Shown: in pieces, positions 1 to 64,000 of the stretch
How positions within the stretch are numbered: position 1 is the stretch's first letter
Layout: every line of letters starts with the position of its first letter
NCBI RefSeq assembly: GCF_009911265.1
Contig: NZ_QXXA01000004.1
Coordinates: 62,001 to 126,000, forward strand
Length of the DNA stretch: 64,000 nt
Direction of reading: 5' to 3'
From: Senegalia massiliensis
GTDB lineage: Bacteria; Bacillota; Clostridia; Tissierellales; SIT17
The notes under the pieces: model-generated
What the model was told of the DNA's origin: nothing
The model's input: the letters and a program-made list of their open reading frames with translations, nothing else
Database searches by the model: none
Position numbers and translations under genes: made by a program

Positions 1-273
1 AACACCTTCTGGAAGAACATCATTCATATCCTTTGTAAATTTCTCTGGAGCTATTTCTTCTTGTAATTCTATATCCATATATTCACCATCACTTGTAAGG
101 CCTAATGCAAGGGCTGTAGCAAAAGAAAATTTAGGTTGAGGGTTAAACCCTTTAGAATATTCTACAGGTATATTTGCTCTCCTAAAGGCTCTCTGAAATA
201 ACCTCATAAGATCTAAATGTGATATATATCTTATAAGAGAATATTTTTTAAATTTAACTCGTAATTTTAACAT
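1..273 (-). CDS. TIGR03936 family radical SAM-associated protein (N-terminal part, DUF2344)
   Basis: Only the first ~91 codons are in the window; the gene continues past the left edge. The visible protein begins MLKLRVKFKK and contains RYISHLDLMRLFQRAFRRA and SKGFNPQPKFSFATAL, which I recognise as the conserved N-terminus of the DUF2344/TIGR03936 family. This family sits directly after the TIGR03960 radical SAM gene in many Clostridia, and its role is unproven (possibly a tRNA or ribosome maturation partner). The start ATG overlaps the upstream stop codon as TAATG, and a GGGGGA ribosome-binding site lies about 9 nt upstream, so translation is probably coupled. An ATG two codons earlier sits too close to that site. 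Confidence 0.85.
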   Translation of the reverse strand, partial: MLKLRVKFKKYSLIRYISHLDLMRLFQRAFRRANIPVEYSKGFNPQPKFSFATALALGLTSDGEYMDIELQEEIAPEKFTKDMNDVLPEGV

Positions 274-2114
274 TAACATAATCCCCCTTTGAAATCCTTT
301 TGTATACCACAGCCACTACAACTAACTTTACAATTAGGGGTTATTTCTCCAGCTTTTGAGCGTTCATTTTCTCTTATTAAAAATGATTTTGTAACACCAA
401 TATCTATAAAATCCCAAGGTAACACTTCTCCATAGCCTCTTTCTCTATTAGCATAAAATTCTGGGGCTACACCTGTTTCAGCAAAAGCATTTATCCATTC
501 ATCATATTTAAATTGATCTCTCCATCCATCAAACTTAGCACCATTTTTAAATGCATGAATAAGAACCTTTGAAACTCTTCTATCTCCTCTTGCAAAAACT
601 GCTTCAAGAAAACTTGTTTCAGCATCATGAGTATTGAATTTAATTTTTTTATCTTTTATAATCTTTTTAAGATACTCTTGCTTTTCCTTAAATTCATCTA
701 AACTATTTTGAGGATGCCATTGAAATGGAGTAAATGCCTTAGGTACAAAACAAGATGCAGATGTTGTAATTTTAAGATTACCTTTCATACTATCTTTAGG
801 TTGATTAAAAAACTCTTCTCTAACTTTATAAGCCAAATTCTTTATTCCCTCTAAATCTTCCTTTGTTTCAGTAGGCAACCCTATCATAAAATACAATTTA
901 ACAGTTGACCAACCCATTTTGAATGCATCTTTACATGAGTTTATTAAATCTTCTTCAGTTATTCCCTTGTTTATTACATCTCTTAATCTTTGACTCCCTG
1001 CTTCTGGAGCAAATGTAAGACCAGTTTTTCTAACCTTTTGAATTTCTTCTATTAAATCTAAAGAAAATGAATCTAACCTAAGGGATGGAAGGGAAAGTCC
1101 TATTCTATCTTCCTTAAATTCATCCATTAATCTAATAACTAAGTTTTCCAGATCAGAATAATCACTAGTACTAAGTGAAGATAATGAAATTTCTTCATGC
1201 CCTGTTGATTTAATTAATTTTTTTGCAAGTTCTAATAAATTCTCTACACTTCTCTCTCTTACAGGTCTATAAATCATACCTGCTTGACAAAACCTACATC
1301 CTCTAGTACATCCTCTAAAAATCTCTAAAATAACCCTATCATGTACAGTTTCAATAAAAGGTACTATCATCTTGTCTAAATAATATGTTTCATCTAGATT
1401 TTTTTGTATTACTTTTTTTATCTTACTCGGATAATTCTTCTTTTTAGGTATCATTTTTTCTATAGTATTATCTTCTTTATATTTAACCTCATAAAAAGAT
1501 GGAACATATATCCCTTCTATATTGACTATTGATTCTAAAAATTCTTTTCTAGTCATTGCCTTTTGTTTCATTTGTTTATATTTTTTCATAATTTTTAATA
1601 TAGTTTCCTCTGCTTCACCTATTACAAAAAAATCAACAATATCAGCTAAGGGCTCAGGGTTATAAGCACAAGGTCCTCCTGCTATTATAAAAGGATCTTT
1701 TTCATCTCTATTAGAAGATTCTAAAGCTATATTTGACAAATCTAACATATTTAATATGTTTGTATAACTCATTTCATACTGTAAAGTAAATCCAATAAAA
1801 TCAAAATCTTTTAAAGGAGTTTTAGTTTCTAGTGAAAAAAGTGGAATATTTATTTTTCTCATTTGTTCTTCCATATCTATCCACGGAGCAAACACTCTCT
1901 CACAGTAAATTCCTTTTTCATTATTTAAAAGATTGTATAAAATATGTAACCCTAAGTGGCTCATGCCAACATCATAAATATCTGGAAATGCAAATGCAAA
2001 TCTAGTCTCTATATCTTCTTCTTTTTTAATATAAATATTTTGTTCATTACCTATATACCGAGCAGGTTTTTCTACTTTAAGTAATATTTTATCTAATGTT
2101 TTTTGTTCAATCAT
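273..2114 (-). CDS. TIGR03960 family B12-binding radical SAM protein
   Basis: Radical SAM enzyme with an N-terminal cobalamin-binding-like domain (about residues 20-180; PDIYDVGMSHLGLHILY is typical). The iron-sulfur loop FRGCTRGCRFCQAG lies near residues 270-280 (CxxxCxxC binding a 4Fe-4S cluster and SAM). The C-terminus ends with a Cys-rich tail, CKVSCSGCGIQ. Length (~613 aa) is normal for the family. Substrate is unknown; it is nearly always paired with the TIGR03936 gene that follows, here overlapping it by one base. I chose the ATG three codons inside the longest frame because AAGGATGA lies 8 nt upstream, whereas the first ATG lies inside that ribosome-binding site. Confidence 0.9.
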   Translation of the reverse strand: MIEQKTLDKILLKVEKPARYIGNEQNIYIKKEEDIETRFAFAFPDIYDVGMSHLGLHILYNLLNNEKGIYCERVFAPWIDMEEQMRKINIPLFSLETKTPLKDFDFIGFTLQYEMSYTNILNMLDLSNIALESSNRDEKDPFIIAGGPCAYNPEPLADIVDFFVIGEAEETILKIMKKYKQMKQKAMTRKEFLESIVNIEGIYVPSFYEVKYKEDNTIEKMIPKKKNYPSKIKKVIQKNLDETYYLDKMIVPFIETVHDRVILEIFRGCTRGCRFCQAGMIYRPVRERSVENLLELAKKLIKSTGHEEISLSSLSTSDYSDLENLVIRLMDEFKEDRIGLSLPSLRLDSFSLDLIEEIQKVRKTGLTFAPEAGSQRLRDVINKGITEEDLINSCKDAFKMGWSTVKLYFMIGLPTETKEDLEGIKNLAYKVREEFFNQPKDSMKGNLKITTSASCFVPKAFTPFQWHPQNSLDEFKEKQEYLKKIIKDKKIKFNTHDAETSFLEAVFARGDRRVSKVLIHAFKNGAKFDGWRDQFKYDEWINAFAETGVAPEFYANRERGYGEVLPWDFIDIGVTKSFLIRENERSKAGEITPNCKVSCSGCGIQKDFKGGLC

Positions 2115-2184
2115 TTTAATCATCCTTAAGTTAAATTTTTTCCATATAATATCAACAAATATTATTTCATTTTACTATATTTTA

Positions 2185-3066
2185 TCATTTTTTAATAGAT
2201 ATTAGTAGTGTTTCTATTTTTTCATTTATACCATTTCTAATTAGACCTTCAAAAAAACATTCTTCACTTATATTACCTGAAAATTTCCCTTTTTCATCTA
2301 TAATAAATATAATATTATATTTATGTGGTAATATTATATCGAAAATAGATTTTAATTGCGTTCCTTCTAATACAATTAAAAAATGTGTTTTCATCATTGC
2401 TTTATTTTTTAGTTGTATTTTTTTTCTTATTAGACTTCTAGTTAAAATAAAGGCTGCCATTTCATTTTCAGCTGTGGCAGCCTTTGCTAAATAGATAATA
2501 ACAAAAGATAACATAATTATTTCAAATATATCCCTAGTATATAATAATCCTATGATAAATAATATCATTAAACTTATCTTTCCAATTATTCGAACTATTT
2601 TATGAGCAAACTTGAATCCTCCATGCATATATAATAGTGCTCTTAAAACTCTCCCTCCATCTAGAGGTAATATAGGTAGTATATTTACAATAAACAACAT
2701 AAAATTTATTTCTACAAAAAGATCTAACAAATTTATATGAGTAAAATTAATAAATAAAATATAAGAAATTATAAATAATATCATATTAACAATTGGTCCA
2801 GCTAAACTAATAATTATTTCTTTTATAGGATCGATTCCTAAAGGATATTCAAATTTTATTATAGCACCTAATGGAAATATATTTAACTCTTTAACCTTTA
2901 CTTTGTTTATCAATGAAAAAATTAAATGTGCAATTTCATGTATTGTTAATATTAGAAACAATATACTAAACTCAATAATATATTCATTTAAATACATTAA
3001 TAAAGTTATGGGTATTAAAGTCAGATTGACCTTTATGTCTATATTTTTAATTGAAAATAATTTCAT
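2185..3066 (-). CDS. spoIVFB: Site-2 protease family protein, SpoIVFB-type (sporulation intramembrane metalloprotease)
   Basis: Membrane zinc protease of the M50 family. HEIAHLIF (about residues 43-50) supplies the zinc ligands and catalytic Glu; LPLDGGR (about 134-140) supplies the third ligand. Several hydrophobic segments fill the first ~200 residues, followed by a cytosolic tail of ~80 residues. In Bacillus, SpoIVFB cleaves pro-sigma-K in the mother cell. The gene follows a SpoIVFA-like gene, the standard pairing. The longest frame starts with TTG overlapping the upstream stop; I prefer the ATG six codons later because GGAAGG lies 6-7 nt before it. Confidence 0.85.
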   Translation of the reverse strand: MKLFSIKNIDIKVNLTLIPITLLMYLNEYIIEFSILFLILTIHEIAHLIFSLINKVKVKELNIFPLGAIIKFEYPLGIDPIKEIIISLAGPIVNMILFIISYILFINFTHINLLDLFVEINFMLFIVNILPILPLDGGRVLRALLYMHGGFKFAHKIVRIIGKISLMILFIIGLLYTRDIFEIIMLSFVIIYLAKAATAENEMAAFILTRSLIRKKIQLKNKAMMKTHFLIVLEGTQLKSIFDIILPHKYNIIFIIDEKGKFSGNISEECFFEGLIRNGINEKIETLLISIKK

Positions 3067-3080
3067 ATCTGACCTTCCAA

Positions 3081-3755
3081 TCAAATAAGTAGTATATCTT
3101 CATTTGTAAACTCTAAGTTTTCTAATGGATCTATAGGCTCATCATTTTCATATATTTCAATTCTAAAATCTAAATTTTCATTATTTCTTTTTATAGTTCC
3201 TAATTCTTCTCCTTTTTTCACCTTATCATTAATTTGTTTATTTATAATATCTAATCCATAATATTTTGCTTTATATTCTTCATGCTCTATTACGATAAAT
3301 TTACCATATACACTATCTTTTCCTACCTCTATTATCATACCATCTGCTATAGATTTTACTTTTTCATTATTGGCTACAATATCTATTCCTTTATTAAACA
3401 CTTGAATATTATCTGACTTTTCATAAATTCCATAGTCTCTATATATACTTCCCGATACTGGAAAAATATATTTAGAACTCTCTTTTTTTAATAAATTATT
3501 AAAAACCTCTTTAGTACTTATTTTATCTATTACTAATAGCGTATCTGATTTTATATTTCTATCATTTTCTAAATAGTATTTAACAACTTTTATAGCACTA
3601 TTACCTGAGTTTACATTGAATAATTTTATAATAATTATTGCAATTACAATTAATATACAAAAAAAAGTCTGAACAAATAGTTTTCTATAACTATCTTTAT
3701 GCTTTTTAGTCTTTGTATTATATTTTCTTTTTTTATTAAATATTTTATTATTCAT
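3081..3755 (-). CDS. spoIVFA: SpoIVFA-like membrane protein with degenerate M23/LytM domain
   Basis: 224 aa with a Lys/Arg-rich cytosolic start, one transmembrane segment (about residues 28-45) and an extracytoplasmic C-terminal LytM/M23 fold (about 95-215). The usual metal ligands appear to be lost: the first-His position reads FNKGIDI and the HxH motif position reads ENLDFRIEI. That pattern fits SpoIVFA, which anchors and inhibits SpoIVFB rather than cutting peptidoglycan. It lies immediately upstream of spoIVFB in the same orientation, supporting the call. A catalytically dead M23 peptidase of other function is the alternative. Confidence 0.75.
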   Translation of the reverse strand: MNNKIFNKKRKYNTKTKKHKDSYRKLFVQTFFCILIVIAIIIIKLFNVNSGNSAIKVVKYYLENDRNIKSDTLLVIDKISTKEVFNNLLKKESSKYIFPVSGSIYRDYGIYEKSDNIQVFNKGIDIVANNEKVKSIADGMIIEVGKDSVYGKFIVIEHEEYKAKYYGLDIINKQINDKVKKGEELGTIKRNNENLDFRIEIYENDEPIDPLENLEFTNEDILLI

Positions 3756-3827
3756 GTTTAACCCCTACCTTATAAAGTTTTATCACTACTATAATTATTT
3801 AACTTATAGCTGATTTATTACAAAAAG

Positions 3828-3881
3828 GAAAAAACAAAAAAACAATCTGATCAATTGATCAGATTGTTTTTTTGTTTTTTC
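3828..3881. terminator. 54-bp perfect palindrome, bidirectional terminator at the mgsA 3' end
   Basis: A perfect inverted repeat centred between 3854 and 3855. The core is CTGATCAATTGATCAG, extended by A7-C-A6 on one side and T7-G-T6 on the other. Read from either strand it is a stem followed by a long U tract. It covers the last codons and stop of mgsA, so it ends the min-mgsA transcript and separates it from spoIVFA. Confidence 0.85.
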
Positions 3882-4260
3882 TCCAAGAAAGGTCTCCTCG
3901 TTGCATGCCTTTTATTAATAATTCAGCGCTTCCCATATTAGTAGCTAATGGTATTCTATGAACATCACATAACCTAAGAAGTGCCAATACATCTGGCTCG
4001 TGAGGTTGAGCAGTTAATGGATCTCTAAAAAATATAACTATATCCATATTATTTACAGCTATCATAGCTCCAATTTGTTGATCCCCACCTAAAGGCCCTG
4101 AGTTAAATCTTTTAATATCCAATGTAGTATTCTCACTTATCTTAAGCCCAGTAGTACCAGTGGCAAATAAATTATGTTTTTTTAAAACTTTTTCATATGC
4201 TATAGCAAAACTAACTATATCATCTTTCTTTTTATCATGTGCAATAAGTGCAATATTCAT
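3859..4260 (-). CDS. mgsA: Methylglyoxal synthase
   Basis: Converts dihydroxyacetone phosphate to methylglyoxal and phosphate, a glycolytic bypass that relieves phosphate limitation. The 133-aa protein carries the family signatures ATGTTG (phosphate binding), [14 protein letters not shown] with the catalytic Asp, and [15 protein letters not shown] with the active-site His. It lies 30 nt after minE in the same orientation and its stop codon lies inside a strong terminator, so it is the last gene of the min operon. This minE-mgsA linkage is common in Clostridia. Confidence 0.95.
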
Positions 4261-4290
4261 AATCTCTACCTCTTATCTTGTGATTTGATA

Positions 4291-4575
4291 TTATTTTATA
4301 TCCTTATCTTTCATTTTTAAAACTGGTATATTAGCAACTAGAGCAGGTATTGGACTATTGTCAGATTCTCTTCTAGTTCTAGTAAACTGTATATCAAGAC
4401 CTTCTTCATCAATTACCATATAATCTGATATAACATTGATAATATCTCCTTTTACCATTTCTAAGAACTTTGGTGATACATTTGTCCTATCATGAATAAG
4501 TACTAATTTTAGTCTCTCCTTAGCAACACTTTTACTTTTATTATTTGTCTTACCGAAAAGTTTAAATAAATCCAA
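4291..4575 (-). CDS. minE: Cell division topological specificity factor MinE
   Basis: 94-aa MinE. It has an N-terminal amphipathic MinD-interacting segment (AKERLKLVLIHDRTNVSP) and a C-terminal dimerisation domain with VISDYMVIDEEGLDIQ. MinE drives MinC/MinD off the membrane at midcell, so the presence of MinE rather than only DivIVA indicates an oscillating Min system. It follows minD by 14 nt. Confidence 0.95.
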   Translation of the reverse strand: MDLFKLFGKTNNKSKSVAKERLKLVLIHDRTNVSPKFLEMVKGDIINVISDYMVIDEEGLDIQFTRTRRESDNSPIPALVANIPVLKMKDKDIK

Positions 4576-4589
4576 TTTTATCCCCCTTT

Positions 4590-5387
4590 CTATTTTTTAC
4601 CAAAAAATATCTTCTTTAATTTAGTAAACATACTTTCATCTACATCTAAGTTAAGCAATGGAACTTCTTCACCTTGAATTCTCTTTGATATATTTCTATA
4701 AGCTTTTCCTGCAAGAGAATTATCATCAGTTACTGCAGGTTCTCCTTTATTTGTAGATATAACTATAGATTCATCATCTGGAACAACACCTAGGAGATCA
4801 ATTGCCAATATATCTATCATATCATCTATATTCATCATATCTCCTCTTTTAACCATATCATTTCTAATTCTATTTATAATAAGTTTTGGCTCATGAAGAC
4901 CTTTAGCCTCTAATAAACCAATTATTCTATCTGCATCTCTTACTGCTGATATCTCAGGTGTAGTGACTACAATAGCTCTATCAGCTCCTGATATAGCATT
5001 TTGAAATCCTTGTTCAATACCTGCTGGACAATCTATTATTATATAATCAAATATTTTTTTTAGTTCTTCTGTTAAATCCTGCATTTGCGCAGGTGATATA
5101 GCTGTTTTATCTTTTGTTTGGGCTGCAGGTAAAAGAAACAAACCATCGTATCTTTTATCCTTTATAAGTCCTTGCTTTAACCTACAAACACCTTCCACTA
5201 TATCTACTATATCATAAACAATTCTATTTTCTAAGCCCATAACTACATCTAAATTTCTTAACCCTATATCTGCATCAACTACCACTACTTTTTTTCCTTG
5301 CATAGCAAGTCCTGTACCTATATTAGCAGAGGTAGTAGTTTTACCTACTCCGCCTTTTCCTGATGTCACAACAATAACTTCACTCAT
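4590..5387 (-). CDS. minD: Septum site-determining ATPase MinD
   Basis: 265-aa ParA/MinD-family ATPase. The deviant Walker A motif GKGGVGKTT occupies residues 10-18; VVDADIGLRNLDVVMG and DYIIIDCPAGIEQG are the switch and Walker B regions. The C-terminal ~12 residues (FTKLKKIFFGKK) form the amphipathic membrane-targeting helix. It recruits MinC to the membrane and is stimulated by MinE. It lies between minC and minE with about 14-nt gaps, as one operon. Confidence 0.97.
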   Translation of the reverse strand: MSEVIVVTSGKGGVGKTTTSANIGTGLAMQGKKVVVVDADIGLRNLDVVMGLENRIVYDIVDIVEGVCRLKQGLIKDKRYDGLFLLPAAQTKDKTAISPAQMQDLTEELKKIFDYIIIDCPAGIEQGFQNAISGADRAIVVTTPEISAVRDADRIIGLLEAKGLHEPKLIINRIRNDMVKRGDMMNIDDMIDILAIDLLGVVPDDESIVISTNKGEPAVTDDNSLAGKAYRNISKRIQGEEVPLLNLDVDESMFTKLKKIFFGKK

Positions 5388-5401
5388 CTATTTGCCTCCA
5401 T

Positions 5402-6022
5402 TCAATTATTTTTTTGTAAGTACGGTTCAATAACAACTTTATCATCTTGTATCTTTGCAATTTCTGGCCATTTAGGATTTAATAAATCTTTATCAGGACT
5501 CCTTGAAATTGTATCTGCTATTCTTAGTTGAGTTGGTTTCATTTTAAAAGCTGCCACAATTGAGTCTATATTACCATCACTTCCAGCATGAGCTATGCCT
5601 CTTAGTGAACCCATCACAATAATATTACCTTTTGCAACTACTACTGAACCTGGATTTGTATCTCCTAAAATAACAATATTTCCATCAAATTCTTCTCTCT
5701 GACCTGATCTTAAAGTATGTCTTATAAATTTAGTTTTTCCAGTATCAATTCCCTTAAATGGTTGTTCAATACTTTTTTCATTTTCAGCTGGAATCATATC
5801 TACTTTGATATCAAATTCTTCAATTATATTGGTTAAAACAGCAATTTCTATATCTGTAAGATTTCCACCTTTTATATCTATAACTTTAACACCTTTAAAA
5901 AAGTCTTTGGTATCTTCAAGTCTTTTAATCAGCTCTTGCTTTATAACTCTAAATTCTAATTCATTTATTTGTATATAGATACCATTTTTATTGCCTTTAA
6001 AACTAATTATATCTTGGCTCAT
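5402..6022 (-). CDS. minC: Septum site-determining protein MinC
   Basis: 206-aa FtsZ polymerisation inhibitor. An N-terminal domain (about residues 1-90) is followed by the right-handed beta-helix C-terminal domain with the signature GDTNPGSVVVAKGNIIVMG and GSLRGIAHAG, which binds MinD. It is the first gene of minCDE, about 100 nt after the PBP2 gene; that gap has a short A/T palindrome but no clear strong terminator, so readthrough from mreBCD-mrdA is possible. Confidence 0.95.
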   Translation of the reverse strand: MSQDIISFKGNKNGIYIQINELEFRVIKQELIKRLEDTKDFFKGVKVIDIKGGNLTDIEIAVLTNIIEEFDIKVDMIPAENEKSIEQPFKGIDTGKTKFIRHTLRSGQREEFDGNIVILGDTNPGSVVVAKGNIIVMGSLRGIAHAGSDGNIDSIVAAFKMKPTQLRIADTISRSPDKDLLNPKWPEIAKIQDDKVVIEPYLQKNN

Positions 6023-6127
6023 ATCTTTACCTCCAAAAATTCGGCACTACTTATTAACTATTCTACCTTTAATCAAAAATTCCTGCAAAAATATTTAAAA
6101 AAAATAAAATAGTAATATATTACTATT

Positions 6128-9100
6128 TTATTTTTCTTCTTTTTTATCTTTATTTACTTCCAAATAATGTCCTATTATATCTCTTGTAATTGGAGCAGAA
6201 TTACCACCACTACCTCCTTGAAAAATTACTGTTGCTACAGCAATTTCTGGATCATCATAAGGAGCAAATCCAACAAACCATGCATAATTATCATAATCAT
6301 TTTTTGTTACAGGATTTTTACCTGCCTGAGCTGTACCAGTTTTACCTGCTACTTTTACAGGAAAATTATTAAATATACGTTTTACTGAACCACGCTCTAC
6401 AACTTGAAGCATACCTTTTTTAATTTCTTCAAGATAGTTATAATCTTTTAATTCTATTCTTTCTCTTTTTTGTTTTTTCTCATAACCTATATCTTTTCCA
6501 TCATAACTTGTTATATCATCAATAATAGTAAGTTCATTCTTATAACCACCATTTGCTATAGTTGAAACCATATTAGCAATTTGTATAGGAGTATAAGCAT
6601 TCTGACCTTGACCAATAGAAGTATAAAGGGCATCATCTAATTTAAATCTTGCTTCCCTAAAATAAGTATACACTAAATAGTCTTTAAGAGATGACATTTC
6701 TTCTTCAACTACATCTAATCTTTCTAATTCATCTATAACTTCTTTAGCAGACATATTTTCTCTATTTGCCCATTCAGAAAATATATCCATAAATTCATCA
6801 ATATCTTTATCTTTAAGTTTTTTTCCTTCTACTAAACTTTCTTTTTTAGATTCAAGTAAAGATTTAAGTCTTAAATTAGCTCCTACTAATTTATCTTCTT
6901 CATTTGGAACTCTACCAGATTTTTCCTCAGGAATTTCAATACCTGTCTTTTCATTTAAACCAAATTGTTTTGACATATTTCTCATATCTTCTACTGTAAC
7001 TTGTACACCAAATTTTCTATTAGTTCTTAAATTTTTGCCTGCAGCTAATGTATAAAAATAATAGTTACAAGATTTTTCTATAGCTTCATACATATTAGTT
7101 GGTCCATGTGTACCTCTATAATCATTCCAAATCCAACATGCAGGTTTTGTGCCACCACCTAGATCTACATATCCTAATGAATTTACCTTCTCATATGGAT
7201 TAAGCCCTTTTTCAAGTCCTGCAAGTGCTGGTAACATTTTAAAACTAGAACCTGGTGGTATAGTACTCCTAAGAGCCATATTAAATAGAGGCCTTGGAGC
7301 TAATGGATCTTTTTCATTTTCAGGCCTAAGGTTTTCATAATCACTTAATGTAATTCCTGTAGAAAAAAGATTTGGATCATATGACGGATAGTTTGCTATT
7401 GCTAAAACTTCGCCTGTTTTTACATTTAATGCAACAGTAGCTCCAGATTTTGCATTTCTATATGGTTTATTAAATTTATAATTACCATATTCACTTTCAT
7501 ATGTGCCACCAGTTTGAAGTTTTTCTATAGTCTCTTTTAATGACTCTTCAGCTTTTTTTTGTAAATCATAATCAATAGTAAGCTTAACATTATTTCCTGG
7601 AACTGGAGCTTCTTCACCATTAGTTTTATGAGTATTTCCAAACGCATCTACTTCTATCAGTTTATGGCCATCTTTGCCATTTAAGTAATCTTCAAATTCT
7701 TTTTCAATACCTGTTTTACCTATAATATCATTTCTAGAATAATCGCCTTTATTAATATATTGATCTATTTCATCAGCTTGAGATATTTTTCCAAGATAAC
7801 CTAATGTGTGAGCAGCTGTTTCACCCATAGGATAATATCTCAATGGTTCTAGAGAAGTTTTAATTCCTGGAAAATACATATTTCTTTCTTTAATCATTGC
7901 TACAGTCTCGTCTTTTATATTATAAGCTATAGTTATAGGTTCATAGGCTCTATATCCTTGTTTAGTCAATAAGTCATTTAATAAAAGTATAAATCTTTTT
8001 TCATAAATATTTAATTCATTTGTTATATTTTTATCTTTATCTATATTTGATTTTTCTACTAGTTTTTCAAATACATCTTCTGCATCTTTATATTTTTTTA
8101 TATTTTTACTCTCAATCCATTTTTCTTTATCAATTAATGAGGTATATTCCCACTTAGATATAGATATCTTTGGATTAATATATTGTAAAAGAAAACTCTG
8201 AGTATTAACCTTAATATCATCTAAAATTACAAATTCATCAAATAATTTTTCTTCTTTTATGAATATCTCTATAGCTGCATCTGCAGATATATCTTTTTGT
8301 AAATTATTTTTATTTATAAATTTATTTTTCTCTTTGTCATTTGTAAATTCAAATATATTTCCATCATCAGGAGCATATATAAATGGAATTTCTACATTTT
8401 TATTATTTAAATAACTCAATAATTCTAGTCCTAAAGTCGTACTTTCACCTTCTTTTTCATAACCAAAGATCATCATATCTTTAAAATTTCTGTACTTTAA
8501 AAGTGTTATAAAATCTTGTTTAGCTGAAGTTTCAAAACTTATTGAAGGATAGATATTAGGATATTTATTTTTAAGTTGATTTATTGTGTTTTCCTTTTGC
8601 GCTTCAGTCCCCTTAGGTTTTATTTCTCCAAATAACTCTAACTCAGCTTCTTCAGTCAATCCATCATCTATTAAAGATAACATTTCTGTTTCTATATGAG
8701 TCATTAGATTTTTTTTAATATCTCTATAATCATTATCAAAAGAAAATTTATAATCAACTAATTTGTAGTTGTTTACTTTTCCTTTTTTATCTAAGAGTTC
8801 ATAAGAGAATTTTCTAACTATAGGATGACTGATAAGAGATTTAACCCTTTCATTGTCACGTAACAATAGTTGAATTATATCTGATTTAGGATTTTTTGTT
8901 TTACTAAGATTCAATTCTTCTTTCCAAGATTCTATATCTTCTCCCTCTTTATATTTATAATCTACTTTTCCATCTTTATAATCTATTTTTATTGGTAGTT
9001 TCAAAACTTCTTTAGCTTCATTTAATGCAGATAAAGCACGATTAGCTACGGAAAATCTATATTCATTAAAATCAGTTATATGTTCATAAGTCATATCTAA

Positions 9101-9556
9101 TAAATCATCAACTAATCCATTTTGTATTAATAGTTCTGCTATATCATCTGTAATATTTGTATCTGCTTCAAAGAAATCTTTTTCATTTTTATAATCTATA
9201 GAACTCAAGGTTATAGGGAACTCATCTATGTAATTTTCCCCTTGCTTTTCCAATAAAGACATTATTTTTATACTTGATACATTTTTATCATTTTCTATAA
9301 ACTCATCTTTCATTATTTGAACAGTAAACCCTGTTCTATTTTCAGCAAGTACTTTTCCATTTACATCTAAAATGTTACCTCGTGGTGCAGGAGTTGGAAT
9401 TTTTTTAACCTTGGTATTATCTGCTTTTTCTCTGTATTCATCACCATGTATAATTGTTATTTCTGCTAATTTAAATGCCATAATGGAAAAAATTACAGTT
9501 ATTATTATTATAAGTAAAGAATATCTATTTTTAAGTTTATCAATCAATTTTTCCAT
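6128..9556 (-). CDS. mrdA: Penicillin-binding protein 2 (elongation transpeptidase), unusually long
   Basis: Class B PBP, the peptidoglycan cross-linking transpeptidase of the elongasome. One N-terminal membrane anchor (about residues 13-32) is followed by PAPRGNILDVNG, start of the pedestal domain. The C-terminal half has the three catalytic motifs: PPGSSFK (SxxK), SCN, and AGKTGTAQ (KTG). At 1,142 aa it is much longer than a typical PBP2 (600-700 aa); the excess lies mostly in a low-complexity, Lys/Glu/Asp-rich insert at about residues 85-540, before the dimerisation segment PLRYYPMGETAAHTLGYLG. A second insert of ~80 residues lies between SCN and KTG. It sits directly after mreD. Confidence 0.92.
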   Translation of the reverse strand: MEKLIDKLKNRYSLLIIIITVIFSIMAFKLAEITIIHGDEYREKADNTKVKKIPTPAPRGNILDVNGKVLAENRTGFTVQIMKDEFIENDKNVSSIKIMSLLEKQGENYIDEFPITLSSIDYKNEKDFFEADTNITDDIAELLIQNGLVDDLLDMTYEHITDFNEYRFSVANRALSALNEAKEVLKLPIKIDYKDGKVDYKYKEGEDIESWKEELNLSKTKNPKSDIIQLLLRDNERVKSLISHPIVRKFSYELLDKKGKVNNYKLVDYKFSFDNDYRDIKKNLMTHIETEMLSLIDDGLTEEAELELFGEIKPKGTEAQKENTINQLKNKYPNIYPSISFETSAKQDFITLLKYRNFKDMMIFGYEKEGESTTLGLELLSYLNNKNVEIPFIYAPDDGNIFEFTNDKEKNKFINKNNLQKDISADAAIEIFIKEEKLFDEFVILDDIKVNTQSFLLQYINPKISISKWEYTSLIDKEKWIESKNIKKYKDAEDVFEKLVEKSNIDKDKNITNELNIYEKRFILLLNDLLTKQGYRAYEPITIAYNIKDETVAMIKERNMYFPGIKTSLEPLRYYPMGETAAHTLGYLGKISQADEIDQYINKGDYSRNDIIGKTGIEKEFEDYLNGKDGHKLIEVDAFGNTHKTNGEEAPVPGNNVKLTIDYDLQKKAEESLKETIEKLQTGGTYESEYGNYKFNKPYRNAKSGATVALNVKTGEVLAIANYPSYDPNLFSTGITLSDYENLRPENEKDPLAPRPLFNMALRSTIPPGSSFKMLPALAGLEKGLNPYEKVNSLGYVDLGGGTKPACWIWNDYRGTHGPTNMYEAIEKSCNYYFYTLAAGKNLRTNRKFGVQVTVEDMRNMSKQFGLNEKTGIEIPEEKSGRVPNEEDKLVGANLRLKSLLESKKESLVEGKKLKDKDIDEFMDIFSEWANRENMSAKEVIDELERLDVVEEEMSSLKDYLVYTYFREARFKLDDALYTSIGQGQNAYTPIQIANMVSTIANGGYKNELTIIDDITSYDGKDIGYEKKQKRERIELKDYNYLEEIKKGMLQVVERGSVKRIFNNFPVKVAGKTGTAQAGKNPVTKNDYDNYAWFVGFAPYDDPEIAVATVIFQGGSGGNSAPITRDIIGHYLEVNKDKKEEK

Positions 9557-9561
9557 TTATA

Positions 9562-10065
9562 TCAATCCCTTCTACCAAAATGCAAGCTAGGAGATACAAA
9601 TAATTTCTTTATAAAATTATATATAAATATTGAAAGTATAGAATTATATATAGACTCTAAAAGAGCAATGTTTTTTATCATGCCTATAAATGTAATATCT
9701 ACATCTGAGAAATAATACATAAAGAAAAACATAATATTTGATATCATAGTAAACATAAAGGTGTATATAAAAGGTATAATAAAATTTTCCTTTGAAACAT
9801 TAGAATTAGTTGCTCCAATTAAATATCCAATTAAAAAATATATAAGAGCATGAATACCTATAGCATTTCCAAATAATAAATCTTGAGCTAAACCTACTAA
9901 TAATCCAGACACTCCTCCTACTTTCTTATTAGTAAATAATGATACTAAAATAATAAGAATCAAATTAGTATTAGGTATTACTTCAAATATACTTACATAT
10001 TGATATAATGTGGATTGTAATATAAAACTTAATATAAATAGAACAATTAAACTAAAAGTCCTCAA
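9562..10065 (-). CDS. mreD: Rod shape-determining protein MreD
   Basis: 167-aa integral membrane protein with about five or six hydrophobic segments and the family-typical N-terminus FILSFILQSTLYQYVSIFEVIPN. It is part of the MreBCD elongasome scaffold. It is encoded between mreC and the PBP2 gene with very short gaps, so the call rests on position plus topology as well as sequence. Confidence 0.9.
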   Translation of the reverse strand: MRTFSLIVLFILSFILQSTLYQYVSIFEVIPNTNLILIILVSLFTNKKVGGVSGLLVGLAQDLLFGNAIGIHALIYFLIGYLIGATNSNVSKENFIIPFIYTFMFTMISNIMFFFMYYFSDVDITFIGMIKNIALLESIYNSILSIFIYNFIKKLFVSPSLHFGRRD

Positions 10066-10081
10066 TTTTTAAACCCCTTTT

Positions 10082-10930
10082 TTATTTACTATCTTGTTTG
10101 TTAATTACAAATAAATCATTTATTTTTTTAAAATTAACTGCTGGCTTAACTTGTATTTCTTTTTTTAGTTCCTCTTCCTTTACTTTGACTTCTGTTATTT
10201 CGCCTATAAAAATTCCTGGAACAAAAACTTCTCCCATACCTGAAGAAATAACCTTGTCTCCTTTTCTTACATCAGCTTCTATATCAAATAAAAAGCCTTG
10301 CATCATATTATCAACTGTACCATTTACCACACCAAAATCCTGTGTTCTTATAACTTTATAACTAACACTGCTTCCACTATCAGTAATAGGCAAAACTTTA
10401 GACCAATTATCTCCCACTTCTATTACTATACCTGCTAATCCCTCTTTTACTATACCATCTTGGGTTTCTATAGCTTGTATTACAGCAGCATCTTTTTTTA
10501 TACCATCATTTGATCCTTTATTTATTATAAATTTATTGAACCAATTTTCAGGATCTCTTGATATAATTCTAGCCTCTATCATTGAATAATCTGATTGTTC
10601 TTTTAATTTAATCTCGTTTTCTAAAAATTCTTTTCTTGCGATTACATCTTCCATATCACGATTCTTTTCTTCTAATACTTTTATTTTCTTCTTAAGTTGG
10701 TCATTTTTTTCCTTTGTATTAATATAATCTCCTAAAGAAGAAAACCTATCTGTAACAGTTTCACCTATTTTGTAAAAAAAACCTTGAACTGGAGTGATAA
10801 TCTTCCCTACTTTGTTTTCTATTATACTTATCTTTTCTCTATCTTTAGCAGTTATCCCAATAGTTATAAGCAGAATGATAGTAACAATAGCTACTATCAT
10901 TCTGCCTCCATACTTTTTAAATACAGACAT
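10082..10930 (-). CDS. mreC: Rod shape-determining protein MreC
   Basis: 282 aa. One N-terminal membrane segment (about residues 10-27), a coiled coil (about 65-115), then the beta-barrel periplasm-facing domain with ARIISRDPENWFNKFIINKG and VKAVxP-like VKPAVNFKKINDLFVI at the C-terminus. MreC links MreB filaments to the transpeptidase PBP2. It follows mreB by 12 nt. Confidence 0.95.
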   Translation of the reverse strand: MSVFKKYGGRMIVAIVTIILLITIGITAKDREKISIIENKVGKIITPVQGFFYKIGETVTDRFSSLGDYINTKEKNDQLKKKIKVLEEKNRDMEDVIARKEFLENEIKLKEQSDYSMIEARIISRDPENWFNKFIINKGSNDGIKKDAAVIQAIETQDGIVKEGLAGIVIEVGDNWSKVLPITDSGSSVSYKVIRTQDFGVVNGTVDNMMQGFLFDIEADVRKGDKVISSGMGEVFVPGIFIGEITEVKVKEEELKKEIQVKPAVNFKKINDLFVINKQDSK

Positions 10931-10942
10931 TTATATCACCAC

Positions 10943-11995
10943 TTATCTTCTTTTTGAACTAGTAGAAACTCTTTTTAACATATCAATATCTTCTACTGAT
11001 TTTCCTGTTCCAAGCACTACACAATCTAACGGATCTTCTGCAATATTTACTGGCATACCAGTTTCTCTTTTTACAAGTCTATCTAATCCATCCAATAATG
11101 CTCCCCCTCCAGTAAGCATTATTCCTTTATCCATAATATCAGCTGCAAGTTCTGGTGGTGTTTTTTCTAATGTGAATTTTATAGCTTCAATTATATTAGA
11201 TACGGGCTCCTTAAGGGCTTCTTCAATTTCATTAGCTGTTATTTCTACTACTTTTGGAAGTCCTGAAACTAAATCTCTACCTCTTATTTTCATTTTAGAT
11301 TCACTTGATAAACTTCCTTTTCCACTATCTCTGAGTAGTGCAGAACCCACCTCTATCTTAATATTTTCAGCTGTTCTTTCACCAATCATTAAATTATATT
11401 GTTTTTTTATAAACTGAACAATAGAGTCGTCTAATTCGTCTCCACCAACTCTAATAGATTTACTTGTTACGATTCCACCTAGAGAAATAATTGCAACTTC
11501 AGTAGTTCCTCCACCAACATCAACAACCATACTTCCTGTTGGTTCTTGTACTGGCAAATTAGCACCTATTGCAGCTGCCATCGGTTCTTCTATAAGAAAT
11601 GCTTCTCTTGCTCCAGCTTGTTCAGCTGCTTCTTCTACTGCTTTTCTTTCAACTTCAGTAACACCAGAAGGTACACATACAACTACCCTTGGTTGTGAAA
11701 GAGAACTTTTCTTACCATTTGCTTTTTTTAGAAAATACTCTATCATACTTTTTGTGACATTAAAATCTGCAATTACACCATCCTTCATAGGTCTAATGGC
11801 TACTATATTTCCAGGTGTTCTACCTATCATTCTTTTAGCCTCTGCACCTACAGCTAATACCTCATTTGATTTCGTTTGTATTGCAACAACAGATGGTTCT
11901 CTTACCACAATACCTTTACCTTTTATAAAAACAAGAGTATTGGCAGTACCTAAGTCAATACCCATATCCTTTGAAAACATTCCTAAAAATCCCAT
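10943..11995 (-). CDS. mreB: Rod shape-determining protein MreB
   Basis: 350-aa bacterial actin. Signatures: [14 protein letters not shown] (phosphate 1), [20 protein letters not shown] (phosphate 2), and [13 protein letters not shown] (adenosine motif). The N-terminal hydrophobic stretch [10 protein letters not shown] probably binds the membrane. It guides lateral wall synthesis with MreC, MreD and PBP2 encoded downstream. Confidence 0.97.
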
Positions 11996-12022
11996 CTTCT
12001 TCTTTTGCTCCTCTCTTACCTT

Positions 12023-12718
12023 CTATATTATATCTTCTTCTTTTAAACTCACGTATTTTTTATTGCCAACTATAATATGGTCAAGTACACGTATTCCTAA
12101 AATTTCTCCAGCTTCAATTAACCTCATTGTAATATTAATATCCTCTTTACTTGGTGTTGGATCACCACTTGGATGATTGTGTACAAGAATTACGGAAGCA
12201 CTACTCCTTTTAATTGCTCTATTAAACACTTCTCTCGGGTGAACTATAGAAGCATTTAGACTTCCTACTGAAATATCTTCATAACATATTATATTATTTT
12301 TAGTATCTAACATTATTGTTCTAAAAAATTCTTTTTTATATTCTTTCATATTTTCCATCATAAATTCACATACATCACTTGGGCACGTGATTTTTGTAGG
12401 TCTTTTTACTTCTTTTGAACATATTCTTTTACCTAGTTCTACTGCTGCTAATATCTGTGCTGATTTACATTTCCCAATTCCTTCAAGTTGAATCAATTCT
12501 TGAATTGTAGAATTTTTTAAAAAATCAAGCCCATCTTTATCTAAATCCAAAACATTTCTAGCGAGTTCTATTGCTGATTGTTTTCTATTTCCAGTTCTAA
12601 TTATTATAGCTAATAATTCAGTATTTGATAATTCACTTGGTCCTTTTTCAAATAGTTTTTCTCTTGGTCTTTCATCTAGTGGTAACTGTTTAATAGTGTA
12701 ATTTATTCTATTTCCCAT
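12023..12718 (-). CDS. radC: DNA repair protein RadC (JAB/MPN domain)
   Basis: 231 aa with the N-terminal helix-hairpin-helix segment (LIQLEGIGKCKSAQILAAVELGKR) and the C-terminal MPN/JAB metalloprotease-like motif, HPSGDPTPSKED preceded by VHNHPSG. The biochemical role remains unclear despite the name. It lies between maf and mreB, the classical order maf-radC-mreBCD of Firmicutes. Confidence 0.95.
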   Translation of the reverse strand: MGNRINYTIKQLPLDERPREKLFEKGPSELSNTELLAIIIRTGNRKQSAIELARNVLDLDKDGLDFLKNSTIQELIQLEGIGKCKSAQILAAVELGKRICSKEVKRPTKITCPSDVCEFMMENMKEYKKEFFRTIMLDTKNNIICYEDISVGSLNASIVHPREVFNRAIKRSSASVILVHNHPSGDPTPSKEDINITMRLIEAGEILGIRVLDHIIVGNKKYVSLKEEDII

Positions 12719-12729
12719 ATATCCCCCAA

Positions 12730-13311
12730 TTAAATTAGACTAATTTCAAAGTATTCTTTTAAAAGTTTATCAAGTTTTACTATAGGAAGTCCTACTACAT
12801 TTGTATATGACCCCTCAATATTCTCTACAAAAATTTCACCTTTCCCCTGTATCGCATAACTGCCAGCTTTATCTTCATATTCTTTTTCTAATAGATAATT
12901 ATCTATCATATCTTCACTCAAATTTCTGAATTTAACTTTAGTTTTAGAATAATCAACTTTTTTTTCGTTAGTGCCAGATTTAACTATAGCAATGCCTGTA
13001 TAAACATAATGATTTTTACCACTTAAATTTAACAACATTTTTTTTGCATCTTGTTTGTCTTTAGGTTTCCCAAGCATTTTATTGTCACAACAAATAATTG
13101 TATCTGCTGCAATTATTATACTACCTTTCTCAGTATTCTCAGCAACATTTATTGCCTTTTGAAAAGCTAAGCTCATTGCTATAGTCTCAGGAGATACATT
13201 ATCATAAATATTCTCTTTTATATTACTTTCTTGTATTTTAAAATTTATATTATATTTCTCTAAGAACTCTTTTCTTCTAGCAGAAGATGAAGCTAGTATA
13301 ACATATTTCAA
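12730..13311 (-). CDS. maf: Maf family nucleotide pyrophosphatase
   Basis: Maf/YhdE-type hydrolase acting on non-canonical or pyrimidine nucleoside triphosphates. Motifs: ILASSSARRKEFL at the N-terminus, IIAADTIICCDNKMLGKP in the middle and the active-site region YEDKAGSYAIQGKGEIFVE. First gene of the maf-radC-mreBCD-mrdA operon. No ATG is available: the frame opens with GTG at 13320 or TTG at 13311. I prefer the TTG because AGGTG, which includes that GTG, forms its ribosome-binding site 6 nt away; the family usually begins shortly before ILASxSxRR. Confidence 0.93.
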   Translation of the reverse strand: MKYVILASSSARRKEFLEKYNINFKIQESNIKENIYDNVSPETIAMSLAFQKAINVAENTEKGSIIIAADTIICCDNKMLGKPKDKQDAKKMLLNLSGKNHYVYTGIAIVKSGTNEKKVDYSKTKVKFRNLSEDMIDNYLLEKEYEDKAGSYAIQGKGEIFVENIEGSYTNVVGLPIVKLDKLLKEYFEISLI

Positions 13312-13543
13312 AATTAACACCTACATTCTATTTACTATATAAATACTAAATAAAGAGATACTCGTTGTTCTGTTAATGAACCTAATATTCCTCACACCTC
13401 TTTTTCATTGTCTATAAATATTTTCTGTAACCTTTAATTTTAATACTTATGAACAATAAAAAAACATATTTATACATATAAAGTTTACCATTTAGAGACT
13501 ATATTTACAAGTAGCAATTTATGTATTTTACTTAATTATTTAA
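13312..13543. promoter_or_regulatory. Intergenic region upstream of maf
   Basis: Very AT-rich spacer that must contain the promoter of the maf-mre operon. On the minus strand TTGTAA near 13490 and TAAACT 17 nt further on form a candidate -35/-10 pair, but the -10 matches the consensus poorly. I see no convincing riboswitch or small gene. Confidence 0.3.
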
Positions 13544-13577
13544 AAAATAAAATGCAGCCTAGGCTGCATTTTATTTT
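13544..13577. terminator. 34-bp perfect palindrome terminator after rnfB
   Basis: Perfect inverted repeat centred on 13560/13561 with core GCAGCCTAGGCTGC flanked by AAAATAAAAT and its complement. On the minus strand it begins at the rnfB stop codon and ends the rnf transcript; the symmetric A/T flanks allow function in both directions. Confidence 0.85.
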
Positions 13578-14554
13578 CACTTCATTATTATAGCATCTTT
13601 TGGACACTTTTGTTCACATACTCCACACCCAACACATTTATCTGGATCAACCTCATGTACCTTTTTAAGTTCTCCATTTATAGCGTCAACTGGACAATTT
13701 TTAGCACATATAGTACAACCTATACATTTATCCTCTACTACTTCAGCAGTTTTTCTCTTAGAAAAGTCTGCCCATATTGCTTTTGTAGGACATTTTTCTG
13801 CACATATCATACAATTTTTACATTTATCATAATTTATTTTAGCTAATTTATTTTCAAACTCCATAGCATCAAAAGGGCAAGCTTTTACACATATTTGACA
13901 ACCTATACACCCTGTAGAGCATTTTACTTTAACATCCTTACCAAATTCATTACTATTACAATCTACTACTACATTTTGATTGTAAGGTGCCCACTCAATT
14001 ACATTCTTAGGACAAGCATCTACACAATTACCACAAGCAGTACATTTATCTGGGTCTATATGAGCAATGCCATCTTTCATTGTAATCGCATCAAAAGGAC
14101 ATACATCATAGCAAGTTCCATACCCTAAACAACCATAGGAACAAGATTTATTTCCTCCCTGTACAAGTGCCGCCGCTTTACAATCTTTTATTCCATTATA
14201 TTCAAATTTATCTCTGGCATTACATTCAGTGCCATTACAAATAACATGTGCAACCTTTCTTTCAGATGCTTCTGCAGATGCTCCCATTATCTCTCCTAAT
14301 CTTTCTGCAGCTTCAGATCCTCCTACAGGACATCCATTTACAGGAGCCTCTTCTATTGAAACTGCATTTGCAAATGCATCACAACCTGGATAACCACATG
14401 CACCACAATTTGCACCTGGTAAAGCTGCTCTTATTTTTTCTACTTTAGGATCTACTTCTACAGCAAATATTCGTGATGCTATAGCTAGACCACTTCCAAA
14501 AATTAAACCTAAGCCACCTAAACTAGCTACCGGTAAAATTATACTATCTATCAT
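13577..14554 (-). CDS. rnfB: Rnf complex subunit B, polyferredoxin
   Basis: 325-aa ferredoxin-accepting subunit of the Na+/H+-pumping Rnf complex. An N-terminal hydrophobic anchor (about residues 5-30) is followed by the Fe-S segment NCGACGYPGCDAFANAV. Six further CxxCxxCxxxCP-type clusters follow (for example CTACGNCVDACP, CKNCMICAEKCP, CVGCGVCEQKCP), as in clostridial and Acetobacterium RnfB and more than in proteobacterial RnfB. It is the last gene of rnfCDGEAB and ends in a terminator. Confidence 0.96.
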   Translation of the reverse strand: MIDSIILPVASLGGLGLIFGSGLAIASRIFAVEVDPKVEKIRAALPGANCGACGYPGCDAFANAVSIEEAPVNGCPVGGSEAAERLGEIMGASAEASERKVAHVICNGTECNARDKFEYNGIKDCKAAALVQGGNKSCSYGCLGYGTCYDVCPFDAITMKDGIAHIDPDKCTACGNCVDACPKNVIEWAPYNQNVVVDCNSNEFGKDVKVKCSTGCIGCQICVKACPFDAMEFENKLAKINYDKCKNCMICAEKCPTKAIWADFSKRKTAEVVEDKCIGCTICAKNCPVDAINGELKKVHEVDPDKCVGCGVCEQKCPKDAIIMK

Positions 14555-14568
14555 ATGTCACTCACCTC

Positions 14569-15141
14569 CTATACTAATCCAGCAAAGCCTAAAAATGCAA
14601 TAGACATTAAACCAGCTGTTATAAGTGCAATTGGAAAACCTTCTAATGATTCAGGAACATCAGCTAAAGCTAATCTTTCTCTTATACCCGCGAATAAAAT
14701 TATTGCAAGTCCAAATCCTATAGCTGCAAAAACTCCATGAACAATAGTTTCTAATAAATTAAAGCCTTCTTGTATATTTAATAAAGTTAATCCAAGTACT
14801 GCACAGTTTGTTGTAATTAGTGGAAGATATACTCCCAAGGCTTCATATAATGTAGGACTTGCCTTTTTTATGAACATCTCAACAAATTGTACCAAGGATG
14901 CAATTATTAATATAAATGCTATGGTCTGCAAATATTGCAGATTAAAACGATCTAATATTGTTACTTGTATAAAATAAGTCATAATTGATGCTAATGTCAT
15001 AACAAACGCTACAGCCATAGTCATCCCTGTAGCCGTTTCAACCTTTTTAGAAACTCCTAAAAATGGACATATACCAAGGAATCTAGATAATATAAAGTTG
15101 TTTACTAACATAGCACTGACTGCTATTGTCACTAATTCCAT
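14569..15141 (-). CDS. rnfA: Rnf complex subunit A
   Basis: 190-aa membrane protein with about six transmembrane helices. [20 protein letters not shown] and [11 protein letters not shown] are characteristic of RnfA/NqrE, whose conserved cysteines hold an intramembrane iron-sulfur centre with RnfE. It lies 14 nt before rnfB and abuts rnfE. Confidence 0.96.
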
Positions 15142-15774
15142 TTATATCGCCTCCTTAAGATCTTCATTTTCATTTTTCTTAATCTTATTTCGCTTTTGAA
15201 TATAATTTAACAAACCTATCAATAAGCCTAGTGCTAAAAATGCTCCAGGAGGTAATATCATAATTATAGCAGGCTTAAATGCTTCTCCAAATAAAGAAAT
15301 ACCAAATATACTTCCTGCGCCAAGTATTTCTCTTACTATACCAAGTATTGTTAAAGCTAAAGTAAATCCAAGTCCCATTCCAAGTCCATCTACAATTGAA
15401 CTTGCAGGTTTATTTTTAGATGCAAAAGATTCTGCTCTACCAAGTATTAAACAGTTAACAACTATAAGTGGTATAAATAATCCAAGTGACTTATATAAAC
15501 TCATAGCATAACCATGCATAAACATACCAATAAGGGTAACAAATGTTGCAATTATTACAATATATGCAGGTATTCTTATTTTATCTGGTATAACTTTTCT
15601 AAACATTGAAATTACAAGATTTGCAGCAAACAAAACTGTCATAGTAGCAAGTCCCATAGCCATACCATCTATTGCTGATGTAGTAACAGCAAGAGTCGGG
15701 CACATTCCCAACAATTGTACAAAAACTGGATTCTCATTTACAATTCCATTTTTAAATATTTTAAATAATTTCAT
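15142..15774 (-). CDS. rnfE: Rnf complex subunit E
   Basis: 210-aa membrane protein, paralogous partner of RnfA (NqrD family), with about six hydrophobic helices. The motifs NPVFVQLLGMCPTLAVTTSA and VNCLILGRAESFA carry the conserved cysteines. Its stop codon is directly followed by the rnfA start. Confidence 0.96.
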   Translation of the reverse strand: MKLFKIFKNGIVNENPVFVQLLGMCPTLAVTTSAIDGMAMGLATMTVLFAANLVISMFRKVIPDKIRIPAYIVIIATFVTLIGMFMHGYAMSLYKSLGLFIPLIVVNCLILGRAESFASKNKPASSIVDGLGMGLGFTLALTILGIVREILGAGSIFGISLFGEAFKPAIIMILPPGAFLALGLLIGLLNYIQKRNKIKKNENEDLKEAI

Positions 15775-15792
15775 TACTTCACCTCCAAAATT

Positions 15793-16371
15793 CTACTTTA
15801 AATTATTATTATAAAGATTTCTCGCACTGTTTACCCCTTTAACTACAGCATCTGAAGTGATTGTAGCTCCTGTAAGTGCTTGTACTTCATCTTCATTTTG
15901 CGGCTCAGATTTTACTACAATTATATCTTTTTCAATAGGCATTTCTTTAAACTGATTTTGAAATTCTTCTCCAGTGGCATTTGCTCCAAGTCCTGGTGTT
16001 TCTTGATGACTTACTACATTCATCCCAGTTATAATCCCATCATTAGAAATACCTGTTATAACTTCCACATCTCCACCATATCCTGAAGAAGAAGTCTTTA
16101 TAGCATATCCTAACAATTCATCTTTATTGTTCATACCTCTATATACTTCTAAAATATCTGAATTATCCTTTACGATTTTATTAATTTCAGTAGATTCTTC
16201 TTTCACAAATTTTTCTGCTCCAGGTAAAACTGCTTTTCTTGCCTCTTCACTAACTAAGTTTTCAGCATCTTCTATTTTTTCTTCTGTTACACTATTAGTT
16301 AAACCCAAAACAACTGCGGATATTGATGTTATTAATAATAAAATAAGACCTAGTTTAATTATCTCACGCAA
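15793..16371 (-). CDS. rnfG: Rnf complex subunit G, FMN-binding
   Basis: 192-aa extracytoplasmic electron-transfer subunit. One N-terminal membrane anchor (about residues 5-25), then an FMN-binding domain with the covalent flavinylation motif ALTGATITSDAV near the C-terminus (the Thr carries FMN by a phosphodiester bond). SHQETPGLGANATGEEF is also typical. It overlaps rnfD by 8 nt. Confidence 0.95.
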   Translation of the reverse strand: MREIIKLGLILLLITSISAVVLGLTNSVTEEKIEDAENLVSEEARKAVLPGAEKFVKEESTEINKIVKDNSDILEVYRGMNNKDELLGYAIKTSSSGYGGDVEVITGISNDGIITGMNVVSHQETPGLGANATGEEFQNQFKEMPIEKDIIVVKSEPQNEDEVQALTGATITSDAVVKGVNSARNLYNNNLK

Positions 16372-17305
16372 CTTTCTTCACCTCCCCAAAGACTTTTGGT
16401 GATGTATACTTATCAATTAAAGGTGATGCTACATTCATAAGAAGTATTGAATATGAAACTCCTTCAGGATATCCACCATATATTCTAATTATTGCTGTTA
16501 AAATACCACAACCTACTCCAAAGATTATTTGACCTTTTGAAGTAACTGGTGATGACGAATAATCTGTAGCCATATAGAATGCCCCTAGCATTAATCCACC
16601 AGATAGAGTATGATAAGTCATATTTGTAAATCCTCCATCAAGTAAAAGTGTCATTATCATTACTGTACCTATATAACTAACAGGTATTTTCCAAGTTATA
16701 ACCCCTCTATATAATAAATATAGTCCACCAATTATCAGTAGAAGTGCTGATGTTTCACCAAGAGATCCTCCAATATTCCCCATCAAAACATTTGTTATTG
16801 ATGGAAGTGTTCCTTCTGCTTCTCCTTTTAATATTGCAAGAGGTGTAGCTGTACTTACAGCATCAGCTCCTGGAGTAACCCAATTAGTCATTAATACTGG
16901 CCATGATGCAAGAAGCATTGCACGTGCAGCAAGAGCAGGATTTATAAAATTATTTCCAAGCCCCCCAAATGCTTGCTTTACAATTGCTATTGCAAAGGCT
17001 GAACCTATAACTGGTATCCACCATGGTGCTGAAGCAGGAATATTGAATGCCAATAGTAATCCTGTTACAACAGCACTAAAATCATTTATTGTAATCGGTT
17101 TATTCATAAATTTTTGTAATGCCCATTCTGTTAAAACTGCTGTTAAAATTGAAATTCCTATAAGTTTTATAGCATTAAATCTAAAGTAGTATATACTTGC
17201 AAGTGTTGCAGGTAATAATGCTATCAATACATCGATCATTATTTTTGAGATGGTCTCTTTACTTCTTATATGAGGTGAAGAAGAACCATACAACATATTT
17301 TCCAT
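16364..17305 (-). CDS. rnfD: Rnf complex subunit D
   Basis: 313-aa membrane subunit of the NqrB/RnfD family, about nine or ten hydrophobic helices. GADAVSTATPLAILK is the covalent FMN attachment motif. SSPHIRSKETISKIM near the N-terminus is characteristic. It follows rnfC by 18 nt and overlaps the start of rnfG. Confidence 0.96.
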   Translation of the reverse strand: MENMLYGSSSPHIRSKETISKIMIDVLIALLPATLASIYYFRFNAIKLIGISILTAVLTEWALQKFMNKPITINDFSAVVTGLLLAFNIPASAPWWIPVIGSAFAIAIVKQAFGGLGNNFINPALAARAMLLASWPVLMTNWVTPGADAVSTATPLAILKGEAEGTLPSITNVLMGNIGGSLGETSALLLIIGGLYLLYRGVITWKIPVSYIGTVMIMTLLLDGGFTNMTYHTLSGGLMLGAFYMATDYSSSPVTSKGQIIFGVGCGILTAIIRIYGGYPEGVSYSILLMNVASPLIDKYTSPKVFGEVKKVA

Positions 17306-17323
17306 AGTAACCCTCCTATTAAA

Positions 17324-18649
17324 TTAACTTTTTTTCCTATTAGATAAGATTTCTCTTTTAGCTACTCTTATTGATTGAAGTAATGGTCTCTTTGAAGGAC
17401 ATACAAATGAACATGAGCCACATTCAATACAGCTTAGAGCATTATAACTACCCGCTTCTTCATACATTCTTTTAAGAGATAATTTACTTATAAATAATGG
17501 TTGTAAATTTACAGGACATATATCCACACATTTAGCACATCTTATACAAGGATCTGGGTCTGGAATTTTTGCTTCTTCTTTATCTAAAACTAATATACCT
17601 GATGTCCCTTTTATTGTAGGTACCTCAATTGAATGTTGAGCAATTCCCATCATAGGACCTCCCATAATAATTTTACCAGGGTTGTCCTTAAATCCTCCAC
17701 ACTCATCTATTATGTCTTTAAATGGAGTACCAATTTTTATAATTAAATTTCTTGGATTATTTATGCCACTACCTGTAATAGTTGCAACTCTTTCTACTAA
17801 AGGCATCCCTGTTTCAAATGCATTACCAATAGCATGAGCTGTACCAACATTATTTACAACTACTCCAACATCCATTGGAAGCCCACCATTTGGTACCTCT
17901 CTTTTAGTGATAGAATTAATTAATCTTTTTTCATCTCCTTGAGGATATTTAGTTTTAACAGGAACAACTTGAATATTTTTTTCATTTTTTGATGCTTCCA
18001 TCATTACTTTTATAGCATCCGGTTTATTATCTTCTATTCCTATAAATCCTTTTGTAACCTCTACTGCTTTCATTATAGCTTTTAATCCTTTAATAATCAT
18101 TTCAGGTTGCTCTACCATTAATCTATGGTCAGCAGTTAAATAAGGTTCACATTCTGCTCCATTTAAAATTACTGTATCAACCTTCTTTTCAGGGGGTGGT
18201 GATAACTTTACATGAGTAGGAAAACCAGCCCCACCAAGTCCTGTAATACCTGCTTCTTTTATTACTTCCACTATTTCTTCTTTTGTTAAATCGTCAATTT
18301 TTCCTTTAGATACAACGCTTTCATGTATCTCATTTTTACCATCTGATTCTATTATAATTGTTGTAGCATTCCCTGTAGGTGTATCTAGTTTTTGAATTTT
18401 TTTCACCTTTCCTGATACACTAGAGTGAATTGGTGCTGATACAAAAGCCTTAGCTTCACCAACTTTTTGCCCTATTTTAACAGAATCTCCTACTTTAACT
18501 ATCGCTTCACAAGGTGCCCCTATATGTTGTTGCATAGGTATATAAACCATATCAGGAGTCTTTGCTCTTTCTATAGTTAAATTTTCAGTAGACTTTTTAA
18601 AGTGTGGAGGATGAATACCACCTTTAAAAGTTTGAGATTGTAAATTCAT
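17324..18649 (-). CDS. rnfC: Rnf complex subunit C (NADH/flavin-binding)
   Basis: 441-aa peripheral subunit where NAD+ is reduced. It has an N-terminal barrel region (FKGGIHPPHFKKST), a Rossmann-like nucleotide-binding segment with GLGGAGFPTHVKL, and two 4Fe-4S ferredoxin motifs near the C-terminus, CIRCAKCVDICP and CIECGSCSFVCP. First gene of rnfCDGEAB, with a GAGGTGAAATGAATG ribosome-binding site and start. Confidence 0.96.
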   Translation of the reverse strand: MNLQSQTFKGGIHPPHFKKSTENLTIERAKTPDMVYIPMQQHIGAPCEAIVKVGDSVKIGQKVGEAKAFVSAPIHSSVSGKVKKIQKLDTPTGNATTIIIESDGKNEIHESVVSKGKIDDLTKEEIVEVIKEAGITGLGGAGFPTHVKLSPPPEKKVDTVILNGAECEPYLTADHRLMVEQPEMIIKGLKAIMKAVEVTKGFIGIEDNKPDAIKVMMEASKNEKNIQVVPVKTKYPQGDEKRLINSITKREVPNGGLPMDVGVVVNNVGTAHAIGNAFETGMPLVERVATITGSGINNPRNLIIKIGTPFKDIIDECGGFKDNPGKIIMGGPMMGIAQHSIEVPTIKGTSGILVLDKEEAKIPDPDPCIRCAKCVDICPVNLQPLFISKLSLKRMYEEAGSYNALSCIECGSCSFVCPSKRPLLQSIRVAKREILSNRKKS

Positions 18650-18673
18650 TCATTTCACCTCTTTTAATATTTT

Positions 18674-18776
18674 ATTATAATAAATCTTGTATACAATATG
18701 CTTTAAACCACAAAAAAATAATGCCTTATTTGTTAGCTAAAGCTAATATATTATTAAAAATAAATGTATACAATAT
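18674..18776 (-). promoter_or_regulatory. rnf operon upstream region with two TGTATACA-type operator candidates
   Basis: On the minus strand ATATTGTATACA occurs twice (at 18688-18699 and 18765-18776). The copy nearest rnfC is the perfect palindrome TTGTATACAA (18687-18696); the other has one mismatch. TATAAT at 18674-18679 lies just downstream of the near copy, so a bound regulator could block RNA polymerase. Between them is TTAGCTAAAGCTAA, a 5-bp-arm inverted repeat. TTGTATACAA resembles operators of the FadR/FCD class of GntR regulators; the assignment is inference. Confidence 0.4.
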
Positions 18777-18861
18777 AAATAGATAAATATATTATAACAT
18801 CATTTATACTAATTTAACAATAAGACATCTATTAATTATAATTTATATTTTATCAATTTCT

Positions 18862-19647
18862 TTATTTTGTTCTAATTATATTTATATAACCCACTAAAGT
18901 TTTGGTGTAATCTGAATAGTTTTCCAAAATATTCTTATCATTAATTTCAGAAGCAATTTTTTTTCTAGATTCTAATGTTTTCTTGAAATTCTTCATAATC
19001 TGAGTTTCTACCTTTATAGATTCATAGATTTCATTTAAATCATCATTATTCTTTTGAATTCTAGTCTTAATATCTTTTGACTTTTTTGATATTAATGTTT
19101 CTTTCCAAATTGAAGTTTCAGATATATATATATCATTGCATTTATTAATTAATTGTAATATTTTTTCATTATCTTCTTTTTTTAGATCATCACCAAAAGT
19201 AGTTTTTATATTTATAGTATTTTCATGTAAAAAGCTTTCTTCAATATTTTGGTCTAAATGTTTTTTATATTCTTCTGCATGTTCTTTGCTTAAAAATGTT
19301 CCTGAAAAAACTTTATAATTATCTAATTTTACTACATATGCAGGAAGCCCTTTATTATTTACTGATTCTTTAAGAGCTTTTGCATTATTTAGATCATTAA
19401 ACCCTCCAATTTGTATATTAAAAATATTTAAAGTGTTTGTATTATTTTCAACCTCTTTAGTATTATCTTCAATAATTACTTGTTCGGTATCTTGATTAAT
19501 AAAAAACCCTGGATATATTATATATTTAACTAAAAAAGATCCTAACGTAATAGCTATAATAGGTGAAACAATACCAAAAAGAAATATATATATAAGCTTG
19601 TCCTTAACAGTTCTTTTATTTCTATACCTTCTCTTATATCTTCCCAT
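18862..19647 (-). CDS. SPOR domain-containing membrane protein
   Basis: 261 aa. A basic cytosolic start (MGRYKRRYRNKRTVKDK) and one transmembrane helix (about residues 19-45) are followed by a SPOR domain (about residues 70-145, FNIQIGGFNDLNNAKALKES). SPOR domains bind glycan strands lacking stem peptides, at septa or in the spore coat/cortex. The ~100-residue C-terminal part is helical with no family I recognise. It follows dinB by 13 nt in one transcription unit. Confidence 0.8.
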   Translation of the reverse strand: MGRYKRRYRNKRTVKDKLIYIFLFGIVSPIIAITLGSFLVKYIIYPGFFINQDTEQVIIEDNTKEVENNTNTLNIFNIQIGGFNDLNNAKALKESVNNKGLPAYVVKLDNYKVFSGTFLSKEHAEEYKKHLDQNIEESFLHENTINIKTTFGDDLKKEDNEKILQLINKCNDIYISETSIWKETLISKKSKDIKTRIQKNNDDLNEIYESIKVETQIMKNFKKTLESRKKIASEINDKNILENYSDYTKTLVGYINIIRTK

Positions 19648-19660
19648 AATTTCCTCCTAA

Positions 19661-20728
19661 TTAGAAATAATCATCTAAATCAAATCTGATTTGTACCGGC
19701 TCATTTGGATATATAAAATTAGATACTCCTACCCCTAATAACCTTATCTTTTTATTTATATTAAATTTATTTTTTAATATGAAATTCGCTGTAGCTTTAA
19801 GTACTTTCAAGCTATCTGTTGCATTTTCTAGTGTCAATGATCTAGTTTCTATAGAAAAATCATTATATTTTAATTTTATGGTTATAGTTCTATATTTATA
19901 ACCTCTTTTTATAATTCTATTATAAATATCATTAGAATATTCATTTATTTTTTCATGGATATATTCCATATTATCAATATCATACGAGAAAGTATTTTCT
20001 TCACTTATAGATTGGGGCAATGAATTACCTTCTACTTTTCTATTATCTACACCTTTTGAAAACATCATTAATTCGCTACCTTTTTTACCTAATCTCTCAA
20101 CTAATACATTTTCATCATAATTTTGTATATCATAAATTGTATATATACCCAAACTATTAAGTATTTTTTCTGTTTTCTTACCTACTCCCCATAATTTCCG
20201 TATAGGCATAGGACTTAATATCTTTACAGCATCTTCTTTTTTTATAATTGTTATTCCATTAGGTTTATTCATATCTGATGCTAACTTTGCTAAAAACTTA
20301 TTATAAGATATTCCTACTGAACATGTTAAATTCAACTGAACTTTTATATCTTTTTTGATGTTTCTAGCAATCTTTAAGACTTCAGATAAACTTTTGTCTT
20401 TTATTTCTATATAAGCTTCATCTAATGATAATGGTTCAATATTATTTGAATATTTTTTAAATATATTTCTTATATGATTTGATTCTCTTTTATATTTATT
20501 TTTATTTGTCTCTACAAAAATTAAATCTTTACAAAGGTACTGAGCATGCTTTGAGCTCATTGCAGATTTTACACCATACTTACGTGCTTCATAACTAGCT
20601 GCACACACTACACCTCTTCCATCAGGACTACCTCCAACTGCTACAGGTTTTCCTCTTATTTTTTTGTTATCACGTTGTTCTATGGAAGCATAAAATGCAT
20701 CCATATCAATATGTAATATATTAATCAT
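19661..20728 (-). CDS. dinB: DNA polymerase IV (Y-family translesion polymerase)
   Basis: 355-aa Y-family polymerase. Catalytic motifs: ILHIDMDAFYASIEQRD (first metal-binding Asp), SLDEAYIEI (second carboxylate pair), and VGISYNKFLAKLASDMNKP. The helix-hairpin-helix thumb reads LWGVGKKTEKIL, and a little-finger domain follows. It ends with QIRFDLDDYF with no obvious beta-clamp motif. It lies downstream of tRNA-Leu(GAG) and a palindromic terminator. Confidence 0.95.
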   Translation of the reverse strand: MINILHIDMDAFYASIEQRDNKKIRGKPVAVGGSPDGRGVVCAASYEARKYGVKSAMSSKHAQYLCKDLIFVETNKNKYKRESNHIRNIFKKYSNNIEPLSLDEAYIEIKDKSLSEVLKIARNIKKDIKVQLNLTCSVGISYNKFLAKLASDMNKPNGITIIKKEDAVKILSPMPIRKLWGVGKKTEKILNSLGIYTIYDIQNYDENVLVERLGKKGSELMMFSKGVDNRKVEGNSLPQSISEENTFSYDIDNMEYIHEKINEYSNDIYNRIIKRGYKYRTITIKLKYNDFSIETRSLTLENATDSLKVLKATANFILKNKFNINKKIRLLGVGVSNFIYPNEPVQIRFDLDDYF

Positions 20729-20753
20729 ATAATTTCTCCCGTATAATTATATA

Positions 20754-20791
20754 TTATAAAAGGACAGAGATTAATCTCTGTCCTTTTATAA
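20754..20791. terminator. 38-bp palindrome, terminator of tRNA-Leu(GAG)
   Basis: Perfect inverted repeat centred on 20772/20773 with core GGACAGAGATTAATCTCTGTCC and AT-rich flanks. It lies 3 nt beyond the tRNA 3' end on the minus strand. The following U run (CCUUUUAU) is short but adequate. Symmetry allows bidirectional action. Confidence 0.75.
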
Positions 20792-20794
20792 ATT

Positions 20795-20881
20795 TGGTGC
20801 CGAGGGCGGGACTTGAACCCGCACGGTCATTTGACCACTACCCCCTCAAGATAGCGTGTCTGCCAATTCCACCACCACGGC
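20795..20881 (-). tRNA. tRNA-Leu (anticodon GAG)
   Basis: 87-nt cloverleaf with encoded CCA. The anticodon stem CTATC/GGTAG encloses the loop TTGAGGG, giving anticodon GAG. A long class II variable arm and T-loop TTCAAGT are present. The acceptor arm GCCGTGG pairs with CCTCGGC except for a U-U mismatch at position 5-68, where the usual leucine tRNA has A5. Confidence 0.95.
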
Positions 20882-20902
20882 TAGTATTTAGACTGCTTTT
20901 AT

Positions 20903-20931
20903 ATTTTAACTCTAAATACTATAGTTGTCAA
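20903..20931 (-). promoter_or_regulatory. Promoter of tRNA-Leu(GAG)
   Basis: On the minus strand TTGACA (20926-20931), 17-nt spacer, TAAAAT (20903-20908). The start would fall about 15 nt before the mature tRNA. An 11-bp inverted repeat (20882-20892 with 20911-20921) brackets the -10 element. Confidence 0.75.
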
Positions 20932-20936
20932 GTATA

Positions 20937-22625
20937 TTAATCTTGTTTCTCTCCACCTGTATTTTCTTCTGTTTTATTTTCTTGTAACTCTTTTGGTATA
21001 AACCATTTTTGAATATTATTATACATGCCATATTCTAATGGATCTATATCACCTTTAATTCTTTCATCCATTATTAAAGCATTATTCGTAAAAAACAACC
21101 CTACATATGGTAAATCTTCTAATAATATTTTTTGCATTTCAAAATATTTTTCTTTTTTTATTTTTCTATCTTTAGCACTAAAGGCTTCAACTAAAAGCTT
21201 ATCCATATCTTTATTTTTATATGAAATGAAATTAGTACCATCTTTTATTTTCTCAGAATGAAAAGCAAATGCCAAATTCGGACTTTCAGATAACTCTAAG
21301 CCTAATAATGAAATATCAAAATCTCCTTTTTCTATTTCACTCATCATTTTTTCTATATCTTCTTGATATATCTTTTCTATTTCCATTCCAATTTCTTCTA
21401 AATATTCTACTATCATATCTGCAGTTTCTTTTCTATATTTATCATTAGAGTTTGTAATTAATTTAAATTTAAGTTTTTTATCTCCTGTTTTTTTGAATCC
21501 AGCATCTTTTAATATTTTTTTTGCTTTTTTAACATTATATTCATAATTATTATTTTCTTCATTTATTAAATAAGAATTATTTAATAGAGGAAGTCTTGCT
21601 TTAGTAGAATTACCATTATAAACTTTTTCAATTATCTCTTCTCTATCAATGGCATATGCTATTGATTTTCTTATCGCTTTACCTTCTTTTCCTTTAAATA
21701 TATCATTTTTAAAATTAAACCCTAAAAGATCAAAATCATTACTTGGATATTCATGAATTTTTACATCATTATTGTTTTTAAAATCATCAAAACTCTTAAA
21801 AGTAGTTTTTAGTACATCAATTTTTTTATCTTCAAAAGCTTTTTTAAATTCATCTTCTTTTAATATTATACCTTTTATATTTTTAATATATGGCTTTTCT
21901 TCATTCCACCAACTTTCATTATGTTCTAGAACTATGCTTTCTCCCTTATTATATTCAGAAATTTTATAAGGGCCAGTCCCTATAGCCATAAAATCTTCTG
22001 CACTTTCTAAAAATTTATCATAGGAAAAATTTTCTTCTTCGTCAGAAAGTTGATGCGACGGAAATATAGGAAAGCTTAATGTTTCAATCGAATTACTAAA
22101 ACTTCTATCAAAATCAATTTCTATATTTTTTTCATCAATAACATTAACATTATATATATGTTCTATATCTTCAGGTTTAATTAATTTATCATATTTAGAT
22201 AATATATCTCTATATTCTTTATTTTTAAATGCATGTCTTAACATATCTAAAGTAAACTTAACATCTTCACTAGTAAAACTTTCTCCATCATGCCATTTTA
22301 CGTCACTTCTTAATTCTATATTTATAGTACGCCCTTCATTTTTTATAGAATAATTCTTTGCTAATAAATTTTCTATATCATGCTCATTATTGAATCTAAA
22401 TAGCCCTTCATAAATTAAATCATAAAAACTATATAGACTTTCGTTTTCACTTAATAACGGATTCATATTTTCTACATTTGAAATTGGAATTCTAATTTCT
22501 CCACCACTTGCTTTTTCATATTGTTTTTCATCTTCACCGTTATTTCCTCCAGTACTTGTACATGCAGTTAAGATAAAACTTATCAACATTATAATTGACA
22601 ATATTTTAATCTTTTGTTTTTTCAA
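20937..22625 (-). CDS. Extracellular solute-binding lipoprotein, family 5 (peptide ABC transporter)
   Basis: 562-aa lipoprotein of the OppA/DppA family. The N-terminal signal ends in the lipobox LTAC (Cys at residue 22), followed by a Ser/Thr/Gly-rich linker. Family features include KNYSIKNEGRTINIELRSDVKWHDGESFTSEDV-type sequence (WHDGESFTSEDVKFTL), FIAIGTGPYKI-type AIGTGPYKISEYNKG, and KSIAYAIDREEI. It captures peptides or similar solutes outside the membrane. No permease or ATPase genes adjoin it, so it either serves a transporter encoded elsewhere or has another role. Confidence 0.88.
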   Translation of the reverse strand: MKKQKIKILSIIMLISFILTACTSTGGNNGEDEKQYEKASGGEIRIPISNVENMNPLLSENESLYSFYDLIYEGLFRFNNEHDIENLLAKNYSIKNEGRTINIELRSDVKWHDGESFTSEDVKFTLDMLRHAFKNKEYRDILSKYDKLIKPEDIEHIYNVNVIDEKNIEIDFDRSFSNSIETLSFPIFPSHQLSDEEENFSYDKFLESAEDFMAIGTGPYKISEYNKGESIVLEHNESWWNEEKPYIKNIKGIILKEDEFKKAFEDKKIDVLKTTFKSFDDFKNNNDVKIHEYPSNDFDLLGFNFKNDIFKGKEGKAIRKSIAYAIDREEIIEKVYNGNSTKARLPLLNNSYLINEENNNYEYNVKKAKKILKDAGFKKTGDKKLKFKLITNSNDKYRKETADMIVEYLEEIGMEIEKIYQEDIEKMMSEIEKGDFDISLLGLELSESPNLAFAFHSEKIKDGTNFISYKNKDMDKLLVEAFSAKDRKIKKEKYFEMQKILLEDLPYVGLFFTNNALIMDERIKGDIDPLEYGMYNNIQKWFIPKELQENKTEENTGGEKQD

Positions 22626-22690
22626 TTATATTCCTCCTCAAATTTATAGATATAAATATTTATACTATCTATGATTAAACTTTAAACTAA

Positions 22691-23239
22691 TTAAAAATTA
22701 TATAAAAATTTATATATTTTACTTTGAATTTTTACTTTTTCTACATATTCTTCTGTTTCCTTAAATGGTATAGAATCTAGCTTTTTTCCATCTTCACTAT
22801 ACCTTTTATCCTTAAGCCACTTATTAACATTTCCACTACCTCCGTTGTATGCGGCTAAAGCTAAATCTAGACTTTCAAATTGTTCTATTAAATTTCTAAT
22901 ATAACACGTACCCAACTTTATATTTGTTCCAGGTTCATAAAGCATGTATTCTTCAAACTCATTTATATTATTTATATCAGCAATCCATTTAGCTGTTTCT
23001 GGTAATATTTGCATAAGTCCAATTGCATTTTTATTAGAAACTGCCTCATTATCAAAATTACTTTCAACATTTATTATTGCTGCTACCAAATTAGGTTCTA
23101 ATTCATTTGTTTGGGAATATATCCCTATATAATCTTTGTATTTTAAGGGATATATAGCCCGCCCTATGTTTTTAACATTGAATAATGTTAGTACAATCAA
23201 TATCAAAAATAGATATAAGATTATTTTTTTCTTTTTCAG
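22691..23239 (-). CDS. Lytic transglycosylase domain protein (SLT family)
   Basis: Cleaves the MurNAc-GlcNAc bond of peptidoglycan outside the membrane. The catalytic Glu and family signature appear in VAAIINVESNFDNEAVSNKNAIGLMQILPETA, of which NVESNFD and AIGLMQ are diagnostic; ALAAYNGGSGNVNKWL follows. I chose a CTG start because it lies 7 nt after GGTGG and gives a basic, then hydrophobic N-terminus (KKKKIILYLFLILIVLTLF), a signal anchor. The first conventional codon, TTG at 23206, has no ribosome-binding site. It follows coaE by 12 nt. Confidence 0.85.
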   Translation of the reverse strand: MKKKKIILYLFLILIVLTLFNVKNIGRAIYPLKYKDYIGIYSQTNELEPNLVAAIINVESNFDNEAVSNKNAIGLMQILPETAKWIADINNINEFEEYMLYEPGTNIKLGTCYIRNLIEQFESLDLALAAYNGGSGNVNKWLKDKRYSEDGKKLDSIPFKETEEYVEKVKIQSKIYKFLYNF

Positions 23240-23251
23240 CTATATCACCAC

Positions 23252-23878
23252 CTACATGAAGTCATTTTTACTTAAAGCTACCTTAAGTTGTCTTTTGGTG
23301 TGTTCAATATCTCTAGAATTATCTATTACTATATCACAATATTTAATTTTTTCATCAATATCTATTTGAGCATTTATTCTACTCATAGCTTCTTTAAATG
23401 TATATCTATCTCTATTCATTAAACGCTTTATTTGTTCATCTTTATTTAAGTATATAAGCCAAATTTCATCAAATATTATCTTTTCTTTTTCTAACCTTTT
23501 TCTTACTTCTATTAAAAGTGGTATATCTATAAATATCACTTTTTGATTTTCTTTAATATATTTGTAAATATTGTTTCTAATAGATTCATATACTCTAGGA
23601 TGTACTATCTCATTAAGTTTATTTCTTAAATCTTTTTTATTAAAAATAATACCACCTAATTTTTCACGGTTTATTTCATCATTTGAATTTAACACATCTT
23701 TGCCAAAAAAATCTACTATGTCTTTATATGCTGGTTTGTTTTTTTTAACTACTTCTCTTGATATTTCATCTGCATCTATTACTTTATATCCATATTTTAT
23801 TAGTATATTTTTTACAGTAGTTTTCCCTGTAGCGATACCACCTGTTAAACCTATTATTTTAATTTTATTTTGTCCCAT
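23252..23878 (-). CDS. coaE: Dephospho-CoA kinase
   Basis: 208-aa P-loop kinase that performs the last step of coenzyme A synthesis. Walker A is GLTGGIATGKTT (about residues 10-21); VIDADEIS and IDIPLLIE are family motifs. It overlaps the end of polA by 14 nt and is translationally linked to it, as in many Firmicutes. Confidence 0.95.
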   Translation of the reverse strand: MGQNKIKIIGLTGGIATGKTTVKNILIKYGYKVIDADEISREVVKKNKPAYKDIVDFFGKDVLNSNDEINREKLGGIIFNKKDLRNKLNEIVHPRVYESIRNNIYKYIKENQKVIFIDIPLLIEVRKRLEKEKIIFDEIWLIYLNKDEQIKRLMNRDRYTFKEAMSRINAQIDIDEKIKYCDIVIDNSRDIEHTKRQLKVALSKNDFM

Positions 23879-26540
23879 ACCAACTATTCCCTACATTCAT
23901 ATCCACAGTTAATGGTACATTTAATTTTATTGCATTCTCCATTAACTCTTTAAGTAAAGATTTAACTTCCTCTATTTCATCTATATGTGTTTCTATTATT
24001 AACTCATCATGAATTTGAAGAATCAGTTTTGATTTTAAATCTCTATTTTTTAGTTCTCTATATACATTTATCATAGCTATTTTAATGATATCTGCTGCTG
24101 TACCCTGTATAGGGGTATTCATAGCTGTCCTTTCACCAAATGATCTTACATTATAATTTCTGGATTTTATTTCTGGAATAAATCTCCTTCTATTTAACAA
24201 TGTTTTTACATATCCATCTTTTTTGGCAATATTCACTATATCCTCCATGTAATTTTTAACTAAACTATAATTTTTTAGATAATTATCAATATATTTTTTT
24301 GATTCTTTTCTACTTATATTTAAATCACGAGAAAGTCCATAGTCACTTATTCCATAAACTATACCAAAATTCACCGCTTTAGCTCTACTCCTCATTAGTG
24401 ATGTTACATCTTTTCTTTCCACCTCAAAAACTTCAGAAGCAGTTTTTGCATGAATATCATCTTTATTTTCAAATGCCTCTATTAATTTAGGATCTCCAGA
24501 TATATGAGCTAAAACTCGAAGTTCTATTTGTGAATAATCTGCATCTACTAATTTATGCTCTTTATCTTTTGAAACAAAAACTTTTCTTATTTTTCTTCCT
24601 TCTTCAGTTTTTATAGGAATATTTTGAAGGTTAGGATTTGTACTACTTATCCTACCTGTTGTAGTTATTGTTTGATTGAAACTAGAATGAACCTTATTTG
24701 TATCTTTATTAATTAAAGGTATAAGCCCATCTATATAAGTTGATTTAAGTTTCACAATTTGTCTATACTGTAATATTTTTTCTATCACATCATGTTTCCC
24801 CAACAATTTATCTAAAACTTCAGCATTAGTTGAATAACCTGTTTTAGTCTTTTTTATAACAGGAAGTTCAAGCTTTTCAAATAAAATAACTCCTAATTGT
24901 TTTGGAGAATTTATATTAAACTCTTCTCCACTCAAATCATATATTTCTTCAGTTAAATTATTTATTTGATTCTCAAATTCTAATCCTAATTCTTTTAATT
25001 TTTCTATATCAATCTTAAAACCTTGATATTGCATATCTGCTAAAACTTTTATAAGTGGCATCTCTATGTTTTCAAGAAGGTCTTTCATATCGTATTCTTC
25101 TATCTTTTCTAACAATACTTTTTTCAATTTATTAATTATATTTAATTTAGTAGCTATAAAATCAGCTATAGTGTCAATTGATATTTCATCAAAAGATTTT
25201 TTATTTCTACCCTTACCTAATAAATCTTCCTCATTCTGCATAGATATATTAAAATATTCATCTGCTAATGTTTTTAGTGAATATTCTTTTTGTGAAGCTT
25301 GTAATAAATACCCTGCTACTAAGGAATCAAAAAATACATTATATATATCTATTCCATATCTAAATAGAATTAAAATATCTTCTTTGATATCATGACCTAT
25401 TTTAGCAATTTTATCATTTTGAAATACTGAAGATAAAATATTTAATTTTTCTTTAGTATCTTTTTCATCACCAAATGAAATATAATATGATTTGTCATCA
25501 TTATATTTAAATCCAACACCTAAAATTTTATCTTTTAAATTATTTTCACCATTTACTATAAATTTAAATATAAAATTACCTTTATCTATACCATTAACTA
25601 TCTTATATAATTCATCTTTAGAGTCTAATATTTCTACTTCTGTATCTATCTTTTCTTTAGAATCTTGTATAATTTCTTTATCAAATTTATCAATAAAACT
25701 TTTAAATTCAAACTGAGTATATAATTCTAATAACTCAGATTGATTAGGTTCTTCCTTTTTTATATCTTCTAAATCTATATCTAATGGAACATTTGTTACA
25801 ATTTTTGCTAGCATCTTACTCATAAAAGCTTGATTTCTATTTTCAATTAATCTTTCTTTTAATTTTTTTCCAGATATTTCATCTATGTTTTCATATATAT
25901 TTTCTATAGAATTATATTTTTTAAGTAATTTTATACCAGTCTTTTCACCTACTCCTGGAACCCCAGGTATATTATCCGATTTATCTCCCATAAGTCCTTT
26001 TAAATCTACAAATTCATCCGGTGTTAAGCTATATCTATCAAACATAGCTTGTTCATCATATTCTTCTAAATTAGTCATTCCCTTTTTAGTTATTAATACT
26101 TTTATATTCTTATCTACTAATTGTAAATAGTCTTTATCACCTGTAACTACAATTACATCCATATTCTTAGTACTGCAATGTTTTGAAAATGTCCCAACTA
26201 TATCATCAGCTTCATAACCTGCAAATTCTATCCAATGAATATTCATCCTATCCAATATATCTTTTAACATAGGAAACTGCATTTTTAAATCATCTGGTGT
26301 TTTCTTTCTCCCAGCTTTATATTCTTTATATTCTTCATGTCTAAAAGTTGGACCCTTTTTATCAAATGCTACTGAAACATATTCTGGTTTATAATCATCT
26401 AAAATTTTATATAGCATTGTCATAAAACCATACACACCATTAGTAAATAATCCTTCTTTATTTTTAAGTGGTGGAAGTGCATGATAAGCTCTATGTAACA
26501 AACTATTCCCATCTATTAAAACTACTTTTCTGTTTTTCAC
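23865..26540 (-). CDS. polA: DNA polymerase I
   Basis: 891-aa repair and Okazaki-fragment polymerase. N-terminal 5'-3' exonuclease (about residues 1-290; AFDKKGPTFRHE, GYEADDIVGT, GVPGVGEKTGIKLL). The middle 3'-5' exonuclease domain looks inactive, since the usual DxE metal-binding pair is replaced by FKFIVNGE; this is common in Gram-positive PolA. The C-terminal polymerase domain has motif A VDADYSQIELRVLAHISGD, the O-helix RSRAKAVNFGIVYG and motif C QIHDELIIE. It uses GTG start with AAGGAG upstream. Confidence 0.96.
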   Translation of the reverse strand: MKNRKVVLIDGNSLLHRAYHALPPLKNKEGLFTNGVYGFMTMLYKILDDYKPEYVSVAFDKKGPTFRHEEYKEYKAGRKKTPDDLKMQFPMLKDILDRMNIHWIEFAGYEADDIVGTFSKHCSTKNMDVIVVTGDKDYLQLVDKNIKVLITKKGMTNLEEYDEQAMFDRYSLTPDEFVDLKGLMGDKSDNIPGVPGVGEKTGIKLLKKYNSIENIYENIDEISGKKLKERLIENRNQAFMSKMLAKIVTNVPLDIDLEDIKKEEPNQSELLELYTQFEFKSFIDKFDKEIIQDSKEKIDTEVEILDSKDELYKIVNGIDKGNFIFKFIVNGENNLKDKILGVGFKYNDDKSYYISFGDEKDTKEKLNILSSVFQNDKIAKIGHDIKEDILILFRYGIDIYNVFFDSLVAGYLLQASQKEYSLKTLADEYFNISMQNEEDLLGKGRNKKSFDEISIDTIADFIATKLNIINKLKKVLLEKIEEYDMKDLLENIEMPLIKVLADMQYQGFKIDIEKLKELGLEFENQINNLTEEIYDLSGEEFNINSPKQLGVILFEKLELPVIKKTKTGYSTNAEVLDKLLGKHDVIEKILQYRQIVKLKSTYIDGLIPLINKDTNKVHSSFNQTITTTGRISSTNPNLQNIPIKTEEGRKIRKVFVSKDKEHKLVDADYSQIELRVLAHISGDPKLIEAFENKDDIHAKTASEVFEVERKDVTSLMRSRAKAVNFGIVYGISDYGLSRDLNISRKESKKYIDNYLKNYSLVKNYMEDIVNIAKKDGYVKTLLNRRRFIPEIKSRNYNVRSFGERTAMNTPIQGTAADIIKIAMINVYRELKNRDLKSKLILQIHDELIIETHIDEIEEVKSLLKELMENAIKLNVPLTVDMNVGNSWYGTK

Positions 26541-26680
26541 TTTTACAACTCCTTAAAAAATATTATAACTAAAGTATATATTAAAAATGAATTATAGTAA
26601 ACAAATTATACATTATTCTAGTCTGCTTATTACCCTGTAATATATGTATCTATTCTACACTTTAAAGATTAATTTTAAAC

Positions 26681-26710
26681 TTGACTTTTAATTCATATTT
26701 ATGTTATTAT
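26681..26710 (+). promoter_or_regulatory. Promoter of tRNA-Leu(CAA)
   Basis: TTGACT (26681-26686) and TATTAT (26705-26710) with an 18-nt spacer, ending 18 nt before the tRNA. It reads away from the divergent polA gene. Confidence 0.7.
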
Positions 26711-26728
26711 ATATTTTGTATTAAATAA

Positions 26729-26815
26729 GCCGAAGTGGTGGAACTGGCAGACGCGCCGGATTCAAAATCCGGTGGTAGCAATACCGTGTGGGTTCGAGTC
26801 CCACCTTCGGCACCA
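26729..26815 (+). tRNA. tRNA-Leu (anticodon CAA), prophage integration target
   Basis: 87-nt leucine tRNA with encoded CCA. The anticodon stem CCGGA/TCCGG encloses TTCAAAA, giving CAA. The acceptor stem GCCGAAG/CTTCGGC is fully paired. Gene content changes from host to phage exactly at its 3' end, the standard position for a tyrosine-recombinase att core, so it is presumably attL with the tRNA kept intact. Confidence 0.95.
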
Positions 26816-26818
26816 TAG

Positions 26819-26863
26819 AAAAAGCTATTCCCTAGAATTACATGTTCTAGTGAGTAGCTTTTT
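26819..26863 (+). terminator. Terminator downstream of tRNA-Leu(CAA)
   Basis: Hairpin with outer stem AAAAAGCTA/TAGCTTTTT and inner stem CTAGAA/TTCTAG separated by a 4x4 internal loop, followed by TTTTTTG. It starts 4 nt after the tRNA CCA end. It could come from the host or from the phage side of the junction. Confidence 0.75.
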
Positions 26864-26869
26864 TGTTTT

Positions 26870-26890
26870 GTGTGCAGTAGGTGTGCAGTA
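26870..26890. repeat. Tandem 11-bp repeat, probable integrase arm-type site
   Basis: GTGTGCAGTA occurs twice with 11-bp spacing (26870-26879 and 26881-26890), about 55 nt inside the prophage from the tRNA 3' end. Tyrosine integrases bind short direct repeats of this kind flanking the att core; this assignment is inference from position and form. Confidence 0.45.
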
Positions 26891-26955
26891 ATTAAAAAGG
26901 GCCAATTAAGGTTCTTGAATAATTAGATTTCATATATTTGTTTATATAGTATTAG

Positions 26956-27852
26956 CTATTCGATTCTTTTATATAGAAGTTTATGTTCGTTTTTTTCTAA
27001 ATTTTTCAAAAAGGCATCAGCCGGTAAATCAAATATTTCACCTAATGTATCATCATGTAACTTTCCCTCTATTTTAAATAAGATTAATATTAAATCGTTT
27101 AATATGTGTAAAGTAGTATTATTAAAAAAATCTATTAATTCATCACGTTTAGCTTCTAAATTATCTTGATCCTTATTAATTATTCTATTTATATCTGATA
27201 CCACTTTACATGTAGTTTTGTAATTTTTTGTAAAATCACTGTATAAATCATATAGTTTTAAGTAAAAGTCACTATAACTTATTAAAATAGGTTTTCTAGA
27301 CTCGTGTATATTTATTAATATATCTAATTTTTCAAATAATACGTCATAATATTTTTCTATATTGTTTAATTTCTTAATTAAATTTTCATTAAATATTTCA
27401 CCCTTTCTATCATGTATAAGTTTTTCAAGTTTTTCATTTTCTGCTATATCTAAGTCTTTTAATAATTTTATTAATATTTCTTCTTTATTTTTCAAATTTA
27501 ATTTATTTATGAAACAAAAATTTTGATAATAGTTTTGTATATCTTTCTTTAATAGTGTAGTTTCTTTAAATATTAAATCCATTGTTTCAATTTCTAAATG
27601 TTTCTTTATTTTATTCTTTTCACTTTCTTTTATAATTTTCATTTCTTCTTTGTGATTCGCTTTTATTAATTCCAATTGTTCTTTATGATGCTTCTCTTTA
27701 GCCTTTAATTCGATTTTAGATGCATCGCTAGATTTATTCCATCCCATAAATGCTATACCTATTGTTAACATAGGTGTTATTATTAAGTAAATTATATTTA
27801 AAGTATCAATTATATTATCTGCATTATTAAAAATGATTTCTAAAGAATCCAT
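26956..27852 (-). CDS. Hypothetical membrane-anchored coiled-coil protein
   Basis: 298 aa, not recognised. One hydrophobic segment near the N-terminus (about residues 20-38, YLIITPMLTIGIAFMGW) is followed by a long charged helix (about 45-100, rich in Lys/Glu), then a helical domain to the end. It has its own AAAGGGGG ribosome-binding site and lies alone between the attachment site and the replication-relaxation gene. Position at the lysogenic end of a prophage suggests an accessory gene expressed in the lysogen, possibly for host modification or exclusion, but nothing in the sequence proves this. Confidence 0.6.
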   Translation of the reverse strand: MDSLEIIFNNADNIIDTLNIIYLIITPMLTIGIAFMGWNKSSDASKIELKAKEKHHKEQLELIKANHKEEMKIIKESEKNKIKKHLEIETMDLIFKETTLLKKDIQNYYQNFCFINKLNLKNKEEILIKLLKDLDIAENEKLEKLIHDRKGEIFNENLIKKLNNIEKYYDVLFEKLDILINIHESRKPILISYSDFYLKLYDLYSDFTKNYKTTCKVVSDINRIINKDQDNLEAKRDELIDFFNNTTLHILNDLILILFKIEGKLHDDTLGEIFDLPADAFLKNLEKNEHKLLYKRIE

Positions 27853-27983
27853 TACTATACCCCCTTTTATATAATATTTCTCTTTAATATTTCAAAATCC
27901 TTCATTTTTTTAAAGTCAAAGATTATTTCTCTGAATTCATATCTTTCGCTATATTTATACATACGTTTAACTACATTACAACG

Positions 27984-28538
27984 TTATTTGTCGAATAATG
28001 TCAATATATTTTCAGAATCTTCTTTTATTTTTATAACTTCAAATTCTTTTATATTCTTTATACTTTTATTTGTTATAAATATCAGCTTTGGAAACACAGG
28101 GAAATACTTTTTATATTTTTCAGTTAAACATAGTTTTCTGTATTTATGTATATCTACAGGTGTGTTAGATATTTGCACTTCAATAAAAGCTATATATTTT
28201 TTATTTTTATACTTATAGATCATTAAACCATCTGGCCTTATATCTTCTATTTCAAATTCTTTTTTAAATACTTCTATATCTATTAGTTTATTTACTTCTT
28301 TATAAAATTCTACTAATAATAAATTATGCCTTATCTGTTTAGGTTTCTTAATGTAGTAGTAGTATTGATTAGTAAAATGCTCTCTATCTCTTTTAAGTAC
28401 CTTATCTGCATATAATCTTTTTAATCTATTCTGTGCTACTCTTAAAGAAGGATAAAATAAATCTGCTATTATATTTGTTGTAGCTACATTAAATTTCTCT
28501 ATAAACTCTATTACTTTTTTATCTCTATCAGTTATCAT
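27984..28538 (-). CDS. Replication-relaxation family protein
   Basis: ~184 aa with an N-terminal winged-helix (ITDRDKKVIEFIEKFNVATTNIIADLFY, in which the segment VATTNIIADLFYPS is typical) followed by a nuclease-like or relaxase-like region with YIAFIEVQISNTP. This fits the replication-relaxation (Rep_relax) family found in plasmids and phages of Firmicutes. I chose the inner ATG because AGGTGA precedes it by 5-6 nt; the gene overlaps the end of the FtsK-like gene and is translationally coupled to it. Confidence 0.7.
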   Translation of the reverse strand: MITDRDKKVIEFIEKFNVATTNIIADLFYPSLRVAQNRLKRLYADKVLKRDREHFTNQYYYYIKKPKQIRHNLLLVEFYKEVNKLIDIEVFKKEFEIEDIRPDGLMIYKYKNKKYIAFIEVQISNTPVDIHKYRKLCLTEKYKKYFPVFPKLIFITNKSIKNIKEFEVIKIKEDSENILTLFDK

Positions 28539-29742
28539 ATAAATCACCTAGATTAAAATCATTAGGTAATTCTCCATTACTTTTTTCTTCTAGTTTTTCT
28601 ACTTTCTTTTTTATGTATGTATGTTTAATTAAATCTCTAGCTTTTGATACGGATAAATTCATTGATTGAAATTCTATATCTTTATATATTCCATGACCTC
28701 TACCTTTTAATTTTTCTAATCCTGATCTATCTATTATTATACGACTATTAATTTCATTCATAGTCTTAAGTCCTATCACGCATGGTACATTTGCTTTTAT
28801 TCTACCATTTAGTACTTTAGCATCAGGCCTTTGAGTTGCAATAATAAGATGAATTCCTGACGCTCTACTTTTTGAAGCTAATGATTCTAAAATCTTTATA
28901 CTATCCTTTTCATTCTGCAAGTCTGCAAATTCATCTATAATTAATACTTTGTATTTCATTTTAGATTTAGATATTTTATTATATTCTTCTATATCTACAC
29001 AATCATTTTCAAAAAACTTGTCATATCTTTCATCAACCTCTATAAGTAATTTATTTAATATTTTTTCAGATTCTTCTATAGTTCTACTAAAAGATTTTAC
29101 ATATTTGCTTTTCCTAAAAACATTAAATTCAGCACCGTTTTTTAAATCGATTAGATGTAATTCCGTATTTTTATTAAGTATAAGGTTTGTTATTATCCCT
29201 CTAAGTAATGTAGATTTCCCTGAACCAGTTTCTCCTGCTATTAAAATGTGAGGAGCTTTTTTGATATTGATTTTTTCTAAACCGGACATACTGTGTCCTA
29301 TTGCTATTTCTAAATTATTATTTTTATAAAATTGATAAGGATGTAATTCTAAATCCTTCTCATATACATCAATATAGATACATTTATTTATATATTTTAT
29401 GTTTACTTTGTTATTTAAAAATTCTTCTATAGATAATTGTTTTCTTTTGAAATCATCACTATTTATCCCATGTGGTAAATCAAAAATTAATCTATATCCA
29501 AAATTAGTATTTTGCTTTTCTTTTAGCTTAGGCAATCTTTCATCTTTATTAATTATTCCTATATTTTTCATTAGTTTATCAAATTTAGAATTGTGTTTTT
29601 CTAAAAAATGATACAAACAAGACAATCCACCTAAGCCACAAAATCCAATTCCACCAGTTGTTGCTCCGAACGTAATCATTAATATTCCACCGACAACCGA
29701 GCTTAGTCCTACTTCAAATAAACTACTATCTTTGTTACCCAT
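28528..29742 (-). CDS. FtsK/SpoIIIE-domain DNA translocase-like ATPase
   Basis: 404 aa. Two short N-terminal hydrophobic stretches (about residues 12-45) precede a RecA-like motor with Walker A GETGSGKS (residues 170-177), Walker B VLIIDEFADL (DE at 270-271) and ATQRPD (about 302-307), the usual FtsK-HerA pattern. It lacks a recognisable FtsK gamma domain. Similar proteins act as plasmid or ICE coupling/transfer ATPases (TcpA, ConQ). The partner gene downstream is a replication-relaxation protein, so the pair may be a plasmid-type replication or transfer module carried by the prophage. Confidence 0.8.
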   Translation of the reverse strand: MGNKDSSLFEVGLSSVVGGILMITFGATTGGIGFCGLGGLSCLYHFLEKHNSKFDKLMKNIGIINKDERLPKLKEKQNTNFGYRLIFDLPHGINSDDFKRKQLSIEEFLNNKVNIKYINKCIYIDVYEKDLELHPYQFYKNNNLEIAIGHSMSGLEKINIKKAPHILIAGETGSGKSTLLRGIITNLILNKNTELHLIDLKNGAEFNVFRKSKYVKSFSRTIEESEKILNKLLIEVDERYDKFFENDCVDIEEYNKISKSKMKYKVLIIDEFADLQNEKDSIKILESLASKSRASGIHLIIATQRPDAKVLNGRIKANVPCVIGLKTMNEINSRIIIDRSGLEKLKGRGHGIYKDIEFQSMNLSVSKARDLIKHTYIKKKVEKLEEKSNGELPNDFNLGDLYDN

Positions 29743-29806
29743 TTACATATACCTCCTATACGATTGATTTGTACAAGTTCTATATAAGTAATATAGCTAT
29801 ATTTAC

Positions 29807-29847
29807 ATACGTTTCGTACGAATACCTTAACGAATACCTTAACGTAT
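29807..29847. repeat. Tandem 12-bp repeat inside an inverted repeat, upstream of the FtsK-like gene
   Basis: CGAATACCTTAA occurs twice back to back (29819-29842). ATACGTT (29807-29813) and AACGTAT (29841-29847) flank them as an inverted repeat, and TTCGTACGAA (29813-29822) is a 10-bp palindrome. The sequence TACATACGTTT recurs near 27958-27968, after the replication-relaxation gene. A regulator operator or a replication/transfer site is plausible. Confidence 0.55.
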
Positions 29848-29910
29848 AGTTTATTATATGCCTAAATGGTTTATTTATTGCCTGTCCTATAAAAATAAAT
29901 AAAAAAATAA

Positions 29911-29930
29911 TACCTGGTTTATTCCAGGTA
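29911..29930 (-). terminator. Terminator after the XRE regulator gene
   Basis: Stem TACCTGG/CCAGGTA with a 6-nt loop, followed on the minus strand by ATTATTTTTTTATTT. It covers the stop codon of the XRE gene. Confidence 0.8.
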
Positions 29931-30119
29931 CATAAAATCTTTTACATCTATATTTAATTTATCTGAAATTTTCAAAGCTATTTCTAATGAAGGTTGCCTT
30001 TCATTTCTCTCATATCTGTTATATTGATATTGACTTAGTTCTAAAAACTCTGCAAAATCTTTTTGAAACTTGTATCCTTTCTGAAGCCTTATTTCCCCTA
30101 ATCTATTTTTTACCCCCAT
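29919..30119 (-). CDS. XRE-family helix-turn-helix regulator
   Basis: 66-aa DNA-binding protein consisting only of an HTH_3 domain (LGEIRLQKGYKFQKDFAEFL and SQYQYNRYERNERQPSLEIA), with no C-terminal effector domain. I chose the ATG that follows GGAGGGG by 4-5 nt; the longer frame upstream lacks a ribosome-binding site. It is a single gene ended by its own terminator, between the ART-like gene and the FtsK module, and could regulate either. Confidence 0.8.
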   Translation of the reverse strand: MGVKNRLGEIRLQKGYKFQKDFAEFLELSQYQYNRYERNERQPSLEIALKISDKLNIDVKDFMYLE

Positions 30120-30236
30120 ATTACCCCTCCACTTTTGTATCGTTATAAAAATTCCGTTATAATCTCTTTTGTATGTAATACATAATTTTTCTAATTTCAA
30201 ACTCTCTTAACTTAACACTTACTATCTATAAAACTA

Positions 30237-31070
30237 CTAAACAATTTCTCTGATCCCAATAATATTTTTCCAAGGTACTATGTATGAAGGTTTCATATAT
30301 GCAAAATCTTCTATTCTTTGATTGTATGAGATGTAATTCTGTAGTCTATACAAAGATTTAGATAATAACCATCTTCTATGTTCAATCATTTTAGAGACGT
30401 CCTCATTATAATCCTCCTTTGTATTATAAAATGTAAACCACTCAAAATTCTCAAATTTTTCTTCAAACTCTAAAACATAAGCTTTAGCCCTTTTTGCCCA
30501 CTCGTTTTCTAAATTTAACTTACATATACTCGATACATTAAGCAAGAACTCAGGACGTAAATGAACATTCCCACCATATTCCTTATCACCTTCCATTGTT
30601 AGGAAAGCTGATAATTGATTATCGTAGTATAGCTTATGTCCAATAGAATTTAACCTGCCTTCTAAAGACCTTCTATCTAAAAAGCTTTTATTTGAATTTG
30701 TATTGTAACTAACATCATATGATTTATTTCCTACTTTCATAATTCTTTTATCTATATCAAATTCAATTCCATGATTCTGTAAAAAAATGTTTAGTGGTGT
30801 TGGATAAGAAAGAACTGAAGTTAAATCCATTATTCCATATTTCTTAATGGTTTCTAATCCATCTAAGCAAGTTGTAACATGGGAAGCGACATATGTTATA
30901 TTGTCAATCTCTAAATCGTCCAAAGATATATTATATCGTTCACAAAAATCATCTATATCAATATCTTCACTATTATCAATAATGTAGCTTATTATACTTA
31001 TTTCATCAACACCTACCCAATCGTGTAGAAATTTTTTAGTTCCTTCTACATTTCTTAAATCAAATCTCAT
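30237..31070 (-). CDS. Hypothetical accessory protein with ADP-ribosyltransferase-like motif
   Basis: 277 aa, no family identified with confidence. The segment ASHVTTCLDGLETIKKYGI (about residues 62-80) resembles the first strand and helix of ADP-ribosyltransferase-fold proteins (H-x-T followed by a helix ending in GI, as in DarT/DUF4433-type and related ART proteins). A second notable segment is EYGGNVHLRPEFLL (about 164-177). The N-terminal 60 residues are acidic and helical. The start follows GAGAGGTG by 4 nt. It is transcribed alone, beside an inverted repeat, in the lysogenic-conversion region. An antiphage or toxin role is inference. Confidence 0.55.
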   Translation of the reverse strand: MRFDLRNVEGTKKFLHDWVGVDEISIISYIIDNSEDIDIDDFCERYNISLDDLEIDNITYVASHVTTCLDGLETIKKYGIMDLTSVLSYPTPLNIFLQNHGIEFDIDKRIMKVGNKSYDVSYNTNSNKSFLDRRSLEGRLNSIGHKLYYDNQLSAFLTMEGDKEYGGNVHLRPEFLLNVSSICKLNLENEWAKRAKAYVLEFEEKFENFEWFTFYNTKEDYNEDVSKMIEHRRWLLSKSLYRLQNYISYNQRIEDFAYMKPSYIVPWKNIIGIREIV

Positions 31071-31098
31071 AATACACCTCTCTCTTGAAATTTTTAGA

Positions 31099-31117
31099 TT
31101 TATTGTAGGACAATAAA
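31099..31117. promoter_or_regulatory. 19-bp inverted repeat upstream of the ART-like gene
   Basis: TTTATTGT-AGG-ACAATAAA, perfect 8-bp arms with a 3-bp spacer, 29 nt before the start codon. It overlaps TACAAT, a possible -10 element on the minus strand. It is a likely operator; the neighbouring XRE protein is a candidate ligand. Confidence 0.5.
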
Positions 31118-31252
31118 CTAGTCCCACTTTTCATTGCTACTTTTTTGATTTCATTATTTTTCTATAATGTTATATATTAATTTCTATTTCTTCCTTAATT
31201 TTTCCTCTTTATTTTCAAATTAATTTTATAATTTTATTTTTTTCATAAAAAA

Positions 31253-31280
31253 TAAGGCTAGAGATTTCTCCCTAGCCTTA
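31253..31280 (-). terminator. Terminator after the 55-aa small gene
   Basis: Stem TAAGGCTAG/CTAGCCTTA with a 10-nt loop, followed on the minus strand by TTTTTTATG. It lies about 20 nt past the stop codon of the small gene to its right. Confidence 0.8.
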
Positions 31281-31302
31281 AAATAATTGCTCATTATATC
31301 AT

Positions 31303-31470
31303 TTATGTATTATGTATTTTGTCTTTTTCAATAAACCTTAAAAAACCTTTCTTTCTCTTTGTAATTTCTATATAAGTTTCTTTATCTATCTTGTTTTCTT
31401 CTAATAATTTATCTGCCAGTTTAATAAACATTTTTGTTATTTCTTCAAGGTCATTTTTATTATATCTCAC
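31303..31470 (-). CDS. Small hypothetical protein, 55 aa
   Basis: GTG-start frame with AAGGGGG 8 nt upstream. The product is highly charged and helical (DLEEITKMFIKLADKLLEENK, where KLADKLLEENK is typical of its composition) and ends IEKDKIHNT. It is transcribed divergently from the Spo0E-like gene and followed by a good terminator, which supports a real gene. No family is recognised. Confidence 0.6.
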   Translation of the reverse strand: MRYNKNDLEEITKMFIKLADKLLEENKIDKETYIEITKRKKGFLRFIEKDKIHNT

Positions 31471-31594
31471 ATTCAATTCCCCCTTTTTTATATATATTCT
31501 ACATAAAATCGTTAATTCCTCTACATAAAAATAAAAATCTCGGAATATTAATTCATTTTGTCAAATATGATAATTTTATACATTATATTTCTTA

Positions 31595-31623
31595 TTGTTA
31601 ACTAAGTAATTTTATAATATAAT
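31595..31623 (+). promoter_or_regulatory. Strong promoter of the Spo0E-like gene
   Basis: TTGTTA (31595-31600), 17-nt spacer, perfect TATAAT (31618-31623), vegetative sigma-A type. The transcript would start about 40 nt before the ATG. It is the only rightward promoter of this quality in the left part of the prophage. Confidence 0.75.
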
Positions 31624-31668
31624 AGGAAAAGTAAGGCAAATATAAAAAAATTATGAGAGTGTGGTTTT

Positions 31669-31836
31669 ATGGGGAAAGTAGAAGATGTTGAAGAGAAAAT
31701 GACATCATTAAAAAAACAAATGCACAAACTACTACATAAGAATGATTTTATAATTACAACAGAAATAATAGATATAAGTCAAGAACTAGATGAAGTTATA
31801 TATCTATATCATAAAATAAAAAATAAAATCAATTGA
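31669..31836 (+). CDS. Spo0E-like aspartyl-phosphate phosphatase (prophage-borne)
   Basis: 55 aa, two predicted helices. The second carries ISQELDEVIYLYH, matching the Spo0E family signature SxxLDxxIxxY, and the first, KMTSLKKQMHKLLH, matches the usual I..LR..M..L pattern. Spo0E proteins dephosphorylate Spo0A~P and so delay or block sporulation. It is the only rightward gene in the left half of the prophage and has its own strong promoter, so it is likely expressed in the lysogen. Its role in this host is inference from the family. Confidence 0.75.
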   Translation: MGKVEDVEEKMTSLKKQMHKLLHKNDFIITTEIIDISQELDEVIYLYHKIKNKIN

Positions 31837-31846
31837 CATAAAAAAA

Positions 31847-31869
31847 GACCAGGACAAATAGTCCTGGTC
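31847..31869. terminator. Terminator between the Spo0E-like gene and the amidase gene
   Basis: Stem GACCAGGAC/GTCCTGGTC with loop AAATA. On the minus strand it is followed by a run of seven T and ends the late (lysis) transcript; on the plus strand the T run is weaker but it may also end the convergent Spo0E-like transcript. Confidence 0.88.
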
Positions 31870-31882
31870 AATTTAATTTACT

Positions 31883-32791
31883 TTATTTCTTTATTATTTC
31901 TATCTTATCTGCCTTATTAAGATTTTGCTTAACTTGATTGATGATATTTTTTTCTTCTGCAAATGATCCAACTTTTTTACCATTTATATATACTCTATTT
32001 ATATCTTTTTTAGGTTCAGGTTTTTGAAATATATCTTTAAGTTTATTAGCTGCTTCTACTCCTACAGAACCATCAATCTTTAACTTATACTTTTTTTGAA
32101 ATTGCCTAACTGCTTTGATGGTATCACTGCCATAAACACCATCTACTCCATATCTTCCAACATTAAAACCTAATTCTTTTAAATATTTTTGAATTATTTT
32201 CACACTACCTGCTCTATCTCCTTTATTAAAATAACCTCTTTTAGGTAAAGTAATTTGACCTATAGTTATTTGTTCACTTTTATATCCTAATCTTTTGTTT
32301 ACTTCTCTAGCTATATAAGGAAATTTACTTTGTAAATATGGTCCAGGACAATTTGTGTTTTGAAACATATTATGTCTAGTTAAATTTCCTCTTGAATCTC
32401 CAGTATAAACTAATTTTTTAATTCCATTTCTTTTACATATATCTACACATAAATTAATAGTACCTTCTAGAGCTTTGTCTGATACTGACCAATTGCCACC
32501 TATTCTATCATTAGCTACTTCAATGGTAATTGCTTGATGATCATTTGAAGGACTTCCAGAAGTCCACGCTCTATTTTTCTCTTCTACATACATACCTATT
32601 CTACCGTTCTTGTCTACTCCATAATTAGAACTTGCTTTACGTGATTTTCTTGCGAATATAGCACCTAGAGTTTGTAAAGATAAGATTCCTGCTTCATGAT
32701 GTATAGTTATCTTTTTAATTTTTTTCTTTCTAGGATTTGAACTATTTGGTGATATTTTTGTATATTCAACTAAAGGACTATTGCTCATCAT
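31883..32791 (-). CDS. N-acetylmuramoyl-L-alanine amidase (endolysin) with peptidoglycan-binding domain
   Basis: ~302-aa phage lysin. N-terminal amidase_2 domain: zinc ligands in KKITIHHEAG, in TRHNMFQNTNCPG, and the surrounding YGVDKNGRIGMYVEE. A C-terminal PG_binding_1 domain (about residues 205-265; GDRAGSVKIIQKYLKELGF and YGSDTIKAVRQFQKKYKL) targets the wall. It cuts the MurNAc-L-Ala bond for host lysis once the holin opens the membrane. I chose the ATG after AAAGGGTGA; it overlaps the preceding small gene. Confidence 0.93.
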   Translation of the reverse strand: MMSNSPLVEYTKISPNSSNPRKKKIKKITIHHEAGILSLQTLGAIFARKSRKASSNYGVDKNGRIGMYVEEKNRAWTSGSPSNDHQAITIEVANDRIGGNWSVSDKALEGTINLCVDICKRNGIKKLVYTGDSRGNLTRHNMFQNTNCPGPYLQSKFPYIAREVNKRLGYKSEQITIGQITLPKRGYFNKGDRAGSVKIIQKYLKELGFNVGRYGVDGVYGSDTIKAVRQFQKKYKLKIDGSVGVEAANKLKDIFQKPEPKKDINRVYINGKKVGSFAEEKNIINQVKQNLNKADKIEIIKK

Positions 32792-32903
32792 ATTCACCCT
32801 TTCCATCATTAAGTTCTTCTAACATTTCATCTGATATATCTTCATCTGAATCTAGTATTATTCCTAATTCTTTTTCTAGCTCTTTTCTTTTTTCTTTATT
32901 CAT
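32778..32903 (-). CDS. Small acidic protein of the lysis cassette, 41 aa
   Basis: MNKEKRKELEKELG start with GGAGG 9-10 nt upstream; the protein is almost entirely charged (SDEDISDEMLEELNDG). Its start overlaps the holin stop as TAATG and its end overlaps the amidase start by 14 nt, so it is embedded in the translationally coupled lysis cassette. Function unknown; possibly a lysis-timing or assembly factor. Confidence 0.65.
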   Translation of the reverse strand: MNKEKRKELEKELGIILDSDEDISDEMLEELNDGKGEYDEQ

Positions 32904-33160
32904 TATTTTCTGCCTCCTTTAGTTTGCTTTATAACTTGATTTGTAAATACAGCTGCAGCAGCAACTAAAATTGCTTGTACTATATTATCAGGAGAATATG
33001 CTCCTAATACTGCAGGTGTTATACCTATAGATAATAATGTAATAGCTATAGGTATATATTTGTCATTTAATAGATTAGTGTTTTTCAACACATAACCTAA
33101 AAAATATAAAACTGGTACCATAATTAATGCTTCTTCAATTACAAATTCTAAAAAATCCAT
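32903..33160 (-). CDS. Phage holin (Phage_holin_5-like)
   Basis: 85 aa with three hydrophobic segments (about residues 8-27, 35-53, 58-76), a short periplasmic start (MDFLEFVIEEALIMVPVLYF) and a basic C-terminal tail (NQVIKQTKGGRK). Composition and sequence fit Gram-positive holins of the 5_2 type. It lies between the XhlA-like gene and the amidase. Its ribosome-binding site AGGAGG overlaps the stop of a short preceding frame. Confidence 0.85.
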   Translation of the reverse strand: MDFLEFVIEEALIMVPVLYFLGYVLKNTNLLNDKYIPIAITLLSIGITPAVLGAYSPDNIVQAILVAAAAVFTNQVIKQTKGGRK

Positions 33161-33172
33161 TTTACATTCCTC

Positions 33173-33256
33173 CTATAAATTTAATTGTGATAATATAAAA
33201 GCTAAGATTAATGGTCCTAACATTCCTGTTAAGAACCACAACTTAGCTTTATCAAT
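33173..33256 (-). CDS. Possible 27-aa transmembrane peptide with ATT start
   Basis: The frame reads IDKAKLWFLTGMLGPLILAF then ILSQLNL and stops just where the holin ribosome-binding site begins. A basic start and one hydrophobic helix fit a holin accessory. It has no conventional start; ATT overlaps the XhlA stop as ATTGA, which would allow reinitiation. TTG at codon 6 is a shorter alternative. Low confidence. Confidence 0.35.
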   Translation of the reverse strand: MDKAKLWFLTGMLGPLILAFILSQLNL

Positions 33257-33476
33257 GCTTTTCTTTTTTCTCTAAATCATTAATTCTATGGTTTGCAACT
33301 TTCATTTGTTCCTCTAATATATATGTTCTTTCTATAACTGTGTTATGTTTATCAACCTTGCTTTCAAGTTGTGAGATCCTATAATTTGTTAATTTACTTG
33401 ATGCTAATATTCCTCCTCCAGTACCTATAGTAGTTCCTAAAAAAGCAATAATTGCCACAACAATTTCATTTGGCAT
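33252..33476 (-). CDS. XhlA-like hemolysin/holin accessory protein
   Basis: 74 aa. N-terminal hydrophobic segment rich in Gly (VVAIIAFLGTTIGTGGGILA), then a coiled-coil half with LESKVDKHNTVIERTYILEE and RINDLEKKEKH. This arrangement and its place before the holin match XhlA-type proteins of Bacillus PBSX-like phages. The chosen ATG follows AAGGAGG by 7-8 nt; codons upstream of it are untranslated leader. Confidence 0.75.
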   Translation of the reverse strand: MPNEIVVAIIAFLGTTIGTGGGILASSKLTNYRISQLESKVDKHNTVIERTYILEEQMKVANHRINDLEKKEKH

Positions 33477-33506
33477 AATCGACCTCCTTAAAATTCGCAT
33501 TAAAAA

Positions 33507-33524
33507 AACACCTAGAAAGGTGTT
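33507..33524 (-). terminator. Terminator between tail and lysis genes
   Basis: Stem AACACCT/AGGTGTT with loop AGAA, followed on the minus strand by a run of T7. It overlaps the stop codon of the XkdX-like gene. It would lower or condition expression of the lysis cassette. Confidence 0.75.
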
Positions 33525-33651
33525 ATATCTGTGGTGTTGCTATAATCATATCTTTTTCTTCTGTTGTTATTCTTCTTTTTTGAACTTGAATATTTAAATG
33601 AGTTTCATCTAATTTTTTCATAATCCACATATTTAATAAAAAGCTATACAT
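33523..33651 (-). CDS. XkdX-like small phage protein
   Basis: 42 aa, MYSFLLNMWIMKKLDETHLN start and QVQKRRITTEEKDMI core. The pattern W..K.....hl...V.kgrIT.eE..I is that of the XkdX family found between tail fibre and lysis genes. A strong GGAGGGAGGT ribosome-binding site precedes it. Function unknown. Confidence 0.7.
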   Translation of the reverse strand: MYSFLLNMWIMKKLDETHLNIQVQKRRITTEEKDMIIATPQI

Positions 33652-33652
33652 C

Positions 33653-33787
33653 TTATATACCTCCCTCCATAATTAATTGCATCAAAGCTTCTTCCATTGC
33701 TGATATTCTTTCTTTATCACTTGGTTCTTTAGGTTTGTTTTGCTCTTCCTCTATTTCTTCTTGTGTTTTCCATTCTATTTTAGCCAT
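33653..33787 (-). CDS. Small phage protein, 44 aa, downstream of tail fibre
   Basis: MAKIEWKTQEEIEEEQNKPK start, then EPSDKERISAMEEALMQLIM. Helical and acidic. Similar small proteins lie after the fibre gene in many Firmicutes siphoviruses (XkdW position) and are thought to be structural or fibre-assembly factors. The start was set by GGAGG 8 nt upstream and overlaps the end of the preceding gene. Confidence 0.7.
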   Translation of the reverse strand: MAKIEWKTQEEIEEEQNKPKEPSDKERISAMEEALMQLIMEGGI

Positions 33788-34070
33788 TGTTAGAACCTCC
33801 TTCATATATATGCTTTTCCTCTTTACTGTAAATTCTAAGCACTTCAACTATTAATACTCCATTTACCCTTTCAGCAGATAATATAGGATTTAAAGGTAAT
33901 ATTTCAGCTATGATACTTTCTGCTCTACCATCTGCTAATCCTGTGAAGTCAAAAATTTCTGTAGTTTCTGCATTTCCTTTTATGTGTGTCACTTTTAATA
34001 TGTCTTCTGTTTCTTGCTTATATATAAGCTCATAATCGTCAGTCCTGTATGGACTTTCTATTATATTCAT
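33780..34070 (-). CDS. Hypothetical phage protein downstream of tail fibre, 96 aa
   Basis: Beta-rich small protein starting MNIIESPYRTDDYELIYKQE and ending in Gly/Ser/Asn-rich EGGSNNG. It lies 13 nt after the fibre gene and overlaps the next small gene by 8 nt, so it belongs to the fibre block. No family recognised; a fibre chaperone or baseplate accessory is plausible. Confidence 0.65.
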   Translation of the reverse strand: MNIIESPYRTDDYELIYKQETEDILKVTHIKGNAETTEIFDFTGLADGRAESIIAEILPLNPILSAERVNGVLIVEVLRIYSKEEKHIYEGGSNNG

Positions 34071-34083
34071 AATTTAACCTCCT

Positions 34084-36351
34084 TTAATATGACCAGCGAC
34101 CTATAGCAAAAAAATAAGCTTCTGATATTCTATTAAAATCATTTGTAGCCCATATACGCATATCGGATTCAATAGTATCAACGTAGTTTGTTTTAACCGA
34201 AGAAAATACCCTAGCTGCTGTATCTTTATAGACAAAACAACTACTTAAAACAGATGGCTTTTCGATAAAGCTAGCGGGGTAAATCCAAGGTACGTCCGTC
34301 CAATAACCGTCTATGACCTCTGTTCTAGGTGTGGAAGTCACGGAAACGTCGTTCTTAAGGTGCCAGCAAAACTGTATCCCGTTGTTATAACGTATATATT
34401 GACCGTTTGCGTTTTTTCCTGCTTCCTTAACCTTAAGTATGGACTGCCATGGTAGCCATGTTGCGCCCCCGTCTTGCGATACCCTGCTCCATTCCCTGTC
34501 TATTGTATCGACAAAGTTTTGCATTATATGACTGTCTGTCCTTTGTTTTACTGTTAAAATACCATAAGTATAAGGTGAATTTAAAGTTGCAGCATTTGCA
34601 TAATAAAGACCAGAATTAATCTCATTGTTACAATCTTCGGTTAACTCACCCTTACCAGCTTCTGATGTTAGTTTATAAGTTTGTATAGAATTCTTGTCAA
34701 AGTTACCACCGTGCCATATTTCGTGGTAGTTGTTCCCATCTGAATATGTCAAATCAGAACCTTGTATAAGTGTCCTACCTAAAGGACTTGCTAAAATTGC
34801 ATCATAAGTTTGTCCTGTAGTAAGTAATGACATTAATGCACCGCTTAATTTTTTTCCTAATATACCCTTTAAATTTTGAAATTCTAAATTTCCACTAATA
34901 TCACTTGTACCTGATTTATTTACAGCTCCTATATTCTCCGGAGTTATCGGATCGCTACCACCAATTGCATGTCTAGAGTTATGAGCCGTAGGGTTAAAAC
35001 TTGTAGGCTTTCCGGTTATGTTAGCCCAACTTAGTACTAAATCCAGACTTTCACCTTCTGCAGTTTTTACAAAGCTCGTATCTGTGTAAACATATTCACC
35101 CCAGCCACTTAATACAGTTGAATCAGCACTTGCATCTAATACATGGACTTTCATACCTTCGTATTTGTTAGGAATCTGATTTCTTTCTGCAATTGTATTT
35201 ACTACCTTCAAAGGTGTAGATGTTGGAATATGTGCAAGTGGTACTAACCCGTTAGAGTCTAAAGGTGCTACTCCGTCAATTGCTCCTTTTTCTGCTGTTT
35301 TTACATAGTTATTTGGATTAAAATCTTGTCTGTCTATTTCACTTTGTATCCTAATTTCCTCGTTGGCTACTCTTTCAGCTTCACTTAATTCTCGTTGAGA
35401 CTCATTTTCTTTTCTTGCTATTTCATTTTGGTGTCTAATTTGTTCATCTTGTCGTCTTCTACTCTCATATGTTTTTCTTTGAGCTTCTTCTTCTTGTCTA
35501 ACAGCTTCAGATTGCTTTCTAGCATTTTCATTAGATACTCTATCATCCTCATTTTGCTTCCTAGTGTTCTCATCAGTAACTCTCTGATTTTCATTAGTAA
35601 TCCTTGAGTCTTCATTAGATATCCTATCATTTTCATTTTGACTTCTAGTGTTCTCACTAACTTTTCTTTGAGATTCATGCTCCTCTCGTACATACTCATT
35701 ATTTTCTCTAATGGTTTCATTTTGTTTCCTTGTATCTTCATTAGATTTTCTTTGAGTTTCATTCTGTTTTCTAGTTATTTCATTATCCTTTCGTGTGTTT
35801 TCACTTTGTTGTCTTGTATTCTCATTAGTAATTCTTTCAGACTCATTTTGTTCCCTTTGTTGTTCTGCTAATACCCTAGCTTCTTCATTAGATATTCTTT
35901 CCATTTCATGTGCTTCAATTTCACTTAATCTATTTAGCACTTGTATTATTTGGTTAAATTCATTAGAAGACTCAATTGCATTATCATCTCTAATTGTTTC
36001 AATAACTGAAATATTAAAAATAGCTGTAGATAATATAACGCCTTCTGCTTCATCAAATATAGTTAATTCACACTTTACCTCTCCTTCTACAGCTAGAGTT
36101 TGTGTTGTTAAATTAAATTCTACTAATCCATTTTCATCATCTAAGATATTTACTGTATTAAATATCTTAGTTCCATCTGGTTTCTTTGCGTAAAATGAAA
36201 TAGTATTTCCAGTTAATTTTAAAGGTATTCCATCATCACAAATGGTAGCTTGAACAGTTCTACTATTTGTATCATTCTGCTTTGCTTCAACTTTCTTTGT
36301 CATATAGTTGCTTAGATTTTTTACATCTACTGTTATTTTATAAGGCTTCAC
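34084..36351 (-). CDS. Tail fibre / receptor-binding protein with BppU N-terminus, heptad repeats and pyocin-knob-like tip
   Basis: 755 aa. Residues 1-135 resemble the BppU N-terminal baseplate-attachment domain (FYAKKPDGTKIFNTVNILDD). Residues ~155-335 hold about 24 heptads of form xRxxNEx (for example TRKQNET, QRKSNED), a long coiled-coil stalk. A collar follows (AHNSRHAIGGSDPITPENIG), and the C-terminus has a pyocin-knob-like domain (SGLYYANAATLNSPYTYGIL, WSRVSQDGGATWLPWQ). The last part of the gene is visibly richer in G+C than its neighbours, as expected of exchanged receptor-binding tips. Confidence 0.85.
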   Translation of the reverse strand: MKPYKITVDVKNLSNYMTKKVEAKQNDTNSRTVQATICDDGIPLKLTGNTISFYAKKPDGTKIFNTVNILDDENGLVEFNLTTQTLAVEGEVKCELTIFDEAEGVILSTAIFNISVIETIRDDNAIESSNEFNQIIQVLNRLSEIEAHEMERISNEEARVLAEQQREQNESERITNENTRQQSENTRKDNEITRKQNETQRKSNEDTRKQNETIRENNEYVREEHESQRKVSENTRSQNENDRISNEDSRITNENQRVTDENTRKQNEDDRVSNENARKQSEAVRQEEEAQRKTYESRRRQDEQIRHQNEIARKENESQRELSEAERVANEEIRIQSEIDRQDFNPNNYVKTAEKGAIDGVAPLDSNGLVPLAHIPTSTPLKVVNTIAERNQIPNKYEGMKVHVLDASADSTVLSGWGEYVYTDTSFVKTAEGESLDLVLSWANITGKPTSFNPTAHNSRHAIGGSDPITPENIGAVNKSGTSDISGNLEFQNLKGILGKKLSGALMSLLTTGQTYDAILASPLGRTLIQGSDLTYSDGNNYHEIWHGGNFDKNSIQTYKLTSEAGKGELTEDCNNEINSGLYYANAATLNSPYTYGILTVKQRTDSHIMQNFVDTIDREWSRVSQDGGATWLPWQSILKVKEAGKNANGQYIRYNNGIQFCWHLKNDVSVTSTPRTEVIDGYWTDVPWIYPASFIEKPSVLSSCFVYKDTAARVFSSVKTNYVDTIESDMRIWATNDFNRISEAYFFAIGRWSY

Positions 36352-36363
36352 TATATCACCCCT

Positions 36364-36594
36364 TTATAAGTATTTATTTAAGCTGCTTTTATTTTTTAGT
36401 ACTACTTTACTATCTTTAATTTCAAACTGGTGTAAATTTTGAACTATATATTCATCATAATCTACTATAATAAAGTCAAATATTTCTTCATAATCTCTTT
36501 TTTCTTCACCGAACCAATCCATAGATTGCTCTCCAGAACACAATTCCTTAATGCTTCCAGTTCTTTTATTATAAAATATTGTTAACTTCTTCAT
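36364..36594 (-). CDS. Hypothetical phage tail-region protein, 76 aa
   Basis: Starts MKKLTIFYNKRTGSIKELCS; about half beta, half acidic, with FIIVDYDEYIVQNLHQFEI. It lies between the baseplate endopeptidase-like protein and the fibre, with a good ribosome-binding site. Small proteins here are common in Clostridium phages, function unknown. Confidence 0.7.
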   Translation of the reverse strand: MKKLTIFYNKRTGSIKELCSGEQSMDWFGEEKRDYEEIFDFIIVDYDEYIVQNLHQFEIKDSKVVLKNKSSLNKYL

Positions 36595-36603
36595 CTCTAC
36601 CTC

Positions 36604-38664
36604 CTAATATATAGCTATTAACATACCTTGCACTGAGTCAATTACTTTATTATAACTACCATCTAGCTTAACATTAGTTTTGTAAGCTATGATAGGGACT
36701 CTTGCATTTTTATAATCTATAGAGTAATCTGGATGTTGTGTAGCTACTATCCTTTGAATGGAATATTTAACTTGATCTACTACTGGTGGTTGCATACTAT
36801 CAGCTATTGCAAGATATACTGAGAATCTCTTACCTTTAAAAGCATCAGGTAACTGTATCCACCTAGCAGAGCCTGCAGTCCCTTGAATAAAGGTAATTAT
36901 ATCTATTAAATAGTGATAAGTTTTACCACTGCTCCCTACAAACCTTTCTAATCCATCATATCCAATTTTGGTATATGAACCGTCTCTATGTGCATAAGTT
37001 GAATAATCTTTCTTATGCATTGCAATATTATCACCACCACCTATAGTAAAGCTATTACCATCAAATTTATAATGTGTTCCTGTTAAAGGAAATTTACCTG
37101 TATCAAACTTTTGCTGTATCTCAGAATTAATATCATCAGCATAGCTTTTAGAACTTGCTTCTGAATCTGAGATATTATCCTCTATTGTCTTTCCATTGCT
37201 TAATATCATTGTAAATTCATTATCTTGAAATATAATTTTATCCTTAAAGTTAAACTCTCCCGACTCTACATTCCACCAGGATGAATTGTCAGAACTTGAT
37301 ATTATACCAGCCTTAATGAGCCCAGCATTTAAAGTTCCAGTAGTAATAAAGTCTGCCACTATCTTTCCGTCTATTGTCATTGCAAGTCCATAAGGTCCAT
37401 TAATACCAGTACTAGAATAACCTAACCCATTTAAATTCCATCTCCACACATGAGTAGCAGTAGCTGGGTCCTCTGTATCCATTATAAGTAATTCTCCATT
37501 ACGTTTTACTACATAGCCACCTAGAGCACTTGTGAGTAATTGTGTAGCTTCATCAATAGCTTTTTGAAGGTCAGTTTTATTATTTTTTATAGTATTAGAT
37601 ATGTCTTTAAAAGTATTTTCTATTTTACTAAATGAATTGTTTAGATTTTCTTTAAAGCTACCTAATTCCACTTCTGCATTTTTACCTGTCAAATGATTTT
37701 TCTTTATTCTTATTATCTTAGCTTTATAATCAATGCCTAAATCTAAATGTTGACATGTTACAATATCACCTACTTCAACTCTTACTAAATCTTTATATTT
37801 TTTATATTCTACTGTATTTTCAAGTAGTACCATATCAACCTTAATATTAGTTTTAGGTATATCACATTCTGTATTTTCATAGTATTTTAAAGCTGCAGCT
37901 CTTAAATTATTTATAGCCATACTTTCTGTAATACCTTCATCTTCATTAATTTTTATATCTGGAAATTCAACTTCTTCGATATAAGGTTCTCTATAATTAT
38001 TTATGTATTGACTGTCTACATAAATTTCAGGTAATTCTAATCCATCATAACCTTTTGGCCTCATACGTGTAATTAAATCATCATAGTTTTCTTCTACATC
38101 AATATCTTGCATATTCTTTCTATATTTAATAGTAATTCCTACATCTCTACCACGTTGATTTAATATAGATATTTTAAATTTATCTAGCTTTAATTCACCT
38201 TTCCATCTAGTTATAATAGAATCATCACTTATAAAACAATTCACAGGATTTCTATTAATAAAGTATTGAGTATTTAGTCTATCTATATCGCTATAAGCAG
38301 TAAAGTTATGAGGATAATTAGTATTATATAATACATTTTGCATAGCAAATAAACAATTTTTATTATTAGGTCTTATATCTCTTACTTCGTTGTGAATGAG
38401 GTCCCAGAATATATGTCTTGTATAAACAGTTATTCCACTCAGATTTTTTCTTATATTGTATATTCTAAATGGTTGACCATCAGAAAATATTATTCTTTCC
38501 TGATATACTTCTCTCCACTTTTCTTCTTTATCATAAAGGATATCAAACTCTGCAAAAAACTTAGAATTTAATACTTCTTCTCCTTCTGCTCTTATTACAC
38601 TCTTTAATATTCCAAGGCCATTACTTTTAAAATCTATTGCATCTTTTTCAAATAACTTAATCAT
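36604..38664 (-). CDS. Phage minor structural protein / tail-associated (Tal, prophage endopeptidase tail family)
   Basis: ~686 aa. The N-terminal ~370 residues are a Tal-type baseplate hub (IKLFEKDAIDFKSNGLGILK, VDMVLLENTVEYKKYKDLVRVEVGD). A helical linker follows (SKIENTFKDISNTIKNN) and then a region typical of gp58-like fibres (GYVVKRNGELLIMDTEDPAT, INGPYGLAMTIDGKIVADFI). It sits at the tail tip after Dit. The start overlaps the Dit stop as ATGA, with GGGTGA upstream, so I moved it four codons in from the longest frame. Confidence 0.85.
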   Translation of the reverse strand: MIKLFEKDAIDFKSNGLGILKSVIRAEGEEVLNSKFFAEFDILYDKEEKWREVYQERIIFSDGQPFRIYNIRKNLSGITVYTRHIFWDLIHNEVRDIRPNNKNCLFAMQNVLYNTNYPHNFTAYSDIDRLNTQYFINRNPVNCFISDDSIITRWKGELKLDKFKISILNQRGRDVGITIKYRKNMQDIDVEENYDDLITRMRPKGYDGLELPEIYVDSQYINNYREPYIEEVEFPDIKINEDEGITESMAINNLRAAALKYYENTECDIPKTNIKVDMVLLENTVEYKKYKDLVRVEVGDIVTCQHLDLGIDYKAKIIRIKKNHLTGKNAEVELGSFKENLNNSFSKIENTFKDISNTIKNNKTDLQKAIDEATQLLTSALGGYVVKRNGELLIMDTEDPATATHVWRWNLNGLGYSSTGINGPYGLAMTIDGKIVADFITTGTLNAGLIKAGIISSSDNSSWWNVESGEFNFKDKIIFQDNEFTMILSNGKTIEDNISDSEASSKSYADDINSEIQQKFDTGKFPLTGTHYKFDGNSFTIGGGDNIAMHKKDYSTYAHRDGSYTKIGYDGLERFVGSSGKTYHYLIDIITFIQGTAGSARWIQLPDAFKGKRFSVYLAIADSMQPPVVDQVKYSIQRIVATQHPDYSIDYKNARVPIIAYKTNVKLDGSYNKVIDSVQGMLIAIY

Positions 38665-39347
38665 AGCATCACCCAATTAGGTTTAATTTCAATTTTATTT
38701 ACATTTCCAGTCCAGGATATATTATTTTCTCCTACATCCAAGATAGGAAATTCACCTTGCATATCATCATTTAGATTACTTGTCATATCATTATAAGCTT
38801 CTTCTATTTCACTATTTAAAGTAATGTCACTAAGTATATCAGTTAATATTATTTTTCTATTATTTATAGTTAATTCTATACTTCCAGTTCCATACACTTT
38901 AAAGATAGGAGCACTTTTATAATTACCTGGATTATATATTGTAGTAGCTTCAGTTATTTGTAAATCATTAGAATTAAGTAAATAACCTTCTGGTTGACAA
39001 TAGAAATGTATATCAAAGGTCTTCTTGTTTCTAATAAGCCTGTTAAAATCTATCTGATTTATTATTCTTGCTTTGAAATATCTATTTTTATCATTAGAAA
39101 ACAGTACCTCACCTTCACCAGATAACCATTCTTGCATTTGTGGTATTATGTTGTAATTCATAGCAGTACAACGGGTTACTTTTAATATAGGTTCATATGA
39201 TTCATCATCTATTGTTAAATATCCATTTCTACCTGGCACTTGAACAGTTTCAACCCTTCTAACTGGAAATGTAATAGGAGGTAAATTGTTTACTATAATA
39301 TCAAATTCTTTTGAACTTTTATTTTTAAATATAAAATATGGTTTCAT
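38661..39347 (-). CDS. Distal tail protein Dit (siphovirus tail component)
   Basis: 228 aa, Sipho_tail/Dit family. N-terminal TFPVRRVETVQVPGRNGYL and the middle KTFDIHFYCQPEGYLL are typical of the ring-forming N-terminal domain; the C-terminal half is a galectin-like fold (INNRKIILTDI, NNISWTGNVNKIEI). It joins tail tube to baseplate. It abuts the tape-measure gene and overlaps the Tal gene. Confidence 0.88.
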   Translation of the reverse strand: MKPYFIFKNKSSKEFDIIVNNLPPITFPVRRVETVQVPGRNGYLTIDDESYEPILKVTRCTAMNYNIIPQMQEWLSGEGEVLFSNDKNRYFKARIINQIDFNRLIRNKKTFDIHFYCQPEGYLLNSNDLQITEATTIYNPGNYKSAPIFKVYGTGSIELTINNRKIILTDILSDITLNSEIEEAYNDMTSNLNDDMQGEFPILDVGENNISWTGNVNKIEIKPNWVML

Positions 39348-42300
39348 TATTTTACCCCCATTCCAAAATCATAATTAGTCTTATTTCTTTGAATTTCTTC
39401 ACTTATAATTGGTGCTATACCTTCTCCTATAGCTCTATTATTCATTACCATAGTAAATGGTTTAGATATGCTAGAAAGTGTATCATTTAACCCATTTATC
39501 ATTTGTTTAGATACTTCAATAGCAGTTTTCTTCGCAATATCACTTGCCATTTGTTCACTGCTTGCATTAGTTCTTATTTTTGTTCCGGCAGGTAGGTCCA
39601 TCATTTCATATCCCTTTTCATTCACAGTTGCAAGTCCTGGTAGTGCATTTGTTGTACCTAGAGCATATCCTCTATTAGATCCATAACCCCCACTATAGCT
39701 ACCTGGTTTATGTCCAGATAAATATTTAGTTTTATGGAAGGTAGTAACAGTTGTGGATTTAGATTTTGGATTCCAACTACCCCACCATCTTTTTATTTTA
39801 TCCCAATTACTTAATACTTTACCGGTATTGTGGTCTACATTGTTTGTAAGACCTCCATAAGCACGCTCTAACTTAGATATACCTTCATCTTTTGTTTTTT
39901 GTGCACTATCTCTAACACCTTCATACTGTTTATTAGCTTCTTCTATTATTTTATCTGCTTTATCGGCGAATTTTCCACCTTCGAGTTTTCTAAGTTCTTC
40001 AGCTCGTCTTACTATATCATCTCTTTGTTGTCCTGCTTTTTCAACTGTTTCTTTTCTTTGTTTCTCCATTTGACCTATCGTATCTCCTACCATTTCAGCA
40101 GTTACTCTAGTATTACTATTTTTAAGTCTGTTCATTATAACTCCTTGTTCAACTTCATTCTGAGTCATTGTTTGAACTGCTTGGTTTTTCATTTCATTTA
40201 TTATTTCATTTATTCTTACTTGTTGTTCAGAAGTAATTGTACCCCCATTATCCCGAATTTCTCCATAAATCCTTAAAAGTTCTTCTTTTAATTCTTCTGT
40301 TTTTATAACTCTTTCTTTGTGCCCGACTTCTACAGATTTTAATATCTCAGCTTGTTCTTCAGTTGTAAGAACAGTAGTATTTATAAACATTTCTTGATAA
40401 TCTTCTATAACATCATTTTTTTGTTTGTCTGATGCAGTAATTATACTAGTAACCATTTCTTGAGTTAACCTATCTAATGCTCCTGTACCTTGTGCAGATG
40501 TATCATAGAGACCTGTATACATATCATGTGTAATCTGTTGTAACTGATCTGACTTCTCTAAATATGATGATATTTGTTTTTGTGTTTCTTCTGATATTTT
40601 AATTGTTGTTGCCTCAACACTTCCTTGAATTGCTCCATTACTATCTCTAACTACATCTTTACTATATACAACTGCATCAGAAAATAAATCAACTTCCGGA
40701 ATCACTTCTTCATTTAATCCTTTGTATAAACCATATCCAGCAAGACCTATTGCACCTATTGCAGCAGCATATGGAGCAGCAGTTGTTATTATTCCTCCAA
40801 GTCCAGTAGACAACGCTCCAAGACCTGTAGCTCCTCCTGCAGTTCCAGCAGCAGTACCAAGACCAGATGTTGCAGCAGTAAGTCCGGCTTTACCAGCTAG
40901 CATTCCAGCTACCTTACTCCCCCCTTTAAAGAGATACCCTAATCCTTTTGTAAGTCCTCCTGTTACACTTAATACTGGTCCCATTGCAGCTGATAGCATT
41001 GCCATTTTAATTATATTTTTCTGTGTAGCAGGGTCTAGTTCATTGAATTTATCTACCATACCTTGAACTATCTCTAAAGAATCTTTTACAACTGGGAGTA
41101 AATCTTGTCCTATACCTCTAGCAAGTTCCATTATTTGATTTTTAGTTATCTTTGCTTGACTCTCTGTAGTTTTATATTTTTGATTTGCTTCATTTGTTAA
41201 AGCTGTGTTTTCTTCCCAAGCTTTTGAACCTCTATTTATAGCATCTTTAAATATATCAGATGCTTCTGATGCTCTTAAAAGCGAATCCCTTACTCTTATT
41301 TCACTTAGATCTAAATCAGACAATACTTTAGCTTTATTATCTAATTTTCCTAAACCTTCTATAAATGCTATTATTGCTCCTGCTGCATCCTCTTCAAATC
41401 CTTTTTTAAATTCCTTTGTAGTCATGCCTGCAATGTTAGCAAACCCTCTCAATTTGTTGCTATTAGTTTGAATCGCCATTTGCATTTCTAGCATTATCTT
41501 AGAAAAAGAAGAACCTCCAGCTTGTGCTTCTATACCCACAGATGATAAACCCGTAGCAAGTGCCAATATTTCTGATTCTGTCAAGTCAATTTGTTTACCA
41601 GCACCAGCGAGTCTTAAAGACATTTCTAATATATCAGCTTCAGTTGTAGAAAAATTATTTCCTAAATCTACAATAGTTGAGCCTAATCTATCATAATCTT
41701 TTTCACTCATTTGCACTATATTTGCAAATTTAGCTAATTTTTGAGCACCTTCTTCTCCTACAATGTTTGTAGAATTAGCAAGGTCTATCATAACCTTTGA
41801 AAATTTAGATATATTTTCTGTTTGTATTCCTAGTTGACCTGCAGCAGCTGCAACTTCACTTATTTCATGAGTAGTAGAAGGGATTTCTTTTGACATATCT
41901 ATTATTTCTTTTTTAAGTTTTCCCATTTGTTCAGTTGTTCCATCAACTGTTTTTTCAACTGCTGTAAAACTAGATTCAAATTTGACTGCTTCATTTACTG
42001 CTAATGCTCCCATTGCCATTATAGGTAGTGTTACATACCTATTTAAATTACTACCGGCTCTTTGCATTCCATCACCGGCTTTTATCATAGTATTTCCTGT
42101 TTTCCTTAAAGTTTCAGATGCTTGATTCCAGCGACTCTGATGTAAAAGCAATTCTTGATTAGTTCTCTTTAATTCACCTTGTACTTTAGCAAGCTTACCC
42201 TCTGTTTTGTTCATTTCTGTATTATAATAATTTACTCTATCTACATTCTTTCTTACTACTCTTTCTTGTTCTTTATATTCTGCATTAACACTGTCAAGTT

Positions 42301-42679
42301 TACTTCTTAAGTCTTGAGCTTGGGAGCTTTCTTTTCCATATACCTTTACTGCTTCTTTATATTCATTATTAAGTTTTTCTTTTGTAACTCTCATTGCATC
42401 AAGTTTATTTTTATTGTCTTGAGCTTTTTTACTAGCTTTATCCATACTTGTAGCATATAAAGAAATTTTATCTTTTAAGGTAGTAACTTGTTTTTCAAGT
42501 CCTGATTGTTTAAATGTAAGATCTTTTGTATTAGATCCGAAAGCTTTCATTCTTTCGCCGGCTGTTTTTATTTCACTTTGAGTGAGTTTATATTGTTGAT
42601 TTATTGATTTTAATTTTCTATTATGATCTGAATCACCTATTGTAAATATTGTACTGACACGTCTTAATACATCACTCAT
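39347..42679 (-). CDS. Phage tail tape measure protein
   Basis: 1,110 aa. N-terminal coiled coil (about residues 15-190; repeated KAxxKxxD/E helices), then the TP901 core (EVAAAAGQLGIQTENI, GSSFSKIMLEMQMAI, ASDIFKDAINRGSKAW), a Gly/Ala-rich hydrophobic region (about 555-650), another coiled coil (about 780-960), and a C-terminal domain with NEKGYEMMDLPAGTKI, the phage tail C-terminal motif. Its length sets tail length; ~1,100 residues predicts a tail of roughly 150-170 nm by the usual 0.15 nm per residue rule. Confidence 0.93.
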   Translation of the reverse strand: MSDVLRRVSTIFTIGDSDHNRKLKSINQQYKLTQSEIKTAGERMKAFGSNTKDLTFKQSGLEKQVTTLKDKISLYATSMDKASKKAQDNKNKLDAMRVTKEKLNNEYKEAVKVYGKESSQAQDLRSKLDSVNAEYKEQERVVRKNVDRVNYYNTEMNKTEGKLAKVQGELKRTNQELLLHQSRWNQASETLRKTGNTMIKAGDGMQRAGSNLNRYVTLPIMAMGALAVNEAVKFESSFTAVEKTVDGTTEQMGKLKKEIIDMSKEIPSTTHEISEVAAAAGQLGIQTENISKFSKVMIDLANSTNIVGEEGAQKLAKFANIVQMSEKDYDRLGSTIVDLGNNFSTTEADILEMSLRLAGAGKQIDLTESEILALATGLSSVGIEAQAGGSSFSKIMLEMQMAIQTNSNKLRGFANIAGMTTKEFKKGFEEDAAGAIIAFIEGLGKLDNKAKVLSDLDLSEIRVRDSLLRASEASDIFKDAINRGSKAWEENTALTNEANQKYKTTESQAKITKNQIMELARGIGQDLLPVVKDSLEIVQGMVDKFNELDPATQKNIIKMAMLSAAMGPVLSVTGGLTKGLGYLFKGGSKVAGMLAGKAGLTAATSGLGTAAGTAGGATGLGALSTGLGGIITTAAPYAAAIGAIGLAGYGLYKGLNEEVIPEVDLFSDAVVYSKDVVRDSNGAIQGSVEATTIKISEETQKQISSYLEKSDQLQQITHDMYTGLYDTSAQGTGALDRLTQEMVTSIITASDKQKNDVIEDYQEMFINTTVLTTEEQAEILKSVEVGHKERVIKTEELKEELLRIYGEIRDNGGTITSEQQVRINEIINEMKNQAVQTMTQNEVEQGVIMNRLKNSNTRVTAEMVGDTIGQMEKQRKETVEKAGQQRDDIVRRAEELRKLEGGKFADKADKIIEEANKQYEGVRDSAQKTKDEGISKLERAYGGLTNNVDHNTGKVLSNWDKIKRWWGSWNPKSKSTTVTTFHKTKYLSGHKPGSYSGGYGSNRGYALGTTNALPGLATVNEKGYEMMDLPAGTKIRTNASSEQMASDIAKKTAIEVSKQMINGLNDTLSSISKPFTMVMNNRAIGEGIAPIISEEIQRNKTNYDFGMGVK

Positions 42680-42690
42680 TTAACCACCTC

Positions 42691-43307
42691 CTAGCTTTTT
42701 AAGTCTGAAAAGCTTTCTATTTCTTCAAATGCACTTTCTTTTGAATCTTCACCATACAATTTATTTAAGATTTCAGATGCAACTTGTCTTAATCTATTAG
42801 TTTCACATTTATCTTTTAGATCTATTAGAATTTTCATTTGTCTTAAAGTCATCCTAAAAAATCTATCTTCTTCTATCCCCAGCTCAAAAACTGCAAAATA
42901 ATAATAATAATCTAAATTAAAATCTCTTTTTAATCCTTCTTTTCCTTTACTTTGTCTAGAGTTTTTTTTAGTAGCTCATCAAATTCTTCTTCCTTAAACT
43001 CTGAATCAGACATTAATTCTTTATTTATTAGATCATTTGTAATACCTGCAAGCATTGTTACATTTTGATGGTTAATTTCAAAAGAATTAATTATTTGCTC
43101 TTCTGTTAATTCTACATCTGCCATACATCTAACTATTTTAGGTAATACAGATAAATCATTATTACTTGTTAAAGCATAAATTAGAATAAAAGCGTTACCG
43201 TATTCTTTGTGCATCTTAATTAATGCCTTAAAATCTAACCTAAATGTTACTTCTTCTTCTATACCTTCTATTTTAGCTTTATACTGTTTTACTTCATTTA
43301 CTAACAT
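42691..43307 (-). CDS. Tail assembly chaperone GT fusion, expressed by -1 frameshift
   Basis: The upstream chaperone frame (G) continues, after slippage at A AAA AAA (42963-42969), into an open -1 frame with no stop until 42691. The extension after slippage runs NSRQSKGKEGLKRDFNLDYY and ends SFSDLKS, making a ~205-aa product. The slippery heptamer has exactly the phase needed (CTA AAA AAA ACT in the zero frame). This is the standard arrangement of gpG/gpGT chaperones between the tail tube and tape-measure genes. Confidence 0.75.
42930..43307 (-). CDS. Tail assembly chaperone G
   Basis: 125 aa. Starts MLVNEVKQYKAKIEGIEEEV and shows the family-type VTFRLDFKALIKMHKEYGNAF; the C-terminus is acidic, ending KTLDKVKEKKD. 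It coats the tape-measure protein before tube assembly. It is encoded after the major tail protein. The -1 frame downstream gives the GT form. Confidence 0.82.
   Translation of the reverse strand: MLVNEVKQYKAKIEGIEEEVTFRLDFKALIKMHKEYGNAFILIYALTSNNDLSVLPKIVRCMADVELTEEQIINSFEINHQNVTMLAGITNDLINKELMSDSEFKEEEFDELLKKTLDKVKEKKD
42963..42969 (-). promoter_or_regulatory. Programmed -1 ribosomal frameshift site (A AAA AAA)
   Basis: Eight A residues on the minus strand give the heptamer A AAA AAA in the correct zero-frame phase. The zero-frame stop follows ~30 nt later. I see no obvious strong stimulatory hairpin directly downstream. Confidence 0.7.
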
Positions 43308-43321
43308 ATTATCCCTCCAAT

Positions 43322-43352
43322 AATAAAAGAGAGGCTATTTGCCCCTCTTATT
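43322..43352 (-). terminator. Hairpin after the major tail protein gene (possible partial terminator)
   Basis: Imperfect stem AATAAAAGAGAGGC/GCCCCTCTTATT with loop TATTT, followed on the minus strand by TTTTATTATT. It covers the tail-tube stop codon. It may reduce transcription into the chaperone and tape-measure genes. Confidence 0.5.
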
Positions 43353-44067
43353 GTGCTCCTAATATTGTAGTTATTAATTCTTCATAAGTTTTTGTTTCCG
43401 GTGTATCTATTTCTAACTGTGTAGCTATAGACTGTAATTCTACAAGTGATTTTTCTCTTAATTGTGCATCTGTATATAAAGCAAGACCTACTGTAGGTAA
43501 TGTAATAGTGTTTCCTTCTCCCCAAATACCATCATGAACAGATTGGTCGAATCCAGGGGAATTACTTCTCACTACATGGTCCATATCTCCACGTTCGTTG
43601 TGAATAAATTGTCCTACTAGTGTTTTAGTTTGATATTCTACTCCACCTTCACGTGTTTTTGCTTTATCCTCTAATTTAGAAAATTTACCTTTAAATAAAG
43701 TCACGTATTCCATCACTCCATTTGTAAGTTTTTTCTCATACATTAGAGCAACATATGGAGCTTCATCTCCTCTGTTTCCTATTACTCCACCATCTGTTGT
43801 ACGTTTTTTCCCTAGCAGAAACATTTCATCTTCTGCTGTCATATCTGTTCTATCAAGTGATACCTCTGTTACTCCTGGTTCACTGTCTGTGTCCCAAACT
43901 GTACCTTCTGCATAGATTTGACCACTTTCTGATGTAGGCGTTACTGTTATTTCTCTGAGTCCTTCTAAATATCTAGTAGGCTCATAAGTTGCATCTGTCT
44001 CCGTATCTGCTAAAAGTCTTGCTGCATATAATTTACCTATATTTTTAATTACATATTTTTTGCTCAT
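43348..44067 (-). CDS. Major tail (tube) protein, phi13 family
   Basis: 239 aa. Signatures YEPTRYLEGLREITVTPTSE, TVWDTDSEPGVTEVSLDRTD and APYVALMYEKKLTNGVMEYV match the phi13-type major tail protein. The last ~40 residues (LALYTDAQLREKSLVELQSI) form a small helical appendage. It forms the tail tube. The gene overlaps the preceding tail-completion gene by 4 nt and ends in a hairpin. Confidence 0.92.
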   Translation of the reverse strand: MSKKYVIKNIGKLYAARLLADTETDATYEPTRYLEGLREITVTPTSESGQIYAEGTVWDTDSEPGVTEVSLDRTDMTAEDEMFLLGKKRTTDGGVIGNRGDEAPYVALMYEKKLTNGVMEYVTLFKGKFSKLEDKAKTREGGVEYQTKTLVGQFIHNERGDMDHVVRSNSPGFDQSVHDGIWGEGNTITLPTVGLALYTDAQLREKSLVELQSIATQLEIDTPETKTYEELITTILGAQ

Positions 44068-44411
44068 ATCTCCATCTCCTTTTCACATCTTAGAATGTAT
44101 CTGTAGAGTTTATATTCATCTTCATACATAGCCCCACCATTTAAATTCATATATCCTTTTTCTCTTAGTACCTTTTTTAACGTGTTTTTTATATTTAAAT
44201 AATTTCCTTTGGAATAAATATCAATTTGTATCTTATTATTTTCAAATATCTCATTTCCTTCATCATAAAAAGAAGCTCTTTCATCATATACAGCATATTG
44301 TATATATGGAGCTTGAGTAGTGTCGGAAACAGTATGATTAAATATTCTATTCCCAACTAAATCAGTAATCCTAGTATCAAATAGGTCTTGTCTTAATGTA
44401 GTTTCTATCAT
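44064..44411 (-). CDS. Tail terminator / tail completion protein (DUF3168-like)
   Basis: 115 aa: MIETTLRQDLFDTRITDLVG, APYIQYAVYDERASFYDEGN and LKKVLREKGY. This resembles DUF3168/gp17-type tail completion proteins, which cap the tube at the head side. Position between the HK97 gp10-like gene and the tail tube gene fits. Confidence 0.75.
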   Translation of the reverse strand: MIETTLRQDLFDTRITDLVGNRIFNHTVSDTTQAPYIQYAVYDERASFYDEGNEIFENNKIQIDIYSKGNYLNIKNTLKKVLREKGYMNLNGGAMYEDEYKLYRYILRCEKEMEI

Positions 44412-44759
44412 CTACCCTACTCCTTTCATTATTTCTGCTATCATTCTATCCATATTTGTATCTATTGCATTAGTAAAGAAGCCTATATGCTTTCTGTTTG
44501 TAGGAGATCCTAATTCATTGTAAATATCCCAAGTCGAAGAGGAATAAACTCTATATCCTATATTTCCATCTACTCTAGTAGCTTTTACTTTCCAACTCTT
44601 TGACAACTTACCTGTACGCCTAAAAGATGCATCTGATGCAACCTCTTTTCCTATTTCTGCTGCTGATTTTAAAGCTTTTCTTTTCTTGTAATCTGAAATA
44701 TCCATATCATCAAGCTCAGTAAATATTTCATCAAACCCATCAACTATAATGTTACTCAT
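44412..44759 (-). CDS. HK97 gp10-like head-tail protein
   Basis: 115 aa: start MSNIIVDGFDEIFTELDDMD, then a basic core RRTGKLSKSWKVK and NELGSPTNRKHIGFFTNAID, typical of the HK97-gp10_like family (tail component or neck). It abuts both neighbours (stop and start adjoining). Confidence 0.82.
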   Translation of the reverse strand: MSNIIVDGFDEIFTELDDMDISDYKKRKALKSAAEIGKEVASDASFRRTGKLSKSWKVKATRVDGNIGYRVYSSSTWDIYNELGSPTNRKHIGFFTNAIDTNMDRMIAEIMKGVG

Positions 44760-45077
44760 CTAAATCACCAGCTTAGCCTTTATTATTAAGATCTTATTTT
44801 CATATTTAACATTATCAGGAGGTTCTACAATTTCGTATCTATCTTCATCAAATAAAATATACATATCAGGAGTTATTCCTGGAATATATCTTATTTTAAA
44901 ACTTGTAATTTTTTCACTCATAACTTGTTTAGCTGCATATTTTTCTTGGCCAAATAAATCATTTATTTCTGCATAGGCTTTTTTTATAGTTGGATAATCT
45001 TCTAAAGGGAATCCTGCATCATCAAATTCAGCCTCTTTTTTTTCTTGTATTTCAATTAATCTTTTCATCTTAGCCAT
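44760..45077 (-). CDS. Phage head closure / head-tail adaptor protein
   Basis: 105 aa. DLFGQEKYAAKQVMSEKITS and IRYIPGITPDMYILFDEDRY match the Phage_H_T_join family (gp16/SPP1-type head closure). It stops DNA exit and joins connector to tail. Immediately follows the connector gene. Confidence 0.85.
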   Translation of the reverse strand: MAKMKRLIEIQEKKEAEFDDAGFPLEDYPTIKKAYAEINDLFGQEKYAAKQVMSEKITSFKIRYIPGITPDMYILFDEDRYEIVEPPDNVKYENKILIIKAKLVI

Positions 45078-45404
45078 TTAAAACACCTCTGGTTTCATTA
45101 GTTGCATTTGTTGTATTGTAGAAGTGATTGAATGTCTTACTTTTTCAGATACATGCTCTACATTAGAGGTAAGGTCCCTATTTTCAAACCAGTTATTCAC
45201 TAATACAAGAGCTATCAATTTAGATTTAGTAGTAAGTTCTGGAGTAGCTTTATACCAATCTCCGACTCCTTCTTTTAAGTAGCTTTCTGCGTTATCTATA
45301 AGAAGTTCTATAATATTATTTGTTAAAATATCATCTTCTGTACCATTATCGTATTCTCTTATCCATGATCTAGCCTCTGCTACTGTTAATATTTTTTCAT
45401 TCAT
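45078..45404 (-). CDS. Head-tail connector protein (gp6/DUF-type adaptor)
   Basis: 108 aa, mostly helical: TVAEARSWIREYDNGTEDDI, NNIIELLIDNAESYLKEGVG and LIALVLVNNWFENRDL. This is the Phage_connect_1/gp6 family that forms the ring under the portal. Follows the capsid gene by ~40 nt. Confidence 0.87.
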   Translation of the reverse strand: MNEKILTVAEARSWIREYDNGTEDDILTNNIIELLIDNAESYLKEGVGDWYKATPELTTKSKLIALVLVNNWFENRDLTSNVEHVSEKVRHSITSTIQQMQLMKPEVF

Positions 45405-45424
45405 ATTTATTTCCTCCTAAAAGG

Positions 45425-45444
45425 AGAGAGGGCTTAGCCTCTCT
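45425..45444 (-). terminator. Hairpin after the major capsid gene (possible attenuator)
   Basis: AGAGA, bulged G, GGC / GCC, TCTCT with loop TTA, followed on the minus strand by CCTTTT. It adjoins the capsid stop codon. The T run is short, so it is more likely an RNA-stabilising or partial terminator hairpin. Confidence 0.5.
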
Positions 45445-46538
45445 TATGCTCCTGTTGGGAATGTAATATCTACTCGTACAACAGCTTTAGAATCCATAGC
45501 CTTTACATCAAATCTTTCAACAACTCTCATCATAGTTGCATATTTAGTAAATCCAGCCGCTTTAGATATTGCCATTTCATATGCTTCTCTATCAAAAAAT
45601 GCTACGGCTTCTTCTATATCACCTACATAGAAAGAGCAATCTTTTGTTGCCGGTGTTTCCATTTCTTGATTAGATAATACTACTACCAATTTACCTTTAA
45701 ATGTTTTGGCTCCTGCTATCTCTAAAGAATCTTTTAATAAAGGTCTATCGTTGTTATCCACTAATTGGTCTAAATAATCATACCCATCCTGGTTAGTTAT
45801 GATTATTGCAGATTTAGCTATAGCTGGATCTAATTTTTTGTTAAATGTTGTTACTATAGCTTTATAATCTTCTCCTGGTACTTTAGTAGCTGTGTTAAGA
45901 ATAGTCAATATTTCTGCATTTTCTGTTCTTACTGCTTTTTTACCAAATCTTCTCTTTACAAATCTTGTTAAATTAGCTTTTTCATCTTGAAGTAAAGTAT
46001 TAGAAATTGGAATTATATCTCCATAATCTCCTAATTCCCAAGATAATTGACCAAACTTAATAGTAGATTGATTAATTTCAGTCATTTCTGCAAAGTTAGT
46101 AAGTTTATCATTTGCTTCTACTTCAAGTGGCATTTTACCTGATAAAGTCCCTACTGGTATTACATTACAGTATTGCTTTAATGGAATTAACTGTCTTTTA
46201 TACTCTTCTATCTCTGTTTTTTGTTCTTCTGGTACTAAGTATCCTCCATCTTCTCCTACTCTTTCTACAAGAGCATTTTCTGCCTCTGTAAGAGGTTTGT
46301 TTAATACTGCTTTATTAAATGCTACTACATTATCTACTTCTACAGTTTGCGTAGGAGTTCCAACAAAATTTTCAACTTCTTCTTCTTCAAGAGCTTCTTG
46401 CACTGCTATAGATTTCTTTAATGCCTCAACATCCTTTAATTTTGCATGAGCATCATCAATCTTCCCTTCTGCTTGTAATGCTCCTATTTCATTTTTTAAA
46501 CCTTCTAACTTTTTATACATTTCTTGTGATTTTTTCAT
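45444..46538 (-). CDS. Major capsid protein, HK97 family
   Basis: 364 aa. N-terminal helical delta/scaffold domain (about residues 1-60, MYKKLEGLKNEIGALQAEGK), then the HK97 fold (ERVGEDGGYLVPEEQKTEIE, QLSWELGDYGDIIPISNTLL, KAGFTKYATMMRVVERFDV). The delta domain would be removed by the ClpP-like protease encoded just upstream. It forms the icosahedral shell. Confidence 0.93.
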   Translation of the reverse strand: MKKSQEMYKKLEGLKNEIGALQAEGKIDDAHAKLKDVEALKKSIAVQEALEEEEVENFVGTPTQTVEVDNVVAFNKAVLNKPLTEAENALVERVGEDGGYLVPEEQKTEIEEYKRQLIPLKQYCNVIPVGTLSGKMPLEVEANDKLTNFAEMTEINQSTIKFGQLSWELGDYGDIIPISNTLLQDEKANLTRFVKRRFGKKAVRTENAEILTILNTATKVPGEDYKAIVTTFNKKLDPAIAKSAIIITNQDGYDYLDQLVDNNDRPLLKDSLEIAGAKTFKGKLVVVLSNQEMETPATKDCSFYVGDIEEAVAFFDREAYEMAISKAAGFTKYATMMRVVERFDVKAMDSKAVVRVDITFPTGA

Positions 46539-46567
46539 AATTTACAATACCTCCTATTTTTTCGTAT

Positions 46568-46602
46568 AAAAAAGGACCTATCTTAGTTTTAAGATTAGAT
46601 CC
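46568..46602 (-). terminator. Hairpin between protease and capsid genes
   Basis: Stem GGA.CTATCTTA / TAAGAtTAG.TCC with loop GTTT, followed on the minus strand by a run of T6. It overlaps the end of the protease gene. A partial terminator before the highly expressed capsid gene seems odd, so it may instead protect the capsid mRNA. Confidence 0.55.
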
Positions 46603-47285
46603 AATTCCTTTAATTTATTTGTTACTTCTAAATTTTTGCTATTATCTTCTATCTCTGTTTTTTGTTCTTTTGATTTTTGTTCTGCCAAGACTTCCTTTAA
46701 CTTATCTATAACTTGTTGAGGTATCATAGCAGAATTATCAAAACTTGCCACTGCATCAAATTCTTTTTCAAACATAATTTCATCAATAAACTTATTTTCT
46801 TTTGCCATTTCTGGTGTCATCCAAGTTTCATTATCCATTAAACTTAATAATTCTTCTTCTTTAATTCCCGTTTTAATTTTATAAGCATTTGCTATTGTTT
46901 TATTGACATTCTTAAGGAATTTTGAAGTATTATCCATCTGTCTATAATCGCCAGTCACACTTACTGATGAATTGTGTATCATCATTTGACCTGTAGGACT
47001 CATCATAACTTTGTTCCCAGCCATTGCAATTACAGATGCAGCACTTGCAGCAATACCTACTATTTTTACTGTTACATTTCCTTTATAGCTTTTTAGAGCA
47101 GTATAAATTTCACTACCAGCAAATACACTTCCACCACCTGAGTTAATTTCAACTTCAACATCTTCGCCATCTAAATCATCTAAAATTTTATTTACATCTT
47201 GAGGTGATGTAGCTTCAATTCCTAACCATTTATAAATCCAACTATTACTAGAAGGTACTATAGGACCCTTTACATTTATCTTCAC
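46578..47285 (-). CDS. ClpP-like head maturation protease
   Basis: 235-aa Clp-protease-fold prohead protease. Catalytic Ser lies in IAASAASVIAMAG and the His in GQMMIHNSS; EINSGGGSVFAGSEIYTAL is the oxyanion-side signature. It removes the capsid delta domain during head maturation. It follows portal by 2 nt. Confidence 0.93.
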   Translation of the reverse strand: MKINVKGPIVPSSNSWIYKWLGIEATSPQDVNKILDDLDGEDVEVEINSGGGSVFAGSEIYTALKSYKGNVTVKIVGIAASAASVIAMAGNKVMMSPTGQMMIHNSSVSVTGDYRQMDNTSKFLKNVNKTIANAYKIKTGIKEEELLSLMDNETWMTPEMAKENKFIDEIMFEKEFDAVASFDNSAMIPQQVIDKLKEVLAEQKSKEQKTEIEDNSKNLEVTNKLKELDLILKLR

Positions 47286-47287
47286 TA

Positions 47288-48529
47288 TTAATCACCCCCT
47301 TTCTTTTTATTGTACTGATTTCCTACTTGTTTGAGTGGTATATAATTACCATTTACTATAGGTTTATCTCCACCTTCTACTTTAGGTAAATCTATATATG
47401 ATCTAGCTTCATTAATAAGATATATGCCATTATTTACTCCAGCTGCAAGTGATTCCATCTGTGTTTTCACATCTGCTCTTAAAATAGAATTAACATTGAA
47501 TTTAAAATAATAACCTTTCTTTTGCTCATCATCACTAAGTAATTTATAACTGATTTCTTCTTCATATTGTTTTAATATAAAAAGTAATGTATCTACATAG
47601 AAGCTTAAGTTCTGCATTTCACTATTTGAATAACTAGATTTTTCATAATCATTTATATGATTAGGTTTTATTCCAAAAGCTGCAGCAATTTGTAAACTAG
47701 AATACTTTTTAAGTTCAAAGAATTGACTATCTGTAAGCTTAATATCTAAAGGAGTCAATTTCATACCTAAAGGTACTGGAATAATCTTACCTGCATTTTC
47801 AGAGCCACTAGAAAATTCCTCAAATCCTTTAACTAATTTTTTCTTAGCTTCCTTATTCAAATCTCCTGTATACTCAAGTGCTGCTTTAGCAGTTAGTCCT
47901 GATTTATATAGATGATTCATGAAACTTTGACTAGATTTATTACCTTCAACTGTGGAAGCAAGTATTTGTTGAACTGATAAGCCTGTTATTCCATCTCTAC
48001 TAGTACCAGTTTTAAAGTGTAATATTTCTTTATGATTAAACTTATACTTTTTATTTGTTTCTGGATCTTCATATAGATAGTACATAGCATTACTTTTACC
48101 AAATATACCTGCATTATCTATTAATATTTGTACTGAATTAGGAGGTAATATCCATAAATCTTGAAGATTTCCTTTATGCCACCTAGTCCATACGTAAGCA
48201 TTACCATATTGATTTTTATTAAATTCAACTGTGGCCCAAAAAGTTGAAGGAGTCATATATGGATTAGGTCTAATTTTTAACCTCTGAGCTACTTGATTAG
48301 ACTTAGCTCTCTTTACTCCTTCATCAGTATCTTGATAGAATTTAAGTGATAATTTACCAAGACTTTCAGAAAGCATTTTAATACAAGTAAAGTAAGTAAC
48401 TTCACTTAAATTTTCACCTAGTACTGTTCCACCTTTAAACATTTCAATAATTTCATCCATAGTAATTCTAGATTCTTGTGTTTCATTTGTAGTACTAAAT
48501 AAATTCTTTATTCCATCTACTAATTTCAA
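47288..48529 (-). CDS. Phage portal protein (HK97 family)
   Basis: 413 aa. SEVTYFTCIKMLSESLGKLS, LRIRPNPYMTPSTFWATVEF-type RPNPYMTPSTFW, GNAYVWTRWH and FGIKPNHINDYEKSSYSNSE are portal signatures. It forms the dodecameric DNA channel and docks the terminase. It abuts terL. Confidence 0.93.
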   Translation of the reverse strand: MKLVDGIKNLFSTTNETQESRITMDEIIEMFKGGTVLGENLSEVTYFTCIKMLSESLGKLSLKFYQDTDEGVKRAKSNQVAQRLKIRPNPYMTPSTFWATVEFNKNQYGNAYVWTRWHKGNLQDLWILPPNSVQILIDNAGIFGKSNAMYYLYEDPETNKKYKFNHKEILHFKTGTSRDGITGLSVQQILASTVEGNKSSQSFMNHLYKSGLTAKAALEYTGDLNKEAKKKLVKGFEEFSSGSENAGKIIPVPLGMKLTPLDIKLTDSQFFELKKYSSLQIAAAFGIKPNHINDYEKSSYSNSEMQNLSFYVDTLLFILKQYEEEISYKLLSDDEQKKGYYFKFNVNSILRADVKTQMESLAAGVNNGIYLINEARSYIDLPKVEGGDKPIVNGNYIPLKQVGNQYNKKKGGD

Positions 48530-50200
48530 TTAGTCACCTCCCCATCCCATCATTTCTAGAAATTCTTCTGTAGCTTCATCATGATTAAACGCACTTTGAT
48601 TATTAAAAATAGCCCTGGCCAAAGCCATGAGCATAGCAATTATTCCATCTATTTTATTTTTACTCTTGGATTTATCATATTTTACATTGCCAGCCGGGTC
48701 CTCTGTTGCTACTACATTACCAGCCATCCAGGTAAGTAAATCATTATCTGCTATTATTAATCTTTTATCTAATAGCATTATCTCAAAATCACGAATTGTT
48801 GGACTCATTGATTTATAACCCTGACCGAATGGGAATATTGTAAAATGATCTTCTAATCTACTTGAAATATCTCCACTTCCCCATCTGTCAAAAGCAATTT
48901 CTTCTGTTTTAAAAGAATATTTTGAGTTCATATCTGCTATATAGTTAAATAATTCTTCATTATTAACATACGTACCATTTAAGGCCATTAGATCATCTTT
49001 ATCTACATATAGATCATATCTTACTTTGTCTCTTTCAGAACGTTCTTCTAAGGTGTCTTTAGGAGTAAACATATGAGGGTATACAATGTATTTATTCTTT
49101 TCTTCATCATAAAACACCTGGACATAAGCTATAATATCTTGAACAAATGCCATATCTAAACCTACCCAACAAGATTTTCCTTTTAAATCTTCTAAATTGA
49201 CTTCTTGTAAGCATTCTCTCCAAAGTTTGAGATTAATTGCGTTTTCACCATCTAGTGCTACGTGCTGATTTAGATATAATCTTCTTGCCTTAGCCTCAAA
49301 ACTTTTTATCCTACTTGCTTTTTTCATAAAATCTTCTATATCAACAAATTTTCTAAATATAGATAAAGCAGGGTTAGCTTTATACCACTGTTTCACATCC
49401 ATTAATTCACAATCTTTTTCTGCTTCATATATTGCAGAATAAAAGGCCTCATCTTTAAATTTACCTTTTTCTATATCTTTAGCATAGTTATACATTTCCA
49501 TCTCTAAATTATGTGGATCTGCACCAGAACTTGCTGTTGTAGTCATAAACATTAAAGGGTCATCCCACAAACCCATACCAGTACGAAGTTTTGTATAAGC
49601 ATTACTGTTTTTATACTCATGAATTTCATCCAGGATAACTACATATGAAGCGTAAGAGTCAAGATTCGCACCATCATTTGCAAGCACTCTTAAATGACTG
49701 TTAGTAGATTTTCTATACATAATTCTCATACTTTCAGTTATCTTTACATTTTTCTTTAAGGTTTTATTGCCTTTAATCATCAAATTCATAGTATTAAATA
49801 GGTTTGTAGCTTGTTTTATGTCATTAGCTACTATAATGTATTCAGCTCCATATGTAGGATCTGTAAAATACAAATATACTGCTATCCAAGATACCAATGA
49901 TCCTTTACCATTTTTACGAGAAATATCTAATAATGCTTCTCTGTGTTTTCTAAAACCTGTGTTTTTATCCTTTACACATAATATCTCAGATGTATGAATG
50001 AATTGAAATTTTAAAGGTTTTATTTTTTGTCCTTTTACGCCTTTATCCAGTTGTAATTTAGTGATAAATTTATAGAACTTTCTTGCTTCTTCTTCATCAT
50101 AATAAAAATTATCATAATCCCATTTAATTTTAAGTTCTTCTATTAAATCATCTAAGTTATATTCTGTCTGTTCTTTTACATGTTTTTCTTTTAAATCCAC
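48530..50200 (-). CDS. terL: Terminase large subunit
   Basis: 556-aa Terminase_1-type motor-nuclease. An atypical Walker A, SRKNGKGS (residues ~94-101), Walker B VVILDEIHEY, coupling motif MTTTASSG, and the C-terminal RNase H-like nuclease with CWVGLDMAFVQDI and a downstream Asp (EEIAFDRWG). It drives DNA packaging and cuts cos/pac. It lies 9 nt after terS. Confidence 0.93.
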   Translation of the reverse strand: MDLKEKHVKEQTEYNLDDLIEELKIKWDYDNFYYDEEEARKFYKFITKLQLDKGVKGQKIKPLKFQFIHTSEILCVKDKNTGFRKHREALLDISRKNGKGSLVSWIAVYLYFTDPTYGAEYIIVANDIKQATNLFNTMNLMIKGNKTLKKNVKITESMRIMYRKSTNSHLRVLANDGANLDSYASYVVILDEIHEYKNSNAYTKLRTGMGLWDDPLMFMTTTASSGADPHNLEMEMYNYAKDIEKGKFKDEAFYSAIYEAEKDCELMDVKQWYKANPALSIFRKFVDIEDFMKKASRIKSFEAKARRLYLNQHVALDGENAINLKLWRECLQEVNLEDLKGKSCWVGLDMAFVQDIIAYVQVFYDEEKNKYIVYPHMFTPKDTLEERSERDKVRYDLYVDKDDLMALNGTYVNNEELFNYIADMNSKYSFKTEEIAFDRWGSGDISSRLEDHFTIFPFGQGYKSMSPTIRDFEIMLLDKRLIIADNDLLTWMAGNVVATEDPAGNVKYDKSKSKNKIDGIIAMLMALARAIFNNQSAFNHDEATEEFLEMMGWGGD

Positions 50201-50208
50201 ACCACCAC

Positions 50209-50592
50209 CTACTTAACTATCATATCTTCCATCTCCTCATCATCTGTATCATTTACTATTAATTCTTTTAACTTTGCCCTTTCACGTGGAGTTAGAGCAA
50301 ATTCTTTTATAAATGATAGCATTGATTTCATAGCATTATTTGCAATACTTATTTCTGGTATTTGTTGTCTATATCCAGTTTCAGTTTCAAAGCATAATTC
50401 TTTATGTTTTTTTATTGCTTTTTCTGCCTGCATCCATCTTTGATAATTAATACAAAGAGCTGAAAGGGCTATATCATCACCAGGTTTCCATTTACCTTCT
50501 TCTACTAGCATATTAGTGATCTGCATATATTTTTGTTTTCCTTTTTTAAGTAAAATAGTTGGTGGTTTAGGTATTTCAATTTCATTTTCCAT
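50209..50592 (-). CDS. terS: Terminase small subunit (P27 family)
   Basis: ~127 aa. Starts MENEIEIPKPPTILLKKGKQ and contains the P27 family pattern DIALSALCINYQRWMQAEKA. It recognises the packaging site and loads TerL. AAAGGAGG lies 7 nt before the chosen ATG; the longest frame begins six codons earlier with no site. A probable cos lies directly upstream. Confidence 0.85.
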   Translation of the reverse strand: MENEIEIPKPPTILLKKGKQKYMQITNMLVEEGKWKPGDDIALSALCINYQRWMQAEKAIKKHKELCFETETGYRQQIPEISIANNAMKSMLSFIKEFALTPRERAKLKELIVNDTDDEEMEDMIVK

Positions 50593-50612
50593 AACATAGC
50601 CTCCTTTCATAA

Positions 50613-50700
50613 CCCCCCCTATTGAAAATATGACATTTTTTTGTGCGTGAAGGGGGACGCGCTTTTTAAAATAGAGGTTGATACTTTTTAGTACCCCCCT
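50613..50700. other. Probable cos / packaging site between HNH and terS
   Basis: A small G+C-rich island in AT-rich DNA. C7T (50613-50620), GCGT (50645-50648), G5 (50652-50656), ACGC (50657-50660), and C6T (50694-50700). The position, between an HNH nuclease gene and terS, is where cos sites lie in many HNH-encoding siphoviruses. Confidence 0.5.
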
Positions 50701-51101
50701 CTAGTATGTTTTATTAAACTTCTAAGTAAATTTTGCATTTTAACTTTATTCTTAGTCTTATAAACTTTATGAATTTTTTGATGGCAAGACTCACAAAGAC
50801 AAATTAAATTATTTAAATCAAAGGCTTTTGAAAGATCATCTTTAAGTTCTATGATGTGATGAACAAGTTGTGAATACTTAATAGTTTTATTATGATAGCA
50901 TGATATACATAATCCCATATCCCTATTCTCTGCTTTGCTCTTTGCTATCTCCCATTCCTTAGAATTATATATCTTCTGTGTCTCCATATCTCTTTCATAT
51001 CTGTTATAATCTTTATTAATCCTTGAAGTACATTCCTTGCAATAGTTTAGTTCTCTGTCTATTATCTTGCTACATCTAGGACATATCTTAACTAATGGCA
51101 T
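50688..51101 (-). CDS. HNH endonuclease
   Basis: ~137 aa. N-terminal zinc ribbon (CPRCSK and CKEC) followed by an HNH domain with CISCYHNKT, LVHHIIELKDD and LICLCESCHQKIH. In cos-type HK97-like phages an HNH protein next to terminase cooperates in cos cleavage. The ATG chosen follows GGAG by 8 nt; a GTG three codons earlier is the alternative. Confidence 0.88.
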   Translation of the reverse strand: MPLVKICPRCSKIIDRELNYCKECTSRINKDYNRYERDMETQKIYNSKEWEIAKSKAENRDMGLCISCYHNKTIKYSQLVHHIIELKDDLSKAFDLNNLICLCESCHQKIHKVYKTKNKVKMQNLLRSLIKHTRGGY

Positions 51102-51123
51102 ATGTTTCACTCCATAATAAAAA

Positions 51124-51141
51124 CACTCTATCTCTAGAGTG
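51124..51141 (-). terminator. Terminator after the lipoprotein gene
   Basis: Stem CACTCTA/TAGAGTG with loop TCTC, followed on the minus strand by TTTTTATT. It lies directly past the lipoprotein stop codon and separates it from the late HNH-terminase block. Confidence 0.75.
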
Positions 51142-51639
51142 CTATTTCGTTACTGGTATCCTATATTCTATTTCACTATCATACATTTCACTTCTAAGTA
51201 TGACTTGAATCTCTTCACTTTCATTTTCTAATCCATAATAAGCTTGAACTGTAACTTCTGTTCCTACTCCTGAATCTTGTGGCTGTTGTTTTGGAAACAT
51301 ATCTGAACTTTCTGCTACTTTATTTTGCTGGTCTACTACTTGTAAATCTTGACCATGAATATATAATAATGCATCTTCTTGTGCTATATTCTTATATGTA
51401 TATTCCACCTCTACTATTTGAGTTGTATTCTCTGAAAAATCTTCCTTATATTCAAAATCATCAGCCACTTTAGCCTCTTCAATTTTTATTGAATACATCT
51501 CATTTCCATTATTATTTGTTATTATAGCTTCTTCTCCAGATTCAAATATATCTTTATCATTAGAAGTTTCTTCACTACAACCTGCTATAGAAATAATTAC
51601 AAATAGAAATAGAAATAATATTAATATTTTCTTACCCAA
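51142..51639 (-). CDS. Prophage lipoprotein, DUF5067-like
   Basis: 165 aa. Signal peptide ending in the lipobox IAGC (Cys at residue 21), a Ser/Asn/Glu-rich linker, then a beta-rich domain (IVEVEYTYKNIAQEDALLYI, GTEVTVQAYYGLE) resembling DUF5067. It uses a TTG start after GAGGAGGG. It is flanked by its own AT-rich promoter region and a terminator, so it is an independent unit inside the phage. Lysogen-expressed lipoproteins of other phages block DNA entry of related phages; such a role here is inference. Confidence 0.75.
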   Translation of the reverse strand: MGKKILILFLFLFVIISIAGCSEETSNDKDIFESGEEAIITNNNGNEMYSIKIEEAKVADDFEYKEDFSENTTQIVEVEYTYKNIAQEDALLYIHGQDLQVVDQQNKVAESSDMFPKQQPQDSGVGTEVTVQAYYGLENESEEIQVILRSEMYDSEIEYRIPVTK

Positions 51640-51758
51640 AACAAATCCCTCCTCTTTTAATATTATTATATTATATAGAGGAAAAATTTACTAATGTTAT
51701 ATTATTTCAAAATTACATTTAATAATTGCTTTCTCATATTATCACCTAAAATAAAAAA

Positions 51759-51776
51759 GACACCCTGTTGGATGTC
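51759..51776 (-). terminator. Terminator after the DUF3775-like gene
   Basis: Imperfect stem GACATCC/GGGTGTC with loop AACA on the minus strand, followed by TTTTTTATTTT. Confidence 0.7.
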
Positions 51777-51828
51777 TATCGTTATTAGTATTTAATTATT
51801 TTGTTTCATCTTCTTAAATATCAATATT

Positions 51829-52236
51829 TTAATTTGAATTTGAATGATATTTTTTCTTTATATCTATATAGTTTTCTAAATAGACATCAAGTGGTGATTT
51901 TTCTAGCATTTGATTAATTAGTATACTTTTATCGTTCCATCCACCAGTAGTCTTTAGATGATTTTTCATCCAAATATAGTTATCTTCAAATGATTTATCT
52001 TCAAAAGTATACCAATCTCTCCCTAGATACATAGAAGTAATAAGAGATCTAATTACTTCTATATCTAAATTAATTAAATGATCTTCAAGATTCTTATTTT
52101 TGCTATAATATTCCTCACTTAACTCTGTGTTTTCAAGACTTGAAAATATTATATCATTAGAATCTCTTTCTTCTACCCTTCTTCTATCTCTAGCTAATTC
52201 TATAACATCACTCAAAACATTGTACTCATTATCCAT
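51829..52236 (-). CDS. DUF3775-like phage protein
   Basis: 135 aa. LEDHLINLDIEVIRSLITSM and YLGRDWYTFED resemble the DUF3775 family. Start has AAAGGGGG upstream. It ends in a terminator, and lies between the middle genes and the lipoprotein. Function unknown. Confidence 0.65.
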   Translation of the reverse strand: MDNEYNVLSDVIELARDRRRVEERDSNDIIFSSLENTELSEEYYSKNKNLEDHLINLDIEVIRSLITSMYLGRDWYTFEDKSFEDNYIWMKNHLKTTGGWNDKSILINQMLEKSPLDVYLENYIDIKKKYHSNSN

Positions 52237-52289
52237 ACATATATACCCCCTTTATATTTATAATATTCTACAAAGAAGGTAATAATCCT

Positions 52290-52373
52290 TTAAGTATTTT
52301 CTATAAATACCCATACTGCTGCAATAATTGTTATAACTATTCCAGATACAAAACCTATAATAAACCCAATCAT
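52290..52373 (-). CDS. Small membrane peptide, 27 aa
   Basis: MIGFIIGFVSGIVITIIAAV then WVFIENT: a single Gly-containing hydrophobic helix. CGGGAG lies 9 nt upstream of this ATG; an ATG three codons earlier (52382) is possible but too close. It stands alone between two genes. Similar one-helix peptides are common in phage middle regions, function unknown. Confidence 0.5.
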   Translation of the reverse strand: MIGFIIGFVSGIVITIIAAVWVFIENT

Positions 52374-52401
52374 TATTATCATCTCCCGACAAATAAAATA
52401 C

Positions 52402-52423
52402 CCCGGTCAAAATAGACCAGGGC
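52402..52423 (-). terminator. Hairpin after the late regulator gene
   Basis: Stem CCCCGGTC/GACCAGGG (one mismatch) with loop AAAATA. The minus-strand downstream sequence TATTTTATTT is only moderately T-rich, so it is a weak terminator. Confidence 0.45.
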
Positions 52424-52494
52424 CAAACTAAAAGGGGGAATTTTATATATGTCTATATTAATATAGTAACATATATTTAACCCTAATTCGTGCT

Positions 52495-52959
52495 CTATTC
52501 GTGCTCTAAAAGTGCTGTGTACCCAAATAAAGAAATAGATATTTTTTGTAAAGCTTGAGTTCTAATTTCTTTACACCATCTTTCATTATATTGTGCTTCA
52601 TAAGCTATATTAAACCACTGATATCCTTTTATGTATCTTAATTCTATTACTTTCTTTTCTATATCAGTTAGTCCTTCTAAAGCTCTATCTATTTTATTAA
52701 CTTCATGTTGAGTTGTTTTAATTTTATATTTAAGTTGTTTTTCTTTTTTTATATTTCTTATTGCCTGTTCTTCTAATTGCCTGGTTATTTTATTAGTTTC
52801 AGAAGTTTTTTCTCCTTCATAATTTATACAATTTACTCCATCTTCATTTTTCAAACATTCAAGTTGTTCTTTCATATTTAATATATTTATTTTAAATTGT
52901 GTGTAGTTATAGAGAGCTTTTTCAGCTCTCTTATAATATTGTTTTTTTATTTGCTTCAT
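52495..52959 (-). CDS. Sigma-70 region 4-like phage late regulator (ArpU/RinA-type)
   Basis: 154 aa. A long N-terminal coiled helix (residues ~1-95) is followed by a region-4-type helix-turn-helix, ALEGLTDIEKKVIELRYIKG and QYNERWCKEIRTQALQKI. Proteins of this shape just upstream of the terminase block (ArpU, RinA, LtrC) activate late genes. Its location between middle and late genes supports that role. Confidence 0.72.
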   Translation of the reverse strand: MKQIKKQYYKRAEKALYNYTQFKINILNMKEQLECLKNEDGVNCINYEGEKTSETNKITRQLEEQAIRNIKKEKQLKYKIKTTQHEVNKIDRALEGLTDIEKKVIELRYIKGYQWFNIAYEAQYNERWCKEIRTQALQKISISLFGYTALLEHE

Positions 52960-52974
52960 TTATTAACTCCTTCC

Positions 52975-53187
52975 CTATAACACTTTTGATACTAGTGATG
53001 ATATTGTGAGTGGTAGCCAAAAAATCATACCAAAACCTATTGTTATTAACAGTGCAATTATATCGATTAGTCCTTCAACCTTATCAAGGTCTATGACTGT
53101 TATTGTTATAAAAACTCCTGTAGATACATATAGATATTCAATACATTTTAATAATGATTTTAATTCTTTATAAAAATCTTCTTTCAT
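52975..53187 (-). CDS. Small phage membrane protein, 70 aa
   Basis: Charged start (MKEDFYKELKSLLKCIEYLY), then two hydrophobic segments (about residues 20-34 and 38-68). Not recognised. It is in a tight run of small middle genes with its own ribosome-binding site. Confidence 0.6.
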   Translation of the reverse strand: MKEDFYKELKSLLKCIEYLYVSTGVFITITVIDLDKVEGLIDIIALLITIGFGMIFWLPLTISSLVSKVL

Positions 53188-53197
53188 GTTTACCTCC

Positions 53198-53593
53198 CTA
53201 AATAATGTTATATACTTGCTTTACATTCCAACCTCTACATAATAATTTATTATTGTGTTTTTCTATATCTTCTTCAGTTGCTCGGCAATAATCAAGTATT
53301 CCAATGCAAACTTGTATTACATCCATAGCTTCAGCTATTACATTTTCTCTGTTACAATACCCCATAATGTCTTGTATCATCATTTCATGTTTTAGCTCTG
53401 ATGCTTCTTCTTCAAATTTATAAAAATGTTCTTTTAATGTATCGTTTTTATCTAATACAAGTATTTTATTTTTAAACTCTAAAGGGTTTTTAATTGAATT
53501 TAATTCTTTTTCTAAACGCTCATTTCTTGTTTTTAACATTTCATTTTCATTTTGTAATTCTCTTGCTATAGTTTGTCCTACTCTTTCAATCAT
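53198..53593 (-). CDS. MazG-like nucleotide pyrophosphohydrolase
   Basis: 131 aa. N-terminal coiled coil (ELQNENEMLKTRNERLEKEL), then an all-alpha NTP-PPase pattern with KFEEEASELKHEM (ExxE) and NVIAEAMDVIQVCIGIL (ExxD). Such phage MazG-like proteins hydrolyse nucleotides, possibly (d)NTPs or alarmones. The start overlaps the preceding small gene as ATGA. Confidence 0.7.
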   Translation of the reverse strand: MIERVGQTIARELQNENEMLKTRNERLEKELNSIKNPLEFKNKILVLDKNDTLKEHFYKFEEEASELKHEMMIQDIMGYCNRENVIAEAMDVIQVCIGILDYCRATEEDIEKHNNKLLCRGWNVKQVYNII

Positions 53594-53712
53594 TTTCTAT
53601 CACCATATTTCTTTTGAAGCTCTTCAGCTTTTTTCATTACTTCTTCTTTGCTATATCCTTTATCAAGTAATTCTTCTACTATTTCTTTTAAAATTAAACT
53701 TATTGAATTCAT
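53590..53712 (-). CDS. Small phage protein, 40 aa
   Basis: MNSISLILKEIVEELLDKGY start, then SKEEVMKKAEELQKKYGDRK. Helical with a helix-turn-helix-like spacing but no DNA-binding family evident. GGAGGAGGAGG lies 7 nt upstream. It overlaps both neighbours by a few bases. Confidence 0.65.
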   Translation of the reverse strand: MNSISLILKEIVEELLDKGYSKEEVMKKAEELQKKYGDRK

Positions 53713-53891
53713 TTTCTATTCCTCCTCCTCCTCATTCTCCAGATTGCTCCATTAACTTCTTTTAAATATCTATCGTAGGTCTTGTCCTCTTTTTTACTAT
53801 CTAAAAATTCCCTATATTCAATATATTTATTACATGTTGTATGACAAGTTGAATATCTATCTTTACAATTCCACTTACAAGGATTTAACAT
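53709..53891 (-). CDS. Cys-rich small phage protein, 60 aa
   Basis: MLNPCKWNCKDRYSTCHTTC start with four Cys in a CxxxC...CxxxC pattern, possibly a zinc site, and a very basic C-terminus (RMRRRRNRK). AAGGAAG lies 9 nt before this ATG. The family is common in Gram-positive phages and unassigned. It follows the preceding stop by 4 nt. Confidence 0.7.
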   Translation of the reverse strand: MLNPCKWNCKDRYSTCHTTCNKYIEYREFLDSKKEDKTYDRYLKEVNGAIWRMRRRRNRK

Positions 53892-53895
53892 GATA

Positions 53896-54123
53896 TCAAA
53901 CTTCCTTAAATCCATAAATGACTTCATTAGAAGAAACTTTATTATCATATTTTTTTATTTCATTTAATAAATGGCTGCAATCATTTATAACATTAATAAC
54001 ATTAGGATAGTGTTTTTGTTGTTCTTCTGGACTTGCAGTCTCACACCATTTTTCCATTTTATTAAATCTAGCTAAAGCTTTGTTGTATTTCTTCTTTAAT
54101 AATTTTAATTGCTTCTGATCCAC
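53896..54123 (-). CDS. Small phage protein, 75 aa
   Basis: Helical, starting with GTG 6 nt after GGGGGTGG: (M)DQKQLKLLKKKYNKALARF and later PNVINVINDCSHLLNEIKKY. Not recognised. It overlaps the end of the VRR-NUC gene by 56 nt in another frame, an unusually long overlap; a shorter start at 54057 has no ribosome-binding site. Confidence 0.6.
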   Translation of the reverse strand: MDQKQLKLLKKKYNKALARFNKMEKWCETASPEEQQKHYPNVINVINDCSHLLNEIKKYDNKVSSNEVIYGFKEV

Positions 54124-54406
54124 TTCTAGCCACCCCCACTATAGCTCCATTTTCTTTCATTTTTCTGAGGAAATTATCTTGATATTTACTTGTTCTACCT
54201 TTTTCATTTTTAACTTCTATAAAAAATGCTTTACCATCTCTTTTTCTTACTCCAAACAAATCTGAAAATCCTTTTGGTACTCCAGTCGATACCATTCTTC
54301 CAGTATCACTCATAAAAGTACCAACATTTATTCTAAATACTATTGCAATATCTCTAAGAGCCAATCTAATTTCATTTTGAATATCTTTTTCTCTCAAGTT
54401 ACTCAA
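54068..54406 (-). CDS. VRR-NUC domain nuclease
   Basis: 112 aa, a stand-alone VRR-NUC (PD-(D/E)xK) nuclease. Motifs: EIRLALRDI, GVPKGFSDLFGV (Asp) and FFIEVKNEKGR (ExK). Phage VRR-NUC proteins cut branched DNA such as Holliday junctions. It is the first gene after the replication primase block. Confidence 0.9.
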   Translation of the reverse strand: MSNLREKDIQNEIRLALRDIAIVFRINVGTFMSDTGRMVSTGVPKGFSDLFGVRKRDGKAFFIEVKNEKGRTSKYQDNFLRKMKENGAIVGVARSGSEAIKIIKEEIQQSFS

Positions 54407-54518
54407 CCTCCTTAATTATTACGTTTTATTAATAAAATACACTCTATATATACCAATTATTTCAAATTATTTTATATATCTATAATATACAATGTTCTAT
54501 AATACTGTATTTAACTAA

Positions 54519-54619
54519 GTTAGGGATAGTAAGGGATAGTTGGAGGGTTTTTCTATAAAGTCCTATAGGAAAATTTTATATAGAAAAGTTATAGAAAAAC
54601 GGGGTAAACCTTCCCTAAC
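54519..54619. repeat. Nested inverted repeat with iterons, between primase and VRR-NUC genes
   Basis: Outer arms GTTAGGGA/TCCCTAAC (54519-54526, 54612-54619). Middle arms GTTTTTCTATAA/TTATAGAAAAAC (54547-54558, 54589-54600). Inner palindrome TCCTATAGGA (54561-54570). AGGGATAGT occurs twice with 10-bp spacing (54522-54530, 54532-54540). Beside it (54420-54515) the DNA is almost pure A/T. Candidate phage replication origin; a structured leader RNA is the alternative. Confidence 0.5.
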
Positions 54620-54625
54620 CCTCCC

Positions 54626-54973
54626 TTATTTACCCCATAGATAATCTAAATGATCTACTAACTCGGTTAATTCTATTTCATCTAAACTATTTATTTGCTT
54701 ATCTGATAACTCTTGATTATAAAAATCTTTTTGTGAATTCTTTATAAAATCTCTTAATGTTTCATCTTCATTAACTTTTTTATCAAGTTGACTTATATTT
54801 GTTCTTTCTATAATTTCGTTACCTTCTTCATCTACAGTTACTTTAAAACCACACTTACAATATCTTATATAAGTTTTATCTATTATTATTCCACCTTCTC
54901 CATTTCTGATATTAGGATTATGGCATTCAGGACAAATAGCATACTTCATCAAATTTACATTTTTTAAAAACAT
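54626..54973 (-). CDS. Zinc-ribbon phage protein
   Basis: ~115 aa. Two CxxC pairs (CPECHN and CKCG around residues 15-45) form a zinc ribbon; the rest is acidic and helical (DEIELTELVDHLDYLW). The ATG is placed 8 nt after AAGGAG; further upstream frames lack a site. It follows the primase by 12 nt and may be a replication accessory. Confidence 0.68.
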   Translation of the reverse strand: MFLKNVNLMKYAICPECHNPNIRNGEGGIIIDKTYIRYCKCGFKVTVDEEGNEIIERTNISQLDKKVNEDETLRDFIKNSQKDFYNQELSDKQINSLDEIELTELVDHLDYLWGK

Positions 54974-54985
54974 TTTCAACACTCC

Positions 54986-57250
54986 TTATTTATTAAATAG
55001 ACTTCCTCCTAAACCGTACTCTTGATATTCTTCTACAATTCTTATTCCTTCGTAATGATTACTTCCTCTTGTCTTTTTTTTATTAAACCTTAATGATAGT
55101 TCTTTTCCGAATTTTGTGTTACTCATTTTATATTCATTATTTTCATCAGCCCAATTTGTATAGGCTTTATATAATACACTTGATTTAACTTCCCCTGGGC
55201 CTTTTTCTGTACAATCCTCTAGAAAAGCAGTAATAACATCCATTTCTGATTTATAATCTTTCACTGCATCAGCAACTGCACTTGGCATTTCTAGTCCCTC
55301 TCTCTGCCATTTCATACAACCTTCAACTGCCCAATTTAATATGCCTGTAAGTTCTTTTTTAAGTTTATATTTTAAATTTTTATCTACTTTTTCATCTGGA
55401 ATTTGAACAGTGAAGGGAATAAGATGCATCCTTCTCCAAATACCTAAATCTCTACCACGTATTATAGGTTTATGATTTGTAGACATCCATAACTTAAATT
55501 CAGGCTCGAATTCAAATTCTTTGCCATATAAATGTCTAGCTGTAACCGTATCCCCTCCAGTAAGCTGTTTTAACAAACCTTCATTTATTCTTGCCCCTTC
55601 ATTAGGTTCTACAGTTGTTACAAATCTAGATCCTTTAAGTCTTGCTATATCACTATTAGCAGTTCCTTGCTGATTTTTTACCATAATAGTTTCGGGTTGT
55701 ATATTAGTAGCATAATCCCCCATAATAGCTGTAATGATATCTAAGAAAGTTGATTTACCATTCCTTCCATTTCCATAACAAAAGAAAACACATTGTTCCT
55801 TAGTAGATCCACTCATAGAATATCCTACTGCTTTTTGAATATAATCAATAAGTTCTTTATCATTATCAAATATCTGTTCAAGAAATTCTTCCCACATTGG
55901 AGCATCTATTGTATCTGTATATTCTACATAAGATATTTTAGAAAGATGCTGATCATGTCTATGATTAGATAAACTTGCATCTCTTAAACTTACTACTCCA
56001 TTCATAACATTAAATATATCTTTCTTTTTATCAAATTCTCTAGGTAAAATAGACAATCTGTGTTCAGATTCTTTTATCATATTATTTTTACCTCTGTTAT
56101 TTCTTGTATATTTAAGATGTTTTAAAAATTGTTTCTCTTCTTCCTCTGTATTACAATAAGCTAAATCTTTTTTCATATCTTTTAGTATTTTTTCTGTTAG
56201 ACCTTTAATATAACCTGAATTATCAAATGTCCATTTTCGACCATTATAGTAATACCACCCTCTATCAATATAACTATATCTCGCCATATCATGGAATCTA
56301 TCTATAAATCTGTCTGCATTTCCTGTATCGTCATAGGAGTATCTTTTTATTTTTTTATCTAGGATCATAATTCCATAATCTTCAATTCCACTACCTGGTG
56401 TAAAAACTTCTCTACAATCTACAATAGCCTTATCTAACATATAATTTCCATAAGTAGATTGATTCCTTTTACTATCCCATTTTGGTCTATATAATCCACT
56501 TTTTCTAAAAATAGAATCCATTTTAAATTTATTTCTACCAGTCCAGAATGCTAACATGTTACAAAAAGCTAAATCTGCTTCAGATTGGCTTGGATATAAA
56601 CCTTCCCATAAACCTTTATATAAAGTATCAAAAGCCTGTCCTTGTTTAGATTTCAAAGCTATATCTATTATCTTTTGTTCATCTAAATCTAAAGGGGCTG
56701 GCTGTATATTGTTATTATTTTCTTTAATTCCTCCAATATATTTAGCGTGTAGATATTTTATTTCCTCGGTACAATTAGAAATATCTAAATATTCAGCTGC
56801 TATATTTCCAGTCATAATAAAAAACCTACCATTTTGATACATTTCAACATTAGCTTTCCTTCTTCCACCAGCAGGTAACTCACCTTTACAAATAATATGT
56901 ATTCCATTTCCACTAACAGAATACTCCGAATAACTTCCTAAACTGTGTATAAATTCAGAAATTATATTATCTGTTTCACCTGATTTATATTGATTTATAG
57001 CATTTCCTACGTCATCAATATCAACCCCAAAATAGGGAGGAGAGAAGAAAAAGCCTAATCCCTCTCCATATTTACCAATAGCAGCTAAAGCAGTCTTATA
57101 ATCACACCATGTAGATGGATTATTACTTTGTGCATATCCACCTGTTTTAGCATTAATAGGTAGTTTTTTAGTTTTGCCTGGTCTGTCATTATCTTTTACT
57201 ATTTTATAAACACACCAATTTTTTATTTGCTTTAACTCATTTGGTATCAT
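54986..57250 (-). CDS. Phage/plasmid primase-helicase, P4 (D5) family
   Basis: 754 aa, two enzymes in one chain. N-terminal primase-polymerase-like region (PYFGVDIDDVG supplies acidic residues; YSVSGNGIHIICKG follows). The D5_N region is followed by an SF3 helicase with Walker A YGNGRNGKST (about residues 490-500), motif B-like FVTTVEPNEG, and LKQLTGGDTVTARHLYGKEF. It both primes and unwinds at the phage origin. It lies between the DUF669 gene and a candidate origin. Confidence 0.92.
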   Translation of the reverse strand: MIPNELKQIKNWCVYKIVKDNDRPGKTKKLPINAKTGGYAQSNNPSTWCDYKTALAAIGKYGEGLGFFFSPPYFGVDIDDVGNAINQYKSGETDNIISEFIHSLGSYSEYSVSGNGIHIICKGELPAGGRRKANVEMYQNGRFFIMTGNIAAEYLDISNCTEEIKYLHAKYIGGIKENNNNIQPAPLDLDEQKIIDIALKSKQGQAFDTLYKGLWEGLYPSQSEADLAFCNMLAFWTGRNKFKMDSIFRKSGLYRPKWDSKRNQSTYGNYMLDKAIVDCREVFTPGSGIEDYGIMILDKKIKRYSYDDTGNADRFIDRFHDMARYSYIDRGWYYYNGRKWTFDNSGYIKGLTEKILKDMKKDLAYCNTEEEEKQFLKHLKYTRNNRGKNNMIKESEHRLSILPREFDKKKDIFNVMNGVVSLRDASLSNHRHDQHLSKISYVEYTDTIDAPMWEEFLEQIFDNDKELIDYIQKAVGYSMSGSTKEQCVFFCYGNGRNGKSTFLDIITAIMGDYATNIQPETIMVKNQQGTANSDIARLKGSRFVTTVEPNEGARINEGLLKQLTGGDTVTARHLYGKEFEFEPEFKLWMSTNHKPIIRGRDLGIWRRMHLIPFTVQIPDEKVDKNLKYKLKKELTGILNWAVEGCMKWQREGLEMPSAVADAVKDYKSEMDVITAFLEDCTEKGPGEVKSSVLYKAYTNWADENNEYKMSNTKFGKELSLRFNKKKTRGSNHYEGIRIVEEYQEYGLGGSLFNK

Positions 57251-57261
57251 TTAATCAACTC

Positions 57262-57753
57262 CTAAAATGGTATATCTTCATCATCTACAGGTTGGAAACC
57301 TTCCATCCCTTGCATATTTCCTACCTTATTTTTAAACTCATGATTACATCCATTGAATTTACTTTGGTCCCAATTTTTAACCCTTGCATTTGTATTGTCA
57401 TTATATTCTTCATGTTTTACAGTTACTCTTGCAGTTCTACCTTTAAATTCATTTAATAATTCTTCAAGACTATTAAACTTTTTACCATTTGGAACTTGTA
57501 AAGCTTTTGCAACTGAATTCAACATACCTTTATGATATTCTCCAGTTTGTTTTGATTGCCAAATACTTGCGAATATATATTTATTTTGAAATTTTTGTTC
57601 TATGTCATTCCTAACTATTAGGTGTAAATTAATAAATTGAGTTCCTGTTTTAGCTGCATCCTCATATGCTTGTCCTACAACAACTTCATAAACTCCTTCA
57701 TCTATTAATCCACCTTCAAAAACATCATCATGATCTACTTCAAAAAATGCCAT
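57262..57753 (-). CDS. DUF669 family ssDNA-binding-like replication protein
   Basis: 163 aa. VGQAYEDAAKTGTQFINLHL and LEELLNEFKGRTARVTVKHE fit DUF669. The C-terminus DDEDIPF mimics the acidic tip of single-strand binding proteins, which recruits replication partners. It lies directly upstream of the primase-helicase, consistent with an SSB-like role. Confidence 0.82.
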   Translation of the reverse strand: MAFFEVDHDDVFEGGLIDEGVYEVVVGQAYEDAAKTGTQFINLHLIVRNDIEQKFQNKYIFASIWQSKQTGEYHKGMLNSVAKALQVPNGKKFNSLEELLNEFKGRTARVTVKHEEYNDNTNARVKNWDQSKFNGCNHEFKNKVGNMQGMEGFQPVDDEDIPF

Positions 57754-57775
57754 TTTTACATACCTCCATTATTTT

Positions 57776-58159
57776 TTATTTGTCAAATATATTCATTTGT
57801 GGTTCTCTTATTGGTACTGCTATGAATTTTCCATCTTGGAATAATATTTCTTTTGGTTCTGTATATAAACCATCTTTTTTAAATTGTTTCTTTAAGTTAG
57901 TGGTAACTTTATGCTCAAAATATGGTTTTCTGTAATCATAAGTTTCATCAACTAAATCTCCGAATTCGTTTTTTCTTGGATAAACTTTAAACTCTTTAGG
58001 AAATGATAAAGATAATTTTAAAGTTATTTCACCAGTTTCAAATTCTTCTTCATATACCTTTTCAACCACTCTTAATATTTCTTTATTTAAATCCTGTAAC
58101 ATACTTTTAAAAACTGGACTATCAATATCAATTTCTAATATTCTTTTAGATAAATCCAT
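57776..58159 (-). CDS. Phage replication-region protein with C-terminal clamp-binding-like motif
   Basis: 127 aa, family not recognised. N-terminal helix (LNKEILRVVEKVYEEEFETG), a beta-rich middle (GEITLKLSLSFPKEFKVYPR), and the end EPQMNIFDK. QMNIF fits the beta sliding clamp-binding consensus QxxLF/QLxLF. It lies between the SF2 helicase block and DUF669, so it may tie replication to the host clamp; this is inference. Confidence 0.6.
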   Translation of the reverse strand: MDLSKRILEIDIDSPVFKSMLQDLNKEILRVVEKVYEEEFETGEITLKLSLSFPKEFKVYPRKNEFGDLVDETYDYRKPYFEHKVTTNLKKQFKKDGLYTEPKEILFQDGKFIAVPIREPQMNIFDK

Positions 58160-58180
58160 TTAACATCACTCTCCTTTTAT

Positions 58181-58408
58181 TTAATACTCACTCTGTAAAG
58201 CTTTCATTATTACATAAGGATCTTTATCGTCTAATGCATCCCACATTTTATCTGATACTTCATTTTCAGTAAGAGATTCAAAATCCCTTTCACTAATGAC
58301 TCTAGCTCCTGATGTTGTGCTCTCCCATTCTTCTATAAATTCTTTTTTACCATTTTTATAAATTGTTTTATAGCCCTTTTCAGTAATTTCAATAGTTACT
58401 TTTTTCAT
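58181..58408 (-). CDS. Small phage protein, 75 aa
   Basis: MKKVTIEITEKGYKTIYKNG start (beta hairpin) followed by an acidic helical half (LTENEVSDKMWDALDDKDPY). Not recognised. It is in the replication operon with a normal ribosome-binding site. Confidence 0.6.
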   Translation of the reverse strand: MKKVTIEITEKGYKTIYKNGKKEFIEEWESTTSGARVISERDFESLTENEVSDKMWDALDDKDPYVIMKALQSEY

Positions 58409-58425
58409 ATTTTTTTCACCTTCCT

Positions 58426-59751
58426 TTACTTTACAAATCCTAATAACTTACCTTGAAAATATGCCCATCCTGGTTTATATCCTTTATGTTTAGCTAACTT
58501 ATATAATTCTCCCATGTTCTTGCAATCTTCAGGTTTTCTATAATCAGTTGTAAATCCTGCTATAGAATCTATTTCAACTAATTCACTTTCAACCTGTTCA
58601 ACTTCTTTTTCTTCCTGACCAAACTCAAATCCACATTCTGGACATACTTTAATATTTCTCTCAACAGTGTAGAAGCATTCCTGACATTGTTTAACTGGAT
58701 TTTCTTCTTTGATAGTATTGTTAGATCCTTTCTTAGGTTCTAGACTCCATTCTCTCTCCATATCCGGAGTTCCAAACCTTCCTACATTACCTACATGGTC
58801 TATTATTATAGCTGTCTTACCTTCCTTATATCTCATAGCCCTCATAGACTGTTGAATGTATAATGCTAACGACTGTGTAGGTCTTAGAAGTATAGCAGTA
58901 TTACAATCAGGTACATCAAAACCTTCAGAAATTAAATCTACATTACATAAAACTTTTATTTCTCCTCGCCTAAATTTTTCTATTACTGCATCTCTTTCAG
59001 ATTTAGGAGTTTTAGCATCAATATGTTTAGCTACTATATTATTTTCATTGAATTCTTTTTCCATCCTCTTGCTTTGCTTAATTCCTGAACAATAACAAAT
59101 AGCTTGCTTGCCATCAGAAAGCTTTTTATAATGCTTAATCACATCCCCCCAAATAGCTTTATTTTCAAACATATCTTCAATATCTTTAGATACATATTCT
59201 CCTCTTCTAACTTTTAATTTAGAAGTATCTATAATTTCAGGAGCATAATATTTAAAAGGTGCTAAATTACCCCATTCAATTAATTCACTAACTGTAGGGC
59301 CAATAACTAATTTGTCATTTATTTCGCCTAAACCTCCACCATTTAGTCTTATAGGAGTAGCAGTAAAACCTACTAGTTTAGCATTAGGAAAATATTTATA
59401 TATTTTTTTATAACTATTTGCTAATGAATGGTGATTTTCATCTGTAATAATTAAGCTTGGAGGAATAGTTTTTTCTAATCTTCTCACTATTGTTTGAACC
59501 ATGCCTATTTCTACATAATCTAAATCTACTCCCCACCACTCAAATGTTTCTCTTATTTGGTCCTTTAATTCTTTTCTATGGACTAAGAACAGGACTCTAT
59601 TTTTCTTAGCAGTAGCTTTTTTTGAAATTTCTGCAATCATAACTGACTTACCAGAACCACAAGGACTTACAATGCAAGGACTTTTATATCCTTTTAAATA
59701 AGCTTGTCTTACTTTATTTATTAGATTTTTTTGATACTTCCTTAGTTCCAC
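58426..59751 (-). CDS. SF2 DEAD/DEAH-box helicase
   Basis: 441 aa. Walker A SPCGSGKS (residues 29-36), DENH box (104-107), GFTATPIRL, and motif VI-like QQSMRAMR. The C-terminus has a zinc ribbon (CQEC and CPECGFEF) then an unclassified tail. Phage helicases of this type act in replication or recombination. Its start overlaps the AAA ATPase gene by 38 nt. Confidence 0.9.
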   Translation of the reverse strand: MELRKYQKNLINKVRQAYLKGYKSPCIVSPCGSGKSVMIAEISKKATAKKNRVLFLVHRKELKDQIRETFEWWGVDLDYVEIGMVQTIVRRLEKTIPPSLIITDENHHSLANSYKKIYKYFPNAKLVGFTATPIRLNGGGLGEINDKLVIGPTVSELIEWGNLAPFKYYAPEIIDTSKLKVRRGEYVSKDIEDMFENKAIWGDVIKHYKKLSDGKQAICYCSGIKQSKRMEKEFNENNIVAKHIDAKTPKSERDAVIEKFRRGEIKVLCNVDLISEGFDVPDCNTAILLRPTQSLALYIQQSMRAMRYKEGKTAIIIDHVGNVGRFGTPDMEREWSLEPKKGSNNTIKEENPVKQCQECFYTVERNIKVCPECGFEFGQEEKEVEQVESELVEIDSIAGFTTDYRKPEDCKNMGELYKLAKHKGYKPGWAYFQGKLLGFVK

Positions 59752-60418
59752 TTACAATCAACTCCTCTTGTAAACAACCCCCTCTACTATCTAATTGATT
59801 TTTAGCATAAGTTGAATTTGTAGCAGATAATATAAAACCTCTTTTATCTTCTTTATTAATAGTTAACTTACCTACAACATCACATAATCCCAAAACATTG
59901 TTTAATATTTTTCCATTAATTTGTGGAAATGATCTATTAAACTGTTGACCATTAGCATCTTGAAAAGAATCTGTAGTTTCCCAAGCAGTCCAAATAATAT
60001 TAGAATTTAAGTTTTTCATATATCTAAGAGAGTTAACTAACTTAAACTGTAAATATTGGTAATCTCCCATATTTGGAACACCTTTATTTTTCCCTTGTCT
60101 CCCTAAATCAGATAGAATACATCTTTCTAGTTCTGACACATTGTCAACTGCTATATTGTCATATACACCTTGATAATTTTCGTATAAATCTATTACAGTC
60201 TCTTCCCAATGTTTCCAAGTGTTAATATTATCTATTTCTGCTATATCTATATTTTTAGCACCTCTTAAAACTTTCGTGGTTCTATCTACATCCAACACTA
60301 ATGTTTTACCATGTAAAAATTTTAAAGCAGTAGTTTTTCCCATTCCTGGAGGCCCATATATTAAATATGTTCCTTTAGCTTTTTTAATTTCTGTAGCTTT
60401 TTTAATTTCTAAACTCAT
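59714..60418 (-). CDS. Phage AAA-family ATPase (RecA-like NTP-binding)
   Basis: 234 aa. Walker A YGPPGMGKTT (residues 21-30), Walker B-like NIAVDNVSEL, and the sensor-like IIWTAWETTD. It resembles phage Sak4/AAA_24-type ATPases used in recombination or replication. It follows the Gam-like gene by 2 nt and overlaps the helicase; together they may form a recombination set. Confidence 0.85.
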   Translation of the reverse strand: MSLEIKKATEIKKAKGTYLIYGPPGMGKTTALKFLHGKTLVLDVDRTTKVLRGAKNIDIAEIDNINTWKHWEETVIDLYENYQGVYDNIAVDNVSELERCILSDLGRQGKNKGVPNMGDYQYLQFKLVNSLRYMKNLNSNIIWTAWETTDSFQDANGQQFNRSFPQINGKILNNVLGLCDVVGKLTINKEDKRGFILSATNSTYAKNQLDSRGGCLQEELIVSGTKEVSKKSNK

Positions 60419-60420
60419 TT

Positions 60421-61080
60421 TTATTCAGCCACCTTTATATTAATTTTTTCTGGTCTTTCTTCTACTTTTATACCTTCTATGACTTTACCTTTATAAAGAA
60501 TTACCTCTTCATAAAACTCAATTTTTCTTTCTATATCAGTATCTATAATTAAACCATTTGATTTATCTATAAATATTCCAGTAGAATCACCTAAAAAATC
60601 AATATTTTCATTTATTTCTCCATTTTCTATAAATACATTGTTTAGTACTTGTACTTCTTTTTTAAGATTTACTTTATCTAATTCTTCTTTTACTCTAATA
60701 AATTCTTTCACATTATTTTCTTTTAAACTTTCTATTGCTTTCTCATCATTGTAAATCCATTTAGGCTGTTGTTTTCTGCTTGAAACTTTTCCATATGGAG
60801 TTGATATTTTAAACTTAGGATCTATCTTCTTTTGTTCTACATAGTATTTCATTAATAATCCTTCAAAAAAATTATTACTATCTTCTAATGATTTCAATTC
60901 ACTATTTCCCCAATCCTTAATTCTTGTTATTTCTTCATTCATTAATGCTTTAACTTCTCGTTCTTTAATTTTTATAGCTTGCATTTTTCTTAAAGCCCAA
61001 TTAGCACTATTTATGTTTTCCATCTCAAAATCTTCTTTTTGTTCTATTTCTTCTAATTCAATTTTTCTTAATTCATTCAT
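60421..61080 (-). CDS. Gam-like host-nuclease inhibitor family protein
   Basis: 219 aa. The core ANWALRKMQAIKIKEREVKA, FFEGLLMKYY and STPYGKVSSRKQQPKWIYND matches phage Gam-type DNA-end-binding proteins of Firmicutes. A C-terminal ~90-residue extension (about 130-219) is poorly conserved. Gam proteins protect linear phage DNA from RecBCD/AddAB nucleases. It heads the ATPase-helicase recombination group. Confidence 0.75.
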   Translation of the reverse strand: MNELRKIELEEIEQKEDFEMENINSANWALRKMQAIKIKEREVKALMNEEITRIKDWGNSELKSLEDSNNFFEGLLMKYYVEQKKIDPKFKISTPYGKVSSRKQQPKWIYNDEKAIESLKENNVKEFIRVKEELDKVNLKKEVQVLNNVFIENGEINENIDFLGDSTGIFIDKSNGLIIDTDIERKIEFYEEVILYKGKVIEGIKVEERPEKINIKVAE

Positions 61081-61125
61081 TTTTAATTCCTCCTATGATA
61101 TAATTTAAATATAGTAATTTTTATT

Positions 61126-61154
61126 GAGCCTATTTTGCTGGGGAGCTGGTAGGC
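61126..61154 (+). terminator. Hairpin with T tract on the plus strand (antisense to the early operon)
   Basis: GAGCCTA (61126-61132) and TAGGCTC (61148-61154), loop of 15 nt, followed on the plus strand by TTTTT. No rightward gene precedes it. On the minus strand it covers the end of the 47-aa gene and lacks a T run, so it would stop antisense transcripts, or act as an RNA structure. Confidence 0.45.
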
Positions 61155-61273
61155 TCTTTTTCAACGCTTATATCTGAACCATCACTAACAATTGTAGCTA
61201 TATAATTCTTTTCATAAAATTCTTGAGCAGTTTCTAAATTAATTATTCTGCCAATACCTTTAAATACTTTCAT
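61130..61273 (-). CDS. Small phage protein, 47 aa
   Basis: MKVFKGIGRIINLETAQEFY start, then EKNYIATIVSDGSDI, ending EKEPTSSPAK. AAGGGGGTGA lies 6 nt upstream. The start directly follows the stop of the preceding small gene (TAGATG). Function unknown. Confidence 0.6.
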   Translation of the reverse strand: MKVFKGIGRIINLETAQEFYEKNYIATIVSDGSDISVEKEPTSSPAK

Positions 61274-61414
61274 CTATATCACCCCCTTAAAAAACATTGT
61301 CCACATAACAAATGCTGCAGGTAAATAAAATATAAAACTATCATCATCTTTAAACATTAGATTTAATGTAGATATAGTAAGTAAAATTAAAGAAAAAACA
61401 AAAAATACTTTCAA
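61274..61414 (-). CDS. Small membrane protein, 46 aa
   Basis: TTG start after AGGAGGTG (7 nt). Two hydrophobic stretches (MKVFFVFSLILLTISTLNLM and IFYLPAAFVMWTMFF) flank a short KDDDS turn. The stop adjoins the next start. Unrecognised. Confidence 0.6.
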   Translation of the reverse strand: MKVFFVFSLILLTISTLNLMFKDDDSFIFYLPAAFVMWTMFFKGVI

Positions 61415-61427
61415 GCTTGTACACCTC

Positions 61428-61616
61428 CTAATCTAGCTTCACTAAAACTCTTACATTCCCATTAAAAGCATTTCTTCTTTTTAGCCTATTTTGATATGCT
61501 TGTGTTTTGTAATAAGCCATTGTATTTTTTTGAACTCCCATCTCATTAGCTATTTCTTCTATAGTACCTATAGCTAATAAATTTTCTCCTTTATAAAGAG
61601 CATATTCCTTCTTCAT
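61428..61616 (-). CDS. Small phage protein with HTH-like pattern, 62 aa
   Basis: MKKEYALYKGENLLAIGTIE, EEIANEMGVQKNTMAYYKTQ, then NVRVLVKLD. This small protein recurs in early regions of Gram-positive phages. The central helix pair may bind DNA. GGAG precedes the start and overlaps the end of the neighbouring gene. Confidence 0.65.
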   Translation of the reverse strand: MKKEYALYKGENLLAIGTIEEIANEMGVQKNTMAYYKTQAYQNRLKRRNAFNGNVRVLVKLD

Positions 61617-61789
61617 ATCTCCAACCCTCTCCTTTTGTATTCATCTTCTATGGTCATACATTTGAAGATATAATTTGGATTCTTTGTATCTAAAACAGCT
61701 TGTCCAAATTCTTTTTGTAATTCTTCGTTATTTAGATGTTTTAAATAGGACAAGTAATCTATATCATTATTTACTGATTTTGTTTTCAT
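61613..61789 (-). CDS. Small early phage protein, 58 aa
   Basis: MKTKSVNNDIDYLSYLKHLN start, then NEELQKEFGQAVLDTKNPNY and CMTIEDEYKRRGLEI. Helical, unrecognised. It overlaps both neighbours with ATGA-type stop/start junctions, so it is translationally coupled. Confidence 0.6.
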   Translation of the reverse strand: MKTKSVNNDIDYLSYLKHLNNEELQKEFGQAVLDTKNPNYIFKCMTIEDEYKRRGLEI

Positions 61790-62043
61790 ATAAGCTCACT
61801 CCCTATATTATTTTCTAACCACTCATCTAGTTTTGATATAATAGTGAGCCTTGAAACTCCAAGAATAATAACCGGGAAATCTTTAGAATGAGTTAATCTT
61901 CTAGCTTTATCCTTACTTATTCCTAAGACCTTAGCTAATTCTGAAATATTAAGTGTTTTTCTTTTAATCTCTTTTTTATGATTTTCAATCATTTTAGATA
62001 TATCTTTAGTTTCTGGTGGTGTCACAGTTATATTTGTTTTCAT
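61786..62043 (-). CDS. Excisionase-like helix-turn-helix protein
   Basis: 85 aa. C-terminal half LNISELAKVLGISKDKARRL and GVSRLTIISKLDEWLENNI match excisionase/MerR-type small winged-helix DNA-binding proteins (HTH_17). It lies among the early genes next to the antirepressor and may bend DNA for excision or regulate early transcription. Confidence 0.72.
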   Translation of the reverse strand: MKTNITVTPPETKDISKMIENHKKEIKRKTLNISELAKVLGISKDKARRLTHSKDFPVIILGVSRLTIISKLDEWLENNIGSELI

Positions 62044-62058
62044 TTGTATCTCCTCCCT

Positions 62059-62712
62059 TTAATTTTCAAAAAAGCTTATTTGTTTTTTAGTTCTAAACTG
62101 TTTTACACTCCTTATACTTTCATCAATAATTCTCATGTTTTCTATCAATTTTTTATAAGGTATATCTTGCCATGCTTCACCATCTAATATCATCAATACT
62201 CTTTGTTTAACTAAATCTACTTCTCCATCTTCTCTGTCTATTCCTAATCCACTTTTTATATAGTTATTAAGATTAATTTTGTTTGCATGAGTAGGTCTAT
62301 AATTTTCTTCATATTTTGAAAGGCTTTCATCTATTTGATTTGCCACAGTTTCTTTTAATACATTTACTACATTATTAGTAAGTGCAGTTTCTGACACGTG
62401 ATAAATCTCTTTTAAAGCTTTTTCACACCTAATGAAGTAGTTTCTATACATATGAGATTTTTCAGTTCTTGACATCATAGCGATATGTTTAGCAAATTCT
62501 AAATTAATTACAAAATCCATTGTTTCATTACCTTCGACATTATGTCGAACCCCTACCCAGTCAAGGTTCTTTTTAAAAAATTCATTATTTATAATGTTGC
62601 TCTTATACCATCTTGCCCATTGAGTCTTGTCCAAACCTAGTCCTAAATACAATTCTTTTGCAGATACTGCTTGATTTCCATTTTCATTCGTTATATTTAT
62701 TAACTCTTTCAT
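62059..62712 (-). CDS. AntA/AntB antirepressor family protein
   Basis: 217 aa. N-terminal AntA domain (VSAKELYLGLGLDKTQWARW, FAKHIAMMSRTEKSHMYRNY), C-terminal helical half with DGEAWQDIPYKKLIENMRII. Antirepressors of this kind counteract the CI-like repressor. The C-terminal KKQISFFEN fits a beta-clamp-binding motif (QxxFF). It lies directly after cro. Confidence 0.85.
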   Translation of the reverse strand: MKELINITNENGNQAVSAKELYLGLGLDKTQWARWYKSNIINNEFFKKNLDWVGVRHNVEGNETMDFVINLEFAKHIAMMSRTEKSHMYRNYFIRCEKALKEIYHVSETALTNNVVNVLKETVANQIDESLSKYEENYRPTHANKINLNNYIKSGLGIDREDGEVDLVKQRVLMILDGEAWQDIPYKKLIENMRIIDESIRSVKQFRTKKQISFFEN

Positions 62713-62982
62713 TTATTTTTTCATCTCCTTTTTCTTTTCTTCATAAAAATCTTTTTGATTACTTTTGTAATCATGTTTTATAAAAAAAATATCGTCAAAA
62801 TCTATCTTAAGAGCCTGACATATATCTTTGGCTACTTTACCACTTGGATTTCTTTCTCCATTAATAATTTGATTAATGTAACCTGCTGATATACTTATTT
62901 TTCTTCCTAAAGAACGTTGTGAAAAACCTGATTTTAATAATATTTCTTTTATTTGGCTAGAATCTCTCAAAAAAATTTTCAT
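62713..62982 (-). CDS. Cro-like XRE regulator
   Basis: 89 aa with an HTH_3 domain (about residues 8-62; GFSQRSLGRKISISAGYINQ, NGERNPSGKVAKDICQALKI) and a short Lys/Glu-rich tail. It is the first gene of the leftward lytic operon and is divergent from the repressor. AAGGAGGTGA precedes the ATG. An exact copy of the switch-region operator lies within codons 71-76. Confidence 0.85.
   Translation of the reverse strand: MKIFLRDSSQIKEILLKSGFSQRSLGRKISISAGYINQIINGERNPSGKVAKDICQALKIDFDDIFFIKHDYKSNQKDFYEEKKKEMKK
62757..62772. promoter_or_regulatory. Operator copy inside the cro gene
   Basis: GATTACTTTTGTAATC, identical to the operator at 63016-63031. Arms of 6 bp and spacer TTTT. It is inside coding sequence (codons for DYKSNQ), about 250 bp from the switch cluster, a distance suited to DNA looping or roadblocking. 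Confidence 0.55.
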
Positions 62983-63015
62983 ATTTTCACCTCCTTATGG
63001 ATATAATATTATAAT

Positions 63016-63105
63016 GATTACTTTTGTAATCTTACTATTGTAATCATTATACATTGTATATTTTACTTTTGCAAGCACTTTTATTAATTTTATTTATTTT
63101 TGTAA
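63016..63105. promoter_or_regulatory. Operator cluster of the lysogeny switch (four sites)
   Basis: Four copies of TTACnnnnGTAA: TTACTTTTGTAA (63018-63029, within a 16-bp perfect arm set 63016-63031), TTACTATTGTAA (63032-63043), TTACTTTTGCAA (63063-63074) and TTATTTTTGTAA (63094-63105). The first two overlap the leader and start of the leftward promoter, the third its -35, and the fourth the rightward promoter region. Likely binding sites of the CI-like repressor and Cro. Confidence 0.65.
63046..63074 (-). promoter_or_regulatory. Leftward early (cro/lytic) promoter
   Basis: On the minus strand TTGCAA (63069-63074), 17-nt spacer and perfect TATAAT (63046-63051). One operator overlaps the -35 and two lie at and beyond the start site, so repression is expected in the lysogen. 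Confidence 0.65.
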
Positions 63106-63117
63106 GCAAAAATGTAT

Positions 63118-63123
63118 TATAAT
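63118..63123 (+). promoter_or_regulatory. -10 element of the rightward repressor promoter
   Basis: TATAAT 20 nt before the repressor start codon. The -35 is poor and AT-rich and is overlapped by the fourth operator, which suggests autoregulation. Confidence 0.5.
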
Positions 63124-63143
63124 TATATAAGGAGGTGATATAA

Positions 63144-63509
63144 ATGGATCAAAAAGAATTCGGACAATATCTTAAGTCATTAAGAAAAGATAAAAAACTT
63201 ACAATAAGACAAGTTGAGCTTTATGCTAATGTAAGTAATTCATATTTATCAATGATAGAAAATGGTAAGAGAGATATCCCTTCTCCTGAAATATTACAAA
63301 AGTTATCTAAAGTATATGATATAGATTATAATACTTTAATGAAAAAAGCTGGATATGTTGATTCTGATACTTCTAAATATGAGGATGACTTAGAACAAGA
63401 ATTTCCAGAAGGTGTTCAAGTTTTAAGACGAGCAAGTAAAGAACTATCTCCTAAAGCTAAGAAAAAAATGCTTAAAATGATGGAATTATTTTTAGAAGAA
63501 GATGAATAA
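63144..63509 (+). CDS. CI-like repressor, XRE family
   Basis: 121 aa. HTH_3 domain (about residues 8-65: LRKDKKLTIRQVELYANVSN, SYLSMIENGKRDIPSPEIL) and an acidic C-terminal segment (KYEDDLEQEFPEGVQVLRRA). It has no S24 peptidase domain, so induction would depend on the neighbouring ImmA-like protease rather than RecA-driven autocleavage, as for ImmR/ImmA of ICEBs1. AAGGAGGTGA precedes the start. Confidence 0.85.
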   Translation: MDQKEFGQYLKSLRKDKKLTIRQVELYANVSNSYLSMIENGKRDIPSPEILQKLSKVYDIDYNTLMKKAGYVDSDTSKYEDDLEQEFPEGVQVLRRASKELSPKAKKKMLKMMELFLEEDE

Positions 63510-63543
63510 ATAGAGAATTTTTTAAAAAAAAGGGGGGATTACT

Positions 63544-64000
63544 ATAGAAGTATTAAATAGTTCTTTTTTACTAAAAAAACCTCGATTTTCATGGGCTCAA
63601 AACAATGCTAGAATCTTCATGAAAAATTTAGATAATAAATTGAAAAAACCTCCTATTAATCCTTTAAGCATTATTGAAACTATGGATAACTGCAAATATA
63701 AACTGGATGATTTGTGTGGTGAAGAAGGTTATACTTTATATAGAGCCGATAAAAATTTTTATCTAATTTGTATTAATGATACTTTATATAAGCCTAGAAT
63801 GTCATTTACTACTGCTCATGAAATAGGTCATGTGGTACTTGGTCATTTTAGAGACTATAAGAATAAAGAATTAAGTGAAGAAGAAGAACAAATATTAGAT
63901 AAAGAAGCTGATGTATTTGCTGGCGAAATACTTATGCCCGAAAATCAAATACATAGCTGCAATCTTAATAATATACATGAATTAAAAGATTATTTTAAAG
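63544..64000 (+). CDS. ImmA/IrrE family metallopeptidase (partial, runs off the right edge)
   Basis: Zinc protease with the motif FTTAHEIGHVVLGH (HExxH) and the downstream DKEADVFAGEILMP, both typical of ImmA/IrrE. It cleaves the phage repressor when induced. The open frame extends from 63526 without any ATG, GTG, TTG or CTG until ATG 63619, yet FSWAQNNARIF upstream of that ATG looks coding. GGGGGG lies 6 nt before ATA at 63544, so ATA (or ATT at 63538) may be the start; ATG 63619 is the conventional alternative. The C-terminus lies outside the window. Confidence 0.8.
   Translation, partial: MEVLNSSFLLKKPRFSWAQNNARIFMKNLDNKLKKPPINPLSIIETMDNCKYKLDDLCGEEGYTLYRADKNFYLICINDTLYKPRMSFTTAHEIGHVVLGHFRDYKNKELSEEEEQILDKEADVFAGEILMPENQIHSCNLNNIHELKDYFK

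Follow-up and report, generated by a model that had tools for sequence, protein, structure and literature searches.

A Spo0E family gene paired with a divergent small gene in a prophage of Senegalia massiliensis

Prophage setting and gene arrangement

The window analyzed here, a 64,000-nt stretch of contig C4 of the Senegalia massiliensis genome (G000, the source genome), contains most of a ∼39 kb prophage that is delimited by a 29-bp exact direct repeat (att) at a tRNA-Leu gene (Table 1). The att copies enclose genes for head, tail, lysis, and replication functions, and host genes (e.g., polA and coaE) are found left of 26795. A preliminary description of this DNA, made from the letters alone, had placed the locus in a prophage, and this location is borne out by the att repeats at 26795 and 65836, the overlap of the former with the tRNA-Leu, and the integrase at the right copy.

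Within the att sites, a short Spo0E-like gene forms a separate transcription unit, with its own conserved promoter and a terminator, in an accessory slot flanked by lysis genes on one side and the left att on the other. In the left half of the prophage, it had been described as the sole gene with rightward orientation, which is true among evidence-backed genes; the remaining rightward ORFs are unsupported antisense frames. A partner gene is transcribed divergently from it, and the two are separated by 192 bp.

The left arm of the prophage (26956-31127) encodes an FtsK-like ATPase, a Replic_Relax protein, an XRE regulator, and a 296-aa protein (30237-31127) without a known family, and resembles a plasmid- or ICE-like module reaching from the lysis genes to the att. 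The corresponding slot in a prophage of the sister species (G003), and at the start of contig C1 of the source genome, instead holds HipA-like and DUF3037-like genes, which constitute a PADLOC candidate defence pair (PDC-M66).

Table 1. Features of the cassette and its prophage, in window coordinates.
Feature	Position	Strand	Basis or remark
tRNA-Leu(CAA)	26729-26815		3' end overlapped by left att copy
Left att copy (prophage left end)	26795-26823	+	29-bp exact repeat, overlaps tRNA 3' end
Partner-gene terminator (recurrent hairpin)	31253-31280	-	Terminator scan; recurs in G000 and G003
Partner gene (57 aa, predicted helical hairpin, weakly SHOCT-like)	31303-31476	-	Divergent pairing at most loci in the genus
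Spo0A-box-like site TTTGTCAAA	31557-31565	+	Matches consensus TTTGTCRAA
-35 element TTGTTA of Spo0E-like gene	31595-31600	+	With the -10, best-conserved 17-spaced hexamer pair
-10 element TATAAT of Spo0E-like gene	31618-31623	+	Invariant across 8 divergent cassettes
Spo0E-like gene (55 aa + stop)	31669-31836	+	SxxxD signature S37-D41; PF09388 match above cut-off
Bidirectional terminator, Spo0E-like gene/endolysin	31847-31869	.	Terminator scan, 9-bp stem
Endolysin (late-operon end)	31883-32809	-	phrog_7698, E 2.9e-54; convergent with Spo0E-like gene
Holin	32903-33160	-	phrog_1129
Right att copy	65836-65864 (locus L009, beyond window)		29-bp exact repeat; integrase beside it

The two proteins and their shared intergenic region

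Members of the Spo0E family, which includes the Bacillus proteins Spo0E, YnzD, and YisI, are Spo0A~P phosphatases, and those that have been studied restrain sporulation. The 55-codon rightward frame in which the family signature had been noticed is present as described and includes ISQELDEVIYLYH. The assignment to the family, which a profile search was to decide, was upheld (PF09388, 29.0 bits against a curated cut-off of 23, E 1.1e-6), and at the level of sequence the product is confirmed as a Spo0E family member. Only two residues, S37 and D41, are invariant across 23 relatives, and both belong to the SxxxD signature. A profile built from these relatives matches two solved Spo0E-like phosphatases in the PDB, the Bacillus anthracis proteins 2bzb (E 2.2e-5) and 2c0s (E 5.6e-5); neither structure was retrieved with the single Spo0E-like sequence as query. 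The two helices that had been proposed are also seen in the AF2 model, which predicts an antiparallel hairpin (helices 2-24 and 31-54, mean pLDDT 80). Foldseek ranks 2c0s first for this model (TM 0.79), but at an E of 1.0, which is not significant; the fold by itself is thus no proof of Spo0E identity, and a two-helix hairpin is too simple for a fold search to be decisive.

The gene shares with the Spo0E family its short two-helix product, the SxxxD signature, the PF09388 score above cut-off, and the profile match to both structures, and differs, as known from sequence, in being borne by a prophage, in its divergent 57-aa partner, and in having many near-identical copies in one genome. The variable sites of the prophage-type clade comprise 11 synonymous and 5 non-synonymous changes, against an expectation of ∼82% non-synonymous (p = 1.3e-5), and the coding sequence is therefore under purifying selection. 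Together with the near-identical copies elsewhere, this synonymous excess makes the ORF more than a chance reading frame.

The partner is likewise predicted to be a hairpin (AF2, pLDDT 88), and belongs to no known family, the SHOCT profile being matched weakly by 3 of 16 relatives. That it might be a diverged Spo0E protein was considered and rejected, as a profile comparison gave no alignment, and a fold search with the partner returned no meaningful match. In a set of 249 genomes of the order, this genus alone has strong partner matches, and none of the five weak matches outside it has a recognized Spo0E-like neighbor. A narrow search of open-licence papers found none naming Spo0E together with SHOCT.

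The promoter TTGTTA-17-TATAAT that had been assigned to the Spo0E-like gene is present at 31595-31623. A bare promoter scan is uninformative alone (8 sites, against 6.9 in shuffles); across the intergenic regions of eight divergent cassettes, this is the top-conserved 17-spaced pair, which supports a conserved promoter of putative sigma-A type belonging to the gene itself.

Between the two genes lies a Spo0A-box-like site, a match as good as which occurs in 1 of 300 shuffles of the intergenic region, with 1.8 matches expected in 64 kb. Conservation of a Spo0A box was considered but not accepted, since no more than 4 of 16 cassettes, including a degenerate one, have the exact match. The site is notable locally but not conserved; it is suggestive only, and any feedback through it would be hypothetical.

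Hairpins resembling the bidirectional terminator are also found downstream of the copies of the Spo0E-like gene on contigs C19 and C33 of the source genome. Near-identical versions of the hairpin that ends the partner gene (GGCTAGAG..CTAGCC) occur on its contigs C1, C4, C16, C19, C28, C31, C34, and C35, and on C1 and C2 of G003, several times adjoining small genes; the hairpin is absent from G001 and G002, and a reversed control pattern gave zero matches.

Copies of the cassette across prophages and genomes

Where either gene is found in the genus, the other mostly adjoins it divergently, the exceptions being contig ends, a degenerate copy (G000 C7:93k), and single hits. This two-gene cassette was seen in this genus alone, in many copies. 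The source genome and G003 each have 12 PF09388 matches, the highest count among the 249 genomes of the order (the next being 8).

Within the source genome, the Spo0E-like gene also adjoins lysis genes on C19 (a 36.6-kb prophage contig) and on C33 (a small phage contig), and adjoins an endolysin remnant on C34. Contigs C1, C19, and C33 end inside the cassette, so that the gene context there is partial, owing to assembly breaks in the cassette repeat. The C19 prophage and the window prophage have the cassette in common and little else. The same tRNA-Leu site is occupied in G003 by a prophage that spans C1:1346049 to about 1383120 and has only four internal DNA segments longer than 300 bp in common with the window prophage. 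One is the 710-bp cassette (96%), and the others are the integrase end, one segment of 357 bp near the holin, and one of 448 bp. A further G003 copy, on C4, lies near a tape-measure remnant, and in G001 the cassette pair adjoins an integrase.

The copies were labeled as prophage or non-prophage by their neighboring genes, and in a tree those pre-assigned to prophages or remnants fall in one 7-member clade (99/100), a grouping that was named after the labels had been seen. This clade also includes the copies at G003 C4:7179 and G003 C1:1749k. No phage gene was recognized in the region of the latter, which indicates that the cassette is not purely phage cargo.

We consider it somewhat unlikely that the cassette is a selfish or host-derived element that recombines between chromosome and prophages, with the prophage a mere vehicle and the gene not serving the phage. 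Such an element would fit the many copies outside recognized prophages, the older, diverged chromosomal copies in both species (C14 and G003 C1:941k), and the two intergenic subtypes, each of which is present in prophages, and the recurrent terminator hairpins could be its recombination points. It is less readily reconciled with the well-supported single clade of prophage copies, with the purifying selection on the coding sequence, or with the position beside lysis genes that the C4, C19, C33, and G003-prophage copies have in common; nor is a single phage lineage rejected (AU p 0.365). These data neither establish descent within phages nor reject it.

Beyond the genus, a Spo0E-like gene lies between late regulator and terminase genes in G192 (another family of the same order) and in an IMG/VR contig, so the carriage of Spo0E-like genes by prophages is not peculiar to this genus. 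On the IMG/VR viral contig (L069, 5001-5177), the gene is 98% identical to that of G192 and is upstream of the terminase genes. Neither the window's Spo0E-like protein, even at E 0.1, nor the G192 relative, at E 1, had a tblastn match in a phage collection. No relative emerged from scans of genome contigs, or from scans of viral contigs that used the protein, alignment A1, and the G001 relative; these collections may omit records near the source genome. A broader alignment (A3) offered no segment of sufficient conservation to scan with.

A possible influence on host sporulation

We lean toward the view that this is a lysogenic-conversion cassette, whose Spo0E-like protein would lower Spo0A~P and thereby delay sporulation in lysogens. 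As a self-contained divergent unit carried by the prophage in its accessory slot, the cassette would express a helical hairpin of the Spo0E family, driven by a sigma-A type promoter of its own. If it behaves like the Spo0E proteins that have been studied, this hairpin would bind the receiver domain of Spo0A at the phosphorylation site, where the phosphate would be removed or blocked; Spo0A~P would then fall, and lysogens would sporulate later or less often. The divergent 57-aa hairpin probably serves as a modulator or as a second effector.

The preliminary description had arrived at a similar interpretation, of which the Spo0E family membership, the gene's own promoter, and the residence in a prophage of a host with Spo0A and the spore-specific sigma-G (sigG) hold. 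From the studied family we infer the lowering of Spo0A~P or the block of Spo0A activation, and the phosphatase or binding activity, the choice of Spo0A as target, the effect on sporulation, the benefit to the phage, and the role of the partner are likewise putative. The purposes that had been suggested (escape from being locked in spores, or a choice of carrier cells) are speculation. That description had overlooked the divergent partner gene, the numerous copies in the host genome, and the recurrence of the cassette in other prophages. With 11 further PF09388 matches in the host genome, one extra copy may change little.

A broader proposal, which we regard as unlikely, is that the cassette is a genus-specific module, shared by several unrelated prophages and the host, in which a Spo0E-like Spo0A inhibitor is regulated or counteracted by the divergent hairpin, and that its dosage sets the sporulation threshold. 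Were this true, the Spo0A box between the genes, in the subtype carried here, could close a feedback loop.

Spo0E of Clostridioides difficile (CD3271, 53 aa) resembles the protein described here in length and signature, and its host is an anaerobic spore-former; it interacts with Spo0A and holds down sporulation, and D42 of its SxxxD motif sits at the predicted interface (PMC11115286). Neither a prophage location nor a divergent partner is mentioned for CD3271 in the excerpts available of that study. The same source describes Spo0E-Spo0A contacts as species-specific, attributes further partners such as RstA to Spo0E, and places Spo0E homologs in non-sporulating species as well (PMC11115286). 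It is accordingly conceivable, if quite improbable, that the prophage protein acts not on Spo0A but on another response regulator or an RstA-like regulator, and alters, for example, motility or prophage behavior. The binding of RstA by C. difficile Spo0E, with its effects on motility and toxin production (PMC11115286), would agree with such a target, as would the 12 paralogs in one genome, which suggest several targets, whereas the SxxxD signature is intact here and Spo0A is the best-evidenced target in the literature available to us.

Carriage of Spo0E homologs by phages and prophages is already known. Temperate Firmicutes phages with spo0E homologs beside RRNPP quorum-sensing genes have been reported, and a nearly identical idea, the hijacking of sporulation, was published for them, according to the portion of that report available (PMC10075063). 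The window prophage is alike in being temperate and carrying such a homolog, and differs in its divergent 57-aa neighbor and in that no TPR or RRNPP family, and no RRNPP receptor, was recognized among the scanned neighbors, of which the 296-aa protein has no family, short propeptides being outside the scan. Brevibacillus phage SecTim467 also has a Spo0E-like gene, whose product (gp70) is 96% similar to a host protein; as excerpted, gp70 lies in a transposon-like region (PMC4909266), whereas the gene here lies in a divergent cassette by lysis genes. Gut phages similarly carry regulators of sporulation initiation, including a truncated spo0A; Spo0E is not mentioned in the part of that account available, and the route proposed there for spo0A is transcriptional (PMC10294663). 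What appears to be new is the pairing of the two genes in a divergent cassette, together with the many copies of this cassette and its recurrence in several prophages that otherwise differ; no earlier description was found in the open-licence literature, parts of which were available in excerpt.

An influence of phages on sporulation has so far been proposed mainly from gene content. Here, the same small inhibitor-like cassette gene occurs within one genome in two firmly identified prophages (C4 and C19), on a small phage contig (C33), and beside a phage remnant (C34), and in the sister species it is carried by another prophage, integrated at the same att site. If Spo0A is indeed the target of the protein, these lysogens would offer a direct system in which to ask whether lysogeny alters the sporulation decision, and the partner would bring a new small protein into that pathway.

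Other small genes accompany these elements. In the C19 prophage, a small lipoprotein-like gene adjoins the tape-measure gene (L032 joined with L072, 11341-11919), and a similar one is present in the G003 C4 phage remnant (L028, 9085-9750). A fragment encoding the C-terminal part of a sigma factor is found near Spo0E cassettes in both species (G000 C7:92642-92836 and G003 C1:1820405-1820599).

Follow-up and report, generated by a model that had tools for sequence, protein, structure and literature searches.

Probable G/GT recoding at an A8 tract in a Senegalia massiliensis prophage, and a tendency of hairpin and run length to exclude each other among its relatives

An A6 or A7 tract followed by a hairpin is a textbook ribosomal frameshift site, and in phage lambda the slippery heptamer is GGGAAAG. 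For the tail chaperones G and GT, lambda included, a -1 frameshift is described as a general rule by Xu, Hendrix and Duda (2004). For phages of Paenibacillus larvae, PMC6070908 reports that synteny gave two tail assembly genes their names and that the two are linked by a translational frameshift. For phages Bob (OP503972) and LincolnB (MH454081), G and a joined G-T coding sequence are annotated as tail assembly (chaperone) proteins. Homologues of dnaX use either ribosomal shifting or polymerase slippage, as reported in PMC3711429 and PMC5009743; both papers describe the gene in E. coli and in Thermus thermophilus (work of Larsen, 2000). The recoding of G/GT at the locus described here is of an already known kind and is mostly ordinary. 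What is new is that, judged from the sequences of the family, the longer A runs tend to go without the hairpin and the shorter ones to have it. We estimate at roughly 0.9 the probability that the locus undergoes G/GT recoding, whichever machine slips.

The window, that is, the whole stretch of 64,000 nucleotides that was analysed, carries on its minus strand a prophage structural module with genes for the small and large terminase, portal, head protease, capsid, connectors and tail proteins. The order on this strand is major tail protein, G, T, tape measure and distal tail proteins (Table 1), with the tape measure gene starting 11 nt past the stop of T. We read the locus as encoding the two tail assembly chaperones of a prophage whose tail module is HK97/lambda-like. 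The 27-nt context of the A8 tract is found as a single exact copy in the host genome (3.10 Mb, 53 contigs), and an Rfam scan of the window returned two tRNAs only and no frameshift element. Elsewhere in the window, positions 34084-36351 of the minus strand encode a 755-aa tail-fibre-like protein that has an extended stretch of repeats, each seven residues long and of the R-x-x-N-E type, and matches minor tail and fibre families.

Table 1. Features of the chaperone locus, in positions of the window
Feature	Position	Strand	Basis
G, zero-frame tail assembly chaperone, 125 aa	42930..43307	-	ORF; ATG start, TAA stop
T, -1 frame, open from 42975; 90 codons past slip	42691..42975	-	Frame analysis, homologues
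A8 tract; in-phase heptamer A_AAA_AAA at 42969-42963	42962..42969	-	Zero frame CTA AAA AAA ACT
GT, predicted fusion product, 205 residues	42691..43307	-	Fused query finds homologues of both halves
GGAGGG, ribosome-binding site of G	43313..43318	-	Sequence; 5 nt before G ATG
AGGAGG, ribosome-binding site of tape measure gene	42687..42692	-	Sequence; overlaps T stop
Tail tape measure protein, 1110 aa	39347..42679	-	TIGR01760 9.8e-48; phrog_1533 2.1e-182
Major tail protein, 239 aa	43348..44067	-	TIGR01603 maj_tail_phi13 7.6e-34; phrog_88

A sequence-only reading of this DNA had proposed a programmed -1 frameshift that yields G and a GT fusion. The zero frame and the junction that it gave are borne out by our reading of the minus strand. 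The site reads GAG CTA CTA AAA AAA ACT CTA GAC in the zero frame, and a -1 slip after AAA AAA leads into AAC TCT AGA CAA AGT AAA GGA AAA, i.e., NSRQSKGK. Past the slip the -1 frame is open for 90 codons and ends, as had been claimed, at 42691 (TAG 42693-42691). Upstream it is open only to 42975, so the shift must fall within the 46-nt overlap of G and T. Here the downstream ORF overlaps G in the shifted frame with the slippery site in phase, and A_AAA_AAA is the only in-phase X_XXY_YYZ heptamer. Chance expectations for 46 nt, drawn from 59 ORFs of the window (54,735 nt), are 0.064 for an in-phase A_AAA_AAN, 0.16 for an in-phase X_XXY_YYZ of any kind and 0.010 for a run of A8 or more. The tract also reaches the run length (A or T, at least 8-9) of transcriptional slippage sites, as given in PMC3711429 and PMC1088944. 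Taken alone, the slip site is suggestive. Most translation of G would stop at 42930, and a minority product would slip by -1 on the A8 tract into T to give the 205-residue GT fusion. By analogy with lambda, G would form a coat on the tape measure protein, and the T portion of the fusion would bring in subunits of the major tail protein.

The downstream ORF is without a start of its own ahead of its conserved part, in agreement with the earlier statement that the GT part has no good start near its beginning. Its first ATG, at 42852, is the 38th codon past the slip, and no ATG, GTG or TTG precedes it in the T frame. The other in-frame candidates are CTG 42882 and ATA 42876. Unlike G with its GGAGGG, T has no ribosome-binding signal in the sequence. 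Residues Y26, L32 and F39 of the T frame, which are invariant or nearly so in 25 aligned sequences, all precede ATG 42852, so a start at this codon would lose them.

A single locus is no proof of recoding, and it is the arrangement kept in relatives that makes the slip site convincing. Protein searches of viral contigs, genome contigs, phage records and whole genomes yielded the relatives, and with duplicates of the same T protein merged they amount to 95 unique T homologues. Of the 67 places from one of the searches, 66 are in the sample (30 as loci, 35 added, and G603, which is L058), and G1168, a short open frame, was left out. Also left out of the count were four loci with no T hit (L033, L075, L083, L091) and two with no upstream ORF of 70 aa (L039, L081). 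At 93 of the 95, an upstream ORF of 70 aa or more overlaps T, and T lies in the -1 frame in 91 of these 93 and in the +1 frame in two (L037, L146). Among the 91, 62 have an in-phase A-tract heptamer (in-phase A tracts were what the site search sought, and the constant phase of the A6/A7 tracts is thus partly by construction), 28 have a G5 site, mostly TG GGG GAA, and one (L168; A7, T at -1) has neither and no in-phase site that could be named. Beyond the stop of G, dN/dS of T is 0.056-0.427 in 10 pairs of relatives (10/10 below 0.5); by this comparison the T-only region evolves as protein in the T frame, which is what translation there would lead one to expect. Gene order, the in-phase A tract and the missing T start all speak for programmed production of G and a -1 GT fusion. 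So do the purifying selection that relatives show on their T frame and the occurrence of the same arrangement in them, the published P. larvae phages included.

Several T frames in the sample are unannotated. Enterococcus phage Planchet (L037, OX422066) has a +1-frame T homologue at ~2738-2993 after a 'putative tail protein', with CCC AGT TGA in the overlap; the direction of the shift varies within the T family. Halomonas phage YPHTV-1 (L038; A9 and hairpin) and Phage Wrath (L040; A7 and hairpin) each have a T frame behind an annotated hypothetical protein. The G5 site of 28 unique T homologues (L048-L050, L059-L061, L063 and others in L112-L153; e.g., L048:1459-1665) is usually (A/T)TG GGG GAA, that is, G_GGG_GAA and not X_XXY_YYZ, a form that suggests a -1 slip by only the tRNA in the P site. 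Many of its carriers are in one family (f58), of the same class.

We folded the 65 nt 3' of each tract, without pseudoknots, and took z<=-2 as a strong hairpin. At this cut-off, which was set after the first 23 sites and which matters because five bare A9 members lie at -1.72 to -1.94, a hairpin shortly 3' of the tract is present in 40/44 A6/A7 relatives, in 4/18 A8/A9 members (window included) and in 1/14 A9 members. A threshold on the minimum free energy of at most -12 kcal/mol gives a cleaner gap than z (42/44 vs 4/18). Tract length and hairpin are associated with Mann-Whitney p 3.5e-5 and Fisher p 2.3e-7 if relatedness is ignored. When the sequences are collapsed at 80, 60 and 45% identity (18 clusters at 45%), Fisher p is 2.1e-5, 0.0011 and 0.052 for A8 or longer, and 1.9e-6, 1.9e-4 and 0.0055 for A9. 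The difference is also seen at GC-poor sites (GC at most 0.32), where 10/13 A6/A7 and 3/16 A8/A9 members have the hairpin. A strong hairpin also follows every one of the 28 G5 sites. The stem was compared across 12 of the 62 relatives, all of them hairpin-bearing and A6-A8; it retains most of its pairs, with both-sided changes at 2/11 pairs. This covariation is modest support, since the 3' arm is also coding and holds the codons of a conserved D-W/D-Y motif.

Which machine slips is a separate matter. One explanation is that the ribosome does so, tandem tRNA-Lys slipping by -1 on A_AAA_AAA at low efficiency and without a stimulator, and for the window we regard this as an even bet. The heptamer is in phase, and the -1 frame is shared by 91/93 relatives. 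The A6 relatives (22 of the 62) are shorter than the lengths given for polymerase slippage and in 21 of the 22 a hairpin follows shortly downstream; for these reasons, the ancestral slip mode of the family was probably ribosomal. Three A_AAA_AAG relatives are, like the window, without a strong hairpin, and two reporter constructs from another tail-chaperone cluster shifted 6 and 7% as reported in PMC3711429. However, the review PMC5009743 gives A_AAA_AAA as far less shift-prone than A_AAA_AAG in E. coli, and bare A7 in the A_AAA_AAA phase is barely avoided in host genes (131 vs 142.5 expected).

The other explanation, to which we give somewhat less than an even chance at the window, is that RNA polymerase slips. 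Some transcripts would gain one A on A8 (on A9 in relatives), and the ribosome would read from G into T unslipped. Besides the scarcity of strong hairpins among A8/A9 members, and above all A9 members, the lengths of the tracts point this way. Of 16 in-phase A_AAA_AAA sites, 14 are bare, and these comprise 13 of exactly A9, one A8 (the window) and no A7. Host codon statistics predict A7 at 54% and A9 at 11.5% of such sites, and the binomial test of the A9 excess, which ignores or roughly allows for relatedness, gives p 1e-4 when counted as 5/6 lineages. Against this, the identity of the heptamer is confounded with run length, as the sample has no A7 in the A_AAA_AAA phase. The codon phase at the start of the bare A9 tracts is 0 in six and 2 in seven, which also favours slippage by the polymerase. 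A further point is L146 (A8, T at +1), a relative of L145 (A9, T at -1): polymerase slippage could serve both arrangements and a -1 ribosomal slip could not serve the +1 arrangement, but L146 may be a one-base assembly error. The pair itself can be read either as such an error or as a polymerase-slippage site that tolerates either length.

The host genes bear on the same explanation. Runs were counted in 298 ORFs of the host (306 kb in all, taken from the window and from 15 further stretches of its contig, L092-L106) and compared with a synonymous-shuffle expectation. A6 and A7 runs occur about as often as expected (ratio 1.03), A8 runs are partly avoided (59 vs 89.4 expected, 0.66), and longer runs are nearly absent: 2 vs 30.3 for A9 (0.07), 0 vs 20.3 for A10+, and 2 vs 50.6 for A9 and longer together. 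Such avoidance has been used to locate slippage-prone lengths, often nine, in PMC1088944, where productive slippage on eight A's is proposed for some species and replication slippage is treated as a co-cause. Replication slippage would indeed also yield avoidance of long runs, and the avoidance of A8 is strongest in the codon phases that hold A_AAA_AAA; both points weaken the case for the polymerase. Coding T runs in the host are likewise avoided (T9 0 vs 7.0 and T10+ 0 vs 3.6 expected).

Since bare A9 is in excess among relatives and A9 is avoided in host genes, the bare A9 relatives look like RNA-polymerase slippage sites, and for these tracts polymerase slippage is the simpler reading of the sequences. 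On the tree, A9 needs at least 6 changes. The tree-corrected association is one-directional, hairpin loss going with A9 in 4.1 of 6 independent pairs and the opposite in 0, but it is not significant. Our full-text literature searches found no tail chaperone shown to use polymerase slippage.

The A8 tract of the window is a borderline case, where slippage by the ribosome without a hairpin and slippage by the polymerase have nearly the same probability. No downstream hairpin was found at this site (z +0.40 for 70 nt, +1.27 for 65 nt), and a structure scan from -120 to +300 around it was flat, with no longer-range or upstream structure. A short complement, TCTAGA/TTTAGA, was noticed by eye near the expected place and may be a relic of the stem. 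Without the hairpin of its A6/A7 relatives, the site could have a very low slip efficiency. That the window has A8 and not A9, and that the other three of the four A8 members carry a hairpin and it alone is bare, argues against the polymerase. Closest to it in the family are, on one side, A6/A7 members with a hairpin and, on the other, a bare A9 Clostridium group. Its grouping with the former has support 93/82 in a tree that is drawn open and is unresolved in a second tree. We tentatively suggest that the family may have switched several times from hairpin-stimulated ribosomal slippage (A6/A7 or G5) to polymerase slippage on bare A8/A9, with the window on the polymerase side.

Two explanations that need no recoding fare far worse. 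It is highly improbable that a former single gene was broken by an indel or by a one-base assembly error. Homopolymers are error-prone, and the assembly of the A8 run may be wrong by one base; one base more, A9, would fuse G and T in frame. This explanation is nevertheless rejected on the conservation of the -1 relation, which 91/93 unique relatives share, complete named phages among them. Weakest of all is a separate T gene with its own start. CTG 42882 and ATG 42852 are in frame, but neither comes before the conserved core or has a ribosome-binding site. In several relatives the A tract is where the T frame opens, and its overlap with G is only 10-16 nt. We reject this explanation on the positions of start codons in the T frame.

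The only profile match of the window's G is to phrog_2115 'tail protein' (E=0.0074), which matches 18/19 aligned G members; phrog_183 'tail chaperone protein' matches 13/19, and weak Pfam matches are to TAC_11 (4) and TAC_12 (3). Among 25 aligned T members, 22 match phrog_10988, for which no function is given, and 4 match PF09550 Phage_TAC_6 (best 1.7e-6). Thus, Phage_TAC_6, TAC_11 and TAC_12 are matched by some aligned T or G members but not by the window member, and the window's G and T have no significant match to curated tail-chaperone Pfam families. The term 'lambda-like' in the sequence-only reading stands for the arrangement and the presumed role; it does not extend to family membership by such matches. 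No match to the G-T fusion was found in the phage and plasmid collections. The AlphaFold2 model of G has a pLDDT of 78. Its top Foldseek match among viral models is a 195-residue tail assembly protein of P. larvae phage Wanderer (prob 1.00, E 9.6e-3), behind which many tail chaperones rank, none below E 0.001; against the PDB, nothing significant was found for G by sequence or by fold. The model of T (pLDDT 74) is mainly helical after a disordered linker, consistent with the helical downstream protein that had been predicted. Its fold matches are weak, none below E 0.001, and the Wanderer tail assembly protein ranks second.

A slippery heptamer in a frameshift annotation does not by itself tell which machine slips. 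In lambda, tail assembly is set up by the ratio of G to GT, and it therefore depends on the origin of the slip whether changes in the ribosome with its tRNAs or changes in RNA polymerase would alter that ratio. Hairpin-bearing A6/A7 members and bare A9 members form natural matched pairs within the family, in which the choice between ribosomal and polymerase recoding is directly testable.

Compared with lambda, the locus has the same position between major tail protein and tape measure, an overlapping -1 frame, a slippery heptamer near the end of G and a T without a start. It differs in its site, which is A_AAA_AAA within A8, and in having no significant match to a curated tail-chaperone Pfam family. 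Another close system is the tail assembly proteins gp12/gp13 of the P. larvae phages, with the same gene order, a homologous T, a weakly similar G, a published frameshift and a joined coding sequence. The difference is that those phages have A6 (A_AAA_AAC) with a hairpin (z -2.5, -2.7), whereas the window has A8 and no hairpin. Like dnaX, the family may hold homologous genes of which some lineages use a ribosomal shift and others slippage of the polymerase on A9, though dnaX is a different gene and its two modes were shown by experiment, while those of the tail chaperones here are inferred. If true, a switch to polymerase slippage in tail chaperones would be the phage counterpart of the dnaX case.
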